Assembly: GCF_000230695.2 (NCBI RefSeq)
Contig: NC_020541.1
Coordinates: 806,001-870,000, forward strand
Direction: 5' to 3'
DNA length: 64,000 bases
From: Rhodanobacter denitrificans
Lineage (GTDB): Bacteria; Pseudomonadota; Gammaproteobacteria; Xanthomonadales; Rhodanobacteraceae
Shown: positions 1-64,000 of the stretch, piece by piece
How positions within the stretch are numbered: the stretch's first letter is position 1
How the letters are laid out: every line of letters begins with the position of its first letter
Made by a program: the position numbers and the translations under genes
The notes under the pieces: generated by a model
What the model saw: only the letters and a program-made list of their open reading frames with translations
Databases searched by the model: none
What the model was told of the DNA's origin: nothing

Positions 1-1308
1 AGCCCAAGCTTCGCCGCCATCCTGTTGGCCGTGGTGGCGTTGTTCGCCGGCCCGGCCGCCGCCCAGTCGCTGAATGTCGACATCGTCGGCGGCGTCAAGA
101 CCGCCACCCCGATCGTGGTGGTGCCGTTCGCCCAGGCCGGCGGCGCACCGCTGTCGACCGACGTCGCCGACGTGATGCGCAACGACTTCAACCGTTCCGG
201 CAAGTTCCGCTCGCTGGCCAAGAGCGACATCGTGGAGTTCCCCTCCAGGGGCCAGGACATCAAGTTCCCGACCTGGCGGTTGCTCAAGCAGGACTATATC
301 GTGGTCGGCAACATCACCGACGCCGGCAACGGCATGGTCCAGGTTGAATACGAGCTGTGGGACGTCAACAAGCAGCAGAGCCTGCTGCACCAGCAGATGC
401 CGCCGACCCCGCTGGGCGACCTGCGGGGGGTGGCGCACCAGATCGCGGACATCATCTACCAGAAGATCACCGGCGTGCGCGGCGCGTTCTGGACCCGCAT
501 CGCCTACATCACGGCGGTGGGCCTGGGCAACCACACCACCTATTCGCTGATCGTGGCGGATTCGGACGGCTACAACCCGCAGGTGGTGGCGCGCTCGAAG
601 GAATCGCTGCTGACGCCGGCGTGGTCGCCGGATGGCCGCAAGCTTGCCTACGTCTCGTTCGAGAGCGGCAATTCGTCGATCTACGTGCAGGACATCACCA
701 CCGGCTCGCGGCAACTGGTGGAATCCCACCCGCGGGGCATCAACGGTGCGCCGGCGTGGTCGCCGGACGGCAGCAAGCTGGCGGTGGCGCTGTCCTACGT
801 CGGCAACCTGGAGCTGTTCGTGCTGGACGTGGCCAGTCGCCGCGAAACCCGGCTGACCAACAGCCTTTCGATCGACACCGAGCCGGTCTGGGCGCCGGAC
901 GGCCAGAGCATCTATTTCACCTCCGACCGTTCCGGCCGGCCGCAGATCTACCAGGTCCCGGCCAGTGGCGGCACGCCGCAGCGGATCAGCTTCCAGGGCC
1001 AGAGCAATCTGAATGCCGACGTGAGCTACGACGGCAAGCAGATCGCCATGGTGCAGGGCAACGGGAACGTGTATCGTATTGCCATCATGGATCGCAGCCT
1101 GGGTGACCAGGTGCGTTTCCTCTCGCCGGGCCCGATCGACGAGTCCCCGAGTTTTGCTCCGAATGCCAGCATGCTGCTTTACGCCGCTACCGAAGGACGT
1201 CGCGGCGTGCTGTATGCCGTATCGGCTGACGGTCTGGTTCGCCAGCGCCTCGTGCTTTCCGATGGCGACGTGCGCGAGCCCGCCTGGGGGCCGTATCGGC
1301 AACGTTGA
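1..1308 (+). CDS. tolB: Tol-Pal system translocation protein TolB (5' end outside window)
   Basis: Periplasmic beta-propeller protein of the Tol-Pal envelope system, which links the inner-membrane TolQRA complex to Pal during outer-membrane constriction. The frame is open from base 1, so the start codon lies upstream; the first visible residues are the end of a signal peptide (ending AAAQS). The N-terminal TolB domain (first ~150 residues) is followed by a propeller made of repeats with the signature AWSPDG/VWAPDG (for example PAWSPDGRKLAYVS and PVWAPDGQSIYFTS). About 435 codons are present, close to full length. It is followed by pal and cpoB on the same strand, the usual tol operon order. 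Confidence 0.97.
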   Translation, partial: SPSFAAILLAVVALFAGPAAAQSLNVDIVGGVKTATPIVVVPFAQAGGAPLSTDVADVMRNDFNRSGKFRSLAKSDIVEFPSRGQDIKFPTWRLLKQDYIVVGNITDAGNGMVQVEYELWDVNKQQSLLHQQMPPTPLGDLRGVAHQIADIIYQKITGVRGAFWTRIAYITAVGLGNHTTYSLIVADSDGYNPQVVARSKESLLTPAWSPDGRKLAYVSFESGNSSIYVQDITTGSRQLVESHPRGINGAPAWSPDGSKLAVALSYVGNLELFVLDVASRRETRLTNSLSIDTEPVWAPDGQSIYFTSDRSGRPQIYQVPASGGTPQRISFQGQSNLNADVSYDGKQIAMVQGNGNVYRIAIMDRSLGDQVRFLSPGPIDESPSFAPNASMLLYAATEGRRGVLYAVSADGLVRQRLVLSDGDVREPAWGPYRQR

Positions 1309-1313
1309 TTTTC

Positions 1314-1343
1314 CAGGCTGCTGCACGCGAGTGCGGCAGCCTG
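1314..1343 (+). other. Stem-loop in the tolB-pal intergenic region
   Basis: Eight base pairs (CAGGCTGC with GCAGCCTG), one T-G wobble and four more pairs close a GCGA tetraloop, starting 5 bases after the tolB stop. No T-run follows, so it is not a standard intrinsic terminator; mRNA stabilisation or partial uncoupling of tolB from pal is possible. The rest of the gap to 1557 holds no open frame I trust. An AT-rich stretch near 1460-1475 could contain a pal promoter, but no clear -35/-10 pair was found. Confidence 0.4.
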
Positions 1344-1557
1344 ATGCCCAGGGAGTGGGCCCGAACGGCGCCGCGAGGCGCGTTTCGGTTTCCGGCTGTG
1401 GCGCTTTGCCGCGTCAAAAGCCAGTCAGGGCGATGGTGCAGTATCACGTACCGTCGATCTTTCAAGTGTCAAAATAACAGCCGGACAACCGGCGTCAGCT
1501 GTCCCGTAACCTCAGTCGTCATCGTTTGTCGGAACTCAACCCGTAAGGAACGTCACC

Positions 1558-2064
1558 ATGAATAAGACCGTTCGCGTCGCCCTGGTTGCCCTGCTCTGCG
1601 TAGGCGCGGCCGCTTGCTCCAAGAAGCAGGAAGTCAAACCCCAGCCCGCCCCGGAGCAGGCTGCTCCGGCCCAGGCACCCGTCTCCGACGGCAAGTACAC
1701 CCCCGCCGACCTCGATACCGATGCCTGCCTGCGTCAGCGCGTCGTGTACTTCGACTTCGACAAGACCGAGATCAAGCCGGAGTTCCAGCAGATCATGGCG
1801 TGCCACGCCAAGTACCTGCAGGATCGCCCGACCTCGCACATCCGTCTCGAAGGCAACGCCGACGAGCGCGGTTCGCGCGAGTACAACCTCGGCCTCGGCG
1901 AGCGCCGCGGCAATGCCGTCTCCGACGCGCTGCAGGCGAACGGCGGCTCGGCCAGCCAGCTGGAAGTGATCAGCTACGGCAAGGAAAAGCCGGTGTGCCG
2001 TGAGCACAACGAGGATTGCTGGAGCAAGAACCGCCGCGTCGAGATCGTCTACACGGCGCAGTAA
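1558..2064 (+). CDS. pal: Peptidoglycan-associated lipoprotein Pal
   Basis: Outer-membrane lipoprotein that binds peptidoglycan and TolB. The 168-residue product has a lipoprotein signal with the lipidated cysteine at residue 20 (GAAAC/SKK), a Pro/Ala/Gln-rich linker, then an OmpA-like domain from about residue 58. The peptidoglycan-binding motifs are visible: YFDFDKTEI near the domain start, and GNADERGSREYNLGLGERR. Length and architecture match the family. A purine-rich ribosome site (GTAAGGAACG) precedes the ATG. The stop codon overlaps the start of cpoB (TAATG), implying translational coupling. Confidence 0.97.
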   Translation: MNKTVRVALVALLCVGAAACSKKQEVKPQPAPEQAAPAQAPVSDGKYTPADLDTDACLRQRVVYFDFDKTEIKPEFQQIMACHAKYLQDRPTSHIRLEGNADERGSREYNLGLGERRGNAVSDALQANGGSASQLEVISYGKEKPVCREHNEDCWSKNRRVEIVYTAQ

Positions 2065-2927
2065 TGATGAAGCGACTGGCTAACAGCTTTGCAGCCAGGT
2101 GCAGCATGGCGGGCGCGATCGCGTCCGCCATGCTGTTCGCGTTCCCGGCCTTCGCGCAGGACTCGCGGTTGAGCCTCGCCGATCGCGTCGCGCGGCTGGA
2201 ACAGCAGGCACAGAACAAGGACCAGTCCGGTACCGGCCTGGTCAACCAGATGCAGCAGCTGCAGGCCCAGGTGCAGCAGTTGCAGGGGCAGGTCGAAGAG
2301 CTGCAGCACCAGTTGCAGACGCTCGACGACAAGAACAAGGCCCAGTACACCGACCTCGACGCCCGCCTCGGGCGCCTCGAGGGTGGCCGTGCGGGTGCCG
2401 CCGCTGCGTCAGGCAGCAACCCGCAGGCGCAGGCCGGCAACCCGGCAGCGGCAGCGAGTGTCGTTGCCGCCGCCAATCCGGCGGCTGGCCGACCGGCCGC
2501 GAATGCGGGCAGCAACAGCGCCACCGCCGGCGATCCGGCCGCGGCCCAGACCGCCTACGACGTGGCCTTCAAGGCGATTCGCGCGGGCAATTATGTGGAA
2601 GCCTCGCGCGAGTTCCGCAGCTTCATCCAGCAGTATCCGAACCATGCGCTGGCGCCGAACGCCTGGTACTGGCTCGGCGAGTCGTACTACGCCACCACCA
2701 ACTACCCGGTGGCGCTGGAATCGTTCCAGCAGTTGCTCAGCCAGTTTCCGCAGAGCGACAAGGCACCCGACGCGCTGCTCAAGGTCGGCTACAGCCAGCT
2801 GGAACTCAAGCAGACCGCGGCAGCGAAAGCCACGCTGACCCAGGTTGCCAGCAAATACCCGGGCTCCAAGGCGGCCAGCCTGGCCCAGGAACGCCTGCAG
2901 CGCCTGCAACTGCAGTCGGGCAACTGA
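2064..2927 (+). CDS. cpoB: Cell division coordinator CpoB (YbgF)
   Basis: Periplasmic protein that coordinates peptidoglycan synthesis with Tol-mediated outer-membrane constriction. The ATG chosen overlaps the pal stop; an ATG at 2067 is equally possible. The product (~287 aa) has a cleavable signal peptide ending AFAQDS, a coiled coil rich in Q/L (LQAQVQQLQGQVEELQ, the trimerisation region), a low-complexity Ala/Asn/Gly linker, and three TPR repeats covering roughly the last 120 residues (AYDVAFKAIRAGNYVEAS, NAWYWLGESYY). This matches CpoB domain order. The linker is longer and more alanine-rich than in E. coli. Confidence 0.95.
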   Translation: MMKRLANSFAARCSMAGAIASAMLFAFPAFAQDSRLSLADRVARLEQQAQNKDQSGTGLVNQMQQLQAQVQQLQGQVEELQHQLQTLDDKNKAQYTDLDARLGRLEGGRAGAAAASGSNPQAQAGNPAAAASVVAAANPAAGRPAANAGSNSATAGDPAAAQTAYDVAFKAIRAGNYVEASREFRSFIQQYPNHALAPNAWYWLGESYYATTNYPVALESFQQLLSQFPQSDKAPDALLKVGYSQLELKQTAAAKATLTQVASKYPGSKAASLAQERLQRLQLQSGN

Positions 2928-2938
2928 GTAGGTAGCGG

Positions 2939-3631
2939 ATGAGCGGCGATGACGCGCGCAAGGCGTCCGGCACGCCTGCCGCGGCGGTTGCCGAGCGGCT
3001 GCGCATCACCGAGATCTTCCATTCGATCCAGGGCGAAGCCGACGCGATCGGCTGGCGCACCGTGTTCGTGCGCCTCACCGGCTGCCCGCTGCGCTGCGTC
3101 TGGTGCGATACCGAGTATTCGTTCTACGGCGGCAACTGGCACGCGATCGACGATATCCTCGCCGAGGTCGCCACGCACGGCGCGAAGCACGTCTGCGTGA
3201 CCGGCGGCGAGCCGCTGGCGCAGAAGCGCTGCCTGATCCTGCTGCGCCGGCTGTGCGAGGCCGGCTACGAGGTTTCGCTGGAAACCTCCGGCGCGCTGGA
3301 CGTTTCTGCGGTCGACCCGCGCGTGCGCAAGGTGATGGATCTCAAGGCGCCCGGCTCCGGCGAAAGCGCGCGCAACCTGTGGTCGAACCTCGACCACCTG
3401 TTGCCGCACGACCAGATCAAGATTGTCCTCGCCAGCCGCGCCGACTACGAATGGGCGCGTGCGGTGCTGGCCGAGCATGCGTTGGCGGATCGCTGCATGG
3501 TGCTGTTCTCGTCGGTCTGGGGCAAGGTCGAGCCGCGTGAGCTGGCCGAGTGGATCATCGCCGACAAGCTGCCGGTGCGTTTCCAGTTGCAACTGCACAA
3601 GCTGCTGTGGAGCGACGCACGAGGGAAATAG
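2939..3631 (+). CDS. queE: 7-carboxy-7-deazaguanine synthase QueE
   Basis: Radical SAM enzyme that contracts 6-carboxytetrahydropterin to 7-carboxy-7-deazaguanine on the way to preQ0 and queuosine. The 230-aa product carries the cluster motif CPLRCVWC near residue 40 (CX3CX2C), the QueE N-terminal signature EIFHSIQGEA, and a glycine-rich SAM motif (VTGGEPLAQ). It starts 11 bases after cpoB and is followed by queC, the next pathway enzyme, after an intergenic hairpin element. The association of tol-pal-cpoB with queE-queC is common in gammaproteobacteria. Confidence 0.96.
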   Translation: MSGDDARKASGTPAAAVAERLRITEIFHSIQGEADAIGWRTVFVRLTGCPLRCVWCDTEYSFYGGNWHAIDDILAEVATHGAKHVCVTGGEPLAQKRCLILLRRLCEAGYEVSLETSGALDVSAVDPRVRKVMDLKAPGSGESARNLWSNLDHLLPHDQIKIVLASRADYEWARAVLAEHALADRCMVLFSSVWGKVEPRELAEWIIADKLPVRFQLQLHKLLWSDARGK

Positions 3632-3633
3632 GC

Positions 3634-3719
3634 GAGAAGTGAGTGCAGAGGAATGAGAGGTGAGCGGCAAGCGCGCCGTGTACGCTCACTCCTCACTCCT
3701 CTCCACGCACTCCTGTTTT
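3634..3719 (+). repeat. Long imperfect inverted repeat with GAGTGAG-type arms (copy A)
   Basis: Between queE and queC two arms of about 31 bases (about 3637-3667 and about 3683-3713) are complementary at roughly 25 positions around a ~16-base loop. The 5' arm is purine-rich (GAAGTGAGTG, AGAGGTGAGCG); the 3' arm is its pyrimidine complement (CGCTCACTCCTCACTC). Similar elements lie at 38736-38836 and 49994-50083, so this is a dispersed family. The transcript would fold into a long hairpin between two cotranscribed genes. Confidence 0.6.
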
Positions 3720-3781
3720 ACGCGCCGTGGCCTGTGTCGCTGCATGCGCTTTCCGGCCGGTGACCGGCTGTACCCCAGTGG

Positions 3782-4477
3782 ATGAACCCCATGTCTGAAA
3801 CACCTCCCCGCAAGGCCGTCGTGCTCGTCTCCGGCGGCATGGATTCGGCCGTTACCATCGCCATCGCGCGAGAGCAGGGTTACCAGGTGCACGCGCTGAG
3901 CGTGGCCTACGGCCAGCGCCACAGCTCGGAGCTGGCTGCATCCGACCGCGTGGCGAAGATGCTCGGTGCGATCGAGCACAAGACCGTCGGCATCGACCTG
4001 CGCAGTATCGGCGGCTCCGCGCTGACCGCCGATATCGATGTGCCGCTGGATACCGCCGACAGCGACGCCATTCCGGTGACCTACGTGCCGGCGCGCAACA
4101 CCATCATGCTGTCGATCGCGCTGGGCTGGGCCGAGGTGCTCGGCTCCAGCGACATCTGGTGCGGGGTCAACGCGGTCGACTACTCGGGCTATCCGGATTG
4201 CCGCCCCGCTTTCATCGCGGCGTTCGAGCAATTGGCCAATGTCGCCACGAAGGCCGGTGTGGAAGGCGCCGGCATCCGCATCCACGCGCCGCTGATGCGC
4301 ATGAGCAAGGCCGACATTGCGCGCGAAGGCCAGCGCCTCGGCGTGGACTTCTCCGCCACGGTCAGCTGCTACCAGGCCGACAGTGATGGTCGCGCCTGTG
4401 GCCATTGCGATGCCTGCAGGTTGCGCGCGCAGGGCTTCCGCGAGGCGGGGCTGGCCGATCCCACGCGCTACGCCTGA
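3782..4477 (+). CDS. queC: 7-cyano-7-deazaguanine synthase QueC
   Basis: ATP-dependent ligase that converts 7-carboxy-7-deazaguanine and ammonia to preQ0. The 231-aa product has the PP-loop ATP pyrophosphatase motif [10 protein letters not shown] near residue 15, the internal signature [11 protein letters not shown], and the C-terminal zinc cysteines (SCYQAD, CGHCDAC). The ATG at 3782 was kept; a second ATG three codons later (3791) is equally plausible. It shares its pathway with queE upstream. The next downstream gene is a tRNA with its own promoter. Confidence 0.96.
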
Positions 4478-4494
4478 GCGCCGGGCGCGCTTGC

Positions 4495-4523
4495 TTGTGC
4501 CGCTGTCGCCCAGCCCGTAAAAT
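4495..4523 (+). promoter_or_regulatory. Promoter of the tRNA-Lys gene
   Basis: A -35 hexamer TTGTGC (4495-4500) and a -10 hexamer TAAAAT (4518-4523) are separated by exactly 17 bases. The predicted start near 4530 leaves a short 5' leader before the mature tRNA at 4548. The position just after queC makes the tRNA an independent unit. Confidence 0.6.
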
Positions 4524-4547
4524 TGACCGCTTGAGTTTTGCCATGAC

Positions 4548-4623
4548 GGGTCGTTAGCTCAGTTGGTAGAGCAGTAGACTTTTAATCTATTGGTCCCGGG
4601 TTCGAGTCCCGGACGACCCACCA
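4548..4623 (+). tRNA. tRNA-Lys (anticodon UUU)
   Basis: A 73-base cloverleaf plus encoded CCA. The acceptor stem GGGTCGT pairs with ACGACCC; the D arm is GCTCAGTTGGTAGAGC; the anticodon loop CTTTTAA gives anticodon TTT at 4581-4583; the T arm contains GGTTCGAGTCC. It is nearly identical in form to the E. coli lysine tRNA. A strong intrinsic terminator follows within 10 bases. Confidence 0.97.
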
Positions 4624-4631
4624 GTTTTCAG

Positions 4632-4656
4632 AGCGCCCCAATGGGCGCTTTTTTTT
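4632..4656 (+). terminator. Intrinsic terminator of tRNA-Lys
   Basis: A 7-bp GC-rich stem (AGCGCCC with GGGCGCT) and a four-base CAAT loop are followed by an uninterrupted run of eight T residues. Confidence 0.93.
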
Positions 4657-4679
4657 CCTGCCGGCGGCCGTGTGCGGCT

Positions 4680-6584
4680 TCAGCCGTCGTCGCGGGCAAC
4701 GGTCCAGGCCGAGGTCATCGCGCGGCGAAGTTGTTGCGGCGAAACCGGCTTGTACAGCAGCGGGATCTTCGCGGCGATGATTTCGCGCAGGCAGTCGATG
4801 CGGGTTTCGCCGGTGACCAGCAGGCGCGCGAACGGCGTGTTGCCATCGCGCCGGTAGTGCTGGTCGAGCGCGGCGAAGACGTCGGGGCCGCGTTCGCCGC
4901 CGCGCAGGAGCAGGTCGCAGATCACGATATCGGGCGGCCCCGGCCAGTTTTCGACGGCCTCCAGCGCCTGCAGCCGGTCCTCGGCCACTTCCACCTTGCA
5001 ACCCCAGCTGCGCAGCAGGAAGCGGATGCCGGACAGGATGGCCGGGTCGTCGTCCACGACCAGCACACGCTTGCCGGCCAGATCGGCGGGTTCGTCGTCG
5101 TCGGGCTCCGACAAAGCCGCCCGCGCGCCGGCGCCCGGCAGCAGGAAATGGAACACGCTGCCTCGGCCGAGTCGGGATTTCACCTGAACTTCGGTATCGA
5201 GCAGCTCCGCCAGCCGCTGCACCGTCGCCAGCCCCAAGCCCAGGCCCGAACGTGAGCCGTCGTCGAGTCCGGTGTCGGGGTGGTCGTCGATGCGGTAGAA
5301 CTCGTCGAACACGCTGGGCCGGTGCTCCGGCGCGATGCCGCGGCCGGTGTCCCACACCTCGATGCGCACCCGGCCGTTGCCGGCGCGGCGGGCGCCGACC
5401 AGCGTGCCGCCGTGATGCGTGAAGCGCAGGGCGTTGCTGACCAGGTTGTTGAGGATGCGGATGAGCATGGTGCGGTCGCTGCGTACCCACAGCCCGGCAG
5501 GGTGGGTGGCCAGCTGCAGCCCGCGCTGCTCGGCGACCATGTCGAAATTGCGGCTGACTTCGGCGAAGACCTGGTCGAGCGGAAACTCGCTGACCTCGAC
5601 TTGCACCGTACCGGTTTCCAGCCGCGACAGATCGAGCAGTTCGCCGAACAGGTGGTCGAGCGATTGCACGCATTCCTGGATGTGCGCGATCCGGTCCAGC
5701 CGCTGCGGATCGTGCTCGTCGACCGCCAGCGCGGAGGAGAGCAGGGTAAGCGCGTACAGCGGTTGGCGCAGGTCGTGCGAGGCCGCCGCCAGGAAGCGCG
5801 ACCTGGCCAGACTGGCCGCTTCCAGCGCGGCATTCTTGCGGGCCAGTTCCTGCGTGGCCTGCTCGATCTGCTGTTCCATGCCGAGTTGTATGTCGTGCAG
5901 TGCCGCGGCCGCTTGGTTGAAGCCCTGCTGCAGTTCGCCGATTTCGGTGCGATCGGTCACTGCCACCATCACCTGGCGGCTGCCCTGGCCCAGTTGCCGC
6001 ACGGCACCGGCCAGGTGGCGCAGCGGCGCGCTGATCCGGCGCGCGGCCTGCCAGCCGATCATGCCGGCAACGAGCAGGCTCAGTGCCAGGGCGATCAGCG
6101 CATAGCGCAGGCTGGCGCGTTGCGCGGCGATCGCATCATGCAGGCTCACATCCACCAGCACCGAGCCCAAGGCGTCTTTTTCCGATTGCTCGCGATCGAC
6201 CACATTGCGCACCACGGTCAGGGTTTCCCGCGGATCGCGGCTGGTATCGGGCTCGTGATGGTCGGCCAGGATCTGGCCGGCATCGCTGCGGATCTGCACG
6301 CGCGTCACGTGTGGCAGTTCGCCGACCGAATCGGCGATTCGAGCCAGTTCGCGCAGTTGCTCCGTGCGTAGCGGCTGCAGGCTGATCGAGGCCGCCTGGG
6401 TGGCGATGGCCTCGGCGTTGTCGTGCGCGACCTGGCGCAGGTTGGCCAACTGGCGCTGGGTCAACAGGGTCACCAGCAGCGCGGCGGTGACCAGGGCGGG
6501 CACCAGCGCCACGAAGGCGAGGCGCTGCGTCAGCGTCGTGCGCTGCCACAGGCGCGCAGGCCAGGACTTGGTCGCCATGTCCAT
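4680..6584 (-). CDS. Hybrid sensor histidine kinase with C-terminal receiver domain
   Basis: Membrane sensor kinase of ~634 aa. Order: transmembrane helix (~21-40), periplasmic sensor of ~120 residues, second helix (~160-178), HAMP linker, coiled coil, HisKA dimerisation domain with the phospho-accepting histidine near residue 270 (ASHDLRQPLYA), HATPase with N and G boxes (ILNNLVSNALRFT, DTGRGIAPEH, GLGLATVQRL), and a receiver domain (VVDDDPAILS, phosphoacceptor in IVICDLLL). I chose the ATG at 6584 because GGGAGGT lies 9 bases upstream; ATGs at 6578 and 6593 and an upstream in-frame start are alternatives. No partner regulator with a DNA-binding domain is adjacent. The stimulus is unknown. 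Confidence 0.9.
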   Translation of the reverse strand: MDMATKSWPARLWQRTTLTQRLAFVALVPALVTAALLVTLLTQRQLANLRQVAHDNAEAIATQAASISLQPLRTEQLRELARIADSVGELPHVTRVQIRSDAGQILADHHEPDTSRDPRETLTVVRNVVDREQSEKDALGSVLVDVSLHDAIAAQRASLRYALIALALSLLVAGMIGWQAARRISAPLRHLAGAVRQLGQGSRQVMVAVTDRTEIGELQQGFNQAAAALHDIQLGMEQQIEQATQELARKNAALEAASLARSRFLAAASHDLRQPLYALTLLSSALAVDEHDPQRLDRIAHIQECVQSLDHLFGELLDLSRLETGTVQVEVSEFPLDQVFAEVSRNFDMVAEQRGLQLATHPAGLWVRSDRTMLIRILNNLVSNALRFTHHGGTLVGARRAGNGRVRIEVWDTGRGIAPEHRPSVFDEFYRIDDHPDTGLDDGSRSGLGLGLATVQRLAELLDTEVQVKSRLGRGSVFHFLLPGAGARAALSEPDDDEPADLAGKRVLVVDDDPAILSGIRFLLRSWGCKVEVAEDRLQALEAVENWPGPPDIVICDLLLRGGERGPDVFAALDQHYRRDGNTPFARLLVTGETRIDCLREIIAAKIPLLYKPVSPQQLRRAMTSAWTVARDDG

Positions 6585-6882
6585 CTGCCCCATACCTCCC
6601 GCGCATTGCCCCGCACCAGCACGCCGGGCCAGGTTCAGCCCTTGCCCCATGCATCTGGATGAGCTGAGTCTGGCGCAACACTAGCGCGAAATGCGCAGAT
6701 TGACAGCTGTATCGGGACACGGGGTGGTATGTCTGCTCCCGGCGAGTCGGTACCGGCGGCGACACCCCGCGACGCATGGTCGATCGGGTTGGTGTTCATG
6801 GTGGTGTCGGATAGGGTGGCATCGTGGTGCCGGTCGCGAGGGCGACGACCAGCGCGAACGCCCCCTCGCCCGGAGTCGTGGT

Positions 6883-6910
6883 GCAGGCGCGACGGGATGG
6901 TCGCGCCTGC
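6883..6910. other. Perfect hairpin downstream of pilY1; rest of the 6585-6922 gap
   Basis: An 11-bp perfect inverted repeat (GCAGGCGCGAC and GTCGCGCCTGC) around a 6-base loop lies 12 bases beyond the pilY1 stop. No T-run follows on either strand, so it may be a processing or 3'-end stability hairpin rather than a terminator. The remaining bases between the kinase start and pilY1 show no convincing gene. Confidence 0.45.
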
Positions 6911-6922
6911 CGGGTCCGGCGA

Positions 6923-9900
6923 CTATCTCAGGCCTTCGGTGAACCAGTAGGTGCGCTTGCGCTTGCCGGTATTGGGCGGAGTGACCTTCTGGGCGCCCAG
7001 CGCCGAGCTGTTGTTGCCGCCGCCGGTGCCGGTCTGGTTACCGCCGCCGATGAGCACCGGGGTGTACACGCCGCTGCCGGGATTGACTTCGACCAGGCCG
7101 AACACCGGCGAGGGCGGCAGGCCGCCACCGTCGAAGACGATGTAGCCGTTGCTGTTCTGGCCGGCGCCGGTCCGGAAGTCGATCGCGTAGCCGCGTGCGA
7201 TACCCAGGTTCGGGTAGCACATGCTGGGGTTCAGCTTCGGATCGGCCGGGGTGTTGGTGCCGAAGTAGGTGTAGCCGGCCACGGTCAGCGGCGCGTTCAC
7301 CGCCTTCTCGCCCGAGTGGGTCAGGGTGACATAGAACCCTGAGGTGGTGCTGGTGGAGGAGTACGGCGGGGTCGTTCCGGCGGCGGCGCCGGTCTCGTTG
7401 GTGAGCATGGCTTGGGTGATCGTGGTCCAGCCGGTGGCCACGCTGGTGCCGGTGTTGGTGTCCTTCAGCATGTAGAAGCGGTTGACCACGCAGGAGGATG
7501 CGTTGGTCGCCAGAGGATGCTCGCGGTCGCCGCTGGCGGCCACCACCGCGTCGAAGCTGGAGGTCGGCGTGACATCGGGGGGGTAGAAGAACTTGCGCGC
7601 GCCGGTGGGGTTGGTGGCGCAGGCGCTGCCGGTGCCGGTGCCGGTGGTGCGCAGGCTGGCAAGCTTGGTCACCTGCCAGTTGGCGGGGGAAGTGTCGTCC
7701 ACGTCGACGCGCCAGATGTTGCCCCCGAGGTCGCCGGTGTAGAGGCGGTCGGTGTAGCCGTCGCCGTTGCGATCGAGCAGGGTGATGTCGGACGGGATCG
7801 CATAGGTCATGCCAGGTACCGCAGCCGTGCAGCCGGATGGGCAGGCGCTCCACACCGTGCTGCCGTTGAACGCATCCAGCACCACGATCGCGCGCCCCAT
7901 GGTGTCGGCTGTGGCGACCGGATCCGTATCCTCGGCGGTGTCGTAGCCACCGCCCATGACGACCACCGGGATGGGATTGCCGCTGCTGAGGTCAGTGTGG
8001 CCCTTGACCAGCGCCAGCTTGGGTTGCGACCAGGTCTGGCCGAGTTCGGGGATGTCGGCGTTGGTCTTGCTCCACAAGAAAATCGGTGGCTGGAGCGGGT
8101 CGCTCACGTCGAACGCGTAGATCAGCCGGCCGCCGCGGCGCGCCGTGACGTAGATGTAGGTCTTCGGGCTGGCGGCGTTGCGCAGGTCCTGATAGACCGT
8201 GGTGGTGCCGTCGAAGAAGTAGGGCTTGCCGCTGCCGCTGGCGGCGCCCAGCGTAAGCAGCGGGCTGTTGTTGTACAGGCGCTGGAATCTGCTGAAGAAA
8301 TTGGGGGCGATGAACGACCACAGTTCGCCGCCTGGGCGCACCAGTCGTCCGCTGGTCATCTTGATGACGCCGGGCGCGGTGGCATCCTTGTTGCCGTTGA
8401 CGGCGTGGAAGAGGCCGTCGTTGGAACCGTAGAACGCCACGATGCCGATGGAGCCGCCGTAGTTGACGACCGCCGGCCGCGAATGCAGCACGTCGCCGTG
8501 GACGGACGGCCGAACGGTGACCGGGCTGCCCGGCCCGGCCGGGCTCTCGGCACCGGTACCGGTGTTGTTGTCCGTGCCGCGGATCCAGTTGATCAGGTCG
8601 GTGGTGGTGGGGGTCGTGGTCGAGCTGGTGCCGAACAGGCTGTTGCCGGCCAGCGTGGTGGCGTCGAACGTGGGCAGCGTGCCGGAGGTGGGGCAGCCGC
8701 CCACGCTGGTGCAGGTGTAGATCACCCGCGTCGACTGGTCGGTGAGGTAGTCCGCGCGGATCATTGCGGCCACGCCGCCCTTGTCGACGACCTCGCCATC
8801 CGGGGCATCGAAGACGCCGCCCGCGCCCGTCGAGTGGTTGACCCAGAAACCATTGGCTGGCCAGCTGGCGACGATGCTGCTGCTATAGCCGCTGGCGGTG
8901 ATGGTGAACGGGCCGTCGCGCGGGGTACCGGTCTGGTGGTCTGCGGTCCAGAAGCTGAGCGCGGTGGGTGAAATGAAGCCGGTGCCGGCGTTGCTGATCG
9001 CCGGGTTGCCCAGCGAGTCGTCCAGCACCACGTCGTTGTTGCTGTCGTAGCCGAGCTGGTACTGCTTGAGGTTGCCCGCCCAGCGCGGCGCGGCGGTGGC
9101 ATCCGGACGGAACATGCCGACATAAACCTGGTTGAGCGAGGTACCTTGGGCGTTCACGGCGACCGGCAGGCTCACCGAGGCGAATACGCTGTTGGTCGCC
9201 TGCACTTCGTTGAGGATCGTGGTCAGTGCCTCGATCAGGCCGCTCACATCACCTGCGCTCACGTAGAAGTACTTGCCGCCGCCATTGGCAGCCATGCTCT
9301 TGATCAGGTTGATGTGGTCTTTGCATTTTTGCTGCGTGGCCTCGCAGCCATTCGAAACGGCAATGGTGTAGGTGATGATGTTCTGCGGGTTGTGCTCGAC
9401 CGAGGCGGAAATACCGGACAGGTCGGACTGGTACATGAACTTCGCCCATTCGTCGCCCCAGTTCTGCTGGTCACCCGTCGGGTTCAGCGGAATCATCGGC
9501 GGCGACATGGGGTTGGTGCTGGCGGGGACGCCCATGGCCGTGGCCAGCGTCGTTTGTGCCGGCGTGACGCTGTTGGCGGTCTTGGGGGCATTGCTGCCGC
9601 TCACATTGGCCAGGTAGATGACGAAATTCTTCTGACAGGCGTTGTTGATCGGCGTGGTGTACTTGGTCCCCGACAGGCCGGTGGTGCCGGTGAAGAAAGC
9701 CCAGGCCTCCTCCATCGATTCGTCGAGATTGTTCGAGTTGGTACTGACGGCCGCCGTACCGGGGCCGGTTCCGCCGCCGGGCGTGCCGGCGATCGCGCTC
9801 TGGAAGGTGGCGGCACGGGTGGTGTCCAGCAGGGGCAGGGGGCCGGGCGGCGTCGGCGAGGGGTTCGGATAGAAGAACAACCCGCCATTGGCCCCGTTGA

Positions 9901-10237
9901 ACATCATCAAGCCCATGTTGACCTGGCCGTTCAGCGCGCTGGTCGGAGCCCCGATGGAGCCGATCATGTTGTAAAGCGCGCATGCCTCAAAGTCATGCGC
10001 CTTGGGATTGGAGGCGATCCAGGTGGGGCAGTTGCTGCCGGGGGCTATCGTGGTGGCGGAATTGCCGTTCGCCGCGTTGTCCATGACCAGCAGCACGTTC
10101 GGCTGCCCGCCATTGATCGCGTTGCCGGTGTACAGGTCGATGTCCTCGCCGCTGGCCATGCCTGGCAGCGTCAGCGCCGCGGCGATCAGGGCGAAGATGC
10201 GCAATCGGCGGTTCAGGTTGGAGCGTGCGTGTGACAT
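6923..10237 (-). CDS. pilY1: Type IV pilus tip/assembly protein PilY1
   Basis: Large secreted protein (1104 aa) that works with minor pilins at the pilus tip in adhesion, retraction control and surface sensing. A signal peptide (ending MASGED) is followed by a von Willebrand factor A-like N-terminal half starting at NVLLVMDNAANGN. That segment lacks the canonical DxSxS metal site, so metal binding there is doubtful. The C-terminal half is the PilY1 beta-propeller with a calcium-loop motif DRNGDGYTD near residue 820, followed by LYTGDLGGNIWRVDV. It is the last gene of the minor pilin operon, 30 bases after pilX. The closing residues (GKRKRTYWFTEGLR) are typical of PilY1 C-termini. Confidence 0.93.
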   Translation of the reverse strand: MSHARSNLNRRLRIFALIAAALTLPGMASGEDIDLYTGNAINGGQPNVLLVMDNAANGNSATTIAPGSNCPTWIASNPKAHDFEACALYNMIGSIGAPTSALNGQVNMGLMMFNGANGGLFFYPNPSPTPPGPLPLLDTTRAATFQSAIAGTPGGGTGPGTAAVSTNSNNLDESMEEAWAFFTGTTGLSGTKYTTPINNACQKNFVIYLANVSGSNAPKTANSVTPAQTTLATAMGVPASTNPMSPPMIPLNPTGDQQNWGDEWAKFMYQSDLSGISASVEHNPQNIITYTIAVSNGCEATQQKCKDHINLIKSMAANGGGKYFYVSAGDVSGLIEALTTILNEVQATNSVFASVSLPVAVNAQGTSLNQVYVGMFRPDATAAPRWAGNLKQYQLGYDSNNDVVLDDSLGNPAISNAGTGFISPTALSFWTADHQTGTPRDGPFTITASGYSSSIVASWPANGFWVNHSTGAGGVFDAPDGEVVDKGGVAAMIRADYLTDQSTRVIYTCTSVGGCPTSGTLPTFDATTLAGNSLFGTSSTTTPTTTDLINWIRGTDNNTGTGAESPAGPGSPVTVRPSVHGDVLHSRPAVVNYGGSIGIVAFYGSNDGLFHAVNGNKDATAPGVIKMTSGRLVRPGGELWSFIAPNFFSRFQRLYNNSPLLTLGAASGSGKPYFFDGTTTVYQDLRNAASPKTYIYVTARRGGRLIYAFDVSDPLQPPIFLWSKTNADIPELGQTWSQPKLALVKGHTDLSSGNPIPVVVMGGGYDTAEDTDPVATADTMGRAIVVLDAFNGSTVWSACPSGCTAAVPGMTYAIPSDITLLDRNGDGYTDRLYTGDLGGNIWRVDVDDTSPANWQVTKLASLRTTGTGTGSACATNPTGARKFFYPPDVTPTSSFDAVVAASGDREHPLATNASSCVVNRFYMLKDTNTGTSVATGWTTITQAMLTNETGAAAGTTPPYSSTSTTSGFYVTLTHSGEKAVNAPLTVAGYTYFGTNTPADPKLNPSMCYPNLGIARGYAIDFRTGAGQNSNGYIVFDGGGLPPSPVFGLVEVNPGSGVYTPVLIGGGNQTGTGGGNNSSALGAQKVTPPNTGKRKRTYWFTEGLR

Positions 10238-10267
10238 GGCGGCTACTCCGCGGGGACGGATGCGAGG

Positions 10268-10825
10268 TTAATAGGGGCAGGGCGTGCCGATCGGCACCTG
10301 TACGGAGGCGCCCTGGTGCACGGTGAGCGCGACGGCGGTGTTGCTCGGGTCGGTGACGCTGGACTGGATGTCCCAATCCGTCGCCGAGCACATCGAGGGC
10401 GCTGCCGGCGGAGGAGACACCGACGAGGACGGACCGGGCAGGATCAGGTTGCCGTTGGGATTGTTGGGCACCTTGCACACATCGCCCACCGGCAGGGTTG
10501 CGTTCGGGATCACCTTGCTGTCCAGGCAGACCGGAGGGGCGACCTGCGCCGTGAAATCCGTGCTGCCGTCGCCGTTGACGTCGACCCGCACGGGGGTGAT
10601 GGTGGTGATCGGCAGCCGGATGAACGGCTGGCTCATCACCTGCTCGATGCCCTGTTGTGCCACGGTGCCGGCTTCCAGCCGGTACTGCTGGTTGGCGGCG
10701 ACCTTGGTGTTGATCATGCTCGAACTGACCATGGAAATGGCGAAGAGCATGAAGATGACCAGGAAGATCAGCGTCATCACCAGCGTGAAGCCGCGTTGTG
10801 AGGCGCGGGACGGAGAGGTCTTCAT
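10268..10825 (-). CDS. pilX: Minor pilin PilX
   Basis: Minor pilin (185 aa) that primes type IV pilus assembly with PilV, PilW, FimT and PilY1. It has a prepilin leader (MKTSPSRASQRG) and hydrophobic helix FTLVMTLIFLVIFML. As in other PilX/GspK-type proteins, the usual Glu at position 5 of the mature protein is replaced (here Met), which suits a tip subunit that need not dock on a preceding one. Its ATG shares a base with the pilW stop (TGATG), indicating coupled translation. The true start is this internal ATG, not an upstream in-frame start that would overlap pilW. Confidence 0.88.
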   Translation of the reverse strand: MKTSPSRASQRGFTLVMTLIFLVIFMLFAISMVSSSMINTKVAANQQYRLEAGTVAQQGIEQVMSQPFIRLPITTITPVRVDVNGDGSTDFTAQVAPPVCLDSKVIPNATLPVGDVCKVPNNPNGNLILPGPSSSVSPPPAAPSMCSATDWDIQSSVTDPSNTAVALTVHQGASVQVPIGTPCPY

Positions 10826-11937
10826 CACTGGTTCTCCCTCAGGCCGCCGGTGTTCCAGATGCGGGCGACGGTACCGTAGATGTGTCGCTTGTAGTGGTCG
10901 CCGTACGGGCCGTTCGCCGCGGCGCGGCCCAAGGCGTAGGTGCGGGTGTCGGTCCAGCTGGCGGTGCTGTCGAGGTTGCGCGAAAGCAGGTTGATGCGCA
11001 CGGCGGCGACGTTGGCCCAGTTGGCGGTGGCCGACGCGGTCCATGCGTAGGAGGCAGCCGTCGCCGCGGTGGCGCAGGCCGCCGGCACGGCGCTGGTGTC
11101 GGACGGGTTGTCGGCGTAGCAGTCCGGCGAGCCGTTGTTGTCGAGGTCCATGCCGTAGCTGTAGTGCACGTCCTCGATGCCGGTGACCAGCGAGGAGGTC
11201 TGGATCGTGCCGTTCACGAACTCGGCCATCTTCAGCGTCGGCGTGGTGTCGGCGCCGGCGCCGCTGCACACGTCGCAGGTGGCCACGTAGTAGCTGCGCA
11301 TGACGTACTTGCGCAGCTCGGCAGCGCTGCTGGTGCTGCAGGTGCCGCCGGCAACGGCGGCCTTGTTGTGCAGGGTGAAATCGGCGGCGGTCTTGCTGTA
11401 GACCAGCGGCACGCTGTCCGTCTCGCAGCCTGACCGTTGCACGTAGTAATCGGTACCGTTGGCAGCGGCGGTGGTGGTGCCGGCGACGTAGCTGACGGTG
11501 AGGACTTCCGCACCCGTGGCCCTGTTCGGCAAGGTGGTCGCCAGGCATGGGAGCACGGTGGCGGCCAACGCTGGCCCGTACACCGGGAGCGGAACGGTGA
11601 CGGTCGGCGTGGTGCTGAAACCCATCGAGGCCGGCGCCGCGGCGCAGGGGTCCGGCAGGGCGTAGCTGGAGGTGGCAATCAGCTGGCTGGCGCGCCCGTA
11701 GAAGCCGGCCATTTCGATGTCGCGGGTGATGGATTGCAGGGCGAAGCGGCCGTTCTCGACCTGTTCGGAGGTCTTGTTGAACTCCGTCCGGGCCTTGCTG
11801 GTGGACACGTACAGCGAACTGAGTCCGGCCAGCAGCGCCAGGCCGATGGCGACGGCGATCATCAACTCGATCAGGGACATGCCCGCCTGCTGGCGGGCAT
11901 GCGACATGGGCTGGCCGTGGGCGCGAGGAGTCATCAT
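10825..11937 (-). CDS. pilW: Minor pilin PilW
   Basis: Minor pilin (370 aa) with leader MMTPRAHGQPMSHARQQAG and prepilin motif G/MSLIELMIAVAIGL, including Glu5. The large C-terminal globular domain has several cysteines (ATCDVCSGAG, PCLATT). The start ATGATG overlaps the pilV stop (TGA inside ATGATG). Length fits the PilW family (longer than FimT or PilV). It acts at the inner membrane/periplasm in initiating pilus assembly and may sit under PilY1 at the tip. An ATG ten codons in (MSHAR) is an alternative start. Confidence 0.9.
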   Translation of the reverse strand: MMTPRAHGQPMSHARQQAGMSLIELMIAVAIGLALLAGLSSLYVSTSKARTEFNKTSEQVENGRFALQSITRDIEMAGFYGRASQLIATSSYALPDPCAAAPASMGFSTTPTVTVPLPVYGPALAATVLPCLATTLPNRATGAEVLTVSYVAGTTTAAANGTDYYVQRSGCETDSVPLVYSKTAADFTLHNKAAVAGGTCSTSSAAELRKYVMRSYYVATCDVCSGAGADTTPTLKMAEFVNGTIQTSSLVTGIEDVHYSYGMDLDNNGSPDCYADNPSDTSAVPAACATAATAASYAWTASATANWANVAAVRINLLSRNLDSTASWTDTRTYALGRAAANGPYGDHYKRHIYGTVARIWNTGGLRENQ

Positions 11938-12485
11938 GTCGTCGTGAGGTTGGCGATCTGGATCTGGACGCTGATCACGCGCCGCAGGTTGGTGTTGCCG
12001 ATCGAGGCCTTCCCGCACGTCAGGACGGGTATGGCGGTGGGCATCAGGCCCTGCCAGGCGACGCTGACGCGATAGATCTGATTGGCGGCGTCGACCTGGT
12101 CGATGCAGCCCACGGCGCCGATCATGGCGCCGACCTTGGAGGTGCCGGAAACTTCGCTGGAGCCGAGCAGGGTGTTTTTCCACGCGGCGAGATCGGCGTT
12201 GGCGGTGGCGATCTGGGTCGCCGAACCCGTGGCGCAGACCGGCAGCGGGGTGGTGGTCGTGCTGAGGCCGGTGGCGCCGTTCGAATAGCACGCGGCGACC
12301 TGCCGGTTGGCGTTGATGCGCGAGGCCATGTCCTGCACCAGGGTCAGTGCCTGCACCCGCTGGTACGACTCCATCTCGCTGCGTGTGGATTTCGCCATCA
12401 GGGTGACGGTGCCGAGCAAGGCGATCGCCGCGATGACCAGCGACACCAGCGCCTCGATCAGCATCATGCCGGTCTGGTTCTTCAT
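11934..12485 (-). CDS. pilV: Minor pilin PilV
   Basis: Minor pilin (183 aa) with the very short prepilin leader MKNQTG followed by MMLIEALVSLVIAAIALLG, containing Glu5. Two disulfide candidates occur in the C-terminal half (AACYSNG and VCATGS; VGCIDQ and LTCGKA). Its ATG overlaps the fimT stop as ATGA, and its own stop overlaps pilW, placing it in the middle of a tightly coupled operon. Confidence 0.9.
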   Translation of the reverse strand: MKNQTGMMLIEALVSLVIAAIALLGTVTLMAKSTRSEMESYQRVQALTLVQDMASRINANRQVAACYSNGATGLSTTTTPLPVCATGSATQIATANADLAAWKNTLLGSSEVSGTSKVGAMIGAVGCIDQVDAANQIYRVSVAWQGLMPTAIPVLTCGKASIGNTNLRRVISVQIQIANLTTT

Positions 12486-12952
12486 GGGCAGGTGACCTTG
12501 GTGGATTCGACCCGGCCGGTGGCACCCACCGTGACGGTGAGGCAGAGCGGCTGCGAGCCGGCCTTGTTGACGGGTTTGATCGTGAACGTGGCGCCGGTGC
12601 CGGTTATCCGGCCGTTGCCGCTGAAGCTGAAGCTTCCGCTGGATGGCGTGATGACGATATTGGCGAGGGCGGGCTGCTTGCGGATGACGTTGGCGGCCGT
12701 CTGGCTGACCACCCAGCCCTGGCTCCAGTCGGCCGCGTTGTTGGCCGTCACGTCGACCGTGGCGTTGCGCTTGATCGCCTCGCTGCGCGCCAGCGCCACC
12801 GTGGAATTGATGTCCATCGAGGCGTTCTTGACGCTTTGCGATTGCAGGAACGGCCGCATCGAGGGAATGGCGATCATCAGCAGCACGGCGAAGATGGCCA
12901 GGGTGACCAGCATCTCGACCAGCGTGAAGCCGCGGCTACGTGATGTGCGCAT
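12482..12952 (-). CDS. fimT: Minor pilin FimT/GspH-like
   Basis: Pseudopilin of 156 aa with leader MRTSRSRG, prepilin motif FTLVEMLVTLAIFAVLLMI, and a C-terminal GspH/FimT beta-sandwich with a terminal cysteine pair (PLCLTVT, KVTCP). In Xanthomonadales FimT heads the pilV-pilW-pilX-pilY1 genes, and members of this family can bind DNA during natural transformation. It begins 3 bases after the preceding pilin stop and overlaps pilV by four bases. Confidence 0.88.
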   Translation of the reverse strand: MRTSRSRGFTLVEMLVTLAIFAVLLMIAIPSMRPFLQSQSVKNASMDINSTVALARSEAIKRNATVDVTANNAADWSQGWVVSQTAANVIRKQPALANIVITPSSGSFSFSGNGRITGTGATFTIKPVNKAGSQPLCLTVTVGATGRVESTKVTCP

Positions 12953-12955
12953 GGC

Positions 12956-13447
12956 TCATTTCCAGCAGTTCGTGGCGCCGGTACTGGCGAGCTTGCTGCC
13001 GTCGCCTTTGAGCGTGAGCGTGGCGCAGCCCGTGTCGCGAACTTGGCTGTTTTTCGGCGTGGCCGTGATGGTGTAGTCCGGCCCCGTGCCACCCGAGGCG
13101 GAAGCCGCGCTAGCCACGATGTCAATTTTGTAGTTGGGGTCCACAGTATTGGGCACGCTGTAGCCGAGCGTCGTCAGGCTGCCGGCGAACTGCCGGGCGT
13201 CGACCATGTAGCGTTCCTGCGCACTGGCGATTTCCTGCATGACGCTCTCGGCCGCCGAGCGGTTGGAGCGCAGGGTGTACTGGAAGTAGCTGGGCACGGC
13301 GATCGCGGCGAGGATGGCGATGACCGCCACCGTGATCATCAGCTCGATCAGGGTGAAACCCCGCAAGTGCGGCACGCCCTGCGCTTGACGCGGATAACTG
13401 CGCGGCAGTGACGCGAACCGTCGGCCGGTGTGGATCGCAACTGGCAT
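12956..13447 (-). CDS. PilE/ComP-like type IV pilin
   Basis: First gene of the pilin operon, 163 aa. The prepilin motif RG/FTLIELMITVAVIAILAAIA with Glu5 is followed by the typical PSYFQY segment, an alphabeta pilin domain and a C-terminal cysteine pair (GCATLTL and TNCWK), as in PilE/ComP pilins. The ATG at 13447 has a strong ribosome site (AGGGGGG, about 5 bases away) but gives an unusually long leader of ~30 residues; a GTG just before PHLRG would give a leader of ~5 residues but has a weaker ribosome site. It differs in position from Xanthomonas, where pilE usually follows pilY1. Confidence 0.87.
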   Translation of the reverse strand: MPVAIHTGRRFASLPRSYPRQAQGVPHLRGFTLIELMITVAVIAILAAIAVPSYFQYTLRSNRSAAESVMQEIASAQERYMVDARQFAGSLTTLGYSVPNTVDPNYKIDIVASAASASGGTGPDYTITATPKNSQVRDTGCATLTLKGDGSKLASTGATNCWK

Positions 13448-13742
13448 ATTTCCCCCCTAGGGTTGCCGGTATTGTTTCAGTTGACCGACAACTCCGTCCG
13501 TGTGCTGGGTCACGGGCTGACGCCATGCCTAGTGGCAATAGGGAATGTCGCCCCATCAAAGTCAATTTGCCGATGGGCGCGCGTCCGACGGCGCTGCCGG
13601 TCCTGCGCATGAACTTTCGGTCGGGCCCCGAAAGCAGGTCGTCCTTGCCCGGGCAGGGACGTTCGAAGCCGGTGGGGATCGGATGCCCGCGGGCATCCGG
13701 GCGCCGGGTTGCATCCCCGGGCCGGGGCCGGTCGCCCTGCGC
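13448..13742. other. Intergenic region upstream of the pilin operon, with palindromes
   Basis: No supported gene in this 295-base gap. It must hold the promoter of the pilin operon on the minus strand; a TTGACT (13560-13565 complement) with a 19-base spacer to TATTGC (13535-13540 complement) is a weak candidate. Two palindromes lie near the downstream end of the VTT gene: GTCCTTGCCCGGGCAGGGAC (one mismatch) at ~13641-13660 and a perfect GGATGCCCGCGGGCATCC at 13681-13698. Neither has a T-run. Confidence 0.4.
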
Positions 13743-14465
13743 TCAGCCGGAGCGTCGGGTGCCCTGCCGGCGCCGCCGGGTGAGGCGTTCGACCAGCAAC
13801 GGCAGCAGGGCGAGCAGGGCGATCGCGCCCAGCGGCAGCAGTACTTCGCGGTGCAGGAACAGGCCGATGCCGAAACTGCCGCCCTGGCTCATGGCCATGG
13901 CGTCGCCGAGGCCGGCGCCGATCGAGGTTTCGAAGATCAGCGAGACGGTGCCGCCCAGCCAACTGGCGCCGAGGAACAGCCACAGTGGGCAGCGCAGCCA
14001 GGCCAGGCAGATGGTGACCAGGCCGAACGGCGCCACCGGCACGAAGCGCAGGAACAGGGTGTAGCTCACCGGGTGGCGTTCGAAGCCGTGGTGCAGTTTC
14101 GCCACCATGGCCGGCGGCTGCCGGCTGCCGGCGCCGAAGGCGTAGCGGCTGGCCAGGTACAGCACCAGCGAACCCAGGGTCAGGCCGATCGAGGAGCATA
14201 CGGTGGCGTCGACCACGCCGAAGGCGAAGCCGCCGGCCAGGATCACCACGATGGTGCCGGGGAGGCCGGTGGCCACGGTCAGCGTCAGCAGCCCGATGAA
14301 GGCCAGCCGGGTCAGCCACGGGTGGCTGGCGATCTGTGTGTGCAGCTCGGCCTGGTGCGCCACCAGCTGGTGCGGGCTCAGCTGATGCAGCGAGCCGGAG
14401 GCGAACAGCACGATGCCGGCCAGCACCAGCAGGACCAGCGGCAGCGCGGCGCGCCAGCGGCTCAA
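13743..14465 (-). CDS. TVP38/TMEM64 (VTT-domain) family membrane protein
   Basis: Integral membrane protein of 240 aa with about five or six hydrophobic segments and the VTT/SNARE-associated domain signature (LPGTIVVILAGGFAFG, LGSLVLYLASRYAFG, FLRFVPVAPFGLVTICL). The family is related to DedA lipid scramblases/transporters; its substrate in bacteria is not established. The reading frame begins at a TTG that overlaps the TGA stop of the upstream deaminase (TTGA), a likely coupled start, but no clear ribosome site is visible and a downstream start cannot be excluded. The C-terminal tail is arginine-rich. Confidence 0.8.
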   Translation of the reverse strand: MSRWRAALPLVLLVLAGIVLFASGSLHQLSPHQLVAHQAELHTQIASHPWLTRLAFIGLLTLTVATGLPGTIVVILAGGFAFGVVDATVCSSIGLTLGSLVLYLASRYAFGAGSRQPPAMVAKLHHGFERHPVSYTLFLRFVPVAPFGLVTICLAWLRCPLWLFLGASWLGGTVSLIFETSIGAGLGDAMAMSQGGSFGIGLFLHREVLLPLGAIALLALLPLLVERLTRRRRQGTRRSG

Positions 14466-15022
14466 TACGGCTGGCCGCTGGCGCCGTAGGCGGCCAGTAC
14501 CTCGCGCGCCTGCTCGCGCAGGATGTCGCGACGTACCGCGATGCCGCGACGCTGCAGTTCACCGACCCAGTCGGCCGGCAACGGGCCCTCGTCGAACTCG
14601 GTGAGTTCCTCGACGTCCTGCGCGCGCGCGCCGATCAGCAGCTCGTCGACGCCGGCCCACACGGTGGCGCCGTAGCACTGGCAGCAGGGTTGCGAACTGC
14701 TGGCCAGCACGTAATGGCCGCCGTCCTCGTTCATCCGGTGCCGGCTCAGGCGTTGCTGCGCGATCATGATCGTCATCATCTCGGCGTGCGCGACCGAGCA
14801 GCTCTGCGGCAGCACGCGGTTGACGCCGACCGCGACCAGCCGGCCGCTGTGGCTGTTGAACACGGCCGCGCCGAACGGGCCGCCGCCGCCGCGCTCCACG
14901 TTGTGCCGCGACAGCTCGATCGCCAGGCCCACGCGCTCCTCGTCGCTGTGGTAGCGCCGGTTGGTGTCGGCGACGTCGCCGATCCACGGCGGCAGGGTGA
15001 GATGGATTTGCAGCGGCAGCAT
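14462..15022 (-). CDS. Cytidine/nucleoside deaminase-family zinc protein
   Basis: Protein of 186 aa with the zinc-dependent deaminase fold: catalytic motif HAEMM (His ligand plus Glu proton shuttle) near residue 80 and the second zinc motif PCCQC in SSSQPCCQCYGATVWAG. The glycine-rich GGGGPFGAAVF precedes the HAE motif, as in guanine deaminase and tRNA adenosine deaminase relatives. The substrate cannot be read from sequence; guanine or cytosine-type bases are likely from the family. It starts just after glnS on the same strand and overlaps the VTT-domain gene, so the three may form one operon. Confidence 0.82.
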   Translation of the reverse strand: MLPLQIHLTLPPWIGDVADTNRRYHSDEERVGLAIELSRHNVERGGGGPFGAAVFNSHSGRLVAVGVNRVLPQSCSVAHAEMMTIMIAQQRLSRHRMNEDGGHYVLASSSQPCCQCYGATVWAGVDELLIGARAQDVEELTEFDEGPLPADWVGELQRRGIAVRRDILREQAREVLAAYGASGQPY

Positions 15023-15051
15023 GCCTTCGCTCCGTTTGTGGGCCGATCTGC

Positions 15052-16827
<1,776 letters not shown>

Positions 16828-16934
16828 CGGGCTCGGGCTCGCAAGCGGTGGCGGAAACAGGCAAGTTTACCTTGTCGCCGCCACCGCCGCCGGGAGTCTT
16901 GCCCCGCGCAGCGGGGCGGGTTAGCGTGCAGGGC

Positions 16935-17207
16935 ATGCATACCGTCTATCGCGCCGAGAACCTGTTCGATGCCCATCTGGTCAAGGATGCGCTGGAAGCG
17001 GGCGGCATCCCGGCGTTCATCGCGGGCGAGTACCTCACCGGCGGGGTCGGCCAGTTGCCGGCGATGAATTACATCGCGGTGATGGTGCCCGCATCGAGCC
17101 TGGCCGAGGCCGGCGGCATCGTGGCCGAGGTCGAGGCGCGGCTGGTCGAGGCGCGGCAGGCGATCGGCGACGCGCTGCCGGACGATCCGCTGGCCGCGCC
17201 CTGTTGA
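16935..17207 (+). CDS. DUF2007 domain-containing small protein
   Basis: Small acidic protein of 90 aa. It starts MHTVYRAENLFDAHLVKDALE and continues with GGIPAFIAGEYLTGGVGQLP, matching the DUF2007 family (putative signal-transducing, PII-like fold; function unknown). The ATG at 16935 is preceded by CAGGGC. It is followed 27 bases later by apt, so the two are probably cotranscribed. Confidence 0.8.
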   Translation: MHTVYRAENLFDAHLVKDALEAGGIPAFIAGEYLTGGVGQLPAMNYIAVMVPASSLAEAGGIVAEVEARLVEARQAIGDALPDDPLAAPC

Positions 17208-17234
17208 GCCGCGCGCCTTCGCCCAGGGAATCCC

Positions 17235-17753
17235 ATGCAAGACCTTGCCGCGCTGATCCGCGCCGTCCCTGATTTTCCGCGCCCCGGCGTGATGTTCCGC
17301 GACGTCGCCCCGCTGCTTGCCGATGCCGGCAGCTTCGCCCGCTGCATCGACGCACTGGCTGAACCGTGGCAGGGCAGCGGCGTGCAGGCGGTGTGCGGGA
17401 TCGAGGCGCGCGGCTTCATCTTCGGCGCCGCGCTGGCGCAGAAGCTGCACGCCGGCTTCGTGCCGCTGCGCAAACCCGGCAAGCTGCCGCCGCCGGTGGC
17501 GAGCGTGGACTACCAGCTGGAATACGGCAGCGACCAGCTGCAGGTGCAACGCGGTGCGTTCCGGCCGGGCGAGCGCGTGCTGCTGGCCGACGACGTGCTG
17601 GCCACCGGCGGCACACTGGCGGCGGCTGCGGCGCTGCTCGGCGGCCTCGGCGCCGAGCTGCTCGGCGCCAGCGTGGTAATCGAACTGCCCGTGCTGCGGG
17701 GGCGCAGTCGCTGGCCGGCGGGCGCGCCGCTGCACAGCCTGTTGCGTTACTGA
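17235..17753 (+). CDS. apt: Adenine phosphoribosyltransferase
   Basis: Purine salvage enzyme joining adenine to PRPP to give AMP. The 172-aa product starts with the Apt signature (IRAVPDFPRPGVMFRDVAPLL), carries GIEARGFIFGAALA, the flexible loop with RKPGKLP, and the PRPP-binding motif VLLADDVLATGGT near residue 115. Full-length for the family. It converges with the gene on the minus strand at 17764. Confidence 0.96.
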   Translation: MQDLAALIRAVPDFPRPGVMFRDVAPLLADAGSFARCIDALAEPWQGSGVQAVCGIEARGFIFGAALAQKLHAGFVPLRKPGKLPPPVASVDYQLEYGSDQLQVQRGAFRPGERVLLADDVLATGGTLAAAAALLGGLGAELLGASVVIELPVLRGRSRWPAGAPLHSLLRY

Positions 17754-17763
17754 GCTCGGCCGC

Positions 17764-18363
17764 TCACGGCGCGGCGGCGTCGACCCGTTCGACGTAGATC
17801 AGCTCGCACGCGCCCGCGCCGGTGTCGTCGCGGCTCAGCGAGGTGTTCCAGTGCCAGCCGCCGGGGCGGCTGGCGTCGACCAGGAAGCCTTCGAGGTGCA
17901 CCAGCTGGCCGGGGCGCACCTGGTCGAGCTGGCGTTTCACGTCGGCGTCGGCGGGAATCATGTGCATGTTCGCGCTGGAGGTCTCGATCTCGCGGCGCGG
18001 GATCGGGAAGGCCTCGACGTGCCAGTAGTAGAAGCGGCCGGACTGGCGGATGTCGATCTTGTCCAGCACCGCACTGTCGGACATGCGGCCCCAGCCGAGC
18101 GCGAGATCGAGCGGGACCAGTTCGCCGTCGGTGCTCCGCGCGTAATCCTTGCGCGCCAGCACGCGCGCGGTGATGTCGAAGTGGGCGCGGGTGGTCAGGG
18201 TGACGTCGCCACGCTGCAGCTGCGCGCCGTGGTCGAGATCGACCTGCACCGGTACTTCGGCGGCGAGTACGCCGGGTTCGGGCTGCAGCGGAAGATGCTG
18301 GCGGTGCCGCAACACGCCCAGCAGCACTAGCAGCAGGAGTGCCGCGACGAGGAGTTTGCGCAT
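17764..18363 (-). CDS. Membrane-anchored protein of unknown function next to DUF3501
   Basis: 199-aa protein with an N-terminal hydrophobic segment (LLVAALLLLVLLGVL, residues 4-18) followed by a soluble, predicted beta-rich domain that would lie outside the cytoplasm. No family recognised. Notable conserved-looking stretches are SGRFYYWHVEAFPIP, and GGWHWNTSLSRDDTGAGACEL near the end, rich in Trp/His and with a single cysteine. It starts 2 bases after the DUF3501 stop, so it is translated with that gene and the iron-sulfur protein. The context suggests a link to the same redox process. Confidence 0.7.
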   Translation of the reverse strand: MRKLLVAALLLLVLLGVLRHRQHLPLQPEPGVLAAEVPVQVDLDHGAQLQRGDVTLTTRAHFDITARVLARKDYARSTDGELVPLDLALGWGRMSDSAVLDKIDIRQSGRFYYWHVEAFPIPRREIETSSANMHMIPADADVKRQLDQVRPGQLVHLEGFLVDASRPGGWHWNTSLSRDDTGAGACELIYVERVDAAAP

Positions 18364-18365
18364 GC

Positions 18366-18947
18366 TCAGGCGAAATCCGCCGCCAGCATGCGGTGCTGCT
18401 GCGGGGCCAGCGTCGCCTCGACCGGCAGCGCCTGCAGCGTCGAGGCCAGCGCGACCGGCGCACCGGAGCGCCAGTCCGCGATCATCGCCGCGTCGAGTTC
18501 GAAGCGCAGGAAATGCACCGCGGCGGTCTTCTCCTCGTTGCTGCGCTCCATGTCCTCGTCGGCGATGGCGGCGACCGGGGCGTGGCCGTGCACGGTCAGC
18601 GCGATCGCGTGCTCGAGGTGGCGCAGGCGCACCAGTTCGCGCTTGCGCTGTTCGGCGTCGGGGTACTCGATGAGCATGGTGGCCTTGAGATTGCTGCCGT
18701 CGGGGATCAGCGGATTGTAGGCGTCCAGCTCGTCCTGGATGCCGGAGGCCTCGAAGATGCGCTCGATGCGCAGCATCTCCTGCACCTGGTACTGGATGCT
18801 CAGGCGGTCCTCGAAGATCAGCGTGAGGTGCTCGCCGAGGTGCACCGTGCGCTGCTTCTTGTGCGCCATCACGCGGGTGCGGAACTCGCCGCGCTGCTGC
18901 GCGTAGGCTTCCAGGCTGAGCAGGTCGGCGCGGGTGAGTTTGTCCAT
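18366..18947 (-). CDS. DUF3501 family protein
   Basis: 193-aa cytoplasmic protein beginning MDKLTRADLLSLEAYAQQR and containing HKKQRTVHLGEHLTLIFED and QVQEMLRIERIF, the DUF3501 hallmarks. Function unknown. Genes of this family are typically adjacent to an iron-sulfur (heterodisulfide-reductase-like) protein and a rubrerythrin, as here. The ATG at 18947 starts 2 bases after the iron-sulfur gene stop. Several invariant-looking His and Glu residues (HLGEH, TVHGHA) could bind metal. Confidence 0.85.
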   Translation of the reverse strand: MDKLTRADLLSLEAYAQQRGEFRTRVMAHKKQRTVHLGEHLTLIFEDRLSIQYQVQEMLRIERIFEASGIQDELDAYNPLIPDGSNLKATMLIEYPDAEQRKRELVRLRHLEHAIALTVHGHAPVAAIADEDMERSNEEKTAAVHFLRFELDAAMIADWRSGAPVALASTLQALPVEATLAPQQHRMLAADFA

Positions 18948-18949
18948 GC

Positions 18950-20293
18950 TCAGATTCCGTAGGCCTTGCGCAGCAGGCTCAACGGATGCTCCGCCGCCGG
19001 CTGGTCGCCGAGGCCGTGGGCGATGTGGCCGCCGGCCATCGGGCAGTCGCTGGTGAAGTGGTCGGGGTTGGCTTGCTCGACGCGATTCTCCACCGGTTTG
19101 GCCAGCTTGCGCGAGAGCGCGTAGGTCTTGTGCTTGACGCCGTAGGTGCCGTCGTGGCCGGAGCAGCGCTCGATGGTGGCGATCTCGGTGTCCGGCACCA
19201 GTTGCAGGATCTCGCGCGTCTTCGGGCCGATCTTCTGCACGCGCTGGTGGCACGGCACCTGCCAGGCGACCTTGCCCAGCGACGTCTTGAAGTCGGTCTT
19301 GAGCAGGCCGGCCTTGTGCCGTTCGGCCAGGTACTCGAACGGGTCGAAGAAGCGCTCGCGTACCAGCGCCACCTCGGCGTCATCGGGGAACATCAGCGGC
19401 AGCTCCTGCTTGAACATCAGCACGCAGGACGGGATCGCCGCGGTGAAATCCCAGCCTTCGCGCGCCATCTTCGCCAGCACCGGGATGTTGCGCTGCTTGT
19501 ACTTCGTCACCGTCTGCAGGTCGCCCAGCTCCAGCTTGGGCATGCCGCAGCAGCTCTCCTGTTCGACCAGCTTGGTCGGGATCGCGTTGTGCTGCAGCAC
19601 CGCGGCGAGGTCTTCGACCACCGCCGGGTCGGAGTGGTCGCAATAGCAGGTGGCGAACAGCGCGACCTTGCCGCGCGTGCGGCCGGCGGGCACCGCTTCG
19701 CCGCTGCCGTCGAGGTCGCGCAGGCGTTTGCGCGCGGTGGGCGAGTGGTACTCGGGCACGCGCGCGTCCGCGTCGACGCCCAGGGTCTTTTCCAGCAGCT
19801 GGCGCGCGACCGGGTTGCGGTTGGCGGCGTTGACCACCTGCACCACCACCGGGATCGACGCGAGCTTGCCGACGGTGCGCGTGCTGGACAGGATCCTCGA
19901 CGACAACGGCGCGCCGTCACGCTCGAACGCCACCGCCTTGGCGCGCAGCATCAGGTGCGGGAAATCCACGTTCCACGGGTGCGGCGGCGTATACGGGCAC
20001 TTGGTCTGGTAGCACAGGTCGCACAGGTAGCACTGCTCGGTGACCTTCGGGTAGTCGGCCTTGTCGACGCCGTCGATCTCCATCGTCGCCGACGCGTCAA
20101 CCAGGTCGAACAGGGTAGGGAAGGCGTGGCACAGGCTGACGCAGCGGCGGCAGCCGTGGCAGATGTCGAACACGCGCTCCATCTCCGCTTCCAGCGCCGT
20201 GGCGTCCCAGAAAGCGGGCTCGTGCTGGCCCAGCGGATGGCGTGTGGGTGCGTCGAGGTTGCCTTCGCGCGTTTCGTGGATGGGGTCGGCCAT
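18950..20293 (-). CDS. Heterodisulfide reductase-related iron-sulfur protein
   Basis: 447-aa cytoplasmic protein with two ferredoxin-like 4Fe-4S motifs near the N-terminus ([11 protein letters not shown] around residue 45 and [12 protein letters not shown] around residue 87) and a C-terminal cysteine-rich (CCG-type) region including [20 protein letters not shown], and CSGHDGTYG. This resembles GlpC/HdrD-like electron-transfer proteins. The ribosome site GGGGAG lies 6 bases before the ATG. It is followed by DUF3501 and the membrane-anchored protein with 2-base gaps, and preceded by rubrerythrin. A role passing electrons to the rubrerythrin for peroxide reduction is inference from context. Confidence 0.88.
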
Positions 20294-20349
20294 CGTGTTC
20301 TCCCCGCGGGCTGGAACAGATCGGGTCAGGCAGCGTCAACGCCTGCGAT

Positions 20350-20379
20350 CCGCCATCCCGGCTTTCGCCGGGATGGCGG
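20350..20379. repeat. Perfect 13-bp hairpin between rubrerythrin and the iron-sulfur gene
   Basis: CCGCCATCCCGGC and GCCGGGATGGCGG around a TTTC loop. The CATCCCGGC/GCCGGGATG core is the form of common short intergenic repeats in Xanthomonadales. No T-run follows on the transcribed (minus) strand, so it may act as an RNA processing or stability hairpin that sets different levels of rubrerythrin and the downstream genes. Confidence 0.6.
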
Positions 20380-20399
20380 CCAGGAGCAGGCGGCCGCGT

Positions 20400-20819
20400 T
20401 CAGGCCATGTCGCCCAGCGCCTTGGTAAAGCGGTTCGCGTGCGAACGCTCGGCCTTGGCCAGCGTCTCGAACCAGTCGGCGATCTCCTCGAAGCCTTCCT
20501 CGCGCGCAGCCTTGGCCATGCCCGGGTACATGTCGGTGTATTCGTGGGTCTCGCCGGCGATCGCGCTCTTCAGGTTCAGCTGGGTGCCGCCGAACGGCAG
20601 GCCGGTGGCAGGGTCGCCCACCGCCTCGAGGTATTCCAGGTGGCCGTGGGCATGGCCGGTCTCGCCTTCGGCGGTGGAGCGGAACACCGCGGAAATGTCG
20701 TTGTAGCCCTCGACGTCGGCCTTGGCGGCGAAGTACAGGTAGCGGCGGTTCGCCATCGACTCGCCGGCGAAGGCGTCTTTCAGGTTCTGCTCGGTCTTGG
20801 AGCCTTTCAGGTTGCTCAT
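20400..20819 (-). CDS. Rubrerythrin family di-iron protein (short form)
   Basis: 139-aa ferritin-like protein expected to reduce hydrogen peroxide with a di-iron centre. Two ExxH motifs are visible ([14 protein letters not shown] and [10 protein letters not shown]), with further glutamates in [12 protein letters not shown] and [11 protein letters not shown]. The C-terminal rubredoxin domain of classical rubrerythrin is absent, so an external electron donor is needed. The ATG at 20819 was chosen because GAGGTG lies 5 bases upstream; the longer upstream frame has no support. A complete OxyR-type site and a promoter lie just upstream. The iron-sulfur/DUF3501 genes follow after 106 bases. Confidence 0.9.
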
Positions 20820-20885
20820 GACATCACCTCGTGACGTTGGGCTGGGAGGGGTTGCGCGTGCGGCCTTCATGGTCGTGACCGGCCG

Positions 20886-20951
20886 AGCCTAGCGCGCGGT
20901 GGGTTGCCGGTGAAATTGATTGTCTGGATCGGGCGGATAGCCCGCAGCTAT
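20886..20951 (-). promoter_or_regulatory. OxyR-type binding site and promoter of the rubrerythrin gene
   Basis: On the minus strand the 37 bases 20951-20915 read ATAG-N7-CTAT-N7-ATCC-N7-CAAT, with the exact 7-base spacings of the OxyR consensus; the distal half matches ATAG/CTAT perfectly. It overlaps the oxyR stop codon. Directly after it come a -35-like TTCACC (20914-20909), a 17-base spacer and a -10 TAGGCT (20891-20886). The predicted start near 20879 leaves a ~60-base leader. The same geometry (23 bases from site to -10) recurs at the oxyR divergent promoter. Confidence 0.65.
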
Positions 20952-21919
20952 CGGGGCGCGGCCTTGCGCGCGGCGCGCACGGGCTTCGCCGGCGGCGCGG
21001 GCGTGGCGGCCGTGTGCGGGTTCAGCAGGTCGGCCGGCAACTGCCGGAATACCGCAGCCAGCCGCTTCAGGAAGTCGGCCATCGCCGAGCTCTTGCGCCA
21101 GACCATGGCGACACGCCGGCTTGGCGGATGGCCCTTGAACTCGATCAGGTGCAGGTTGTCCAGCGGTGCCACCGGCGGCTTCACCGCGGTGACCGGCAGC
21201 AGGGTGATGCCGACGTTCGCCGCCACCATCTGCCGCAGCGTCTCCAGGCTGGTGGCGCGGAAGCCGCTGCGCTCGACGGCGCCGGCAAGATGGCATACCT
21301 CCAGCGCCTGGTCGCGCAGGCAATGGCCGTCTTCCAGCAGCAGCAGGTTCTGGTTGGAAAGGTCGGCCAGTTTCAGCTGGCCCTGCCTGTGCGCCAGCGG
21401 ATGTTCGCCCGATACCGCCAGCAGGAACGGTTCCTCGAACAGGAACTCGCTGTGCAGGCTGTCCTCGTGCAGCGGCAGGGCGAGGATGCCGGCGTCCAGC
21501 TTGCCCTCGCGCAGCAGGCGCAGCACCGCCTCGGTCTTTTCCTCGACCAGCAGCAGTTCCAGCCGAGGGAAGGCTTGGCGCACCAGCGGCAGGGCATGCG
21601 GCAGCAGGTACGGGCCCAAGGTGGGGAAGATGCCCAGCCGCACCGTGCCCGATTCCGGGTCCAGCGTGCGGCGGGCCACGCTGCGGATCTGCTCGACCCC
21701 GTTGAGTACGTCGCGTGCGCGGATGGCGATGTCGCGGCCGACCTCGGTCAGCAGCACCTTGCGCGGGGTGCGTTCGACCAGCGGCACGCCCAGTTCCTCT
21801 TCCAGTTTCTTGATCTGGGTGGACAGGGTGGGCTGGCTGACGAAGCAGGCATCCGCGGCGCGGCCGAAGTGCCGGTGTTCGGCCAGGGCCACCAGGTACT
21901 GGAGATCGCGCAGGTTCAT
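20948..21919 (-). CDS. oxyR: Hydrogen peroxide-inducible regulator OxyR
   Basis: LysR-type regulator of the peroxide response, 323 aa. The N-terminal winged helix-turn-helix (NLRDLQYLVALAEHRHFGRAAD, SQPTLSTQIKKLE) is followed by the effector domain. The redox pair is plain: C200 and C209 in GHCLRDQALEVC, equivalent to E. coli C199/C208. The C-terminus carries a ~25-residue basic Ala/Pro extension (VRAARKAAPR) not needed in the E. coli protein. The ATG at 21919 is preferred over an upstream in-frame start that would lie upstream of the predicted transcript start. Its promoter overlaps an OxyR site, implying autorepression. Confidence 0.95.
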   Translation of the reverse strand: MNLRDLQYLVALAEHRHFGRAADACFVSQPTLSTQIKKLEEELGVPLVERTPRKVLLTEVGRDIAIRARDVLNGVEQIRSVARRTLDPESGTVRLGIFPTLGPYLLPHALPLVRQAFPRLELLLVEEKTEAVLRLLREGKLDAGILALPLHEDSLHSEFLFEEPFLLAVSGEHPLAHRQGQLKLADLSNQNLLLLEDGHCLRDQALEVCHLAGAVERSGFRATSLETLRQMVAANVGITLLPVTAVKPPVAPLDNLHLIEFKGHPPSRRVAMVWRKSSAMADFLKRLAAVFRQLPADLLNPHTAATPAPPAKPVRAARKAAPR

Positions 21920-21938
21920 GGATCGTCCCGGCTCGGCA

Positions 21939-21975
21939 ATAGCCATACGCTATGACAGGGATGGTAACAATCAAT
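21939..21975. promoter_or_regulatory. OxyR-type site overlapping the oxyR promoter and a divergent promoter
   Basis: Plus strand: ATAG (21939-21942)-N7-CTAT (21950-21953)-N7-ATGG (21961-21964)-N7-CAAT (21972-21975), the full OxyR spacing with the oxyR-proximal half perfect. On the minus strand it covers a likely oxyR promoter (TTGATT, 16 bases, TAGCGT at 21952-21947), placing the oxyR ATG ~20 bases from the start. On the plus strand it abuts TTGGAG (21975-21980), 18 bases from TACGCT (21999-22004), a predicted activated promoter. Confidence 0.65.
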
Positions 21976-22010
21976 TGGAGCAATGCAAGCGGGCGCCTTA
22001 CGCTGCACCG

Positions 22011-22105
22011 GCGATCCCCCGCGCGTCGGAGTTCCCTCCCTCTTCCCCCGCGGCGCGCGGGCTTTCCGGCCGGCGATGAAGTTCGCTTCATCGCCGGTTT
22101 TCTTT
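22011..22105 (+). ncRNA. Candidate OxyS-like peroxide-induced small RNA divergent from oxyR
   Basis: About 95 bases between the predicted OxyR-activated promoter and a strong intrinsic terminator, with no supported open frame and no gene of the plus strand upstream for the terminator to serve. The 5' half contains a pyrimidine tract (CCCTCCCTCTTCCCCC at 22034-22049) that could pair with Shine-Dalgarno sequences, a common seed type in trans-acting RNAs. Position, orientation and size resemble E. coli oxyS, but I see no sequence similarity to it. The 5' end is inferred from the promoter position only. Confidence 0.5.
22070..22105 (+). terminator. Strong intrinsic terminator upstream of the M1 aminopeptidase gene
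   Basis: A perfect 12-bp stem (CCGGCGATGAAG with CTTCATCGCCGG) closes a UUCG tetraloop and is followed by TTTTCTTT. It reads on the plus strand, where the only upstream transcription would come from the promoter divergent from oxyR. Alternatively it could attenuate transcription into the aminopeptidase gene, whose own promoter would have to lie in 22106-22190; none is obvious there. Confidence 0.85.
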
Positions 22106-22214
22106 GGGTGCTGTCGCAGACGGCGCCGGCCGCGTGGCGGGCATGCCTTCTGGCACTGGGTCGGAGGTCATGCCGGCTCTAGCTTGAGGTTTTCCCCACG
22201 CCAGAGAAATCCTC

Positions 22215-24917
22215 ATGCGACGACTCGCCCGCCCTCTCCTGCTTACCGCGCTGGCCACCTGCTGCGGCGCCGCGTTCGCCGCCACCGCCGACCAGGCGCC
22301 GCAGGGCCGGCTGCCGGGCTGGGCGGTGCCGCAGTCGTACCAGCTCGCGTTCAAGGTCGATCCGGCGCAGCAGGATTTCTCCGGCACCACCACGATCAAG
22401 GTCAAGCTAACCCAGGCCTCCGACCACCTGTGGCTGGACGGTGCGGGGCTGAAGGTGTCGAAGGTGACCGTCACCGACGCCGCCGGCAAGGCGCACGCCG
22501 GCAAGTACGTGGCGGTGGACCCGAAGGCCGGCGTGGCGCGGGTGGATTTCGGCCGCACGCTGAAGCCGCAGCAGCTGACGGTGAAGGTCGAGTACACCGC
22601 GCCGCTCAACCAGCAGTTGCAGGGCCTGTACAAGGTCACCGCGAAGGGCCAGCCGTATGCGATGACGCAGATGGAACCGATCAGCGCGCGCTTCGCCTTC
22701 CCCGGCTTCGACGAGCCGGGCTTCAAGACGCCGTTCGACCTCAGCATCACCGTGCCCGACCACGAAAACGTGGTGGCGAACACCCAGCAGGTGAGGGAGC
22801 AGCCGGCCGGCAGGGGCTGGAAGACGGTGACCTTCGCGCAGACGCTGCCGCTGCCGACCTACCTGGTCGCGTTCGCGGTCGGTCCGTGGGACATCGTCGC
22901 CGGCCCGGACATCTCGCCGACCGCGTATCGCGTCAAGCCGCTGCAGCTGCGCGGTATCGCCGCCAAGGGCGAGGGACAGCGCATGCAGCACGTGCTGGGC
23001 GAAACGCCGAGCATCATCCACGCGCTGGAGAACTACTACGGCTTCGGCTACCCGTTCGACAAGCTGGACCTGCTGGCCGCGCCGGATTTCGAGGCCGGCG
23101 CGATGGAGAACCCCGGCCTGGTCACCTTCCGCGACTGGCTGCTGCTGATCGACAAGGATTCGCCCGCGCGCAACGTGCGGGGCTCGTTCAACGTCAACGC
23201 GCATGAGCTCGCGCACCAGTGGACCGGCGACACGGTCACCACCGAATGGTGGAACGACATCTGGCTCAACGAGGCGTTCGCCACCTGGATGCAGCAGAAG
23301 GTGACCATGCAGGTGCACCCGGAATACCGCGCCGACCTCGACCGCGTGCGCGGCGGCCAGGGCGCGATGAACAACGACAGCCTGGTCAGCGCGCGCAGCA
23401 TCCGCCAGCCGATCACCGGCAACGGCGACATCATGACCGCGTTCGACGGCATCACCTACCAGAAGGGTGCCAGCGTCATCGGCATGTTCGAGAACTACGT
23501 GGGCGAGCCGACCTACCAGAAGGGCATGCGCGCGTACATCCAGAGCCAGAAGTACGGCAACGCCACCGCCGACGACCTGGTCTCGGCGATCGCCACCGCG
23601 GCGGACAAGGGCGATGCATTCAAGCATGCGTTCAAGAGCTTCCTCGACCAGTCCGGCGTGCCGTACGTGGCGACGAAGCTGGAACAGAAAAACGGCCAGG
23701 CCGTGCTGCAGCTGAGCCAGAGCCGCTACCTGCCGCTCGGCAGCAGCGGCGATCCGCAGCGCATCTGGGGCGTGCCGGTATGCGTGCGCTACGGCACTGC
23801 CGCCAGCGGCAAAGATGGAGCACCATCCAGCAAGGTCGCTTGCAAGATGCTCGACAAGGCGACCGGCTCGATGGTGCTGGCCGGCGCCAGCCAGCCGACC
23901 TGGATCATGCCGAACGCGAACGCCAGCGGCTATTACCGCTTCAGCCTCGACAAGTCGGAGCTGGGCGGGCTGGTCAAGCAGATCGGCAAGCTCAGCGATG
24001 CCGAGCAACTCGCCTACGCCGACGCGATCGGCGCCAGCTTCCGCCATGGCGACATCGATGCCGGCGACATGCTGGCTGCATTGCAGCCGTTGGCCGGTTC
24101 GAAAATCCGCGAAGTGGCCACCGTGCCGCTGGACCAGGCGGCGCAGCTCTACCATCGCATCGCCGCCAACAATGCGCAGCGCGCCCGTCTGGCCGAGTGG
24201 GCAAAGGCGGCCTACCTGCCGCGGCTGGAGCAGCTCGGCTACCAGCGCAAGGCGAACGAGCCGGAAGACGATGCGCTGATGCGCAGCAGCCTGGCCGGCG
24301 CGCTGGCGTTCGACTTCAAGCTGCCGCAGGTGCGTGCGGCCCTGCTCAAGCAAGGTGAGGCCGCGCTCAAGCCGGGCGCCGATGGCCGTCTGAACCTGGC
24401 TGCCGCCGATCCCGACCTGCTCGGCGATGCGCTGGGCGTGGCGGTGCAGGAACACGGCAAGAGCGTGGTCGATGCGCTGATCGCCGAGCTGCCCAAGACC
24501 AGCGATCCGGCCCTGCGCAACGGCATCCTCGGCGGCCTGGCCAGCGTGGAAGATCCTGCGCTGGCCGAGCAGGTGCGCAACTTCGCATTGACCAAGCCAG
24601 TGAAGGTCGGCGAGATGGGCATGCTGCTGCGCGGCGGCCGCGACACGCTGGCCCAGCGCGATGCGATGTGGACGTGGTTCACTGGACACTACCAGCAGAT
24701 CCTCGATCGCACCGGCAGCTTCTCCGGCGGCCGCCTGCCGTCGCTGGCGGCCGGCGGTGGCTGCTCCAGCGCTGAGTACGATCGCCTGCAGGCGTTCTTC
24801 AAGACCCGCGAAAAGGACGCCGCCGGCATCGGCCGCGGCCTGGCGCAGACCGGCGAGTCGATCCAGCTGTGCGGCGCGCTGAAGGCGAAGCAGGATCCGG
24901 CCGCGATCCTGCGCTGA
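22215..24917 (+). CDS. Exported M1 family zinc aminopeptidase
   Basis: Peptidase of 900 aa that removes N-terminal residues from peptides. It has a signal peptide (ending AAFAATADQ), an N-terminal beta domain, the exopeptidase motif GAMENPG near residue 296, and the zinc motif HELAHQW (near 331) followed 18 residues later by the third ligand in LNEAFATWMQ. A C-terminal ERAP1-like helical domain follows. The signal peptide suggests a periplasmic or secreted enzyme rather than cytoplasmic PepN. The start is supported by the signal peptide; the ribosome site (AGAGAAAT) is weak. Its 3' terminator is disrupted by an IS element. Confidence 0.93.
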   Translation: MRRLARPLLLTALATCCGAAFAATADQAPQGRLPGWAVPQSYQLAFKVDPAQQDFSGTTTIKVKLTQASDHLWLDGAGLKVSKVTVTDAAGKAHAGKYVAVDPKAGVARVDFGRTLKPQQLTVKVEYTAPLNQQLQGLYKVTAKGQPYAMTQMEPISARFAFPGFDEPGFKTPFDLSITVPDHENVVANTQQVREQPAGRGWKTVTFAQTLPLPTYLVAFAVGPWDIVAGPDISPTAYRVKPLQLRGIAAKGEGQRMQHVLGETPSIIHALENYYGFGYPFDKLDLLAAPDFEAGAMENPGLVTFRDWLLLIDKDSPARNVRGSFNVNAHELAHQWTGDTVTTEWWNDIWLNEAFATWMQQKVTMQVHPEYRADLDRVRGGQGAMNNDSLVSARSIRQPITGNGDIMTAFDGITYQKGASVIGMFENYVGEPTYQKGMRAYIQSQKYGNATADDLVSAIATAADKGDAFKHAFKSFLDQSGVPYVATKLEQKNGQAVLQLSQSRYLPLGSSGDPQRIWGVPVCVRYGTAASGKDGAPSSKVACKMLDKATGSMVLAGASQPTWIMPNANASGYYRFSLDKSELGGLVKQIGKLSDAEQLAYADAIGASFRHGDIDAGDMLAALQPLAGSKIREVATVPLDQAAQLYHRIAANNAQRARLAEWAKAAYLPRLEQLGYQRKANEPEDDALMRSSLAGALAFDFKLPQVRAALLKQGEAALKPGADGRLNLAAADPDLLGDALGVAVQEHGKSVVDALIAELPKTSDPALRNGILGGLASVEDPALAEQVRNFALTKPVKVGEMGMLLRGGRDTLAQRDAMWTWFTGHYQQILDRTGSFSGGRLPSLAAGGGCSSAEYDRLQAFFKTREKDAAGIGRGLAQTGESIQLCGALKAKQDPAAILR

Positions 24918-24938
24918 AGCAGCCGCGTCGCCCGGATG

Positions 24939-24956
24939 AAAAGCCCCGCCGCAGCG
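24939..24956 (+). other. Left half of the aminopeptidase terminator, ending in the IS target duplication
   Basis: AAAAGCCCCGC (24939-24949) is the ascending arm of a hairpin whose other arm GCGGGGCTTTT lies at 26369-26379, beyond the IS element. Removing the element and one copy of CGCCGCAGCG restores a perfect 11-bp stem with a CGCA loop and T-run. Bases 24947-24956 are the left target-site duplication. Confidence 0.85.
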
Positions 24957-24957
24957 T

Positions 24958-24990
24958 AATGCCAGTCAGTTAAGACAGACTGGCATTTTT
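24958..24990 (+). terminator. Terminator-like hairpin formed by the left IS end
   Basis: AATGCCAGTC (24958-24967) pairs perfectly with GACTGGCATT (24978-24987) over a 10-base loop, followed by TTT. It stands where the interrupted aminopeptidase terminator used to act and may replace it. Confidence 0.5.
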
Positions 24991-26310
24991 CGTGGGGTAT
25001 TTGTGGGGTCGGCGTTTGACTTCACGGGGACAAGATCGTTGTCGTCGTGCGGGCAACAGATAGATGTGGGCTTGCTGTCGGAGGCGGGCGAGTCGTTTGG
25101 GAAAGGCGCCGGGTGTTTCCAGCGGGGCGTATCGCAACTCGGCCACGATGGCGCGCGTGAACCCCTGGAAGCTGAGCCGGGTCGGTGGCACGCCCAGCTC
25201 ACCAGCGGTTTGGTGCATTTCCCAGCGCAGCAGGTTGTAGGCGATCAGCAGCCCCCAGATTTCCTGCCGCACCAGCTCCGGTCGCTTGCTGCGCAAGACG
25301 GTGTCGTTGGCTTGCATGGCTTGCTTGATGTCCCGAAAACCCAGTTCGATCTCCCAGCGTTCGCGATAGCACACTGCCACCTGATCGGCGGGATATCGAA
25401 CGGCATCGGCCAGCGAGGTCAGGTAGCGCCGACCGGAAGGACAGAGGATCAGACGCGCCTCCCAGAAGGTTGGCAGCTGCGGATGCTGGCGACGGGCTTG
25501 CGGCGAGACCGGCAGGCGCACCCACGCATCGCCTTCACCGAGCGGACGGATCACCTCATAACGCAACGAGGACTTGGCTCGCATCAGCCAGTGCCGCTGC
25601 TCTCCCGCATGCTGCCACGCCAGCAGGAAAGCCGCCGAATAGTAGGCGCGGTCGAAGATCGTCAGTGAGTCATCGGGCGCCGCGGTTACCAGATCGTGGG
25701 CGTAGCTGAGCTCGCCGGTCGTATAGGCACCGAAGGCGGCGGCCCGGATCAGGTGCGTATGAACATCCATCAGGCACACCGCACGCACCTGCGGCCAACT
25801 CCCTTCACCGTGCTGCGATCGTCCTGCGCCGAAGACATCACGATGCTCGGCGGTATCAGGCGTCGACCACACCACGCCATCGACCGCCAACAGGCGAAGC
25901 CCGTGGAAGAGCCCGGCCGTCGGAAGCGGTGCGGTGCACCACGCGCGGCTGAGCTGATCGAACAGATGGGCCAACGGCGCTTCACCCAGTCGCTGGCGCC
26001 CTTGAACCGTAGCGCTCGGCACAGGCACGACCTGTGCCTCGGTACCCAACGCCAGCCCCAACTGACGCACAATGTGCCAGATCGGTTCGTTGCGAAACAG
26101 CGCTAAGCCGATGACCAGCCAGATCAATCGCTCGGCCGGCAGACGTCGACGGCGCAGTGACGTCGTGCCAGTCGCTTGCAATGCTTGCTCGATCCAGGCG
26201 GCCGGAATGAGCTGGCTGAAACGATCAAACGCGTCGGGAGACAGATCGCCTACCGCATCAAAGTTGGCTTGCAGGGCTGAGATCAAAGCAAGAGGCTCAT
26301 GGAAAACCAT
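24970..26310 (-). CDS. IS4-family DDE transposase
   Basis: Transposase of 446 aa (456 aa if a TTG at 26340 is used). The N-terminal IS4 domain is followed by the DDE_Tnp_1 catalytic core: first Asp in RLLAVDGVVWS, second in LTIFDRAYYS, and the IS4 signature YRERWEIELGFRDIK (Y-x2-R-x3-E-x6-K) bearing the Glu. The stop codon lies inside the left terminal repeat. I prefer the ATG at 26310 because AAGAGG lies just before it; both are buried in a 14-bp stem-loop, a feature that limits translation of read-through transcripts in several insertion sequences. No frameshift or internal stop. Confidence 0.9.
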   Translation of the reverse strand: MVFHEPLALISALQANFDAVGDLSPDAFDRFSQLIPAAWIEQALQATGTTSLRRRRLPAERLIWLVIGLALFRNEPIWHIVRQLGLALGTEAQVVPVPSATVQGRQRLGEAPLAHLFDQLSRAWCTAPLPTAGLFHGLRLLAVDGVVWSTPDTAEHRDVFGAGRSQHGEGSWPQVRAVCLMDVHTHLIRAAAFGAYTTGELSYAHDLVTAAPDDSLTIFDRAYYSAAFLLAWQHAGEQRHWLMRAKSSLRYEVIRPLGEGDAWVRLPVSPQARRQHPQLPTFWEARLILCPSGRRYLTSLADAVRYPADQVAVCYRERWEIELGFRDIKQAMQANDTVLRSKRPELVRQEIWGLLIAYNLLRWEMHQTAGELGVPPTRLSFQGFTRAIVAELRYAPLETPGAFPKRLARLRQQAHIYLLPARRQRSCPREVKRRPHKYPTKNASLS

Positions 26311-26320
26311 GAGCCTCTTG
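26289..26320 (-). promoter_or_regulatory. Stem-loop sequestering the transposase start
   Basis: A perfect 14-bp stem (CAAGAGGCTCATGG with CCATGAGCCTCTTG) around a 4-base loop contains both the ribosome-site-like AAGAGG and the ATG at 26310 on the minus strand. A transcript entering from outside the element would fold this hairpin and hide the start, as in the IS10/IS50 protective hairpins. Confidence 0.6.
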
Positions 26321-26361
26321 GGTCGTTCCGGCTTCGTCAATACCTTAACTGACTGGCATTA

Positions 26362-26379
26362 CGCCGCAGCGGGGCTTTT
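26362..26379 (+). other. Right IS target duplication and displaced terminator half
   Basis: CGCCGCAGCG (26362-26371) duplicates the left target; GCGGGGCTTTT (26369-26379) is the descending arm and T-run of the pre-insertion terminator. The following bases to 26512 contain no gene that I can support. Confidence 0.85.
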
Positions 26380-26512
26380 CGTTGGCCGTCCGCATGCACC
26401 ACAAGGCGCCGTCCCGTGCAAGCGCAATTTCCGGCCGTGCGTCCGGGTTTTGCCGCAGCGGCTGACGTAGCATGCGGCACGACACACATCACCGGCATCG
26501 CATGCAGGGGGC

Positions 26513-27598
26513 ATGATGATCGAGCTGGAAATCCAGGGCCTCGCGGCACGCCGCGAGGGCCTGCTGGTAGAGGTTGGCCGGCTGGTCCTGGCCGGCGGCT
26601 TCAGCCTGCAACGGCAACGCCTCGTGCAGGATCACCACGGCATCCTGCTGACCATGGTGGTGCAGGGGCCGTCGCGCAAGCAGCGGGCGCTCGAGGCAGC
26701 GCTGGACGCCTGCGAGCGCTTCATCAGCGTGAAGACGTTTCCCTTCGTCGAAGGCGAAACGCGGGCACATTTCGCGGCATCGCGCGAACCGATGGAACCG
26801 GCACGCACGGTTCCGCCCGTTGCCCGCCCCCCGGCGACGGCTCCCGCGTCGAAAGGCGCGCCGGTCGCCGCGCCCGCGGTGCCTGCTCCCGCGCCCGCAC
26901 CGGCTCCCGCTCCCGCTGCCGCCATGGCCCATCGTGCCGGCATGGCGGGGATGGCCGCGGCGCCGGTTGCGATGACCGAGGCGGCCACCCGGCCGCAAAC
27001 GAGGCCTGCACCGGCTCCGCCGCTCGTACCCGCACCGGCACCCACTCCGGCATCGATCGTGGCGGACGAGTCGGCGTTCGAGTTCATCCTGCCCATGTTG
27101 CCGACGTCGGTCCCGCCGCGCGTGGCCGCGACGCCCTTCGTCGAACTGGTGCCGCTGCCGGCTGACGAGGCGGCGGTCGCGCGGGCGCTGCATGAGCTGC
27201 CGTCGGAATATCCGCGGATCGTGCCGTGCTTGCTGGCTTTGGCGCAGGCGGTTGCCGACGGCGCGCGCGAATCCTCGCTCATGCTGGCGGGGCAGCGCAC
27301 GGGCGCGTGGCTGTTCGAGCGCGAGTACGCGCTGGACGTCGGGCGGGACTTGCGCGCGGCCATCGAGCACATCGGCACCCCCGCGCTGCGTGCGCTGGTC
27401 GAGGTCGATCAGCAGGGCGACCAGTTGCACATCCACGCCAGCCCGCTATGCACGGAAGGCCACTCCGGCTGCGCCTTCTTCAGCGGCTTTCTGGAGGGGC
27501 TGCTCGGGCCGGCGATCGCGCCGGGCAGCTTGTCGATCTTCTCTGTCTGCTGCCGCAGCTATGGCGCGGACGAGTGCGTGCTGGCGATTTCGGATTGA
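26513..27598 (+). CDS. ACT-like/V4R-like fusion protein of unknown function
   Basis: 361-aa cytoplasmic protein. Residues ~1-82 look like an ACT/ferredoxin-like regulatory fold (LEIQGLAARREGLLVEVGRLV, ILLTMVVQGPSRKQRALEAAL). Residues ~95-180 are a Pro/Ala linker with repeated PAPAPAP. Residues ~220-360 resemble the V4R hydrocarbon-binding domain: CAFFSGFLEGLLGPAIAPGS then SVCCRSYGADECVLAIS, with cysteines placed as in V4R metal or ligand sites. An ATG one codon downstream fits the AGGGGG ribosome site slightly better. It stands alone after the IS element. Domain calls are by eye; a role as a small-molecule-sensing adaptor is inference. Confidence 0.65.
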   Translation: MMIELEIQGLAARREGLLVEVGRLVLAGGFSLQRQRLVQDHHGILLTMVVQGPSRKQRALEAALDACERFISVKTFPFVEGETRAHFAASREPMEPARTVPPVARPPATAPASKGAPVAAPAVPAPAPAPAPAPAAAMAHRAGMAGMAAAPVAMTEAATRPQTRPAPAPPLVPAPAPTPASIVADESAFEFILPMLPTSVPPRVAATPFVELVPLPADEAAVARALHELPSEYPRIVPCLLALAQAVADGARESSLMLAGQRTGAWLFEREYALDVGRDLRAAIEHIGTPALRALVEVDQQGDQLHIHASPLCTEGHSGCAFFSGFLEGLLGPAIAPGSLSIFSVCCRSYGADECVLAISD

Positions 27599-27668
27599 AG
27601 GCTGCGCTGACCCACCGGGCGCGGGCGAGCCCCCGCGGGCGCAAAGCTTGCGGGCAACCTGCGGGCGC

Positions 27669-28922
27669 CTAGCTGGCGGCTTGGTCGAACTTGCGGATGA
27701 AGTCGCGTACCTGCGGGTAGACCGTTTCGCGCCAGCGGCGGCCGCTGAAGATGCCGTAGTGGCCGGCGCCTTCGATCACCTTGTGTGCGCGGCGTTTCGC
27801 GGGGATGTTGCTGCACAGGTCGTGCGCCGCTTCGGTCTGGCCGAGGCCGGAGATGTCGTCCAGTTCGCCCTCGATGGTGAGCAGGGCGCTGCGCGTGATC
27901 GCGGCGGGGTTCACCCGCTCGCCGGCCACGTCCCACAGGCCGCGCGGCAGCAGGAATTGCTGGAACACCTTGTCGATCGTGTCGAGGTAGAACTTGGCCG
28001 GCATGTCCAGCACGGCGTTGTACTCGTCGTAGAACTTGCGGTGCGATTCGGCGTCGTCGAGGTCGCCGCGCAACAGGTCCTGGTAGAAATCCCAGTGCGA
28101 ATTGAGGTGGCGCCCAGGGTTCATCGCGATGAACCCGGCGTGCTGCAGGAAGCCCGGATAGACCTCGCGGCCGTGGCCGGGGTAATTCGGCGGCACGGTG
28201 TGGATCACGTTGCCCTTGAACCAGGACAGCGGCTGGTGGGTGGCCAGGTTGTTGACGCTGGTGGGGCTGCAGCGCGGGTCGATCGGGCCGCCCATCATGG
28301 TCATGCTGCGCGGGGTGGCCTCGCCGCGTGCGGCCATCAGCGACACCGCCGCCAGCACCGGCACGGTCGGCTGGCAGACCGAGATCACGTGCAGCGTGGA
28401 CGCGCCGATGTGGCGGATGAACGCCTCGACATAGGCAATGTAGTCGTCCAGTCCGAACGTGCCGGCCGCGGCCGGCACCATGCGCGCGTCGACCCAGTCG
28501 GTGACGTAGACCTTGTGGTCGCGCAGCAGCGTGCGCACGGTGTCGCGCAGCAGCGTGGCGTGGTGGCCGGACAGCGGCGCCACCACCAGCACCACCGGAT
28601 CGTTCTTCATCTTCTCGATGGTGGACGGGTCGTCGCTGAAGCGCTTGAAGCGCTTCAGCTGGCAGAACGGCATGTCCAGCGCGACCCGCTCGATCACCGC
28701 GATCTCGTGCTCGTGCGCGGTGGCGGTGTGGATGCCGAAAGCGGGTTTCTCGTAATCCTTGCCGAGGCGATGGACCAACTCGTAGCCGGCGGCCATCCGC
28801 TGCGCGCCGGGCATCTGTGCGAACGGGTTGCTGGTGTCGTTGAGCATGCGCGCGCCGGCTTGCGCGAAATGGCTCAGCGGGCCGAGGAACGCGCGTTGCC
28901 ATTCGTGGATCTGATAGAGCAT
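27669..28922 (-). CDS. phaZ: Intracellular polyhydroxyalkanoate depolymerase
   Basis: 417-aa alpha/beta hydrolase of the intracellular PHB depolymerase family, mobilising stored polyester to 3-hydroxyacids. It starts MLYQIHEWQRAFLGPL and has the family motif VVAPLSGHHATLLRDTV. The nucleophile elbow reads VISVCQPTVP, with Cys in place of Ser as in the Cupriavidus PhaZ1 type. The catalytic His is in IEGAGHYGIFSGRRWRE near the C-terminus, and the PHB_depo_C region GELDDISGLGQT precedes it. No polymerase or phasin gene lies in the window. No clear ribosome site precedes the ATG. Confidence 0.9.
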   Translation of the reverse strand: MLYQIHEWQRAFLGPLSHFAQAGARMLNDTSNPFAQMPGAQRMAAGYELVHRLGKDYEKPAFGIHTATAHEHEIAVIERVALDMPFCQLKRFKRFSDDPSTIEKMKNDPVVLVVAPLSGHHATLLRDTVRTLLRDHKVYVTDWVDARMVPAAAGTFGLDDYIAYVEAFIRHIGASTLHVISVCQPTVPVLAAVSLMAARGEATPRSMTMMGGPIDPRCSPTSVNNLATHQPLSWFKGNVIHTVPPNYPGHGREVYPGFLQHAGFIAMNPGRHLNSHWDFYQDLLRGDLDDAESHRKFYDEYNAVLDMPAKFYLDTIDKVFQQFLLPRGLWDVAGERVNPAAITRSALLTIEGELDDISGLGQTEAAHDLCSNIPAKRRAHKVIEGAGHYGIFSGRRWRETVYPQVRDFIRKFDQAAS

Positions 28923-29011
28923 CGGAGGGGTGGCCGCGAGCGAAAGATGCCATCTTAACGCCGTTTGTCCCGCCCGTGTTGCAATGCCGCAGTCGCAGCT
29001 TGCCAGTCCGA

Positions 29012-29779
29012 TCAGTGACTTGGCGCCGAAACCGGCTGGTAACGGCAGCGCAGCAGCAGTTCGTCGACCCCGGCGGTGTCGCCGAGTCGGGCGCGCCATT
29101 GCAGCGGCTTCTGGAAGCGCAGGCCAAGCGGCATGAACACCCGGTTGTACCACCACATTGCGCGCTCGCGCCGGTGGGTGAGATACCACTGGCCAAGGCT
29201 GAGCAGGCGCGGGGACGTCGGCTGCATGCCGTACACCGCACTGTGTTCGATGCTGAAGCCGTGCCGCGCAAGCAGCGCCACGATCCGCTGCGGTTCGTAG
29301 CGGCGGCAGTGGCCGACAAAGTCGTCGAACGCGGTCCAGGCCGCCGGGTGCAGCGGCACCGACAGCAGCACGCTGGCGCCCGGCGCGGCCACGCGGGCCA
29401 GTTCGGCCAGCGCGCCGTCGTCGTCGGCGACGTGTTCGAGGATGTCGAGCGCGCAGACCAGGTCGAAGCTGGCGTCGGCGCACGGCAGGGCGCCGATCAT
29501 GCCGTGTACCGCGTTGGCACCGCTAGCCTGCAGGCGCCGCAGCGCGGCACGGCTGAGGTCGACGAAACAGGTACCGCGCAGCGGCAGCCGCGGGCGCAGG
29601 CCCGGCGCCACTTCAAGCCGGCGCGGCGCGGCGTCGGCCAGTTCGTGCAGCAGCGGCCAGGTGTTGAAGCGTTCCGGTGCGATCAGCTGCGCTCCGGCCC
29701 ACAGCGATTCGTAGAAGCCGCGGTTGGCGCGGATCAGGTCGGCGTTGCTGCGGCTTTCGGCGGGACGCGGCATGGGCAT
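29012..29779 (-). CDS. Class I SAM-dependent methyltransferase
   Basis: 255-aa Methyltransf_11-type protein. The SAM site is somewhat degenerate: motif I region RLEVAPGLRPRLP with the acidic residue in CFVDLSRAAL, then LVCALDILEHVADDDGALAELARV and ASVLLSVPLHP (motifs II-III). The C-terminal part contains HCRRYEPQRIVALLARHGF and a long aromatic stretch (RERAMWWYNRVFMPLGL). The substrate cannot be inferred; the second half resembles methyltransferases near sugar or lipid genes. It starts at the ATG at 29779; 29773 is an alternative. Downstream of the RDD gene on the same strand (41-base gap). Confidence 0.82.
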   Translation of the reverse strand: MPMPRPAESRSNADLIRANRGFYESLWAGAQLIAPERFNTWPLLHELADAAPRRLEVAPGLRPRLPLRGTCFVDLSRAALRRLQASGANAVHGMIGALPCADASFDLVCALDILEHVADDDGALAELARVAAPGASVLLSVPLHPAAWTAFDDFVGHCRRYEPQRIVALLARHGFSIEHSAVYGMQPTSPRLLSLGQWYLTHRRERAMWWYNRVFMPLGLRFQKPLQWRARLGDTAGVDELLLRCRYQPVSAPSH

Positions 29780-29820
29780 CGGCGGATTGAATCGCGCAGG
29801 TGCTGAGCGAAGCCTGAAGC

Positions 29821-30324
29821 TCAGCCCAGCAGGCGGATCTCGGTGCCGGCGGCAATGTCGTGCAACGCGCGCCGGCGCGGGTCGAACGCGGCCACGGCGA
29901 ACCAGCTGGCCCACACCAGCAGCCATGTCCACAGCGTCGCGCGCAGTCCGATCACCGGTTCGAGCAGCAGCAGGGCCAGCGGCGCGGCCGCCACCAGCAC
30001 GCGGATCAGCGCCTGCTGCAGCGTCGGCGTGCCGCCGTCCCCGCGGGTGAGCCGGATGCGCCAGGGCCGCATGCCCAACGTCTGCCCGCCGCGCCGCCAC
30101 GAGCCGATGAAGTACGCCGCCACCACCGCGCCCTGCAGGGCCTGGTACCACACCGGCACCACCGCCGTCGCGCCGGTGCGGATCAGCTGGCCGCCGGTGG
30201 CCAGCTGGCACAGCAGGCCCACCACCATCACGATCGCCAGCACGATCAGCAGGTCGTAGACCAGCGCCAGCAGGCGGCGCCACAGCGGACAGGGAGTGTC
30301 GGTAGTGATGAGGTCAGGCGGCAT
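29821..30324 (-). CDS. RDD family membrane protein
   Basis: 167-aa integral membrane protein with three hydrophobic segments (LVYDLLIVLAIVMVVGLLCQL, VVAAYFIGSW, PLALLLLEPVIGLRATLWTWLLVW). The RDD motif region is LWRRLLALVYDLLI near the N-terminus, and the conserved GGQTLGMRPWRIRLTRGDG and DPRRRALHDIAAGTEI follow. Members may be ion exchangers or membrane adaptors; function unknown. Divergent from xerD with a 51-base gap. Confidence 0.88.
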   Translation of the reverse strand: MPPDLITTDTPCPLWRRLLALVYDLLIVLAIVMVVGLLCQLATGGQLIRTGATAVVPVWYQALQGAVVAAYFIGSWRRGGQTLGMRPWRIRLTRGDGGTPTLQQALIRVLVAAAPLALLLLEPVIGLRATLWTWLLVWASWFAVAAFDPRRRALHDIAAGTEIRLLG

Positions 30325-30375
30325 CGTGGGTCGGTCGCTTGCGTAGAGCGCGCGCAATGGCCAGCATGCGGGCGC

Positions 30376-31293
30376 ATGAAGAAGGAAGAGAGCCGCGCCA
30401 GTATCGCCGAAGCCGACCAGCGCAGCATCGCCGCGTTCGTGGAGCGGGTGTGGTCGGAGGACGGCCTGGCCGACCGCACGCTGGAGGCCTACCGGCGTGA
30501 CCTGGCCGCACTGGCCGGCTGGCTCGCCGCACGCGGGCGCGACCTGCGCAGCGCGCGGCGCGAGGACATTTCCGCCTACCACGGCGCGCAGCCGGCAGCG
30601 GTGCGCTCGATCGCGCGGCGGCAGTCGGCATTCCGCCGCTACTACGCGTTCCTCGCCCGCAGCGAGCCGGGCTTCGCCGATCCCACCCTGTTGATCGAGC
30701 GTCCGAAGCTGCCGCGCAGCCTGCCCAAGGCACTGGCCGAACGCGAGATCGAGGGCCTGCTCGGCGCGCCCGACACCGGCACCACGCTGGGCCTGCGCGA
30801 TCGCGCGATGCTGGAGCTGATGTACGCCTCCGGCCTGCGCGTGTCCGAGCTGGTGGAGCTGCCGCTGGCCGCGCTGAACCCGCGCCAGGGCGTGCTGCGG
30901 GTCACCGGCAAGGGCGGCAAGGACCGGCTGGTGCCGGTCGGCGAGGAAGCGCTGGCGCGCATCGGCACCTATCTGATCGAGGCGCGGCCGGCGCTGGCGA
31001 AAGGCCGCCAGCCGCCGGCGCTGTTCCTCAGCCAGCGCGGCGAAGGCATGACCCGGCAGATGTTCTGGACCCTGGTGAAGCGCTACGCGCTGAAGGTCGG
31101 CATCAACCCGAAACGCATCTCGCCGCACGTGCTGCGCCACTCCTTCGCCACCCACCTGCTGAACCACGGCGCCGACCTGCGCGCGCTGCAGATGCTGCTC
31201 GGCCACAGCTCGCTCAGCACCACGCAGATCTACACCCTGGTGGCGAAGGAAGGCCTGAAGCGGCTGCATGCGCAGCACCATCCGCGGGGGTGA
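30376..31293 (+). CDS. xerD: Site-specific tyrosine recombinase XerD
   Basis: Tyrosine recombinase (305 aa) that with XerC resolves chromosome dimers at dif. The N-terminal SAM-like core-binding domain (SIAAFVERVWSEDGLADRTLEAY) is followed by the catalytic domain: Arg in SGLRVSELVEL, Lys in TGKGGKDRLV, HxxR in HVLRHSFATHLL, His in LLGHSSLSTT, and nucleophile Tyr in QIYTLV. Length fits XerD. The ATG at 30376 is the first in frame after the divergent RDD gene, with a purine-rich stretch inside the gene start (AAGAAGGAAGAG). Confidence 0.95.
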   Translation: MKKEESRASIAEADQRSIAAFVERVWSEDGLADRTLEAYRRDLAALAGWLAARGRDLRSARREDISAYHGAQPAAVRSIARRQSAFRRYYAFLARSEPGFADPTLLIERPKLPRSLPKALAEREIEGLLGAPDTGTTLGLRDRAMLELMYASGLRVSELVELPLAALNPRQGVLRVTGKGGKDRLVPVGEEALARIGTYLIEARPALAKGRQPPALFLSQRGEGMTRQMFWTLVKRYALKVGINPKRISPHVLRHSFATHLLNHGADLRALQMLLGHSSLSTTQIYTLVAKEGLKRLHAQHHPRG

Positions 31294-31365
31294 TGGAATT
31301 CAGCGAATCACGCCATGCCCCTTGATACTGATTGGGCCGGGGAGTGTGGCGGCGCCATCAGCGTC

Positions 31366-32040
31366 TTACACCTCCGCCCACATCCGCAGCAGGTTCGCGT
31401 GCGACTTGCTGATGGCGTCGAAGGTGGCGCTCTTGCCTTCGCGCCCGAAGACCTGCCGCTTGGCGTTGTCCAGGTCCCACAGCAGTTCGCGCCTGGCGGC
31501 GTCGCGTACCTGGCTCTGCACCCAGATGATGGCGGCATGGCGCGTGCCCTGGGTGACCGGGGTGACGTGGTGCAGGGAGTTGGCCGGGTAGGCGATGGCG
31601 GAGCCGGCATCCAGCTTGAAGCCGTATTCCACGCCGTTGGTATCCACCACCAGGTCGCCGCCGGTGTAGCTCGTGGGGTCGGACAGGAAAACCGTGATCG
31701 CCACGTCGGTGCGCACCGCGCCGCCCAGGCCGCCCATCACCGGGGCATCGACGTGCCGGCCGTATTGCATGCCGACGTCGTAGCGGTTGAACAGGACCTG
31801 CGTCATCGCGGACGGCAGCATCGACGCCTGCAGCATGGCGTTGCGCAGGAAGGCACTGCGCACGATCTCCCGCAGCCGGGCCTGGCTTTCGGTGTCGATG
31901 TCGACCTGCAGGTTTTTCTTGACCTCGCGTGCCGACCAGCCGGCCGTGCTGGCGCCGTCGACGAACGTGGCGCCCTGGAGTTCGCTGCGTATCGTGCCGA
32001 GCTCTTCGGCGGTCAGCACGTTGGGGGCGCAAATGATCAC
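31366..32040 (-). CDS. Fe(II)/2-oxoglutarate-dependent PKHD-type hydroxylase (PiuC/YbiX family)
   Basis: 224-aa dioxygenase. Iron ligands are His and Asp in YGRHVDAPV and the distal His in NSLHHVTPV; the 2-oxoglutarate-binding Arg lies in GTRHAAIIWVQS. Also typical are VLFNRYDVGMQYG and FLSDPTSYTGGDLVV. In pseudomonads the homologue sits beside a siderophore receptor and is iron-regulated, but no TonB receptor is adjacent here. Divergent from dsbC, with a 223-base intergenic region in which I saw no clear Fur box. Confidence 0.93.
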   Translation of the reverse strand: MIICAPNVLTAEELGTIRSELQGATFVDGASTAGWSAREVKKNLQVDIDTESQARLREIVRSAFLRNAMLQASMLPSAMTQVLFNRYDVGMQYGRHVDAPVMGGLGGAVRTDVAITVFLSDPTSYTGGDLVVDTNGVEYGFKLDAGSAIAYPANSLHHVTPVTQGTRHAAIIWVQSQVRDAARRELLWDLDNAKRQVFGREGKSATFDAISKSHANLLRMWAEV

Positions 32041-32263
32041 GAGGATTCTGCCGGGCGATTCAGGTTGTCGGGAAAGGCCGCGCGCGGCCGGGCTGTTCTG
32101 CCGGTCCGTTTCGGGCAGCGGTGCTGCGGAAATCTAGCATCGACCCGGGGCGCCGGTCGCCGGTTTCTGCGGCGTCGTGCACCGAATGGCGTTCAGCTGC
32201 CTGTGCGAGAATGCGCCTCTGCCGCCGGTGAACGCGCCGGCCACGGATCGAACGAGGTTGGTG

Positions 32264-33037
32264 ATGTTGAAGAAACTGTTGCTGGCGCTGTGCATCGGCG
32301 GGCTTTCCCTGAGTGCGTGTGCCGCCGAAAACGATGCGGCGCCGGTCGCCGGCCCGGCGGTGACGCCGGCGGCGCAGCAGATGGTGCGGCAGGCGATCAA
32401 GAGCCTGGCGGCGAACGTCGAGGTCGACTCGATCGAGCCGGCGCCGATGCCGGGCTTCTACCAGGTGATCGCCGCCGGCCAGATGCTCTACGTCAGCACC
32501 GACGGCAAGTATGCGATGCACGGCGACGTGCTCGACCTGCAGAGCAAGCGCAACCTCGGCGACGACGCCTGGGCGCGCTTCCGCAAGGCCGAGCTGGCCA
32601 AGGTGCCGGCGTCCGAGCGCATCGTGTTCGCGCCGCCGAATCCGAAGTACACGATCAGCGTGTTCACCGACGTCAACTGCGGCTTCTGCCGCGCGCTGCA
32701 CGAGCACGTGGCCGCGTTCAACAAGGAAGGCATCGCGGTGGAGTACCTGGCGTGGCCGCGCGAAGGCGTGGTGACCACCGCCGGGCGGCCCACGCCGACC
32801 TACACCGAGATGGTCTCGGTGTGGTGCGCAAAGGACCGCAAGGCGGCGTTCACCGCCGCGAAGGAAGGCCGTGCGCCGGCGCCGGCGACCTGCACCAACC
32901 CGGTCAAGGACCAGTTCAACCTGGGCGTGAAGCTGGGCGTCAACGGCACCCCGGCGATCTACGGCCCGGACGGCCGCGTGCTGGGCGGCTATGTGACTCC
33001 GGAACAGCTGCTGCAGGCGCTGAAGCAGGGCGGCTGA
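32264..33037 (+). CDS. dsbC: Thiol:disulfide interchange protein DsbC, probable lipoprotein
   Basis: Periplasmic disulfide isomerase of 257 aa with an N-terminal dimerisation domain (IKSLAANVEVDSIEPAPMPG) and a thioredoxin-fold domain with active site CGFC (VNCGFCRALH) and cis-Pro loop NGTPAIYG. A second disulfide (WCAKD, ATCTNP) matches the structural pair in E. coli DsbC. The signal ends with a lipobox LSAC (Cys19) rather than a signal peptidase I site, so membrane anchoring is predicted. The ATG at 32264 follows GAGGTTGGTG; longer in-frame starts would lack a signal sequence. Confidence 0.93.
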   Translation: MLKKLLLALCIGGLSLSACAAENDAAPVAGPAVTPAAQQMVRQAIKSLAANVEVDSIEPAPMPGFYQVIAAGQMLYVSTDGKYAMHGDVLDLQSKRNLGDDAWARFRKAELAKVPASERIVFAPPNPKYTISVFTDVNCGFCRALHEHVAAFNKEGIAVEYLAWPREGVVTTAGRPTPTYTEMVSVWCAKDRKAAFTAAKEGRAPAPATCTNPVKDQFNLGVKLGVNGTPAIYGPDGRVLGGYVTPEQLLQALKQGG

Positions 33038-33076
33038 GGCCGCCGTGCCCTGCCGCGCAAGGCCGGGGCAGCTGGC

Positions 33077-33106
33077 TTAATGCCGTATTGCAGCATGGGT
33101 TAGAAT
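33077..33106 (+). promoter_or_regulatory. Candidate purL promoter
   Basis: A good -10 TAGAAT (33101-33106) lies 18 bases after TTAATG (33077-33082). The predicted start near 33113 leaves a ~25-base leader to the purL ATG. The -35 is weak. Confidence 0.4.
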
Positions 33107-33138
33107 AGGCGTTTCCCTCGCATAGCGCCGTTCCCCGC

Positions 33139-36100
33139 ATGATCGCACTCGACGGGCAGAGCGCCCTCTCGCCGTTCCGCCTCGAACGCCTCAATGCCCG
33201 CCTGGATGCCCTGCATCGCGGCGTGCGCGTGCAGGCGTCGTGGTTCGTCTATTTCGTCGACGCCGCCACGGCGCCGGAGGGCGAGTTGCGCCAGCGGCTG
33301 CTGGCCGTGCTGGAGGCGAAGGACGCGCGGCCCGAGCCCGCCACGCTGTGGGTGGTGCCGCGGCTGGGCACGATCTCGCCGTGGTCGAGCAAGGCCACCG
33401 ACATCCTGCATGGCGCCGGTTTCGACGTGCGCCGCGTGGAACGCGGCCTGGCCTGGCAGGTGGCCGGGTTGCCGGCGGCGGAGGCGCCGGACCATGCGGC
33501 GATCATGGCGGTGCTGCATGACGCGATGACGCAGTCGGTGCTGCAGCGGATCGAGGACGCGCAAGGCTTGTTCCTTGGCGGCACGCCCGGCGACTTGGTG
33601 CACGTGGCGCTGGGCGCCGAGCCGCAGGCCGCGCTGGCCGCAGCGAACCGGCGGCTGGGCCTGGCGCTGGCCGACGACGAGATCGAGTACCTGGTCGAGC
33701 GTTACGCCGAACTCGGCCGCGATCCCACCGACGCCGAGCTGTTCATGTTCGCCCAGGCGAACTCCGAGCATTGCCGGCACAAGGTGTTCAACGCCAGCTG
33801 GACGGTCGACGGCACCGAGCAGGACAAGAGCCTGTTCGGCATGATCAAGCACACCCACCAGCGTTCGCCCGCGCATACGCTGTCCGCTTATTCGGACAAC
33901 GCGGCGGTGATCGAGGGCAGCGCCGGCCGGCGTTTCTTCGCCGACCCGGCCGATGGCGTGTGGCGCGCCCACGAGGAGCGCATCGACTACGCGATCAAGG
34001 TGGAGACGCACAACCACCCCACCGCGATCGCGCCGTGGCCGGGGGCGGCCACCGGCGCCGGCGGCGAGATCCGCGACGAGGGCGCGACCGGCCGCGGCGG
34101 CAAGCCGAAGGCCGGGCTCACCGGTTTCTCGGTGTCCGACCTGCGCATCCCCGGCCTGCCGCGGCCGTGGGAAGTGGATCGCCCGCTGCCGCCGCGGATG
34201 GCCAGCGCGTTCGAGATCATGCGCGACGGCCCGCTCGGCGCCGCCGCGTTCAACAACGAATTCGGCCGCGCCTGCCTCGGCGGCTATTTCCGCAGCTACG
34301 AGCACGAGACCGCCGAACCCGGCCTGCGCCGCGGCTACGACAAGCCGATCATGCTGGCCGGCGGGCTGGCCAACCTGCGCCCCGGCCACGTGCTGAAGCA
34401 TGCGGTGCAGCCGGGCCACAAGGTGATCGTGCTGGGCGGCCCGGCGATGCTGATCGGGCTGGGCGGCGGCGCAGCCTCGTCGGTGGCCGGCGGCGCGTCG
34501 AGCGCCGAGCTGGACTTCGCCTCGGTGCAGCGCGACAACGCCGAGATGGAGCGGCGCTGCCAGGAAGTGATCGACGCCTGCTGGGCGCGCGGCGAGCACA
34601 ACCCGATCGTCAGCGTGCACGATGTCGGCGCCGGCGGCCTGTCCAACGCCATCCCCGAGCTGCTCAACGACGCCGGCGTCGGCGGCGTGATCGACCTGTC
34701 GAAGATCCCTTGCGACGACCCGTCGCTGTCGCCGATGCAGGTGTGGAGCAACGAATCGCAGGAACGCTACGTGCTGGCGATCGGCCCGGAAAACCTGGCC
34801 GAGTTCGAGGCGATGTGCGTGCGCGAGCGCTGCCCGTATGCGGTAGTCGGCGACGCCACGGCCGAGCGCCAGCTGGTACTGGCCGACCCGCGCCGCGGAC
34901 TGACCGTGATCGACCTGCCGATGGACGTGCTGTTCGGCAAGCCGCCGCGGATGCACCGCGATGCCACGCGGCTCAAGCCGCGCGTCGACCTGGTGCCGGA
35001 CCTCACCGGCATCGGCATGGACGAGGCGCTGCTGCGCGTGCTGCGGCTGCCCACCGTGGGCAGCAAGAGTTTCCTGATCACCATCGGCGACCGCACCGTC
35101 GGCGGCCTGAACGCGCGCGACCCGATGGTCGGCCCGTGGCAGGTGCCGGTGGCCGATTGCGCGGTGACCCTTGCCGATTTCGACGGTTATGCCGGCGAGG
35201 CGATGGCGATGGCCGAGCGCGCGCCGGTGGCGCTGCTCTCCAGCGCCGACGCGGCGCGACTGACGGTGGGCGAGGCGATCACCAACCTGGCCGCCGCGTC
35301 GATCGCCAGTCTCGGCGAGATCCGCCTGTCGGCGAACTGGATGGCCGCGGTCAACCACCCGGGCGAGGACGCCGCGCTGTTCGATGCGGTCAAGGCGATC
35401 GGCATGGAATTGTGCCCGGAGTTGGCGATCTCGATCCCGGTCGGCAAGGACTCGCTGTCGATGCAGACGGTGTGGCAGGACGGCGGCACCGCGCAGCGCA
35501 CGGTGTCGCCGGTGTCGCTGGTGGTCACCGGTTTCGCCCGGGTCACTGACGCGCGCCGCACGCTCACCCCGCAGCTCAGGCTCGATCGCGGCGCCACCGC
35601 GTTGTGGCTGATCGACCTGGGAGCAGGGCGCGACCGCCTCGGCGGCTCGGCGCTGACCCAGGTGTTCAACCGCGGCGGCGGCGTGCCGCCGAACCTGGAC
35701 GACGCGAAACGGCTGAAGGCGCTGTTCGAGCTGATCCAGGAGGCGAACGCGAGCGGCCTGCTGCTGGCCTACCACGACCGCTCCGACGGTGGCGTCATCA
35801 CCACCTTGCTGGAGATGGCGTTCGCCGGCCACTGCGGCCTGGAGATCCATCTGGACGGCTGGGCCGAGGCCACCTTGCGCGCGCTGTTCAACGAGGAACT
35901 CGGCGCGGTGGTGCAGGTGGCCGAGGCGAATCGCGAGGCGTTCGAAGCGCTGCTGATCAGGCATGAGCTGGCCGGCATCAGCCACCGCATCGGCCGGCCG
36001 AAGGAGAAGCTGGGGATCAAGCTGTTCCTCGGCGGCGAGACCCTGTTCAAGTGGCACTGGAGCACGCTGTTCAAGGCGTGGAACGAGACCAGCCACGCGA

Positions 36101-37002
36101 TGCAGCGCCTGCGCGACAACCCGCTCAGCGCCGACGCGGAGTCGCAGTGGCGGCTCGACGACGCCGATCCGGGCATCACGCCGAAGCTCAGCTTCGACCC
36201 GGTGCAGGACGTCGCCGCGCCGTTCATCGGCACGGGCCCGCGCCCGCGCGTCGCGATCCTGCGCGAGCAGGGCGTCAACGGCCAGGTCGAGATGGCGGCC
36301 GCGTTCAGCCGCGCCGGCTTCGAGGCGGTGGACGTGCACCTGTCCGATCTGGCCAGCGGCCGCGTGAAGCTGGCCGATTTCCGCGGCTTCGCCGCCTGCG
36401 GCGGTTTCTCCTACGGCGACGTGCTCGGCGCCGGCCGCGGCTGGGCCACCTCGATCCTGTACAACGACTACCTGCGCGCCGAGTTCAGCGCGTTCTTCGC
36501 CGACCCGACGAAATTTGCGCTCGGCGTATGCAACGGCTGCCAGATGCTGGCGCAGCTGAAGGAGATCATCCCCGGCGCGCAGCACTGGCCGAAGTTCCTG
36601 CGCAACGCGTCCGAACAGTACGAGGCGCGCCTGGCCACGCTGGAGATCCTCGACACGCCGAGCCTGTTCTTCAAGGGCATGGCCGGCTCGCGGATTCCGG
36701 TGGCGGTGGCGCACGGCGAGGGCCGGGTCAGTTTCCCGCACGCGTGCAGCCCGTCGAAGTCGAATGGCGCGGTGCGCTTCGTCGACAACCGCGGCAAGCC
36801 GACCGAGAACTTCCCGCTCAACACCAACGGCTCGCCCGGCGGCCTGGCCGGCTTCACCGCCGCCGACGGCCGCGTGACGATCATGATGCCGCACCCCGAG
36901 CGCGTGTTCCGCAGCGTGCAGCTGAGCTGGCATCCGGAACAGTGGGGCGAGGATTCACCATGGATGCGCATGTTCCGCAACGCCCGCGTGTGGTGCGGCT
37001 GA
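33139..37002 (+). CDS. purL: Phosphoribosylformylglycinamidine synthase
   Basis: Large single-chain FGAM synthase (1287 aa) of purine biosynthesis, converting FGAR plus glutamine to FGAM. The N-terminal PurS-like domain (~1-150) is followed by two AIRS-type ATP-binding halves ([59 protein letters not shown]) and a C-terminal class I glutaminase domain (~1030-1287) with nucleophile Cys in [10 protein letters not shown] and His/Glu in [11 protein letters not shown]. Full-length for the gammaproteobacterial form, with no frameshift. The gene of unknown function at 37032 follows after 29 bases. Confidence 0.98.
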
Positions 37003-37031
37003 GCGCCCACCGCTGCGCAAGGCGCTGAGCG

Positions 37032-37778
37032 ATGGCCCGGCGCCGCTGGCCGGCGTGGCGTGGCGTGCTGGCGCGTTCGGCCTGGCTGGCCCTGCTGGCG
37101 TTGCTGCCATGGTGGCTCGGCCTGCCGCTGCTGCTGGCGCTGACGGCCGTGGTGACCCTGCTGCAGCACCGGTTGGCCGACGAGCATATCGCGTTGATCC
37201 GGTGCGCCTTGCGTTGGGGCCTGCCCGGCGTGCTGTTCGCGCTGCAACGGGCGCTGGGCGGCGACGCGTTCGCCTGGGGCGCGGCCTTGCTGGGTGCGCT
37301 GGCCGGCTACACGCTGCTGGCCGGCCTGGACGCGTGGCTCGACCGCGGGCAGCACCGCGTGCCGGCGGCGGCGCCTTCCGCCGAGTGGCCCGAACTGGCG
37401 ATGGCACCGATCGGCCCGGCGGCGGAGATCATCGAGCTGCAACCGCCGGCCTGGCAGGTCGCCGCGGATGGCCTGCTCGATCCGCTGGGCGGTCGCGTGG
37501 CTTACCGCGATGGCGCCTACCTGTTCGAGAGCGGCGGGTGCATCGACGGCGCCGGCGCGCCGGCGGCCTTCAGTCCCGGTGGCCGCTGGTTTGCCGCGCA
37601 CCTGCGCAACGGCCGCGGTGTGCTGCTGTGGGATCGGCTGCGCGGGCGGCAGCACCGCCTGCGCGGCTGGCGCCTGGGTGGCTGGTATCGCGGGCAGCCG
37701 TGGCTGGTCCGCCGCGACGACGACATGCCGCTGGCGCTGTCGGCGGTGCTCGGCGACGACGATGTGGAGGAAGCGTGA
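37032..37778 (+). CDS. Uncharacterised membrane protein downstream of purL
   Basis: 248-aa protein, not recognised. Residues ~12-110 contain three or four hydrophobic stretches (AWLALLALLPWWLGLPLLLALTAV split by charged residues, AWGAALLGALAGYTLLAGL). The soluble C-terminal part has short beta-type repeats (GGRVAYRDGAYLFESGG, GRWFAAHLRNGRGVLLWDR, GGWYRGQPWLVRRDDD) that resemble propeller blades or glycan-binding repeats but match no family I can name. It lies between purL and a glycosyltransferase on the same strand. Codon use is the same as the neighbours. Confidence 0.65.
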   Translation: MARRRWPAWRGVLARSAWLALLALLPWWLGLPLLLALTAVVTLLQHRLADEHIALIRCALRWGLPGVLFALQRALGGDAFAWGAALLGALAGYTLLAGLDAWLDRGQHRVPAAAPSAEWPELAMAPIGPAAEIIELQPPAWQVAADGLLDPLGGRVAYRDGAYLFESGGCIDGAGAPAAFSPGGRWFAAHLRNGRGVLLWDRLRGRQHRLRGWRLGGWYRGQPWLVRRDDDMPLALSAVLGDDDVEEA

Positions 37779-37860
37779 AGCTGCGGGCCACGAATCCCGT
37801 GCGGCGCTGTCGCGGACGGTTCTCCCTTCGCGCGTCTCCGCGCATACTTGCCCCGTGAGC

Positions 37861-38745
37861 ATGCCCGCTTCCCATCGATCACCGTTCGCGCTGGCGCTCA
37901 GCGTGATCGTGGTATCCGCCGACAGCGGCCCGAGCCTGCGCGAATGCGTGCGCAGCGTGCTGGCCAGCACGCTGCCGCTGGAGCTGATTCTGGTCGACAA
38001 CGATTCGCACGACGGCGTGCCCGAGGCGATCGAGCGCGCGCATGCGCACGACACCCGCTTCCAGGTGATCTACAACTACCGCAACCTGGGCTTCGGCCCG
38101 GCGGCGAACCTCGCCGCGAAACAGGCGCACGGCCAGGCGCTGCTGATCCTCAACCCCGACTGCCTGCTGCCGCAGGACGACCTGCAGCGCTTGCTGGACC
38201 TGCTTTCCGGGCAGCCCAGGGCGGGCCTGATCGGCGCGGTGGTGTGCGATGCCGACGGCCGGCCCGATCCGGCGTCGTGGCGTCGCGATCCCCTGCTGCA
38301 GCGTGCGCTCAACAGCCTGCTCGGCCGTGCCGGCGAAAAGGTCAACATCGAGCGGGAGATTCCGGCCGAGGTGATCGAGGCCGAGGCGATATCGGGTGCG
38401 GTGATGCTGATGCCGCGCGCGATGTTCCAGCGCCTCGGCGGTTTCGACGAGGATTATTTCCTGCATTGCGAGGATCTGGACCTGTGCCGCCGCGTGCGCA
38501 ATCTCGGCTACCAGGTGCTGCTGGCCGGCGATGTGCGCGTCCTGCACGGAAAGGGCAGCTCCAGCCGGCACCGGCCGGTGTTCGTCAGCCGCCACAAGCA
38601 CCGCGGCATGTGGCGCTGGTTCCGCAAGCACGACCCGGCCGCAAGCAATCCGCTGACCGCCGGCGTGGTGTGGCTGGGCATCTGGGGGCATTTCTTGTTG
38701 CGGATCCCCGGCCAGTTGCTGCGGCGGAAAGCGGGGAGCGAGTGA
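37861..38745 (+). CDS. Family 2 glycosyltransferase (rhamnosyltransferase-like)
   Basis: 294-aa GT-A enzyme transferring sugar from a nucleotide donor, likely in surface polysaccharide synthesis. Visible motifs: nucleotide-binding LSVIVVSADSGPSL and LILVDNDSHDG, metal/donor site LILNPDCLLPQD (DxD equivalent), and the acceptor-side FDEDYFLHCEDLDLCRRV typical of WbbL-type rhamnosyltransferases. The C-terminus has an amphipathic/hydrophobic stretch (VVWLGIWGHFLLRIPGQLL), suggesting membrane association. The ATG at 37861 was chosen; a GTG two codons earlier (37855) is possible. The longer upstream frame overlaps the previous gene and is rejected. Confidence 0.87.
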   Translation: MPASHRSPFALALSVIVVSADSGPSLRECVRSVLASTLPLELILVDNDSHDGVPEAIERAHAHDTRFQVIYNYRNLGFGPAANLAAKQAHGQALLILNPDCLLPQDDLQRLLDLLSGQPRAGLIGAVVCDADGRPDPASWRRDPLLQRALNSLLGRAGEKVNIEREIPAEVIEAEAISGAVMLMPRAMFQRLGGFDEDYFLHCEDLDLCRRVRNLGYQVLLAGDVRVLHGKGSSSRHRPVFVSRHKHRGMWRWFRKHDPAASNPLTAGVVWLGIWGHFLLRIPGQLLRRKAGSE

Positions 38746-38836
38746 AGGGAAGCAGGAAAATCGAGCAGGCAAAACCGCCTCGTAGCGTCGCAGCCTGCCT
38801 CTCGCTTCGCATTCCTCTCCGCCCACTTCCCGCCCC
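38736..38836 (+). repeat. Long imperfect inverted repeat, GAGTGA-armed family (copy B)
   Basis: The 5' arm (GCGGGGAGCGAGTGAAGGGA from ~38731) and the 3' arm ending GCCCACTTCCCGCCCC (to 38836) are imperfectly complementary over ~40 bases around a ~30-base centre. It overlaps the end of the glycosyltransferase gene and abuts the next ATG. It resembles the elements at 3634-3719 and 49994-50083, but is the most diverged copy. Confidence 0.5.
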
Positions 38837-39730
38837 ATGAACGCACGCACCACCTCCATCCTCGCCACCCTCGGCCTGCTGGCGATGACCGCGGTATGGG
38901 GCTCCACCTTCGTGCTGATCAAGGGCGTGGTGGGGCGCATGCCGGTGGCGGACTTCCTGGCCGTGCGCTTCGTGATCGCCGCGGCGGCGATGCTGGCGCT
39001 GTTCGCGCGACCGGTGTGGCGGCTTGGCCGGCGGCAAGTGCTGCACGGCCTGGTGCTGGGTGCGATCTACGGTATCGGCCAGTTGCTGCAGACCTGGGGG
39101 TTGTCGCTGATCGCGCCCAGCGTCAGCGGTTTCGCCACCGGCATGTACGTGGTGTTCACGCCGATCCTGGCGCTGCTGCTGCTCGGCCAGCGCATGGCCG
39201 GCATGGTGTGGCTGGCGGTGGGGCTGTCCACCGTCGGGTTGGCGCTGCTCTCGCTCAACGGCGTCTCGGTCGACCTCGGCGTGTGGCTCACGCTCGCCTC
39301 GGCCGCGCTGTACGCGCTGCACATCGTGTTGCTCGGGCAGTGGTCGCGGCGGGGCGAGGCGTTCGGCCTGTCGGCGGTGCAGATGGTGGCGATCGCCGCG
39401 GTCTGCCTGCTCGCCATCGTGCCGCACGCGCCGGTGCTGCCGCCGGACCGCAGCGCCTGGTTCGCGGTGCTGTACATGGCGCTGATTGCCGGCGCCGGCG
39501 CGATGCTGATGCAGACCTGGGCGCAGTCGCACCTGCCGGCCACCCGTGCGGCGATCGTGATGACCACCGAGCCGGTGTTCGCCGCCGCGTTCGCGGTACT
39601 GCTGGGCAGCGACGTGCTGAGCTGGCGCATGCTGCTCGGCGGCGGGCTGATCCTGGCGGCGATGTACCTGGTGGAATTGATGCCGCGGCGCGGCGCGCTA
39701 CCCGCCGAGGCGGTGCATCACGAAGTGTGA
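38837..39730 (+). CDS. EamA/DMT-superfamily transporter
   Basis: 297-aa inner-membrane protein with ten predicted helices and two EamA domains (first LLAMTAVWGSTFVLIKGVV, second LASAALYALHIVLLGQW). The typical WGSTFV motif and the end-of-protein GGGLILAAMYLVELMP support the family. Likely an exporter of amino acids or other small metabolites; the substrate is unknown. Its 3' end overlaps the convergent DUF2127 gene by 13 bases. Confidence 0.9.
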   Translation: MNARTTSILATLGLLAMTAVWGSTFVLIKGVVGRMPVADFLAVRFVIAAAAMLALFARPVWRLGRRQVLHGLVLGAIYGIGQLLQTWGLSLIAPSVSGFATGMYVVFTPILALLLLGQRMAGMVWLAVGLSTVGLALLSLNGVSVDLGVWLTLASAALYALHIVLLGQWSRRGEAFGLSAVQMVAIAAVCLLAIVPHAPVLPPDRSAWFAVLYMALIAGAGAMLMQTWAQSHLPATRAAIVMTTEPVFAAAFAVLLGSDVLSWRMLLGGGLILAAMYLVELMPRRGALPAEAVHHEV

Positions 39731-40242
39731 TGCCTCAGCGCCTGTCGCGTCGCCCGCGTTTGCAGCGCGACGCGCACCAGGTACACCACGATCGCCACGT
39801 TGCCGGCCAGCGCAACCAGCTTCAGCCAGCCGAAGTGGTGCAGCGTCTCGTACAGTTCCAGCGGGATCAGCGAGCCGGTGGCGATCACGGTGAACCACTC
39901 GGCCCAGTACTTGCCCAGCCACAGGCCGGTGCCCTCGATGCCGAACAGCACGGCGTAGCCCAACGCTACTATGCCGACCGCCACGAACCGGCTCGGCCCG
40001 AAATCCTGCAGCAGGCCGACCAGCTTCCAGCGCAGGCTGTTGCTGTCGGCCAGCGAGAGGTGTTCCAGCCAGTGCACCAGATGCTCGAAGTTCTGCTGGC
40101 GGTCGAGGTGGAATGCCGCCATCGCCACCAGCACCAGACAGACGGTCTTGACGATCTCGTAGACCGCGATGACGCGCAGGCCGGCATGCGGCGGGCCAGC
40201 CGTGATCGCCGCGGGAGCGTCGGTGGATTCGGGAATGGACAT
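39718..40242 (-). CDS. DUF2127 family membrane protein
   Basis: 174-aa membrane protein with four hydrophobic segments (IVKTVCLVLVAMAAF, FVAVGIVALGYAVLFGIEGTGLWL, WFTVIATGSLIPLELYE, LVALAGNVAIVVYLV). The segment EGTGLWLGKYWAEWFTVIATGSLIPLE, in two overlapping parts, is the DUF2127 core. Function unknown. The ATG at 40242 gives a 25-residue N-terminus before the first helix. Convergent overlap with the EamA gene; upstream lies a 241-base divergent region before a methyltransferase. Confidence 0.85.
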   Translation of the reverse strand: MSIPESTDAPAAITAGPPHAGLRVIAVYEIVKTVCLVLVAMAAFHLDRQQNFEHLVHWLEHLSLADSNSLRWKLVGLLQDFGPSRFVAVGIVALGYAVLFGIEGTGLWLGKYWAEWFTVIATGSLIPLELYETLHHFGWLKLVALAGNVAIVVYLVRVALQTRATRQALRHHTS

Positions 40243-40483
40243 CGGGTGGCGGCCGAAGGAACAGCCCGTATTGTCGCCGATCCGGCACCGACTGGCCCGG
40301 GTGGAATGGCATGGCCATGCAGCGTCCTGGCCTGCAGCCGGCGCGAACCCGCTTCTTCCACGCGCCATGCCGCCTCGAGCTGCCACACTAGAGGCCTCGG
40401 CTGGGCGTGCCGGATTCCCGAGGCAGGATCCGGTGGCGAGCCTGCCGCCCCACGTGACCACTTTCCTGTTTCGGAGACCCGCC

Positions 40484-41293
40484 ATGTCCGATCGTGTCGA
40501 GCACTCCACCAGCGTCGCCGCGGCTTCGGGCGACGCCGAGCCGCATGGCCCGTCGACCGTCGGCCTGCGCGACGCGAAGCTCGGCGGCTGGTATCGCGAG
40601 GACAGCGGCGAGCTGTTCCGCGGCATGCCGATCGGTGGCGACGACGTGGTGGTGGACGTCGGCTGCGGCGCCGGCGTCAACAGCGTGTTCTGCGCGCGCC
40701 ACGGCGCCCGCGTCTACGCCATCGACCGCGAGCCGCAGGTGATCCGCGAGGTGCGCGCGCGGCTGAGCGTCGAAGGCAGCGGCACGCACACGGCGCTGGT
40801 CAGCGACGCGAACCCCTTGCCGCTGGACGAGGGCATGGCTACGCGGGTGATCTGCACCGAGGTGTTGCAGCACGTCGATGACCCGCGCCAAATGCTGGCC
40901 GAGCTGGTGCGGGTCGGTGCGTCCGGCGCCCTCTACCTGCTCAGCGTGCCTGGCGCGCTGCAGGAAGGACTGCAGGAAAAGGTGCTGCCGCCGGCGTACC
41001 GCGAGCAACCCGGTGGCGCGCTGCGGGTGATCGGTCGCGACGAGTTTGCGCAATGGGTCGGCGAGGCCGGCCTGGTGCTGGTGGAGCAGACCCAGCACGG
41101 CTTCTTCTGGTCGATCTGGTGGGCGTTGTTCTGGGGCTGCCAGGTGGAACTGTATGACCCCGCCCATCCGGTGCTCGATCACTGGACCGCCGCCTGGCAG
41201 GCGCTGCTGGACATGCCGCAGGGGCGCCGGCTCAAGCAGCAGTTGGACGAGTTCATGCCGATCAGTCAGATCATCGTGGCACGCAAGCCCTGA
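40484..41293 (+). CDS. SAM-dependent methyltransferase
   Basis: 269-aa class I methyltransferase with clear motif I VVVDVGCGAGVNSVF near residue 65, acidic motif II RVYAIDREPQ, and the Methyltransf_11 motif VICTEVLQHVDDPRQMLAEL. The N-terminus has a polar leader of ~30 residues (SVAAASGDAEPHGPS). The C-terminal half is hydrophobic/aromatic (HGFFWSIWWALFWGCQVELYD), a possible lipid-facing surface. The substrate is unknown. The gene starts at the ATG at 40484; earlier in-frame starts overlap the DUF2127 gene and lack support. Confidence 0.85.
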   Translation: MSDRVEHSTSVAAASGDAEPHGPSTVGLRDAKLGGWYREDSGELFRGMPIGGDDVVVDVGCGAGVNSVFCARHGARVYAIDREPQVIREVRARLSVEGSGTHTALVSDANPLPLDEGMATRVICTEVLQHVDDPRQMLAELVRVGASGALYLLSVPGALQEGLQEKVLPPAYREQPGGALRVIGRDEFAQWVGEAGLVLVEQTQHGFFWSIWWALFWGCQVELYDPAHPVLDHWTAAWQALLDMPQGRRLKQQLDEFMPISQIIVARKP

Positions 41294-41361
41294 GCAGTGT
41301 TTGGGTGGAGTGTGGTCCCGCGCTCTCGCCACGGTCCTGAAGGACAATGGCCTTCGGGCAT

Positions 41362-41556
41362 TCAGCAGCAGCGCCCGCCGCCGCCCTTGTAGCGGGCTTC
41401 CTGCCGCTCGCGGAAGAACTCGCCGTAGCTGGGCACCTTGCGCGCCGGATGATGCTCGCGCAGGTGCTTCACGTAGACGTCGTAGTCGGGCACCCCGCAA
41501 CACAGGCGGGCGGTTTGCGCCGCCCACTTGCGTACGGCCTGCAGGGTTGCGTTCAT
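41362..41556 (-). CDS. YbdD/YjiX family small protein (extra copy)
   Basis: 64-aa protein of the YbdD (DUF466) family: LCCGVPDYDVYVKHLREHHPA, ARYKGGGGRCC at the C-terminus. It is intact and about 80% identical by eye to the copy at 43381-43575. YbdD partners of CstA-type carriers are normally encoded directly downstream of the carrier; here the adjacent cstA copy (41567-41900) is only a decayed 3' end. Whether it is still expressed is unclear, since its promoter would have been upstream of the lost carrier. Confidence 0.85.
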   Translation of the reverse strand: MNATLQAVRKWAAQTARLCCGVPDYDVYVKHLREHHPARKVPSYGEFFRERQEARYKGGGGRCC

Positions 41557-41566
41557 CGCGTCGTCC

Positions 41567-41900
41567 TCAGCCCGCCACGCTGCTCAGCGCCACGTACGGT
41601 TCTTCGTGCGCGGTGGGGTGGTTGGTCTGCCAGGCATTGATCAGCGCGCGCAGGCAGAACAGCACCATCGTCACGACCAGCAGCATGAACAGGCCGGTCA
41701 TCACCATGTCCACGTAGTTGTTGGTGACGATCCGCTGCATCTCCGCCGCCGACTTGGCCGGCGCCAGCAGCTGGTCCGGCCGCAGAGCTTTGCCTATCCG
41801 TCGGTGAGCGTGCACACGATCAACCAGATCGCCGGGATTCACGACATCGGCATATAGCGCTCGCGTTCCGGTTTCACCACCACCACGGTGGCCAGCGTCT
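41567..41900 (-). pseudogene. Decayed 3' end of a second cstA
   Basis: The last ~70 codons are intact and match the cstA C-terminus (IVTNNYVDMVMTGLFM, CLRALINAWQTNHPTAHEEP). Upstream, about 50 bases are missing relative to the full copy and the frame shifts; the next piece reads ERERYMPMS-stop-IPAIWLIVCTLTDG-stop, with the stop at 41841-41839 where the intact copy has VWVPG. The homology ends near LATVVVVK (about 41895). The remaining ~600 codons are absent. Same orientation as the intact gene at 43586-45661. Confidence 0.88.
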
Positions 41901-42179
41901 TGGTGACCGCGTTGCCGCTGTTGCTCTGCCACGCCCTTTTTTGACGCTCGGGCAGGGGTGGTGAGTTGCCGAGAGCATTGGCCGGACTGACTGGCACCAG
42001 CGATGTCTCGGAGTCGGGAACCATCGATCCTGGGGATTTTGCCGAAGGGTTGGCCGCGGCGCGGAGCACGGGGCAAGTTCACGGGAATCTAGTTTTAGCG
42101 CCGGAGAACTTTACACAATGGACGCGGTGCACGGGGCTCGTGAAAGTTAAAACTCAATGGAATTAATTTGTTATATCGA
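41901..42179. other. Non-coding, AT-richer segment between the cstA remnant and the PEP-CTERM gene
   Basis: No supported gene. Base composition falls towards the right end (ACTCAATGGAATTAATTTG, TTATATCG), in contrast to the ~68% GC surroundings. It may contain enhancer or IHF-type sites for the sigma-54-like promoter at 42180. Confidence 0.5.
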
Positions 42180-42195
42180 TGGCATGGTTCTGGCT
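42180..42195 (+). promoter_or_regulatory. Sigma-54-type promoter of the PEP-CTERM gene
   Basis: TGGCATGGTTCTGGCT has GG (42181-42182) and GC (42193-42194) separated by exactly 10 bases and matches TGGCACGN4TTGCW at all but two fixed positions. The predicted start (~42206) lies 25 bases before the ATG, with an AAGGAG ribosome site between. PEP-CTERM genes are known to be under RpoN with the PrsK/PrsR pair in some proteobacteria. Confidence 0.55.
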
Positions 42196-42230
42196 GGTGG
42201 ATAGAGAAATCCACCAAGGAGAACGCCGAC

Positions 42231-43097
42231 ATGTTCACCAAGTTTCTTTCAAAAACCAGCTGGCTGATGCTGGCCACGATTGCCTATGCAATCGTTGTTG
42301 CGCCTGCCGCGAGGGCCGGTACCGTGGCGTCCGGGTTCAATGCAAACACGTTTCCCGCCAACGACGACGGTGCTTCGGGGCTGGTCACCCTGCCGTTCAC
42401 TGCCAACTACTTCGGCACCAACTACACGGGTCTGTACGTGAGTAACAACGGCTACATCACGTTCAACTTCCCCCAAGGCACCTTCACGCCTTCCGGCCTC
42501 GGCAGCGGTTATAGCGGCCAGCCGATCATTGCCCCGTTCTTCGCCGACGTCGACACGCGTGGTGCCGGCAGTGGTCTGACCAGTTGGGGCAACGGCACCT
42601 ATGCCGGGCGTACCGCTTTTGGCGCCACTTGGCCGGGCGTCGGATATTACGGTGCGCACACGGACAAGCTGAACACGTTCCAGTTGATCATGGTCGATCG
42701 GTCCGATGTCGCCGCTGGAGACTTCGACTTCTACTTCAACTACGACCAGATCCATTGGGAAACCGGAGACGCCAGTGGCGGCTCGAACGGGCTTGGCGGT
42801 ACCTCGGCCGCAGCGGGCTATAACGCTGGCCAGCCTGGCAATCCTGCGGGGACCTATGCCCAGCTCGCCGGTTCGCTCACCAACGGTGCCTTGCTCGACG
42901 GCGGGCCGGACTCGCTGGTCGCCGGTACCAACGACGGCGTACCGGGACAGTTCCTGTTCCAGGTCCGAAATGGCACCATCACGCCACCCGTCACGTCGGT
43001 GCCAGAACCGTCCTCCCTGGCGATGTTGATGATGGGCCTGCTTGGTCTGCTCGGCTTGGAGTCCTTGCATCGTCGGCGCCACGAGTTCCGCGGCTGA
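42231..43097 (+). CDS. PEP-CTERM sorting domain protein, NIDO-like
   Basis: 288-aa exported protein. It has a signal peptide (AYAIVVAPAARAG), a beta-rich domain resembling the nidogen NIDO extracellular domain (LPFTANYFGTNYTGLYVSNN, APFFADVDTRGAGSG, FQLIMVDRSDVAAGDFDFY), and a C-terminal sorting signal: VPEPSS, a hydrophobic helix (LAMLMMGLLGLLGLE) and basic RRRHE. Such signals are cut by an exosortase, linked to exopolysaccharide export; no exosortase is in this window. AAGGAG lies 8 bases before the ATG. Lower GC than its neighbours and its position between two cstA-ybdD copies suggest an acquired gene. Confidence 0.88.
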   Translation: MFTKFLSKTSWLMLATIAYAIVVAPAARAGTVASGFNANTFPANDDGASGLVTLPFTANYFGTNYTGLYVSNNGYITFNFPQGTFTPSGLGSGYSGQPIIAPFFADVDTRGAGSGLTSWGNGTYAGRTAFGATWPGVGYYGAHTDKLNTFQLIMVDRSDVAAGDFDFYFNYDQIHWETGDASGGSNGLGGTSAAAGYNAGQPGNPAGTYAQLAGSLTNGALLDGGPDSLVAGTNDGVPGQFLFQVRNGTITPPVTSVPEPSSLAMLMMGLLGLLGLESLHRRRHEFRG

Positions 43098-43380
43098 GTT
43101 CCACATTGCTCTGATACCGGCGGTCGTGTCGACGTCAGCTCGTTTGACGTCGGCGCGGCCGTTGGTGCCTTCCAGTTTTTGCGGATCGGCCTTTCCGCCG
43201 GTAGCCGCTGACGGTTTTGAACGTTGCGTGCGTGGTCAGGACCAAACCTGTGCGCAGCTGAGGCTCGTCGGCTTCAAGCCAAGCCCGCAGCCAAGCGCTG
43301 ACTCCATCGCGACCACCCTCAGGGCTGCTCCTCGTCGCGACGGTAGATCGACTCCCAACTAATCTGCAACACCGCAGCAT
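43098..43380. other. Intergenic region between the PEP-CTERM gene and ybdD
   Basis: 283 bases with no supported gene. Short frames exist on both strands but lack ribosome sites or recognisable families. No T-run terminator was found for either converging gene. Confidence 0.5.
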
Positions 43381-43575
43381 TCAGCAACACCGCCCCCCAC
43401 CCCCTTTGTAGCGGGCCTCCTGCCGTTCTCTAAAGAACGCCTCGTAGCTTGGCACCTTGCGCTCGGGATGATGTTCGCGCAGGTGCTGCACGTAGACGTC
43501 GTAGTCGGGCAGGCCGCAGCACAGGCGGGCGGTTTGCACCGCCCACTTGCGTATGGAACGGAAGCTCGCATTCAT
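43381..43575 (-). CDS. ybdD: YbdD/YjiX family protein, partner of CstA
   Basis: 64-aa DUF466 protein (LCCGLPDYDVYVQHLREHHPE, ending KGGGGRCC) starting 10 bases after the cstA stop. In E. coli the YbdD/YjiX proteins are encoded with CstA and BtsT and are needed for full uptake by those carriers. It has a conserved cysteine pair at each end (LCC, RCC). The operon order cstA-ybdD is the usual one. Confidence 0.92.
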   Translation of the reverse strand: MNASFRSIRKWAVQTARLCCGLPDYDVYVQHLREHHPERKVPSYEAFFRERQEARYKGGGGRCC

Positions 43576-43585
43576 CGCGTCGTCC

Positions 43586-45661
43586 TCAGCCGGCCACGCC
43601 GGCCAGCGCCACGTACGGTTCCTCGTGCGCGGTCGGGTGATTGGTCTGCCAGCCCCGGATCGCGGCGCGCAGGCAGAAGATCACCATGACCACGACCAGC
43701 GCCATGAACAGGCCGGTCATCACCATGTCCACGTAGTTGTTGGTGACGATCTGCTGCATCGCGGCCTGGGTCTTGGCCGGCGCCAGCAACTGGCCCTGCT
43801 GCATCGCGGCCGCGTACTTGTTGGCGGCGGCGGTGAAGCTGATCGGGCCGACCAGCTTCTCGTAGCCGGCGGTGAGCGTGCACACAATCAGCCACAGCGC
43901 GGGGATGCCCGGCACCCACACGTAGCGCTCGCGCTTGAGTTTCACCACCACCACGGTGGCCAGCATCAGCGCGATCGCGGCCAGCATCTGGTTGGCGATA
44001 CCGAACAGCGGCCACAGGGTGTTGATGCCGCCCAGCGGGTCGACCGCGCCCTGGTACAGGAAGTAGCCCCACAGCGCCACGCAGACCGCGGTGGCCAGCA
44101 GGTTGCCGGTCCACGACTCGGTGGCCTGCAGCGGCTTGTACACCAGGCCAGCGATCTCCTGGATCATGAAGCGGCCCACGCGGGTGCCGGCGTCGACCGT
44201 AGTGAGGATGAACAGCGCTTCGAACAGGATCGCGTAGTGGTACCAGAACGCCATCATGCCGCCGCCGGGCAGGATGTTGTGCAGCAGTTGGGCCATGCCT
44301 ACCGCCAGCGTCGGCGCGCCGCCGGCGCGGCCGAGGATGCTGCCCTCGCCGATGTCCTTCGCGGTCCGCAGCAGTTCGTCCGGGGTTACCACGAAGCCCC
44401 ACTGGCTGATCGTGGTGGCGGCCTGCTCGACGGTGGTGCCGACGATCGCGCCCGGCGAATTCATCGCGAAGTAGACGCCCGGGTGCAGCGAGGCGGCGGC
44501 GACCAGCGCCATGATCGCCACGAACGCCTCCATCAGCATGCCGCCGTAGCCGACCATGCGCGCCTGGCCTTCGTTGGCGAGCAGCTTGGGCGTGGTGCCC
44601 GAGGCGATGATCGAATGCCAGCCGGAGACCGCGCCGCAGGCGATGGTGATGAACAGGAACGGGAACAGGTTGCCGGCGAACACCGGCCCGGTACCGTCGA
44701 TGAACTTGGTCACCGCCGGCAATTGCAAGGTCGGCGCAGCCAGGAAGATCGCCAGCGCCAGCAGCGCGATGGTGCCGATCTTGAGGAAGGTGGAAAGGTA
44801 ATCGCGCGGCGCCAGCAGCAGCCACACCGGCAGCACCGAGGCGCAGAAGCCGTAGGCGATCAGCAGCCAGGCCAGCGCCTTGGCGTCGAAGTCGAACAGC
44901 GGCGCCAGCGTGGCCGAGTCGGCCACGTACTTGCCGAACCAGATCGAGGCCAGCAGCAGCAGCAGGCCAATGATCGATACTTCGAGGATGCGGCCCGGGC
45001 GGAACCAGCGCATGTAGGCGCCCATCAGGAACGCGATCGGGATCGTGGCGGCCACGGTGAAGGTGCCCCACGGGCTGTGCGTGAGCGCCTTGACCACCAC
45101 CAGCGCCAGCACCGCCAGCACGATCATCATCAACACCAGCACGCCGATCATCGCCACGATGCCGGGCAATGGCCCCAGTTCCTCGCGCAGCATGTGGCCG
45201 AGCGAACGGGCATCGCGGCGCAGCGACAGGCCGAGGATCATGAAATCCTGCACCGCGCCGGCGAACACCACGCCGAACAGGATCCACAGTGTGCCGGGCA
45301 GGTAGCCCATCTGCGCGGCCAGCACCGGGCCAACCAGCGGGCCGGCACCGGCGATCGCGGCGAAGTGGTGGCCGAACACCACCCACTTGTCGGTGGGCAC
45401 GTAGTCGAGGCCATCGTTGCGCAGCACCGAGGGCGGCGCGCGGCTGGGGTCCAGCTGTAGCACCGAGTGTTCGACGAACTTGCCGTAGAAGCGGTAGCCG
45501 ATCACGAAGATGGCGATCGACGCGGCGACCAGCCAGATCGCGTTGATCGGCTCGCCGCGGCGCAGGGCGACCACGCCCAGGCAGAACGCGCCGACGATGG
45601 CGATGGCGACCCACAGGATCTTGCTGGCCGGGCTGGGCTTGGGCATGACGGCGGCTTGCAT
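43586..45661 (-). CDS. cstA: Carbon starvation protein CstA (pyruvate/peptide carrier)
   Basis: 691-aa inner-membrane carrier with ~16 helices. Family features include VVFGHHFAAIAGAGPLVGPV near residue 90, MGYLPGTLWILFGVVFAGAV, and FLFITIACGAVSGWHS. CstA/BtsT carriers import pyruvate and possibly peptides with protons, induced on carbon limitation. I chose the ATG at 45661 because AGGAGA lies 7 bases upstream; an in-frame start nine codons earlier has no such site. The upstream region (45662-45831) shows a TTGGT/ACCAA inverted repeat near 45747-45764 but no clear CRP-type site. Confidence 0.94.
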   Translation of the reverse strand: MQAAVMPKPSPASKILWVAIAIVGAFCLGVVALRRGEPINAIWLVAASIAIFVIGYRFYGKFVEHSVLQLDPSRAPPSVLRNDGLDYVPTDKWVVFGHHFAAIAGAGPLVGPVLAAQMGYLPGTLWILFGVVFAGAVQDFMILGLSLRRDARSLGHMLREELGPLPGIVAMIGVLVLMMIVLAVLALVVVKALTHSPWGTFTVAATIPIAFLMGAYMRWFRPGRILEVSIIGLLLLLASIWFGKYVADSATLAPLFDFDAKALAWLLIAYGFCASVLPVWLLLAPRDYLSTFLKIGTIALLALAIFLAAPTLQLPAVTKFIDGTGPVFAGNLFPFLFITIACGAVSGWHSIIASGTTPKLLANEGQARMVGYGGMLMEAFVAIMALVAAASLHPGVYFAMNSPGAIVGTTVEQAATTISQWGFVVTPDELLRTAKDIGEGSILGRAGGAPTLAVGMAQLLHNILPGGGMMAFWYHYAILFEALFILTTVDAGTRVGRFMIQEIAGLVYKPLQATESWTGNLLATAVCVALWGYFLYQGAVDPLGGINTLWPLFGIANQMLAAIALMLATVVVVKLKRERYVWVPGIPALWLIVCTLTAGYEKLVGPISFTAAANKYAAAMQQGQLLAPAKTQAAMQQIVTNNYVDMVMTGLFMALVVVMVIFCLRAAIRGWQTNHPTAHEEPYVALAGVAG

Positions 45662-45796
45662 GGGCGGCTCTCCTGGGCGATGCCGCAAGATTCGTCCCGT
45701 CGGCGGCGGCGGTCAATCCCAAAACCGGCCAACCGGTATTAGCCTTTGGTCGAATAACCAAGTCCGCTTCGTCACGCCGCGAAGAGGCGGCGGCGC

Positions 45797-45802
45797 TACA
45801 CT
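45797..45802 (+). promoter_or_regulatory. Candidate -10 element (TACACT) of the DUF4197 gene
   Basis: TACACT sits in GGCGGCGCTACACT, 30 bases before the ATG at 45832; the identical context precedes glyA (51892-51905). No convincing -35. Confidence 0.35.
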
Positions 45803-45831
45803 GGCGGCCTGCCGGCCACAGGGAATTCGTC

Positions 45832-46629
45832 ATGCGCATCGCGGTTCGCTACGGTTTGCTGAGCCTCGCCCTCACGGTCGCCGCGCTGCCGCTGACGGCC
45901 GCCGGCTCGGGCCAGTTCAAGGATCTGCTGAACAAGGTCAAACAGTCGACGCATGCGTCCAATTCGCAGCTCGGCAGCAATTTGCCGACCAGCGACATCG
46001 CCGCCGGACTCAAGGAGGCGCTGGCCAAGGGCACCACCAACGCGATCAACAGCCTCGGCCGCGACGGCGGCTTCTGGAACAACGCCAAGGTGCGCATTCC
46101 GCTGCCGGGCAAGCTCGAGCAGGCGGGCAAGCTGGCGCGCCAGCTGGGGCAGGGCGCCAAGGTCGACGCGTTCGAGCTGAGCATGAACCGGGCGGCGGAG
46201 AAGGCGGTGCCGCAGGTGGCCGAGATCTTCGGCGATGCGATCCGCAAGATGACCCTGGAAGACGCGCGCGGCATCCTCGCCGGCGGCGATCACGCGGCCA
46301 CCGATTTCTTCCGCCGCGTGGCCGGCGATGCGCTGACCGCGCGCATCCATCCGATCGTGGCCAAGGCCACCGACAGCGTCGGCGTCACCCAGAAGTACAA
46401 GGCGTTCACCGCCGGCGGCATGGGCGGCGAACTGGGCAACGCGCTGGGCGCGCTCGGCGGCAAGTCGGGCAAATCGAACAAGGGCGGCAGTCCGCTGGAC
46501 CTGGACGACTACGTGACGGCGAAGACCCTGGACGGCCTGTTCACCACCATCGGCGAGCAGGAGCAGTCGATCCGCCACAACCCGGGCGCCCGCACCACCG
46601 ACCTGCTGAAGAAAGTGTTCGGCGGTTGA
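45832..46629 (+). CDS. DUF4197 family exported protein
   Basis: 265-aa protein with a signal peptide ([16 protein letters not shown]) followed by the DUF4197 domain ([63 protein letters not shown]). The C-terminus [11 protein letters not shown] is typical. Periplasmic; function unknown. A glycine/lysine-rich low-complexity segment ([12 protein letters not shown]) interrupts the domain near residue 215. The stop codon is within the following hairpin. Confidence 0.88.
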
Positions 46630-46649
46630 ACCCGCTTGCGGGTTCAACC
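46624..46649. terminator. Hairpin at the DUF4197 stop codon
   Basis: GGTTGAACCC (46624-46633) pairs perfectly with GGGTTCAACC (46640-46649) over a GCTTGC loop. No T-run follows, so termination efficiency is uncertain. The next 115 bases to the def start contain no gene. Confidence 0.45.
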
Positions 46650-46765
46650 AATCCGCACGAGGCTTCGCCCGGCGCTTTGCCGTTGAGGCGCCGGGGAGCA
46701 CCGCTTGCATTGGGACTGCATCGACCACAGTTCGACAGGCAACAGCGTTCCGCCACGAGGCCTGC

Positions 46766-47305
46766 ATGATCCGTGAAATCCTGAAAATGGGTGATCCACG
46801 CCTGCTGCGCATCGCGCCGCTGGTGCCCGCCGCGATGCTGGGCAGCGCGGAACTCGATGCGCTGATCGCCGACATGTTCGAGACCATGCAGGCCGCCGAT
46901 GGGGTCGGCCTGGCCGCACCGCAGATCGGTGTCGACCTGCAACTGGTGATCTTCGGCTTCGAGCATTCCGAGCGCTATCCCGATGCGCCCGAGGTACCGC
47001 GCACGATCCTGCTCAACCCGGTGATCACGCCGCTCTCGCAGGACATGGAGGAAGGCTGGGAAGGCTGCCTGTCCGTGCCCGGCCTGCGCGGCGCGGTGAA
47101 CCGCTACACGCTGATCCGCTACGAAGGCATCGACCCGCAGGGCGCACGCATCGATCGTCGTGCAGAAGGCTTCCACGCCCGTGTGGTGCAGCACGAGTGC
47201 GACCACCTGATCGGCCGGCTGTACCCGTCGCGCATCACCGACTTCAGCAAGTTCGGCTATACCGAGGTGCTGTTTCCGGGGCAAGAATTGGCAGACGATT
47301 GGTGA
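46766..47305 (+). CDS. def: Peptide deformylase
   Basis: Removes the formyl group from nascent protein N-termini. The 179-aa product has the three family motifs: [19 protein letters not shown] (Cys metal ligand) and QHECDHLIG (HExxH). Longer than E. coli Def by ~10 residues through an insertion ([16 protein letters not shown]), as in Xanthomonas-type second deformylases. It is not next to fmt, so this is probably a paralogue of the fmt-linked gene. Its stop overlaps the GTG start of the broken DUF427 gene. Confidence 0.93.
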
Positions 47306-47574
47306 AGGCCATCTGGAACGATACCGTGCCCGCCGAAAGCGACGATACCGTTCTCGTCGAAGGCAACCACCATTTCCCGGCCGCATCGTTGCGGCGCGGG
47401 CACTTTCGCGAAAGCGAACATCACAGCGTGTGTCCGTGAAAGGGTGTGGCCAGCTACTACGACGTGATCGTCGGCGACGTGGTGAACGCACAGGCGGCCA
47501 GGTACTACCCGCAGCCCAGGCGCGCCGCCGCACGGATCGCCGGTCGCGTCGCCTTCTGGAAGGCGTCGATGTGA
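47302..47574 (+). pseudogene. DUF427 family gene interrupted by one in-frame TGA
   Basis: From GTG at 47302 the frame reads [20 protein letters not shown], then GNHHFPAASL, then SVCP, a TGA at 47437-47439 (codon 46), and continues in the same frame KGVASYYDVIVGDVVNAQAA, then YYPQP and VAFWKAS to a TGA at 47572. In the family this position is the Trp of CPWKG (TGG), so a single G-to-A change explains the break. Length (90 codons) and all other family landmarks are intact. No SECIS-type logic applies since the residue is Trp. It overlaps the def stop. Confidence 0.85.
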
Positions 47575-47649
47575 TCGCCTGAGCCGGCCGTTGCTGGTGG
47601 CGCGGCGCTCGTCGATGATGCGACACATTGTTCCAGTGCGACCTCATCC

Positions 47650-48843
47650 ATGCAGACCGTACCAGCCACTTCCGCGAACGCCGTGCCGGCGATAGGCACC
47701 CGCAATCCCGGCATCGATCTGTTGCGCGGCTTGGCGATCGTGCTGGTGGTGTTCAACCATCTCGGCCTGCGCATTCCGCTGAAAAAGACCGCATTGACCG
47801 ACGTGCTGCCGGCGTGGCTGCTGAGCCGGCTGAACTACAACGGCTACGAGGCCGTGTTCGTGTTCTTCGTGATCTCGGGATTCCTGATCTCGGGCAACGC
47901 GCTGCGCCGCTGGGGGAGTCTGGAAAAGATCGACCTGCGCGCATTCTATGCGCGGCGTTTCGCCCGCATCGTGCCGTGCCTGCTGGCGCTGGTGGCGGTG
48001 CTGAGCGTGCTGCACCTGGCCGGCGTGCGCGATTACACGATCATCCACGCCAACCAGTCGCTGCCGCGTGCGATCTTCGCGGCGCTCGGTCTGCACCTGA
48101 ACTGGTACGAGGGACAGACAGGCTACCTGCCGGGCAACTGGGACGTGCTGTGGTCGCTGTCGATCGAGGAAGTGTTCTACCTCGGCTTTCCGCTGGTGTG
48201 TCTGCTCACGCGGCGACGTAGGGTGCTGGTGCCGTGGCTGGCCCTGCTTGCGCTATCGATGCCGTGGACGCATGCCGCCTTGCGCGGCAACGAGATCTGG
48301 CAAGAGAAGGCCTATCTGCCCGGCATGTCGGCGATTGCGATCGGTGTGCTGGGTGCGCTGCTGGCCGATGCCTGGCGACCGCCACGGCGTACCGTCGTGA
48401 TGCTGGGCTGGTTCGGCGCGACGGGGCTGGGTGCGGTGCTGCTGGACGGGGGCGCGCTGTGGCACTGGCTGCGCGACGGCTACATGCTGGTGCTCACATT
48501 GTCGTCGCTGTGCCTGGTGCTGTGCTGCCGCTGGCGCACCGACGGCGGCGCGGCACTGTCCTTGCCCGGTTTCGGTTGGCTGCGCAGTTGGGGCCGCCTG
48601 AGCTACGAGATCTACCTGACCCACATGTTCGCGGTGTTTGCGGTGGTGCGCGCGTACCGCGCCTGGGGCGGTGACCCGGCCCACGGCTGGTTGTGGTACC
48701 TGCCGGCACTGGGCTTGTGCTGGCTGCTGGGTGCGGTGGTGGAGCGTTGGCTGTCCACGCCGTGCGAGCGCTGGCTGCGGCGATGTCTGTGGAAACCGGC
48801 CGGCGCCGCACGGCCAACAACCGCTGAACTCCCTGTAGCGTAA
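47650..48843 (+). CDS. Acyltransferase 3 family membrane protein (OafA/YrhL type)
   Basis: 397-aa inner-membrane O-acyltransferase with about ten helices. The N-terminal motif GIDLLRGLAIVLVVFNHLGLR contains the catalytic His; the RxxR-type motif is FYARRFARIVP, and FFVISGFLISG and WDVLWSLSIEEVFYL are classic. Members acetylate surface glycans, peptidoglycan or lipids; the acceptor is unknown here. The C-terminus is cytosolic and basic. Confidence 0.92.
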   Translation: MQTVPATSANAVPAIGTRNPGIDLLRGLAIVLVVFNHLGLRIPLKKTALTDVLPAWLLSRLNYNGYEAVFVFFVISGFLISGNALRRWGSLEKIDLRAFYARRFARIVPCLLALVAVLSVLHLAGVRDYTIIHANQSLPRAIFAALGLHLNWYEGQTGYLPGNWDVLWSLSIEEVFYLGFPLVCLLTRRRRVLVPWLALLALSMPWTHAALRGNEIWQEKAYLPGMSAIAIGVLGALLADAWRPPRRTVVMLGWFGATGLGAVLLDGGALWHWLRDGYMLVLTLSSLCLVLCCRWRTDGGAALSLPGFGWLRSWGRLSYEIYLTHMFAVFAVVRAYRAWGGDPAHGWLWYLPALGLCWLLGAVVERWLSTPCERWLRRCLWKPAGAARPTTAELPVA

Positions 48844-48880
48844 GCTGCGTGAGGACGGATATCCGCCCGGGAGAAGTTCG

Positions 48881-49138
48881 GTGAAGAAAGAAGATGAAAC
48901 GCACATGCAGATCGTCTCGGCGGACATCAGCTCGGAGGCGCTGACCGGCATGGTGATCTTCCGGCCGCATTGCATGTCCCGTGCGGGCCGCAAGGTGGAT
49001 GAGGCCGGCAAGAGCGGCCACTGGTATGCCTTGCGCCCTGCCGAGGTGCGCAGCTTTGCGCGTGCGCTGCTGGATGCGGCCGATACGCTGGACCTGAAGA
49101 CGAAGGCGCTGCAGGCGGCGAAGACGGCGACGGGTTGA
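48881..49138 (+). CDS. Small conserved-looking protein of unknown function
   Basis: 85-aa protein (77 aa if the ATG at 48905 is used). The GTG at 48881 has GGGAGAA upstream. Features: IVSADISSEALTGMVIFRPH, a Trp/Tyr core GHWYALRPAEVRSFARALLD, and a helical Lys/Ala C-terminus. Predicted alpha/beta, cytoplasmic, no recognisable family. Convergent with pyrF (24-base gap). The coding frame has the third-position GC bias of its neighbours. Confidence 0.6.
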   Translation: MKKEDETHMQIVSADISSEALTGMVIFRPHCMSRAGRKVDEAGKSGHWYALRPAEVRSFARALLDAADTLDLKTKALQAAKTATG

Positions 49139-49162
49139 CCGTGGCGCCGGAGCGCGACGCGC

Positions 49163-49981
49163 TCAGGCCTGCCGGCAGCGATTGATGGTGTCGCGCAATT
49201 CGCTGGCAGCGGCGCGCGCGGCCGCGGCGAAACTCTCGCCGTGGCCGGCATAGAGGATCGCGCGCGACGAGCTGATCAGCAGGCCCGTGCCATCGGCATT
49301 GCGACCGTGGCGCAGCACCGCCTCTACGTCGCCGCCCTGGGCGCCGATGCCGGGCACCAGCAGCGGCATCTCGCCGACCACCGCGCGCACCTTGCCCAGT
49401 TCCTGCGGCCAGGTGGCGCCGGTGACCAGCGCGCAGTTGCCGTGGCCGTTCCACTCGCGTGCGACCGTCTCGGCCACGCGCAGGTACAGCGGCTGGCCGC
49501 CGCAATCCAGCGCCTGGAAATCCGCGCCGCCGGGATTGGAGGTGCGGCAGAGCAGGATCACGCCCTTGTCCGCGCGGTCGAGGAACGGCTGGATCGAGTC
49601 GCGTCCGAGGTACGGGTTCAGCGTCACCGCGTCGGCCTGGTAGCGCTCGAACGCCTCGCGGGCGTAGTGCTGCGCCGTGCTGCCGATGTCGCCGCGCTTG
49701 GCGTCGAGGATCACCGGCACGCCGGGATGTTCCGCGTGGATGTGCGCGATCAGCCGTTCCAGCGTGTCCTCGGCGCGCAGCGCGGCGAAGTGCGCGATCT
49801 GCGGCTTGAACGCGCAGACCAGGTCGGCGGTGGCGTCGACGATGGCGCGGCAGAAATCGAACACCGCGTCGGGCGCATCACGCAGCTGCGCGGGAAATTT
49901 CGCCGGTTCCGGATCGAGGCCGACGCAGACCAGCGAGTGGTTGCGGGTCCAGGCCTGCTGCAGGGATTGCATGAAGTGCAT
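49163..49981 (-). CDS. pyrF: Orotidine 5'-phosphate decarboxylase (type 2)
   Basis: Final step of UMP synthesis. The 272-aa product is the longer class of PyrF: catalytic [18 protein letters not shown] (Lys-Asp tetrad region), [15 protein letters not shown] at the N-terminus, [12 protein letters not shown] and [14 protein letters not shown] near the end. The ATG at 49981 is used; 49972 is an alternative. Upstream frames overlap the inverted repeat C and are rejected. ettA lies upstream on the same strand, separated by that repeat. Confidence 0.95.
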
Positions 49982-49993
49982 CGTGGTCCCCGA

Positions 49994-50083
49994 TTGAGGA
50001 GTGAGCGAAGAGGAGTGAGAAAGGAGAGTGGGTGTGAGCTCGTGCTTTCTCTCACTCCTCACATCTCTTCACTCACTCCCGCC
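49994..50083. repeat. Long imperfect inverted repeat with GAGTGAG arms (copy C)
   Basis: Arms of ~43 bases (about 49996-50038 and 50036-50080) read GGAGTGAGCGAAGAGGAGTG and its complement CATCTCTTCACTCACTCC, with ~30 of 43 positions paired and almost no loop. It lies between ettA and pyrF, both on the minus strand. Sequence character matches copies A (3634-3719) and B (38736-38836). Confidence 0.6.
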
Positions 50084-50084
50084 T

Positions 50085-51752
<1,668 letters not shown>

Positions 51753-51822
51753 GCAACCTCCGAAGGCGTGCGCCGCACCGCCTGCAGGGTCGGCACGGAA
51801 AGGGGAATTCGTCAAACCGCGC

Positions 51823-51828
51823 ATTATA
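51823..51828 (-). promoter_or_regulatory. -10 element of ettA
   Basis: A perfect TATAAT on the minus strand, ~70 bases before the ettA ATG. No good -35 is found at 16-18 bases, so an activator or extended contacts may be needed. It is in the divergent region shared with glyA. Confidence 0.45.
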
Positions 51829-51899
51829 GCGGGTTGTGACATCGCGCCGATGCCACCGCCCGGATCCGCCCGGCGGTGGCCGCAAACGCCCGGCGGCGC

Positions 51900-51905
51900 T
51901 ACACT
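51900..51905 (+). promoter_or_regulatory. Candidate -10 element (TACACT) of glyA
   Basis: TACACT in the context GGCGGCGCTACACT, 38 bases before the glyA ATG; the same 14-base context precedes the DUF4197 gene. -35 not recognisable. Confidence 0.35.
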
Positions 51906-51942
51906 TTCCGGCTAATCCCGCTTGCCAATTGCCGAGGCCAGA

Positions 51943-53196
51943 ATGTTCCCCAAGGACTGCACGATTGCCGGTTACGACGACGAACTGGCCAAGGCCATCG
52001 CCGATGAAGGCCGGCGCCAGGAGGATCACGTCGAGCTGATCGCCTCGGAGAACTATGCCAGCCCGCGGGTGATGGAAGCGCAGGGCTCCAAGCTGACCAA
52101 CAAGTACGCCGAGGGCTACCCGGGCAAGCGCTACTACGGCGGCTGCGAATACGTGGACGTCGCCGAGACGCTGGCGATCGAGCGGCTGAAGCAGCTGTTC
52201 GACTGCGACTACGCCAACGTGCAGCCGCACTCCGGCTCGCAGGCGAACCAGGCGGTGTATCTGGCGCTACTGCAGCCGGGTGACACCATCCTGGGCATGT
52301 CGCTCGCCCATGGCGGCCATCTCACCCACGGCGCCAAGGTCAACATCAGCGGCAAGCTGTTCAACGCGGTGCAGTACGGCGTCGACGGGAACGGCCTGAT
52401 CGACTACGACGAAGTGCAACGCCTGGCCACCGAGCACCGGCCGAAGATGCTGGTCGGCGGCTTCAGCGCCTACTCGCAGGTGGTCGACTGGGCGCGCATG
52501 CGCCGGATCGCCGATTCGGTCGGCGCGCTGTTCTTCGTCGACATGGCCCACGTCGCCGGCCTGGTCGCCGCCGGCGTGTACCCCAGCCCGCTGCCGCACG
52601 CGCACGTGGTCACCTCGACCACCCACAAGACGCTGCGCGGCCCGCGCGGCGGCATCATCGTGGCGAAGGGGGCGGGCGAGGAGATCGAGAAGAAGCTGCA
52701 GTCGATCGTGTTCCCCGGTATCCAGGGTGGCCCGCTGATGCACGTGATCGCGGCCAAGGCGGTGGCGTTCAAGGAAGCGCTGGAGCCCGCGTTCACCACC
52801 TACCAGACCCAGGTGGTGAAGAACGCCAAGGCGATGGCGAAGACCTTCATCGCGCGCGGCTACAAGATCGTCTCCGGCGGCACCGAGAACCACCTGATGC
52901 TGGTCGACCTGATCGGCCGCGAGGTCACCGGCAAGGCCGCCGAGGAAGCGCTGGGCAAGGCGCACATCACGGTCAACAAGAACGCCGTGCCGAACGACCC
53001 GCGCAAGCCGTTCGTCACCTCCGGCCTGCGCGTCGGCACCCCGGCCGTCACCACCCGCGGCTACCGGGAAGCGGACGTGACCGAACTGGCGAACTGGATC
53101 TGCGACGTGCTGGACGCGCCAGCCGACGAGGCGGTGATCGCCCGCGTGCGCGGGAACGTCACGGCGCAGTGCCAGAAGTTCCCGGTCTACGGCTGA
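51943..53196 (+). CDS. glyA: Serine hydroxymethyltransferase
   Basis: PLP enzyme interconverting serine and glycine with tetrahydrofolate, the main one-carbon source. The 417-aa product has the PLP-lysine motif [16 protein letters not shown] near residue 229 and [19 protein letters not shown] near the N-terminus. I chose the ATG at 51943, which has GAGG 6 bases upstream; a TTG seven codons earlier is less likely. It heads a run of plus-strand genes (amidotransferase, nrdR, ribD) with 9-base and 2-base gaps to the next two. Confidence 0.97.
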
Positions 53197-53205
53197 GCCA
53201 CCGGC

Positions 53206-53904
53206 ATGCACGCCCTGCAGGTCGGGCTGATCGGCGATCACAACGATGAGGTGGTCGCCCATCGTGCCATTCCCGTGGCGTTGGACATGGCGGCCGCTGC
53301 CTGCGGCGTGACGGTCGAGCCGATCTGGATACCGACCGACCAGGTCGGCGACGGCGCCGCGCTGGCGGAGTTCGACGGACTCTGGTGCGTTCCGGCCAGT
53401 CCGTATCGCAGTGCAGAAGGCGCGCTCGCCGCGATCCGCGTGGCGCGCGAGCGGCACGTCCCGTTCCTGGGCACCTGCGGCGGCTTCCAGCATGCCGTGA
53501 TCGAATATGCGCGCAACGTGCTTGGCTGGGCCGACGCCGAGCATGCCGAGACGGCATCGCAAGCCCGGCGCCAGGTGATCGTGCCGCTGCTGTGCACGCT
53601 GGTCGAGGTGACCGATGCCGTACGTCTGGTCGAGGGCTCCCGGCTGGCGCTGGCCTATGGTGCGAAGGCGATCGCCGAGGGCTATCACTGCAGCTACGGC
53701 TTGAGTCCCGATTTCCGGGAGGCGCTTGCGGATGGTCCGCTGCGAATCTGTGCCGTGGACGCCGCCGGCGAGGTTCGCGGCATCGAACTGGAGGACCACC
53801 CATTTTTTGTCGCCACCCTGTTCCAGCATGAACGGGGCGCCCTGCAGGGACGGGTGCCGCCGGCGGTGCGTGCTTTCGTGCAGGTGATGGCCGACACTTA
53901 CTGA
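53206..53904 (+). CDS. CTP-synthase C-terminal-like glutamine amidotransferase
   Basis: 232-aa standalone protein resembling the glutaminase half of CTP synthase. N-terminal [20 protein letters not shown] matches the amidotransferase-domain start; the nucleophile elbow is [18 protein letters not shown] with Cys encoded by TGC; the His of the triad is in [14 protein letters not shown]. There is no synthetase domain. Related proteins are annotated as CTP synthase C-terminal-region-related, some with selenocysteine at the nucleophile; here it is an ordinary Cys. Partner and product are unknown. Tight coupling to nrdR (2-base gap) may reflect only operon structure. Confidence 0.82.
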
Positions 53905-53906
53905 CC

Positions 53907-54419
53907 ATGCATTGCCCCTTCTGCCAGCACGAAGACACCCGCGTGATCGACTCGCGGCTGACCGAGGACGGCAGCAGCGTGCGTCGTCGGCGCGAGTGCG
54001 AGCAGTGCGGCGAGCGCTTCAACACGTTCGAGACGGCCGAGCTGAAACTGCCGGCGATCGTGAAGAGCGGCGAGCGGCGCGAGATGTTCGACGAGCGCAA
54101 GCTCAGGGTGAGTTTCGAGCGCGCACTGCAGAAGCGCCCGGTGGCCAGCGATGCGGTGGACGCCGCGGTGCGCGCCATCGTCAACGACCTGCGCCGCAGC
54201 AGCGAGCGCGAGGTGCCGTCGCGCCAGGTCGGCGAGCTGGTGATGCGCGAGCTGAAGAAGCTCGACCAGGTCGCCTACGTGCGCTTCGCCTCGGTCTACC
54301 GCAAGTTCGAGGACGTGCACGCCTTCCGCGAGGAGATCGAGAAGCTGGAGCGCGACCTGCCGGGGCTGGCCGACCTGCAGTTGCCCCTGCTCGGCGGCGG
54401 CAAGCGGGCAGGCAAATGA
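53907..54419 (+). CDS. nrdR: Transcriptional repressor NrdR
   Basis: Zinc-ribbon/ATP-cone repressor of ribonucleotide reductase genes. The 170-aa product has the zinc ribbon [15 protein letters not shown] and [12 protein letters not shown], then the ATP-cone ([21 protein letters not shown], split by conserved charged residues) and [17 protein letters not shown] at the end. It is followed by ribD, a widespread gene order (glyA-nrdR-ribD). Confidence 0.97.
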
Positions 54420-54422
54420 CGA

Positions 54423-54498
54423 TGGCAGGAGCGCACTCCGTGCGCGATGCTTTCCGTCGCGTGACGAAGAGCCTCACGCACGGGGTGCGCTCCTGCCA
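54423..54498. repeat. REP-type inverted pair between nrdR and ribD
   Basis: 22-base arms TGGCAGGAGCGCACTCCGTGCG (given here in two parts: TGGCAGGAGCG, CACTCCGTGCG) at 54423-54444 and the complement at 54477-54498 differ by one wobble position, around a 32-base centre. The GGAGCGCAC motif is typical of REP elements dispersed by RAYT transposases in Xanthomonadales and Pseudomonas. In the transcript it is a strong hairpin between two operon genes. Confidence 0.7.
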
Positions 54499-54510
54499 AG
54501 GCACGGCGGC

Positions 54511-55608
54511 GTGACCGCCACTTTCTCGGCGACCGATCACCTCCACATGGCGCATGCCTTGCGCCTCGCCGAGCGCGGCCTGTACACCACCCAGCCGAAC
54601 CCGCGCGTGGGCTGCGTGATCGCGCATGGCGACGCGGTGGTCGGCACCGGCTTTCATCGGCGCGCCGGCGAGCCGCACGCGGAAGTGTTCGCGCTGCGCG
54701 AGGCGGGCGAACGGGCGCGCGGCGCCACCGCCTACGTGACGCTGGAGCCGTGCGCGCACCACGGACGCACGCCGCCGTGCGCCGACGCGCTGATCGCCGC
54801 CAGCGTCGGGCGGGTGGTCGTCGCGGCGGAGGACACGTTCCCGCAAGTCGACGGCCGCGGCATCGGCAAGCTGCGCGATGCCGGCATCACGGTCGCATCG
54901 GGCCTGATGCGCGAAGCGGCGCGCGCGCTGAACGTCGGTTTCTTCAGCCGGATCGAGCGCGGGCGCCCGTTCGTGCGGCTGAAGCTGGCGATGAGCCTGG
55001 ACGGCCGCACCGCGCTGGCCAGCGGCGAATCGAAGTGGATCACCGGCGAAGCCGCGCGCGCCGACGTGCAACGCTGGCGCGCGCGTTCAAGTGCCATCCT
55101 CACCGGCAGCGGCACCGTGCTGGCCGACAACCCGCACCTCACCGTGCGGTTGCCCGACGGCGAAGAGTTCGCGCCGCCGCTGCGGGTGGTCCTCGACCGC
55201 CAGTTGCGCACGCCGGCCGGCAGCCGCGTGCTGGACGGTTCGGCGCCGACGTTGCTGCTGCATGGCGCGGCGGCGACCTGCAGCGACGACCGCTTCGAGC
55301 GGGTCGAGCGGGTGGCGCTGCCCACGCCGGGCGATGCGCTCGACCTGCGCACCGTGCTGGCCCTGCTGGGCGGGCGCGGCTGCAACGAGGTTCACGTGGA
55401 GGCCGGCCCGACCCTGGGTGGCGCCCTGTTCTCCGCCGGCCTGGTCGACGAACTGCTGCTCTACGTGGCTCCGCTGCTGCTGGGTGATCGAGCGCGGGCA
55501 CTGCTGCAGCTGCCACCGCTGGCCGACATGGCTGCGCGCTGGCGCTTGCAGGTGATCGACCAGCGCATGCTGGGCGCGGATATCCGCCTGCGATTGCGCC
55601 CGGGCTGA
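54511..55608 (+). CDS. ribD: Bifunctional riboflavin deaminase/reductase RibD
   Basis: Second and third steps of riboflavin synthesis: pyrimidine deamination then side-chain reduction. The 365-aa product has an N-terminal deaminase domain (zinc motifs PHAEVFALREAG and EPCAHHGRTPPC, within residues 10-130) and a C-terminal DHFR-like reductase (KLAMSLDGRTALASGESKWI, TGSGTVLADNPHL, VEAGPTLGGALFSAGLVDEL). It uses a GTG start at 54511, just after the REP hairpin. The other rib genes resume at 58116, after a divergent reductase/regulator pair. Confidence 0.96.
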   Translation: MTATFSATDHLHMAHALRLAERGLYTTQPNPRVGCVIAHGDAVVGTGFHRRAGEPHAEVFALREAGERARGATAYVTLEPCAHHGRTPPCADALIAASVGRVVVAAEDTFPQVDGRGIGKLRDAGITVASGLMREAARALNVGFFSRIERGRPFVRLKLAMSLDGRTALASGESKWITGEAARADVQRWRARSSAILTGSGTVLADNPHLTVRLPDGEEFAPPLRVVLDRQLRTPAGSRVLDGSAPTLLLHGAAATCSDDRFERVERVALPTPGDALDLRTVLALLGGRGCNEVHVEAGPTLGGALFSAGLVDELLLYVAPLLLGDRARALLQLPPLADMAARWRLQVIDQRMLGADIRLRLRPG

Positions 55609-55679
55609 TCCGCCGTATCGCTGCCATGCGGGCGCACGCGGCGGCGCAAGCCGCCGGGCAATCGCGCGTGGACGAATGC

Positions 55680-56690
55680 TCAGCGCGTGAAGTCGATCGC
55701 AAGCTTGCCGAAGTGGCGGCCGGCGCCGAGCTGCTCGAAGGCCTCGCGCAGCTGGCCGAAGCCGTAGACGTGGTCGATCACCGGCTCCAGCCCGCCAGCC
55801 TCGATGGCGGCCACCATCCGCTCGTGGGCTTCCAGCGATGCCACCGACAGGCCCTGCAGGCGCACGCGCTTGAGCACCATTGGGGTCAGCGGCAGCGTCG
55901 CCTCGCTGCCGCCGAGCCAGCCGAGCACGGCGACGACGCCGTGCATGCGCACGGCCTCCAGTGATTGCGCCAGCGTGGCCGCGCCGATCGTCTCGACGAC
56001 CAGGTCGACTCCCGCGCCGCCGCTGGCCTCGCGTACCAGCGCACCCCACTGCGGGTGCTTCGCGTAGTTGATGCCGACGTTCGCGCCCAGCGCCGTAGCG
56101 CGTTCGAGCTTGTCGTCGCTGGACGACAGCACGATCGCCCGTGCGCCCCGCAACCGCGCGAACTGCAGCGCGAACAGCGACACGCCGCCGGTGCCCAGCA
56201 GCAGCACGGTCTGCCCACTGGTCACGCGGGCCATCTCCAGCGCCTGCCAGGCGGTGAGCGCGGCGATCGGCAGCGTGGCCGCCTGCACGGCAGAGAACCG
56301 GGCAGGCGCACGTGCCAGCGAGTACTCGTCGAAGCAGGCCAGCTCGCGCATCACCCCGGGCTCGGGCCCGCCGATCTCGGCGCCTTCCCATTCCGGCCGC
56401 ATGGCGCCGGCGATCCAGCGTGACTTGTAGAACGTGGTGACGCGGTCACCGGGCTTGAAGCGGGTCACCGCCTCGCCCACTTCCTGCACCGTGCCGGCAC
56501 CGTCGGACACCGGCACGATCGGCAGCCGCACGCCACGATAGAGCTGACCGTCGACCAGCATGCGGTCGCGGAAGTTCAGCGAGGCCGCTTCCATGCGCAC
56601 CAACACCTCCTTCGGGCCGGGGCGCGGGGTGGGTAGGTCGATCGATTCGAGATGGTCCAGGCCGAAGGCGGAAAGCTGGATGGCGCGCAT
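55680..56690 (-). CDS. Zinc-less medium-chain alcohol dehydrogenase/quinone reductase family protein
   Basis: 336-aa NAD(P)H-dependent MDR enzyme. The N-terminal GroES-like domain lacks the zinc cysteines of alcohol dehydrogenases and has the quinone-reductase-like SLNFRDRMLVDG. The Rossmann motif is TVLLLGTGGVSLFALQFA near residue 165. Possible substrates are quinones or enoyl compounds; not resolvable from sequence. The ATG at 56690 fits the family N-terminus (MRAIQLSAFG). Divergent from a LysR regulator that probably controls it. Confidence 0.85.
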   Translation of the reverse strand: MRAIQLSAFGLDHLESIDLPTPRPGPKEVLVRMEAASLNFRDRMLVDGQLYRGVRLPIVPVSDGAGTVQEVGEAVTRFKPGDRVTTFYKSRWIAGAMRPEWEGAEIGGPEPGVMRELACFDEYSLARAPARFSAVQAATLPIAALTAWQALEMARVTSGQTVLLLGTGGVSLFALQFARLRGARAIVLSSSDDKLERATALGANVGINYAKHPQWGALVREASGGAGVDLVVETIGAATLAQSLEAVRMHGVVAVLGWLGGSEATLPLTPMVLKRVRLQGLSVASLEAHERMVAAIEAGGLEPVIDHVYGFGQLREAFEQLGAGRHFGKLAIDFTR

Positions 56691-56743
56691 GGGGACGACT
56701 CCGTGGTGGGAAGGTGGGCATGGTCCCGCCGTCGCCGTTCGGT

Positions 56744-56767
56744 GATAATCCACACAAATGGATAATC
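56744..56767. promoter_or_regulatory. Candidate operator in the MDR-lysR divergent region
   Basis: A GATAATC direct repeat (56744-56750 and 56761-56767, 17 bases apart) overlaps an inverted repeat TAATCC-N8-GGATAA (one mismatch per arm). This AT-rich island in a 90-base divergent region is a plausible LysR-type site. Confidence 0.45.
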
Positions 56768-56780
56768 TTCTGTTCGCTGA

Positions 56781-57692
56781 ATGAATCAATCATTCGACCT
56801 CACGCCCGCCCGTCTGCGCGAACTGCGCGCGTTTGCGGCGGCCGCGCGACGGCTCAACTTCTCGCGCGCGGCGCTGGAGGTGGGCTGTACGCCGTCGGTA
56901 CTGAGCCGGCGCATCGCGACACTGGAGGAGGCGGTCGGTGCGCGGCTGTTTTTGCGCACCACCCGGCGCATGGCGCTGACCGCGCGCGGCGAGCAGTTGC
57001 TGACGCAATGGCAGCGCATGGAAACGGTGATGGCCGAGTTGGCCGCCGACCTGCGCCCGCCCGATGGCGAACTGGGCGGCCGCCTCTGCGTGCACCTGCC
57101 GGCCAGCTTCGGTCGCTATCGCATGGCCCCGCTGCTGGCCGCTTTCATGCGCGAACACCCCGGCGTGCGCATCGACGCGGTATACGACGATACCTACGTC
57201 GACATGGTGTCCGGCAGGGTGGATCTGGCCGTGCGGCTGGGGCACCTGGCCGATGTGCAACTGGTGGCGCGCCGGGCCGGCACGATGCGCCTGTATCCCT
57301 GCGCCTCGCCCGGTTACCTGGCCTCGGCGCCGCCGCTGCGCGACCCGGCCGACCTCAAGGCGCACCGCTGCATCACCTTCACCGGTTACCGCCGCGGCAC
57401 GCTGTGGTCGTTCAGCCGGCAGCGCCAGCGGCGCGCGGTACGCATCGAGCCGGTGCTGAGCTGCAACGATGCGCAGGCGATCCGCGACGCGATACTGGCC
57501 GGCGTGGGCATCGGCCTGCAGGGTAACTACATGGCCGACGCGCTGGTTGCCGAAGGCCGCATGGTCGAGCTGCTGCCGCGATGGCAGCTGCCGGCGTTCC
57601 CGGTGCACCTGCTGTGGCTGCCCGGGGCGGACCGCACGCCGGCGCTGCGGGCCCTGATCGACCACCTGGCCACGGCGCTGACGGTGCAGTGA
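56781..57692 (+). CDS. LysR family transcriptional regulator
   Basis: 303-aa regulator with an N-terminal winged HTH (RRLNFSRAALEVGCTPSVLSRRI, given here as continuous parts of the recognition region RAALEVGCTPSVLSRR) and a periplasmic-binding-type effector domain (VRIDAVYDDTYVDMVSGRVD, VGIGLQGNYMAD). It resembles the CrgA/AaeR subgroup. Divergent from the MDR reductase gene with 90 bases between and a visible repeat, the classic LysR arrangement. The inducer is unknown. Confidence 0.9.
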   Translation: MNQSFDLTPARLRELRAFAAAARRLNFSRAALEVGCTPSVLSRRIATLEEAVGARLFLRTTRRMALTARGEQLLTQWQRMETVMAELAADLRPPDGELGGRLCVHLPASFGRYRMAPLLAAFMREHPGVRIDAVYDDTYVDMVSGRVDLAVRLGHLADVQLVARRAGTMRLYPCASPGYLASAPPLRDPADLKAHRCITFTGYRRGTLWSFSRQRQRRAVRIEPVLSCNDAQAIRDAILAGVGIGLQGNYMADALVAEGRMVELLPRWQLPAFPVHLLWLPGADRTPALRALIDHLATALTVQ

Positions 57693-57766
57693 GGGTGTGG
57701 CCGCGATCGTGCACGGGGCGGAACGCTGTTTCCCGTCCTGCCGCCGGCTCCGGCCGGTGATGGTGC

Positions 57767-57772
57767 TAGACT
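57767..57772 (+). promoter_or_regulatory. Candidate -10 of the riboflavin operon
   Basis: TAGACT, 30 bases upstream of the FMN aptamer, would start transcription near 57780. No clear -35. The rest of 57693-57801 shows no gene. Confidence 0.35.
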
Positions 57773-57801
57773 TCCGGCGCCGGTCAGCCGGCATGACACG
57801 A

Positions 57802-57976
57802 CGTCTTCAGGGCGGGGCGAAATTCCCCACCGGCGGTAGGCCCCGGTTTTCACGGTTTGGGGCGAGCCCGCGAGCGCTTCCGGCCACGCCGGAAGGTCAG
57901 CAGATCCGGTCGAATGCCGGAGCCGACGGTTGGCAGCGGGTGACCGCTTCCTCACAGTCCGGATAAAGCGAAGACG
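57802..57976 (+). promoter_or_regulatory. FMN riboswitch (RFN element)
   Basis: The closing helix P1 is CGTCTTC (57802-57808) with GAAGACG (57970-57976). The conserved core is plain: CAGGGCGGGGCGAAATTCCC, CACCGGCGGTA, GCCCGCGAGCG, GGTCAGCAGATCCGGT, GAATGCCGGAGCCGACGGT and AGTCCGGATAAAGCGAAG. A variable arm GCTTCCGGCCACGCCGGAAG and a second one near TTGGCAGCGGGTGACCGCT are present. It senses FMN and represses the downstream ribE operon; the expression platform is probably the terminator at 58009-58031. Confidence 0.95.
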
Positions 57977-58008
57977 GTTCGGCGCACGGCCTCGCGGCCC
58001 GGCGCCGG

Positions 58009-58031
58009 GCCTCATGCCTTGAGGCGTTTTT
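58009..58031 (+). terminator. Riboswitch expression-platform terminator
   Basis: GCCTCA-TGCCT-TGAGGC followed by GTTTTT, 33 bases after the aptamer. The GC-rich run just upstream (CGCGGCCCGGCGCCGGGC) could supply the competing antiterminator strand. A second T-run at 58075-58080 has no clear stem. Confidence 0.7.
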
Positions 58032-58115
58032 CGCAGCTGCGCCACGCGGGAAACGACGCATGGAATCCATCGCCTTTTTTGCACGGCCCACCGCCTTCCG
58101 ATCGGAGGTGCGCTG

Positions 58116-58757
58116 ATGTTTACCGGCATCGTCCAGTCCGTGGGCCGCGTCGCGCGGCTCGAACCGCGTGGCGGCGACGTGCGCCTGCACGTCGATACCG
58201 CCGACCTCGATCTCGCCGACGTGCAGCCGGGCGACTCGATCGCCGTGTCCGGCGTGTGCCTTACCGCGATCACGCTGGAACCGCGCGGTTTCAGTGCCGA
58301 CGTTTCCAACGAGACGCTGTCGCTGACCTCGCTGGGCCAGCTCAAGCCGGGCGACCCGGTGAACCTGGAGAAAGCGCTGCGCCTGGCCGACCGGCTCGGC
58401 GGGCACCTGGTTTCCGGCCACGTCGACGGCCTCGGCAAGGTGGTGTCGATCGCGCCGGACGGACGCTCGCAGCGCTGGACGTTCGAGGTGCCGGCGGCGA
58501 TCTCGCGCTACATCGTGGCGAAAGGCTCGGTCTGCATCGACGGCAGCAGCCTCACCGTCAACGAGGTCGCCGGGCATCGCTTCGGCGTCAACCTGATCCC
58601 GCACACGGTCGAGCACACCGCGTTCCACGCGCGCCGCGTCGGCGACGCGGTGAACATCGAGGTGGATGTGGTGGCCCGCTACATCGAGCGGCTGCTGTCG
58701 CGGGGTGAGCCGCCGCGTATCGACGAGGCGTTCCTCAAGCAGCATGGCTTTGCCTGA
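58116..58757 (+). CDS. ribE: Riboflavin synthase alpha chain
   Basis: Dismutates two 6,7-dimethyl-8-ribityllumazines to riboflavin. The 213-aa product has the invariant MFTGIVQSVG start and two tandem lumazine-binding repeats (first ending ISVSGVCLTAI-like DSIAVSGVCLTAI, second SVCIDGSSLTVNEV). GGAGGTG lies 6 bases upstream of the ATG. It is the first gene behind the FMN riboswitch. Confidence 0.97.
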   Translation: MFTGIVQSVGRVARLEPRGGDVRLHVDTADLDLADVQPGDSIAVSGVCLTAITLEPRGFSADVSNETLSLTSLGQLKPGDPVNLEKALRLADRLGGHLVSGHVDGLGKVVSIAPDGRSQRWTFEVPAAISRYIVAKGSVCIDGSSLTVNEVAGHRFGVNLIPHTVEHTAFHARRVGDAVNIEVDVVARYIERLLSRGEPPRIDEAFLKQHGFA

Positions 58758-58901
58758 CAGCAAGCCCATCTCCCGCCGGGAGAGGGCTGGGGTGAGGGTC
58801 CGCGCGAAGCCACGATACCTCGCTCCGCCCGTACCCTCATCCGCCCCTTCGGGGCACCTTCTCCCAAGGGGGAGAAGGGAACCACCACACGGATACACGC
58901 C
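58758..58901. repeat. Dispersed-repeat-like hairpin between ribE and ribBA
   Basis: CTCCCGCCGGGAG is followed by AGGGCTGGGGTGAGGGTCCG, then TACCCTCATCCGCCCCTTCG and a closing CTTCTCCCAAGGGGGAGAAG stem. TGAGGGT/ACCCTCA and GGGGTG/CACC arms pair at a distance. This layout (CTCTCCC...GGTGAGGGT...ACCCTCA) is that of common intergenic repeats in Xanthomonadales and related genera. No gene inside. Confidence 0.6.
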
Positions 58902-59993
58902 ATGCCATTCAACACCATTCCCGAAATCCTCGACGACATCCGCGCCGGCCGCATGGTCGTCATCCTCGACGACGAGGACCGCGAGAACGAGGGCGACCTG
59001 ATCATGGCGGCGCAGATGGTGCGGCCGGAGGACGTCAACTTCATGGTGCGCGAGGCGCGCGGCCTGCTGTGCCTCACGCTCACCGAGCAGCGCACGCGCC
59101 AGCTCGGCCTGCGCCCGATGGTCAGCGACAACACCTCGGCCTACCACACCAACTTCACCGTCTCGATCGAGGCGGCCGAGGGCGTCACCACCGGCATCTC
59201 GGCACACGACCGCGCACGCACCATCCAGGTGGCGGTGAAGTCCGATGCGAAGCCGCAGGACCTGTCGCAGCCGGGCCACATCTTCCCGCTGACCGCGCAG
59301 CCGGGCGGCGTGCTGACCCGCGCCGGGCACACCGAGGCCGGTTGCGACCTGGCCGCGCTGGCCGGGCTGGAACCGTCGGCGGTGCTGATCGAGATCCTGC
59401 ACGAGGACGGCTCGATGGCGCGCCGGCCGGAGCTGGAGATCTTCGCGCGCAAGCACGGCCTGAAGATCGGCTCCATCGCCGAGCTGATCCGCTACCGCCT
59501 GGAAACCGAGAAGACCGTGCAACGCGTGCACGAGGAAGACGTGGATACCGAGTTCGGCCCGTTCCGGCTGGTGGCGTACCGCGACGCGATCCGCCGCGGC
59601 CTGCACTACGCGCTGGTGCGCGGCCAGGTCAACGACGGCGCGCCGGCGCTGACCCGCGTGCACGTGCGCAACACCTTGTCCGACGTGCTGCACCTGAAGC
59701 GCGATGATCTCGGCCTCACCGTGACCGCGGCACTGCGCCGGATCGCCGACGAGGATCGCGGCGTGCTGCTGGTGCTGTCCGGCGAGGACACCCCCGAGGC
59801 GCTGCTGGCCCGGCTCAACCGCCAGCCGGGCAAACTGGCGCCGGAGGAGGCGCAGCAGCAGGAGTGGCGCCAGCTTGGTCTCGGCGCGCAGATCCTGGCC
59901 GACCTCGGCGTGCACCGCCTGCGCGTGCTCGGCACCCCGCGCAAGATGGTCGGCCTGGGCGGCTTCGGGCTGGAAGTGGTGGAGTACGTTTGA
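58902..59993 (+). CDS. ribB: 3,4-dihydroxy-2-butanone 4-phosphate synthase with degenerate GTP cyclohydrolase II domain
   Basis: 363-aa protein of the RibBA layout. The N-terminal DHBP synthase half is intact: [34 protein letters not shown] and [11 protein letters not shown]. The C-terminal half (~205-363) has the cyclohydrolase II fold outline, but the zinc-cysteine motif (C-x2-GD-x6-C-x-C) and the catalytic residues around it are missing; the sequence there reads [14 protein letters not shown]. So GTP cyclohydrolase activity is not expected, as in the described RibBX proteins, and a true ribA must be elsewhere. Confidence 0.93.
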
Positions 59994-60058
59994 TCCGCCA
60001 CGCCCGCGCCACCGCGGCGCCATGCGGTGGCGCCTGCGTCGCCGCATAATCCGTCTTC

Positions 60059-61021
60059 ATGCCACCGACCCTGCCCATGCCCGACACCCGTATCTGCCTG
60101 ATCGCTCCCTCCGGCTATCCGCACGATCGCGCCGCGATGGCGCGCGGCGTGGCGCGGCTGCGCGAGGCCGGTTGCGTGTTGAGCGGGCTGGAGGTGCTCG
60201 ACCGCAGCGAGCAGCGCTACGCCGGCAGCGACGCGCAGCGCGCCGCCGACCTCAATGCGCTGGCCACGGCGGACGCCTTGCCGGACATCGCGTTGGCGAT
60301 CCGCGGCGGCTACGGCGCCACCCGCCTGCTGGCGCAGCTGCACTACGGCGCCCTGCGCGAACGGCTGAGCGGTAGCCATACCCTGCTGGTCGGCCACAGC
60401 GACTTCACCGCGCTGCAGCTGGCGCTGCATGCGCAGAGCGGCCTGTGCACGTTCAGCGGCCCGATGCTGGGCGCCGACTTCGGCGCCGAAACGCTCAGCG
60501 AGTTCACCTGGCGGCAGTTCTGGGACACCGCGCGTTCCCCTTCCGCGCGGGTCGAGTGGGTCACCGTACCCGACGCCGAACTCGACGTCGCGGGGCCGCT
60601 GTGGGGCGGCAACCTGGCGGTGCTGTGCAGCCTGCTCGGCACGCCGTATTTCCCGGGCACCGACGGTCGCGGCATCGACGGCGGCATCCTGTACGTCGAG
60701 GACGTCGGCGAGCCGCCGTTCCGGATCGAGCGGATGCTGTACCAGCTGCACCTGTCCGGTGTGCTGGGGCGCCAACGTGCGCTGCTGCTGGGCCACTTCA
60801 GCCAGTGCCGGCCCAGCCGCTACGACAACGGCTACGAGCTGGCCGACAGCTTCGCGCAGATCCGCCGCGCCAGCGGCGTGCCGGTACTCGGCGGCCTGCC
60901 GATCGGCCACGAGCCGGACAAGTGCACCCTGCCGTTCGGCGCGCCGGCGCGGCTGCAGGTCGCCGGAGGCAACGCGCAACTGTCTTTCAGCGGCTATCCG
61001 CATTTGACGCCCGGCGGCTGA
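60059..61021 (+). CDS. ldcA: LD-carboxypeptidase (peptidase S66)
   Basis: Removes the terminal D-Ala from murein tetrapeptides for peptidoglycan recycling. 320 aa. The S66 landmarks are IAPSGYPHDRAAMARGV, IRGGYGATRLLAQL, the Ser nucleophile in VGHSDFTALQLAL (near residue 115), Glu in LYVEDVGEPPFRIERML and His in LLLGHFSQC. An ATG six codons later (60077) is an alternative start. Its placement between ribBA and ribH is unusual; it may be cotranscribed with the riboflavin genes. Confidence 0.93.
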   Translation: MPPTLPMPDTRICLIAPSGYPHDRAAMARGVARLREAGCVLSGLEVLDRSEQRYAGSDAQRAADLNALATADALPDIALAIRGGYGATRLLAQLHYGALRERLSGSHTLLVGHSDFTALQLALHAQSGLCTFSGPMLGADFGAETLSEFTWRQFWDTARSPSARVEWVTVPDAELDVAGPLWGGNLAVLCSLLGTPYFPGTDGRGIDGGILYVEDVGEPPFRIERMLYQLHLSGVLGRQRALLLGHFSQCRPSRYDNGYELADSFAQIRRASGVPVLGGLPIGHEPDKCTLPFGAPARLQVAGGNAQLSFSGYPHLTPGG

Positions 61022-61131
61022 GCGCTGATCCTCCCCCGCGAGCAGGAGAGGGCGTCCGTCAGGCAGGATCTCCGCCAAACCCGTAAAATGCCCGTTCTGC
61101 ATGGGCCGCGCGCCCACTCAAGGAAACCGCA

Positions 61132-61593
61132 ATGAAGACCATCGAAGGCGACTTCGCCACTCCGAAAGGCCGCTTCGCCATCGTCGCCGGCCGTTTCAAC
61201 GGCTTCGTCGTGGAACCGCTGGTGGCTGGCGCGCGCGACGCGCTGCTGCGCCACGGCGTGAAGGACGACGCGATCGAGCTGGTGCGCGTGCCGGGTGCAT
61301 GGGAGATCGCGCTGGCCGCGCACAAGCTGGCCAGTTCCGGCAAGTACGTGGCGGTGATCGCGCTGGGCGCGGTGATCCGCGGCGCCACCCCGCACTTCGA
61401 TTTCGTCGCCGGCGAATGCGCCAAGGGCCTGGCCAAGGCCGCGCTGGATGCCGGCGTGCCGGTGGCGTTCGGCGTGCTGACCACCGACAGCATCGAGCAG
61501 GCGATCGAGCGCGCCGGCACCAAGGCCGGCAACAAGGGCGCCGACGCCGCCATGGCCGCACTGGAAATGGTCAACCTGTACGGGAAGCTGTGA
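61132..61593 (+). CDS. ribH: 6,7-dimethyl-8-ribityllumazine synthase
   Basis: Joins the pyrimidine and the DHBP unit to give lumazine. The 153-aa product has [17 protein letters not shown], the active site [14 protein letters not shown] and [17 protein letters not shown], and the C-terminal [20 protein letters not shown]. An 110-base gap from ldcA holds a partial REP-like stretch (CTCCCCCGCGAGCAGGAGAG). Its stop shares a base with the nusB ATG (TGATG), so the two are coupled. Confidence 0.97.
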
Positions 61594-62045
61594 TGCAGCA
61601 CGCCCCGCAAGGCATCGACCTGGCCGCGCGCTCGCGCGCCCGCCGCCGCGCGCTGCAGGCGCTGTATGCGTGGCAGCTCAGCGGCAGCCACATGAACGCG
61701 GTGATCGAGCAGTTCCGCCACGAGCAGGACATGGAAGTGGCCGACCTGGACTACTTCGAGGACCTGCTGCACGGCGTGGAGAAGAACCTCGATGTGCTGG
61801 ACGGGGCGCTGCGTCCGCACCTCGACCGCGAGGTGGCGCAGGTCGACCCGATCGAACGTGCCGCGCTGCGGCTGGCGGCGTACGAGCTGAAGTTCCGCCC
61901 CGACGTGCCGTACCGCGTGGTGATCAACGAGGCGATCGAGGTCACCAAGCGCTTCGGTGCCGACCACGGCCACAGCTACGTCAACGGCGTGCTGGACAAG
62001 CTGGCCGGCGACTTGCGCGCGGTCGAGAAGCAGCACGGCCGCTGA
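61593..62045 (+). CDS. nusB: Transcription antitermination factor NusB
   Basis: All-helical 150-aa RNA-binding factor for rRNA antitermination and the Nus complex. The N-terminal RSRARRRALQALYAWQLSG and the core DPIERAALRLAAYELKFRPD, VPYRVVINEAIEVTKRFG, and YVNGVLDKLAGDLR are diagnostic. It overlaps the ribH stop and precedes thiL by 20 bases; ribH-nusB-thiL-pgpA is a widely conserved order. Confidence 0.96.
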   Translation: MQHAPQGIDLAARSRARRRALQALYAWQLSGSHMNAVIEQFRHEQDMEVADLDYFEDLLHGVEKNLDVLDGALRPHLDREVAQVDPIERAALRLAAYELKFRPDVPYRVVINEAIEVTKRFGADHGHSYVNGVLDKLAGDLRAVEKQHGR

Positions 62046-62065
62046 GCAGCGGACCGCTTCCGTCC

Positions 62066-63034
62066 ATGGAATTCCGCCTGATCGAGCGCATCCGCGAACT
62101 TACCGCGCAGGCGCGCGAGGACGTGCGCCTGGGCATCGGCGACGACGCCGCGGTGCTGGCGCCGCCGCCGGGGAAAGAACTTGTGGTGGCGATCGACACC
62201 CTGGTCGAGGGCGTGCATTTCCCGCCCGGCACCGCGCCGGCCGACATCGGCTGGAAGGCGCTGGCGGTGAACCTGTCCGACCTCGCCGCGATGGGTGCCA
62301 GCCCGGCCTGGGCGCTGCTGGCGCTGACCTTGCCAAATGCGGACGCAGCCTTCGTCGAGGGTTTTGCCGAAGGTTTCGTCAAGTTGGCGCAGCCGCAGCG
62401 ACTGGCCCTGGTCGGTGGCGACACCACCCGCGGGCCGTTGACGATCAGCGTGGCCGTGCACGGCTTCGTTCCGCCGGGCCAGGCGCTCACCCGCGCCGGC
62501 GCGCGGGCCGGCGACGCGGTGCTGGTCACCGGTACGCTGGGCGACGCTGCCGCCGGCCTGCATGCCTTGCAGCATCCGCCGCGCGACGACGACGGCCGCG
62601 CCGGATTGCGCGGCTTCCTGATCGAGCGGCTGAACCGGCCGACGCCGCGGCTCGCCACCGGCACCGCGCTGCGCGGGCAGGCCACGGCCTGCATCGACGT
62701 CTCCGACGGCCTGCTCGCCGACCTCGGCCATATCTGCACCGCCAGCGGGGTCGGCGCGGAGATCGAGGCGGCCTGGCTGCCGCGCTCGTCGGCGTTGCTG
62801 GAACTGCACGACGACACCACCGCGCTGCACTTCGCGCTGAGCGGCGGCGACGACTACGAACTGTGCTTCACCGTGCCGGCCGCTCGCGTGGCCGAGCTGC
62901 AGGCCGGCCTGGCCCGGCTCGGCTGCGGCGCGACGAAGATCGGCCGCATCGTGGAAGGCGAAGGCGTGCGCGTGCGTGCCGCCGATGGCTCGTGGCTGGC
63001 GGTGGATCGACCGGGCTGGGAGCATTTCGCGTGA
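62066..63034 (+). CDS. thiL: Thiamine-monophosphate kinase
   Basis: Phosphorylates thiamine monophosphate to the pyrophosphate cofactor. The 322-aa AIRS-fold protein has LGIGDDAAVLAPPPGKEL, the metal/ATP residues in NLSDLAAMGASP and LVGGDTTRGPLTISV, CIDVSDGLLADLGHI, and SGGDDYELCFTVP. The ATG at 62066 was used. It overlaps pgpA through GTGA. Confidence 0.96.
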   Translation: MEFRLIERIRELTAQAREDVRLGIGDDAAVLAPPPGKELVVAIDTLVEGVHFPPGTAPADIGWKALAVNLSDLAAMGASPAWALLALTLPNADAAFVEGFAEGFVKLAQPQRLALVGGDTTRGPLTISVAVHGFVPPGQALTRAGARAGDAVLVTGTLGDAAAGLHALQHPPRDDDGRAGLRGFLIERLNRPTPRLATGTALRGQATACIDVSDGLLADLGHICTASGVGAEIEAAWLPRSSALLELHDDTTALHFALSGGDDYELCFTVPAARVAELQAGLARLGCGATKIGRIVEGEGVRVRAADGSWLAVDRPGWEHFA

Positions 63035-63555
63035 GTGCGAAGAAGAGCTTGAGCGGGGAACAGCGGCGCGCGCTGCTGGCCACGCCGGCCGGCTGGCTGG
63101 CCTGCGGCTTCGGTTCGGGCCTGGCGCCGGTGGCGCAGGGCACGTTCGGCTCGCTGGCCGCGCTGCTGCCGTGGCTGCTGCTGCGCCAGTTGCCGCTGCC
63201 GATCTATCTGCTCGTGTTGCTTGGCGGTTTCGCCATCGGCGTATGGGCCTGCAACGTGGCCGGCCGTGCGCTCGGTGTCGACGACCACCGCAGCCTGGTG
63301 TGGGACGAATTCATCGGGCAGTGGATCGCGCTGCTGCCGTTGCTGGTTCCCGCGCTGCTGCCGCCCAGCGGATTCGCATGGTGGATGGTGCTGGCCGGCT
63401 TCGTGCTGTTCCGCCTGTTCGACGTGTGGAAGCCGTGGCCGATCCGCTGGCTGGACCGGCGCGTGAAAGGCGGCATGGGCGTGATGGTCGACGACGTGGT
63501 GGCCGGCATCTTCGCCGCGGTCGTGCTGGCGCTGGGACTGTACCTGCAGCGCTGA
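63031..63555 (+). CDS. pgpA: Phosphatidylglycerophosphatase A
   Basis: Membrane phosphatase producing phosphatidylglycerol. The 174-aa product has the family motifs GLAPVAQGTFGSLAALLPW, VWDEFIGQWIALLP, RLFDVWKPWPIRWLDR and GGMGVMVDDVVAGIFA, with four hydrophobic segments. The start is a GTG inside the thiL stop (GTGA). It converges with the last gene of the window (8-base gap). Confidence 0.96.
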   Translation: MSAKKSLSGEQRRALLATPAGWLACGFGSGLAPVAQGTFGSLAALLPWLLLRQLPLPIYLLVLLGGFAIGVWACNVAGRALGVDDHRSLVWDEFIGQWIALLPLLVPALLPPSGFAWWMVLAGFVLFRLFDVWKPWPIRWLDRRVKGGMGVMVDDVVAGIFAAVVLALGLYLQR

Positions 63556-63563
63556 CGGTCGCC

Positions 63564-64000
63564 TCAGTGTTCGGGGCGGAGCGGCCTGGCTGCGGCTCCG
63601 TCCAGGCAACCCAGTCCGCGCAGCGTCGTCTCGACCGCCTGGCCCAGATCCGTATGGGGTTCCGCCCCGAGCAGCGCCACCAGCTTGCGGTTGTCCAGTT
63701 GCAGCGGCAGTTGCCACAGATAACGCATCTCGCGCAGCTCGCGGAACAGTGCGACGAACGGTGCGGCCAGCGTGACCAGCCACCACGGGAAAGCGCGCAG
63801 CGGCAGCTCCGGCTGGCCGGTGGCACGCCGGATCGCGTCGGCCATGGCGTTGCCGTCGACCCAGTGGCCGCCGAAATGGAAGCACTCGAACGCGGCCAGT
63901 TCGCTCTCCCGTTCCAGCAGGCGCGCCACGGTCTCGCCGACATCGGGCAGGTAGGCCCAGGCATGGCGCAGCTCGTGTTCGCCTGGGTAATTCACCGCAC
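63564..64000 (-). CDS. NAD-dependent epimerase/dehydratase-like protein (5' end outside window)
   Basis: C-terminal ~145 codons of an extended short-chain dehydrogenase. Visible: AVNYPGEHELRHAWAYLPDV and GETVARLLERE (the typical segment where the NDP-sugar or substrate domain begins), ECFHFGGHWVDGNAMADAIR, and a hydrophobic-aromatic tail region (LRAFPWWLVTLAAPFVALF). The Rossmann motif would be upstream, beyond base 64000. Substrate not identifiable. Confidence 0.75.
   Translation of the reverse strand, partial: AVNYPGEHELRHAWAYLPDVGETVARLLERESELAAFECFHFGGHWVDGNAMADAIRRATGQPELPLRAFPWWLVTLAAPFVALFRELREMRYLWQLPLQLDNRKLVALLGAEPHTDLGQAVETTLRGLGCLDGAAARPLRPEH

Follow-up and report, generated by a model that had tools for sequence, protein, structure and literature searches.

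The window analysed here is a 64,000-nucleotide stretch of the Rhodanobacter denitrificans genome (NC_020541.1, positions 806,001 to 870,000). It carries oxyR and, divergent from it, a gene for an M1-family aminopeptidase, which is not thought to be part of the system described below. Between the two genes lie an OxyR-type site, a promoter and a predicted two-hairpin RNA (Table 1). The observation of these features is confirmed as real because they are conserved across relatives. The top NCBIfam model for the oxyR product was OxyR PRK11151, with 319.1 bits, slightly below the cut-off of 329. The oxyR start codon was set at 21919 on the minus strand from the usual protein start, and we take the CX8C pair of this OxyR to be its redox pair.

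Table 1. Features of the oxyR locus, in coordinates of the window.
Feature	Position	Strand	Basis or detail
oxyR, LysR-type peroxide sensor	20948-21919	-	ORF; Pfam HTH_1 and LysR_substrate; CX8C pair GHCLRDQALEVC
OxyR-type site	21939-21975		oxyR-proximal half 21939-21953; promoter-side half 21961-21975
Divergent promoter	21975-22004	+	-35 TTGGAG 21975-21980; -10 TACGCT 21999-22004; 18-base spacer
Predicted small RNA, about 95 nt	22010-22105	+	start placed from the -10; R1 model match 22014-22105, 91.5 bits
Hairpin 1	22018-22061	+	10-bp stem around C-rich loop 22028-22051 GGAGTTCCCTCCCTCTTCCCCCGC
Hairpin 2 and T tract, predicted intrinsic terminator	22068-22105	+	fold, covariation
Conserved element ahead of the M1 peptidase gene, separate from the RNA	22139-22174	+	82% pairwise identity
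M1-family aminopeptidase, next gene	22215-24917	+	Pfam Peptidase_M1

Several other features of the surroundings were recorded. Downstream of oxyR (18950-20834) lie a rubrerythrin gene and one for a GlpC-like iron-sulphur protein; rubrerythrin adjoins oxyR in several relatives, both with and without ahpC. The M1 peptidase gene is followed by an IS4-family transposase gene (24970-26340), and an FMN riboswitch (Rfam RF00050) is found at 57799-57979. The 36-base element ahead of the peptidase gene, TGCCTTCTGGCACTGGGTCG...GTCATGCC, is perhaps a promoter or operator. Among 20 loci that carry the RNA and lack ahpC and ahpD (ahpCD-less loci), its identity contrasts with the 20% of the spacer at 22106-22138, and its core is present also in loci without the RNA, such as L056, L059, L079 and L085.

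The OxyR-type site reads ATAG-ccatacg-CTAT-gacaggg-ATGG-taacaat-CAAT and agrees with the consensus at 14 of 16 letters, while shuffling the 220-base upstream stretches of 60 relatives (1,200 shuffles) gave no score above 12, which places the site beyond chance. Across the 20 ahpCD-less loci its tetramers have a pairwise identity of 99%, against 66% for the N7 spacers. The site abuts the -35, and OxyR-activated promoters have just this layout. Pairwise identity in the same loci is 0.86 for the -35, 0.72 for the -10 and 0.64 for the spacer between them, and the -10 has the form TAnnnT in 19 of the 20. A similar promoter leads into ahpC in relatives. A strict sigma-70 consensus scan of 20500-23500 found no promoter, and a terminator scan gave two sites against 1.6 expected, so from the window alone neither promoter nor terminator stands out from chance. 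Of three elements that an earlier note had read here, the 37-bp OxyR-type site stands as described. The TTGGAG-N18-TACGCT promoter can be read as claimed and has its -10 preserved, but the strict scan is empty. The 12-bp UUCG-loop terminator hairpin is present and covaries at 9 of its 12 pairs, but the terminator sites of the scan scarcely exceed the expected number.

Folding of 22007-22106 gives two hairpins at -52.3 kcal/mol, whereas shuffled versions average -36.2 (z -5.0). In hairpin 2, 12 perfect base pairs close a TTCG loop at 22070-22097, or 14 pairs over 22068-22099 if wobble is admitted; the T tract TTTTCTTT follows at 22098-22105. The C-rich tract CCCTCCCTC lies at 22034-22042, and in the consensus structure the longest unpaired stretch is the C-rich loop, containing CCCUCCCUCUUCCCCC, which resembles the anti-Shine-Dalgarno sequence. 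In the predicted fold of the window RNA, GGAG at the 5' side of this loop can pair with CUCC inside it, which may partially mask the loop.

When 45 genomes of the genus were searched at the DNA level, 40 matched all or some of this region. The matches fall into separate blocks, one holding the beginning of oxyR and the site, one the RNA and terminator, and one located ahead of the peptidase gene. Within the RNA, pairwise identity in the 20 ahpCD-less loci reaches 0.87 and 0.89 in the two arms of hairpin 1 and 0.88 in the T tract, but 0.66 in both the hairpin 1 loop and hairpin 2. The last two are no higher than the N7 spacers and about equal to the -35/-10 spacer (64%), and so the case for the RNA rests on base pairing and motif. 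In a sequence-based alignment (A2) of 28 hand-chosen copies, assembled without the distant copies and L014, L021 and L034, two-sided changes occur at 12 of 22 pairs, a level reached in 0 of 500 shuffles. A model-based alignment (A4) of 64 copies gave two-sided changes at 17 of 22 pairs (8/10 in hairpin 1, 9/12 in hairpin 2; again 0 of 500 shuffles), with 141 two-sided cells against 29.7 (sd 4.8) in shuffles and at most 15 in slid versions, statistics that take no account of relatedness among copies. A4 holds 64 of its 65 sources (L172 did not pass the E cut-off) and is short of the copies found at the locus by five of 69. A loop motif such as CUCCC or UCCCC is kept in hairpin 1, by predicted structure, in 64 of 64 aligned copies, 29 of them ahpCD-less, a count tempered by the make-up of the R1 model, whose source copies had C-rich loops, so that its matches are biased towards such loops.

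A coding function for the RNA was considered and set aside, as loop lengths in hairpin 1 vary by one and two bases among relatives. A longer ahpC-less RNA region (L054:2254-2363, L055:2257-2367, L060:2259-2368, and upstream) is present in Dyella ginsengisoli and two relatives; by eye it contains several C-rich-loop hairpins, recalling the three loops of sX13.

The R1 covariance model matched 82 of 233 family genomes, at one place each. Sixty-nine of these matches are at the oxyR locus, comprising all 66 of at least 40 bits and three weaker ones. The 13 off the locus (L170, L174-L179, L214-L219) all score below 40 bits and have no match to oxyR, ahpC, ahpD, the M1 peptidase or rubrerythrin within about 3 kb; they were taken as chance or unrelated. 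Three matches outside the family in an order-level sample of 398 genomes (L211-L213), also below 40 bits and off oxyR, were treated likewise.

In 37 genomes the RNA directly follows the ahpC stop codon and forms the 3' end of ahpC, carrying its terminator, as a 3'UTR-derived RNA would; ahpD comes next in 36 of them, and in G020 it is on another contig than ahpC and the RNA. AhpD of these relatives passes the TIGR00777 cut-off, and AhpC, an AhpC/TSA peroxiredoxin, stays under that of TIGR03137. In 32 further genomes, the window's included, the RNA is beside oxyR, and neither ahpC nor ahpD was found in the genome. These 32, of which 29 are at least 90% complete, are made up of 24 from the window's genus, five from genus g10, and G143, G145 and G232. 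Of the 45 genus genomes, 15 carry a close orthologue of ahpC (88-100% identity), and these 15 are also the ones with a close orthologue of ahpD (79-100%). Both ahpC, the parent gene of the RNA, and ahpD are missing from the window's genome, whose closest peroxiredoxin is 37% identical. Leader words such as GCAACACC ahead of hairpin 1 are common to the ahpC-bearing and the ahpCD-less states. At L045, L047 and L067 the RNA's place after ahpC is taken by another hairpin or by repeats of a GTAGGAGCGCACCCTGTGCGCGAA unit.

The earlier note had asked for a covariation search over relatives, and covariation is seen at both hairpins. It had also made its reading depend on conservation of site and terminator in relatives where oxyR adjoins the peptidase gene. 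Such conservation holds in large part: the RNA is present in 24 ahpC-less genomes of the genus, and the site, scored in 23 of these (all but G033), is intact in 22. It fails in G004 and G011, where oxyR is beside the peptidase gene, ahpC is absent, and the RNA and the promoter-side half-site (scores of 2 and 2) are both gone. The genus locus survey covered the ahpC-less genomes other than G001, G002, G027 and G035. Eleven loci of named ahpC-less relatives are without the RNA, and no R1 match was obtained in the ahpC-bearing genus genomes G018, G037 and G039. The loss of the RNA from some ahpC-less lineages, together with these three genomes, indicates that it is dispensable.

The two halves of the OxyR site behave differently when the RNA is gone. 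In ahpC-less named loci the promoter-side half scored 5.88 of 8 where the RNA is present (16 loci) and 2.36 where it is absent (11 loci), with p 2e-6 ignoring relatedness among loci. The oxyR-side half scored 8.00 and 7.91 in the same groups, high values that are partly by construction since this half was chosen as the best half-site. The comparison took in 55 of 80 named loci, in register; the others were L105 and 24 loci without ahpC, RNA or M1 peptidase. Groups were typed by hand, and weak R1 matches (L045, L047, L051, L054, L055, L060, L094) counted as RNA-bearing, a looser rule than in the family R1 count, so that three of the 16 RNA-bearing loci (L054, L055, L060) rest on such matches. 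In the whole-genome set, where 30 of the 32 ahpCD-less RNA loci were scored (all but L020 and L187), the promoter-side half reached 5 or 6 of 8 in 29; in the exception, G038 (L011), the half-sites are otherwise intact but lie one base further apart. Judged from these sequences, the promoter-side half tends to be kept where ahpC or the RNA remains to be made, and where both are gone it decays while the oxyR-side half stays.

This pattern bears on whether the element could be a mere relic, that is, the old ahpC terminator with a stabilising hairpin, left behind when ahpC and ahpD went and now stopping stray transcription from the divergent promoter. The element does end in a terminator and does correspond to the ahpC 3' end in relatives. 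However, hairpin 2 alone would suffice to terminate, yet hairpin 1 covaries at 8 of its 10 pairs and keeps its C-rich loop in every aligned copy, and a relic would not explain why ahpC-less loci keep the promoter-side half-site with the RNA and let it decay without. We therefore consider the relic explanation improbable.

A further alternative is a cis-acting leader, with the element serving as an attenuator, opened or closed by a signal, for the downstream gene (ahpD in relatives, the M1 peptidase here). A gene on the same strand does follow in most arrangements. Against this, the RNA is the same while the downstream gene differs, the spacer that would connect it to the peptidase gene (22106-22138) is unconserved, and the peptidase gene's own upstream element is retained in the four RNA-less loci named above. 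Furthermore, no riboswitch family in Rfam reaches threshold at the RNA. Such a leader is highly unlikely.

Phylogenetic trees were used to examine the distribution of the ahpCD-less state. The main tree, built with IQ-TREE from OxyR and the peptidase N-terminus, has 66 rows (11 without the peptidase part) and is unrooted. A single clade of the 30 ahpCD-less RNA rows was rejected by an AU test (p 1.4e-49), and this tree needs at least six changes of ahpC state, against 13 on a 97-row tree of OxyR alone. The ahpCD-less state thus occurs in more than one clade. Several losses of ahpC and ahpD are the simplest account, with exchange of the whole locus by recombination as a possible alternative.

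The order of events could also have been the reverse, with a free-standing RNA as the ancestral state and ahpC and ahpD inserted on either side of it, and change counts on an unrooted tree cannot separate gain from loss. However, ahpC (E up to 1e-60) and ahpD (E up to 1e-30) are each found in 91 of 233 family genomes, with both in 90, and each is spread over 14 of 26 genera, with the RNA between them in six (g1, g8, g9, g12, g17, g21). From this wide spread we infer loss rather than gain. Two insertions that spared promoter, RNA and neighbour are also less likely than deletions, which makes the reverse order improbable.

We consider it likely, with good confidence, that 21939-22105 holds a free-standing small RNA gene under OxyR control that was born as the ahpC 3'UTR, was freed by the loss of ahpC and ahpD, and acts by pairing through its C-rich loop. 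The best reading of these sequences is a peroxide-induced RNA analogous to OxyS that probably pairs through this loop with G-rich ribosome sites. In the mechanism that we propose, peroxide would oxidise OxyR bound at its site, and oxidised OxyR would recruit RNA polymerase to the divergent promoter. The predicted product would be an RNA consisting of a short leader, the C-loop hairpin 1 and the terminating hairpin 2. The released RNA would pair through CCCUCCCUCUUCCCCC with G-rich ribosome-binding regions and so lower translation of its targets. We infer transcription, peroxide induction and base pairing; an Hfq gene is encoded in the window's genome (G000). The RNA would have arisen as the 3'UTR of ahpC in a locus in which oxyR was divergent from ahpC-RNA-ahpD, and the ahpC and ahpD coding genes would have been lost here and, independently, in other lineages, with promoter and RNA kept.

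Potential targets were sought by complementarity to the loop. The exact complement of the loop core, GAGGGAGGGA, occurs at two places in G000 outside the RNA. One of them, L206, is the Shine-Dalgarno region of a gene for a 201-residue protein without a Pfam match (L206:1488-2118), which is possibly secreted. Perfect complementarity to the loop extends over 12 bases in G000 and over 8 and 7 bases in the two other genomes that have the gene, each compared against its own RNA; at 127 ORF starts in the window, from mechanical frames of which many are not genes, it was 7 or less. This gene was found through the complement search itself and is present in 3 of 45 genus genomes, and it therefore stays a weak candidate. 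Complement searches and the L206 comparison established no conserved target.

It seems reasonably likely that the noncoding tail has been the durable part of the peroxidase operon, that several lineages deleted ahpC and ahpD around it and so fused the OxyR promoter to the RNA, and that an OxyS equivalent was in this way made more than once. If this is true, an OxyR-controlled RNA has been reached by a route other than that of OxyS. The locus bears on how free-standing small RNA genes originate from mRNA 3' ends: relatives show it before the change (ahpC-RNA-ahpD), after it (RNA alone) and with neither left, and a regulatory half-site decays once its product goes. With three states preserved, the birth and the independent value of a small RNA can be tested by comparing and swapping them between species. 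Among the open-licence PMC papers searched, none was seen to report this RNA or an ahpC-derived one that outlived its gene.

In Escherichia coli, OxyS is divergent from oxyR, with an OxyR site abutting its promoter, is about 100 nt long, ends in a terminator, and pairs with fhlA and rpoS with the assistance of Hfq. The RNA of the window shares the divergent position, the abutting site and, by prediction, the length and terminator end, but differs in its two hairpins with one C-rich loop and in its origin from the ahpC 3'UTR. At gathering cut-offs, Rfam gave no OxyS match in the window and no family at the RNA, and at E up to 5 over 21900-22214 it gave four matches, none of them OxyS and all far under gathering scores. 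The RNA is thus unrelated to OxyS in sequence, as the earlier note had held, and its interpretation as an OxyS analogue is supported at the level of sequence. What is added here is that the RNA is the former ahpC 3'UTR, that it has two conserved hairpins and a C-rich loop, and that the ahpCD-less state is not one clade.

In Xanthomonas, the C-rich loops of sX13 are reported to repress mRNAs that carry G-rich motifs close to the translation start; sX13 has three such loops, is Hfq-independent and is discussed with the polA locus (PMC3771888). Our RNA resembles it in the C-rich motif of a hairpin loop but has two hairpins and one C-rich loop, lies at oxyR, and does not show the three stem-loops with 4C/5C loops of the sX13 type. 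MalH and MicX are described as coming from the same genomic place, as an mRNA-derived RNA or as one with its own promoter depending on the species (PMC9438474). The same alternation by species is seen here, although the passage on MalH and MicX mentions no loss of a host gene. Small RNAs derived from 3'UTRs are described in oxidative stress, namely s-SodF and SorX (PMC9438474) and CcsR1-4 (PMC8625941). In the 37 ahpC-bearing relatives the RNA likewise forms a gene's 3' end, that of a peroxide-defence gene behind an OxyR-type promoter, and SorX and the CcsR RNAs also belong to oxidative-stress responses; in the window, unlike in those cases as described, no parent coding genes remain and the RNA is directly behind the promoter. 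OxyS is the functionally nearest system, and the 3'UTR-derived RNAs are the nearest by origin.
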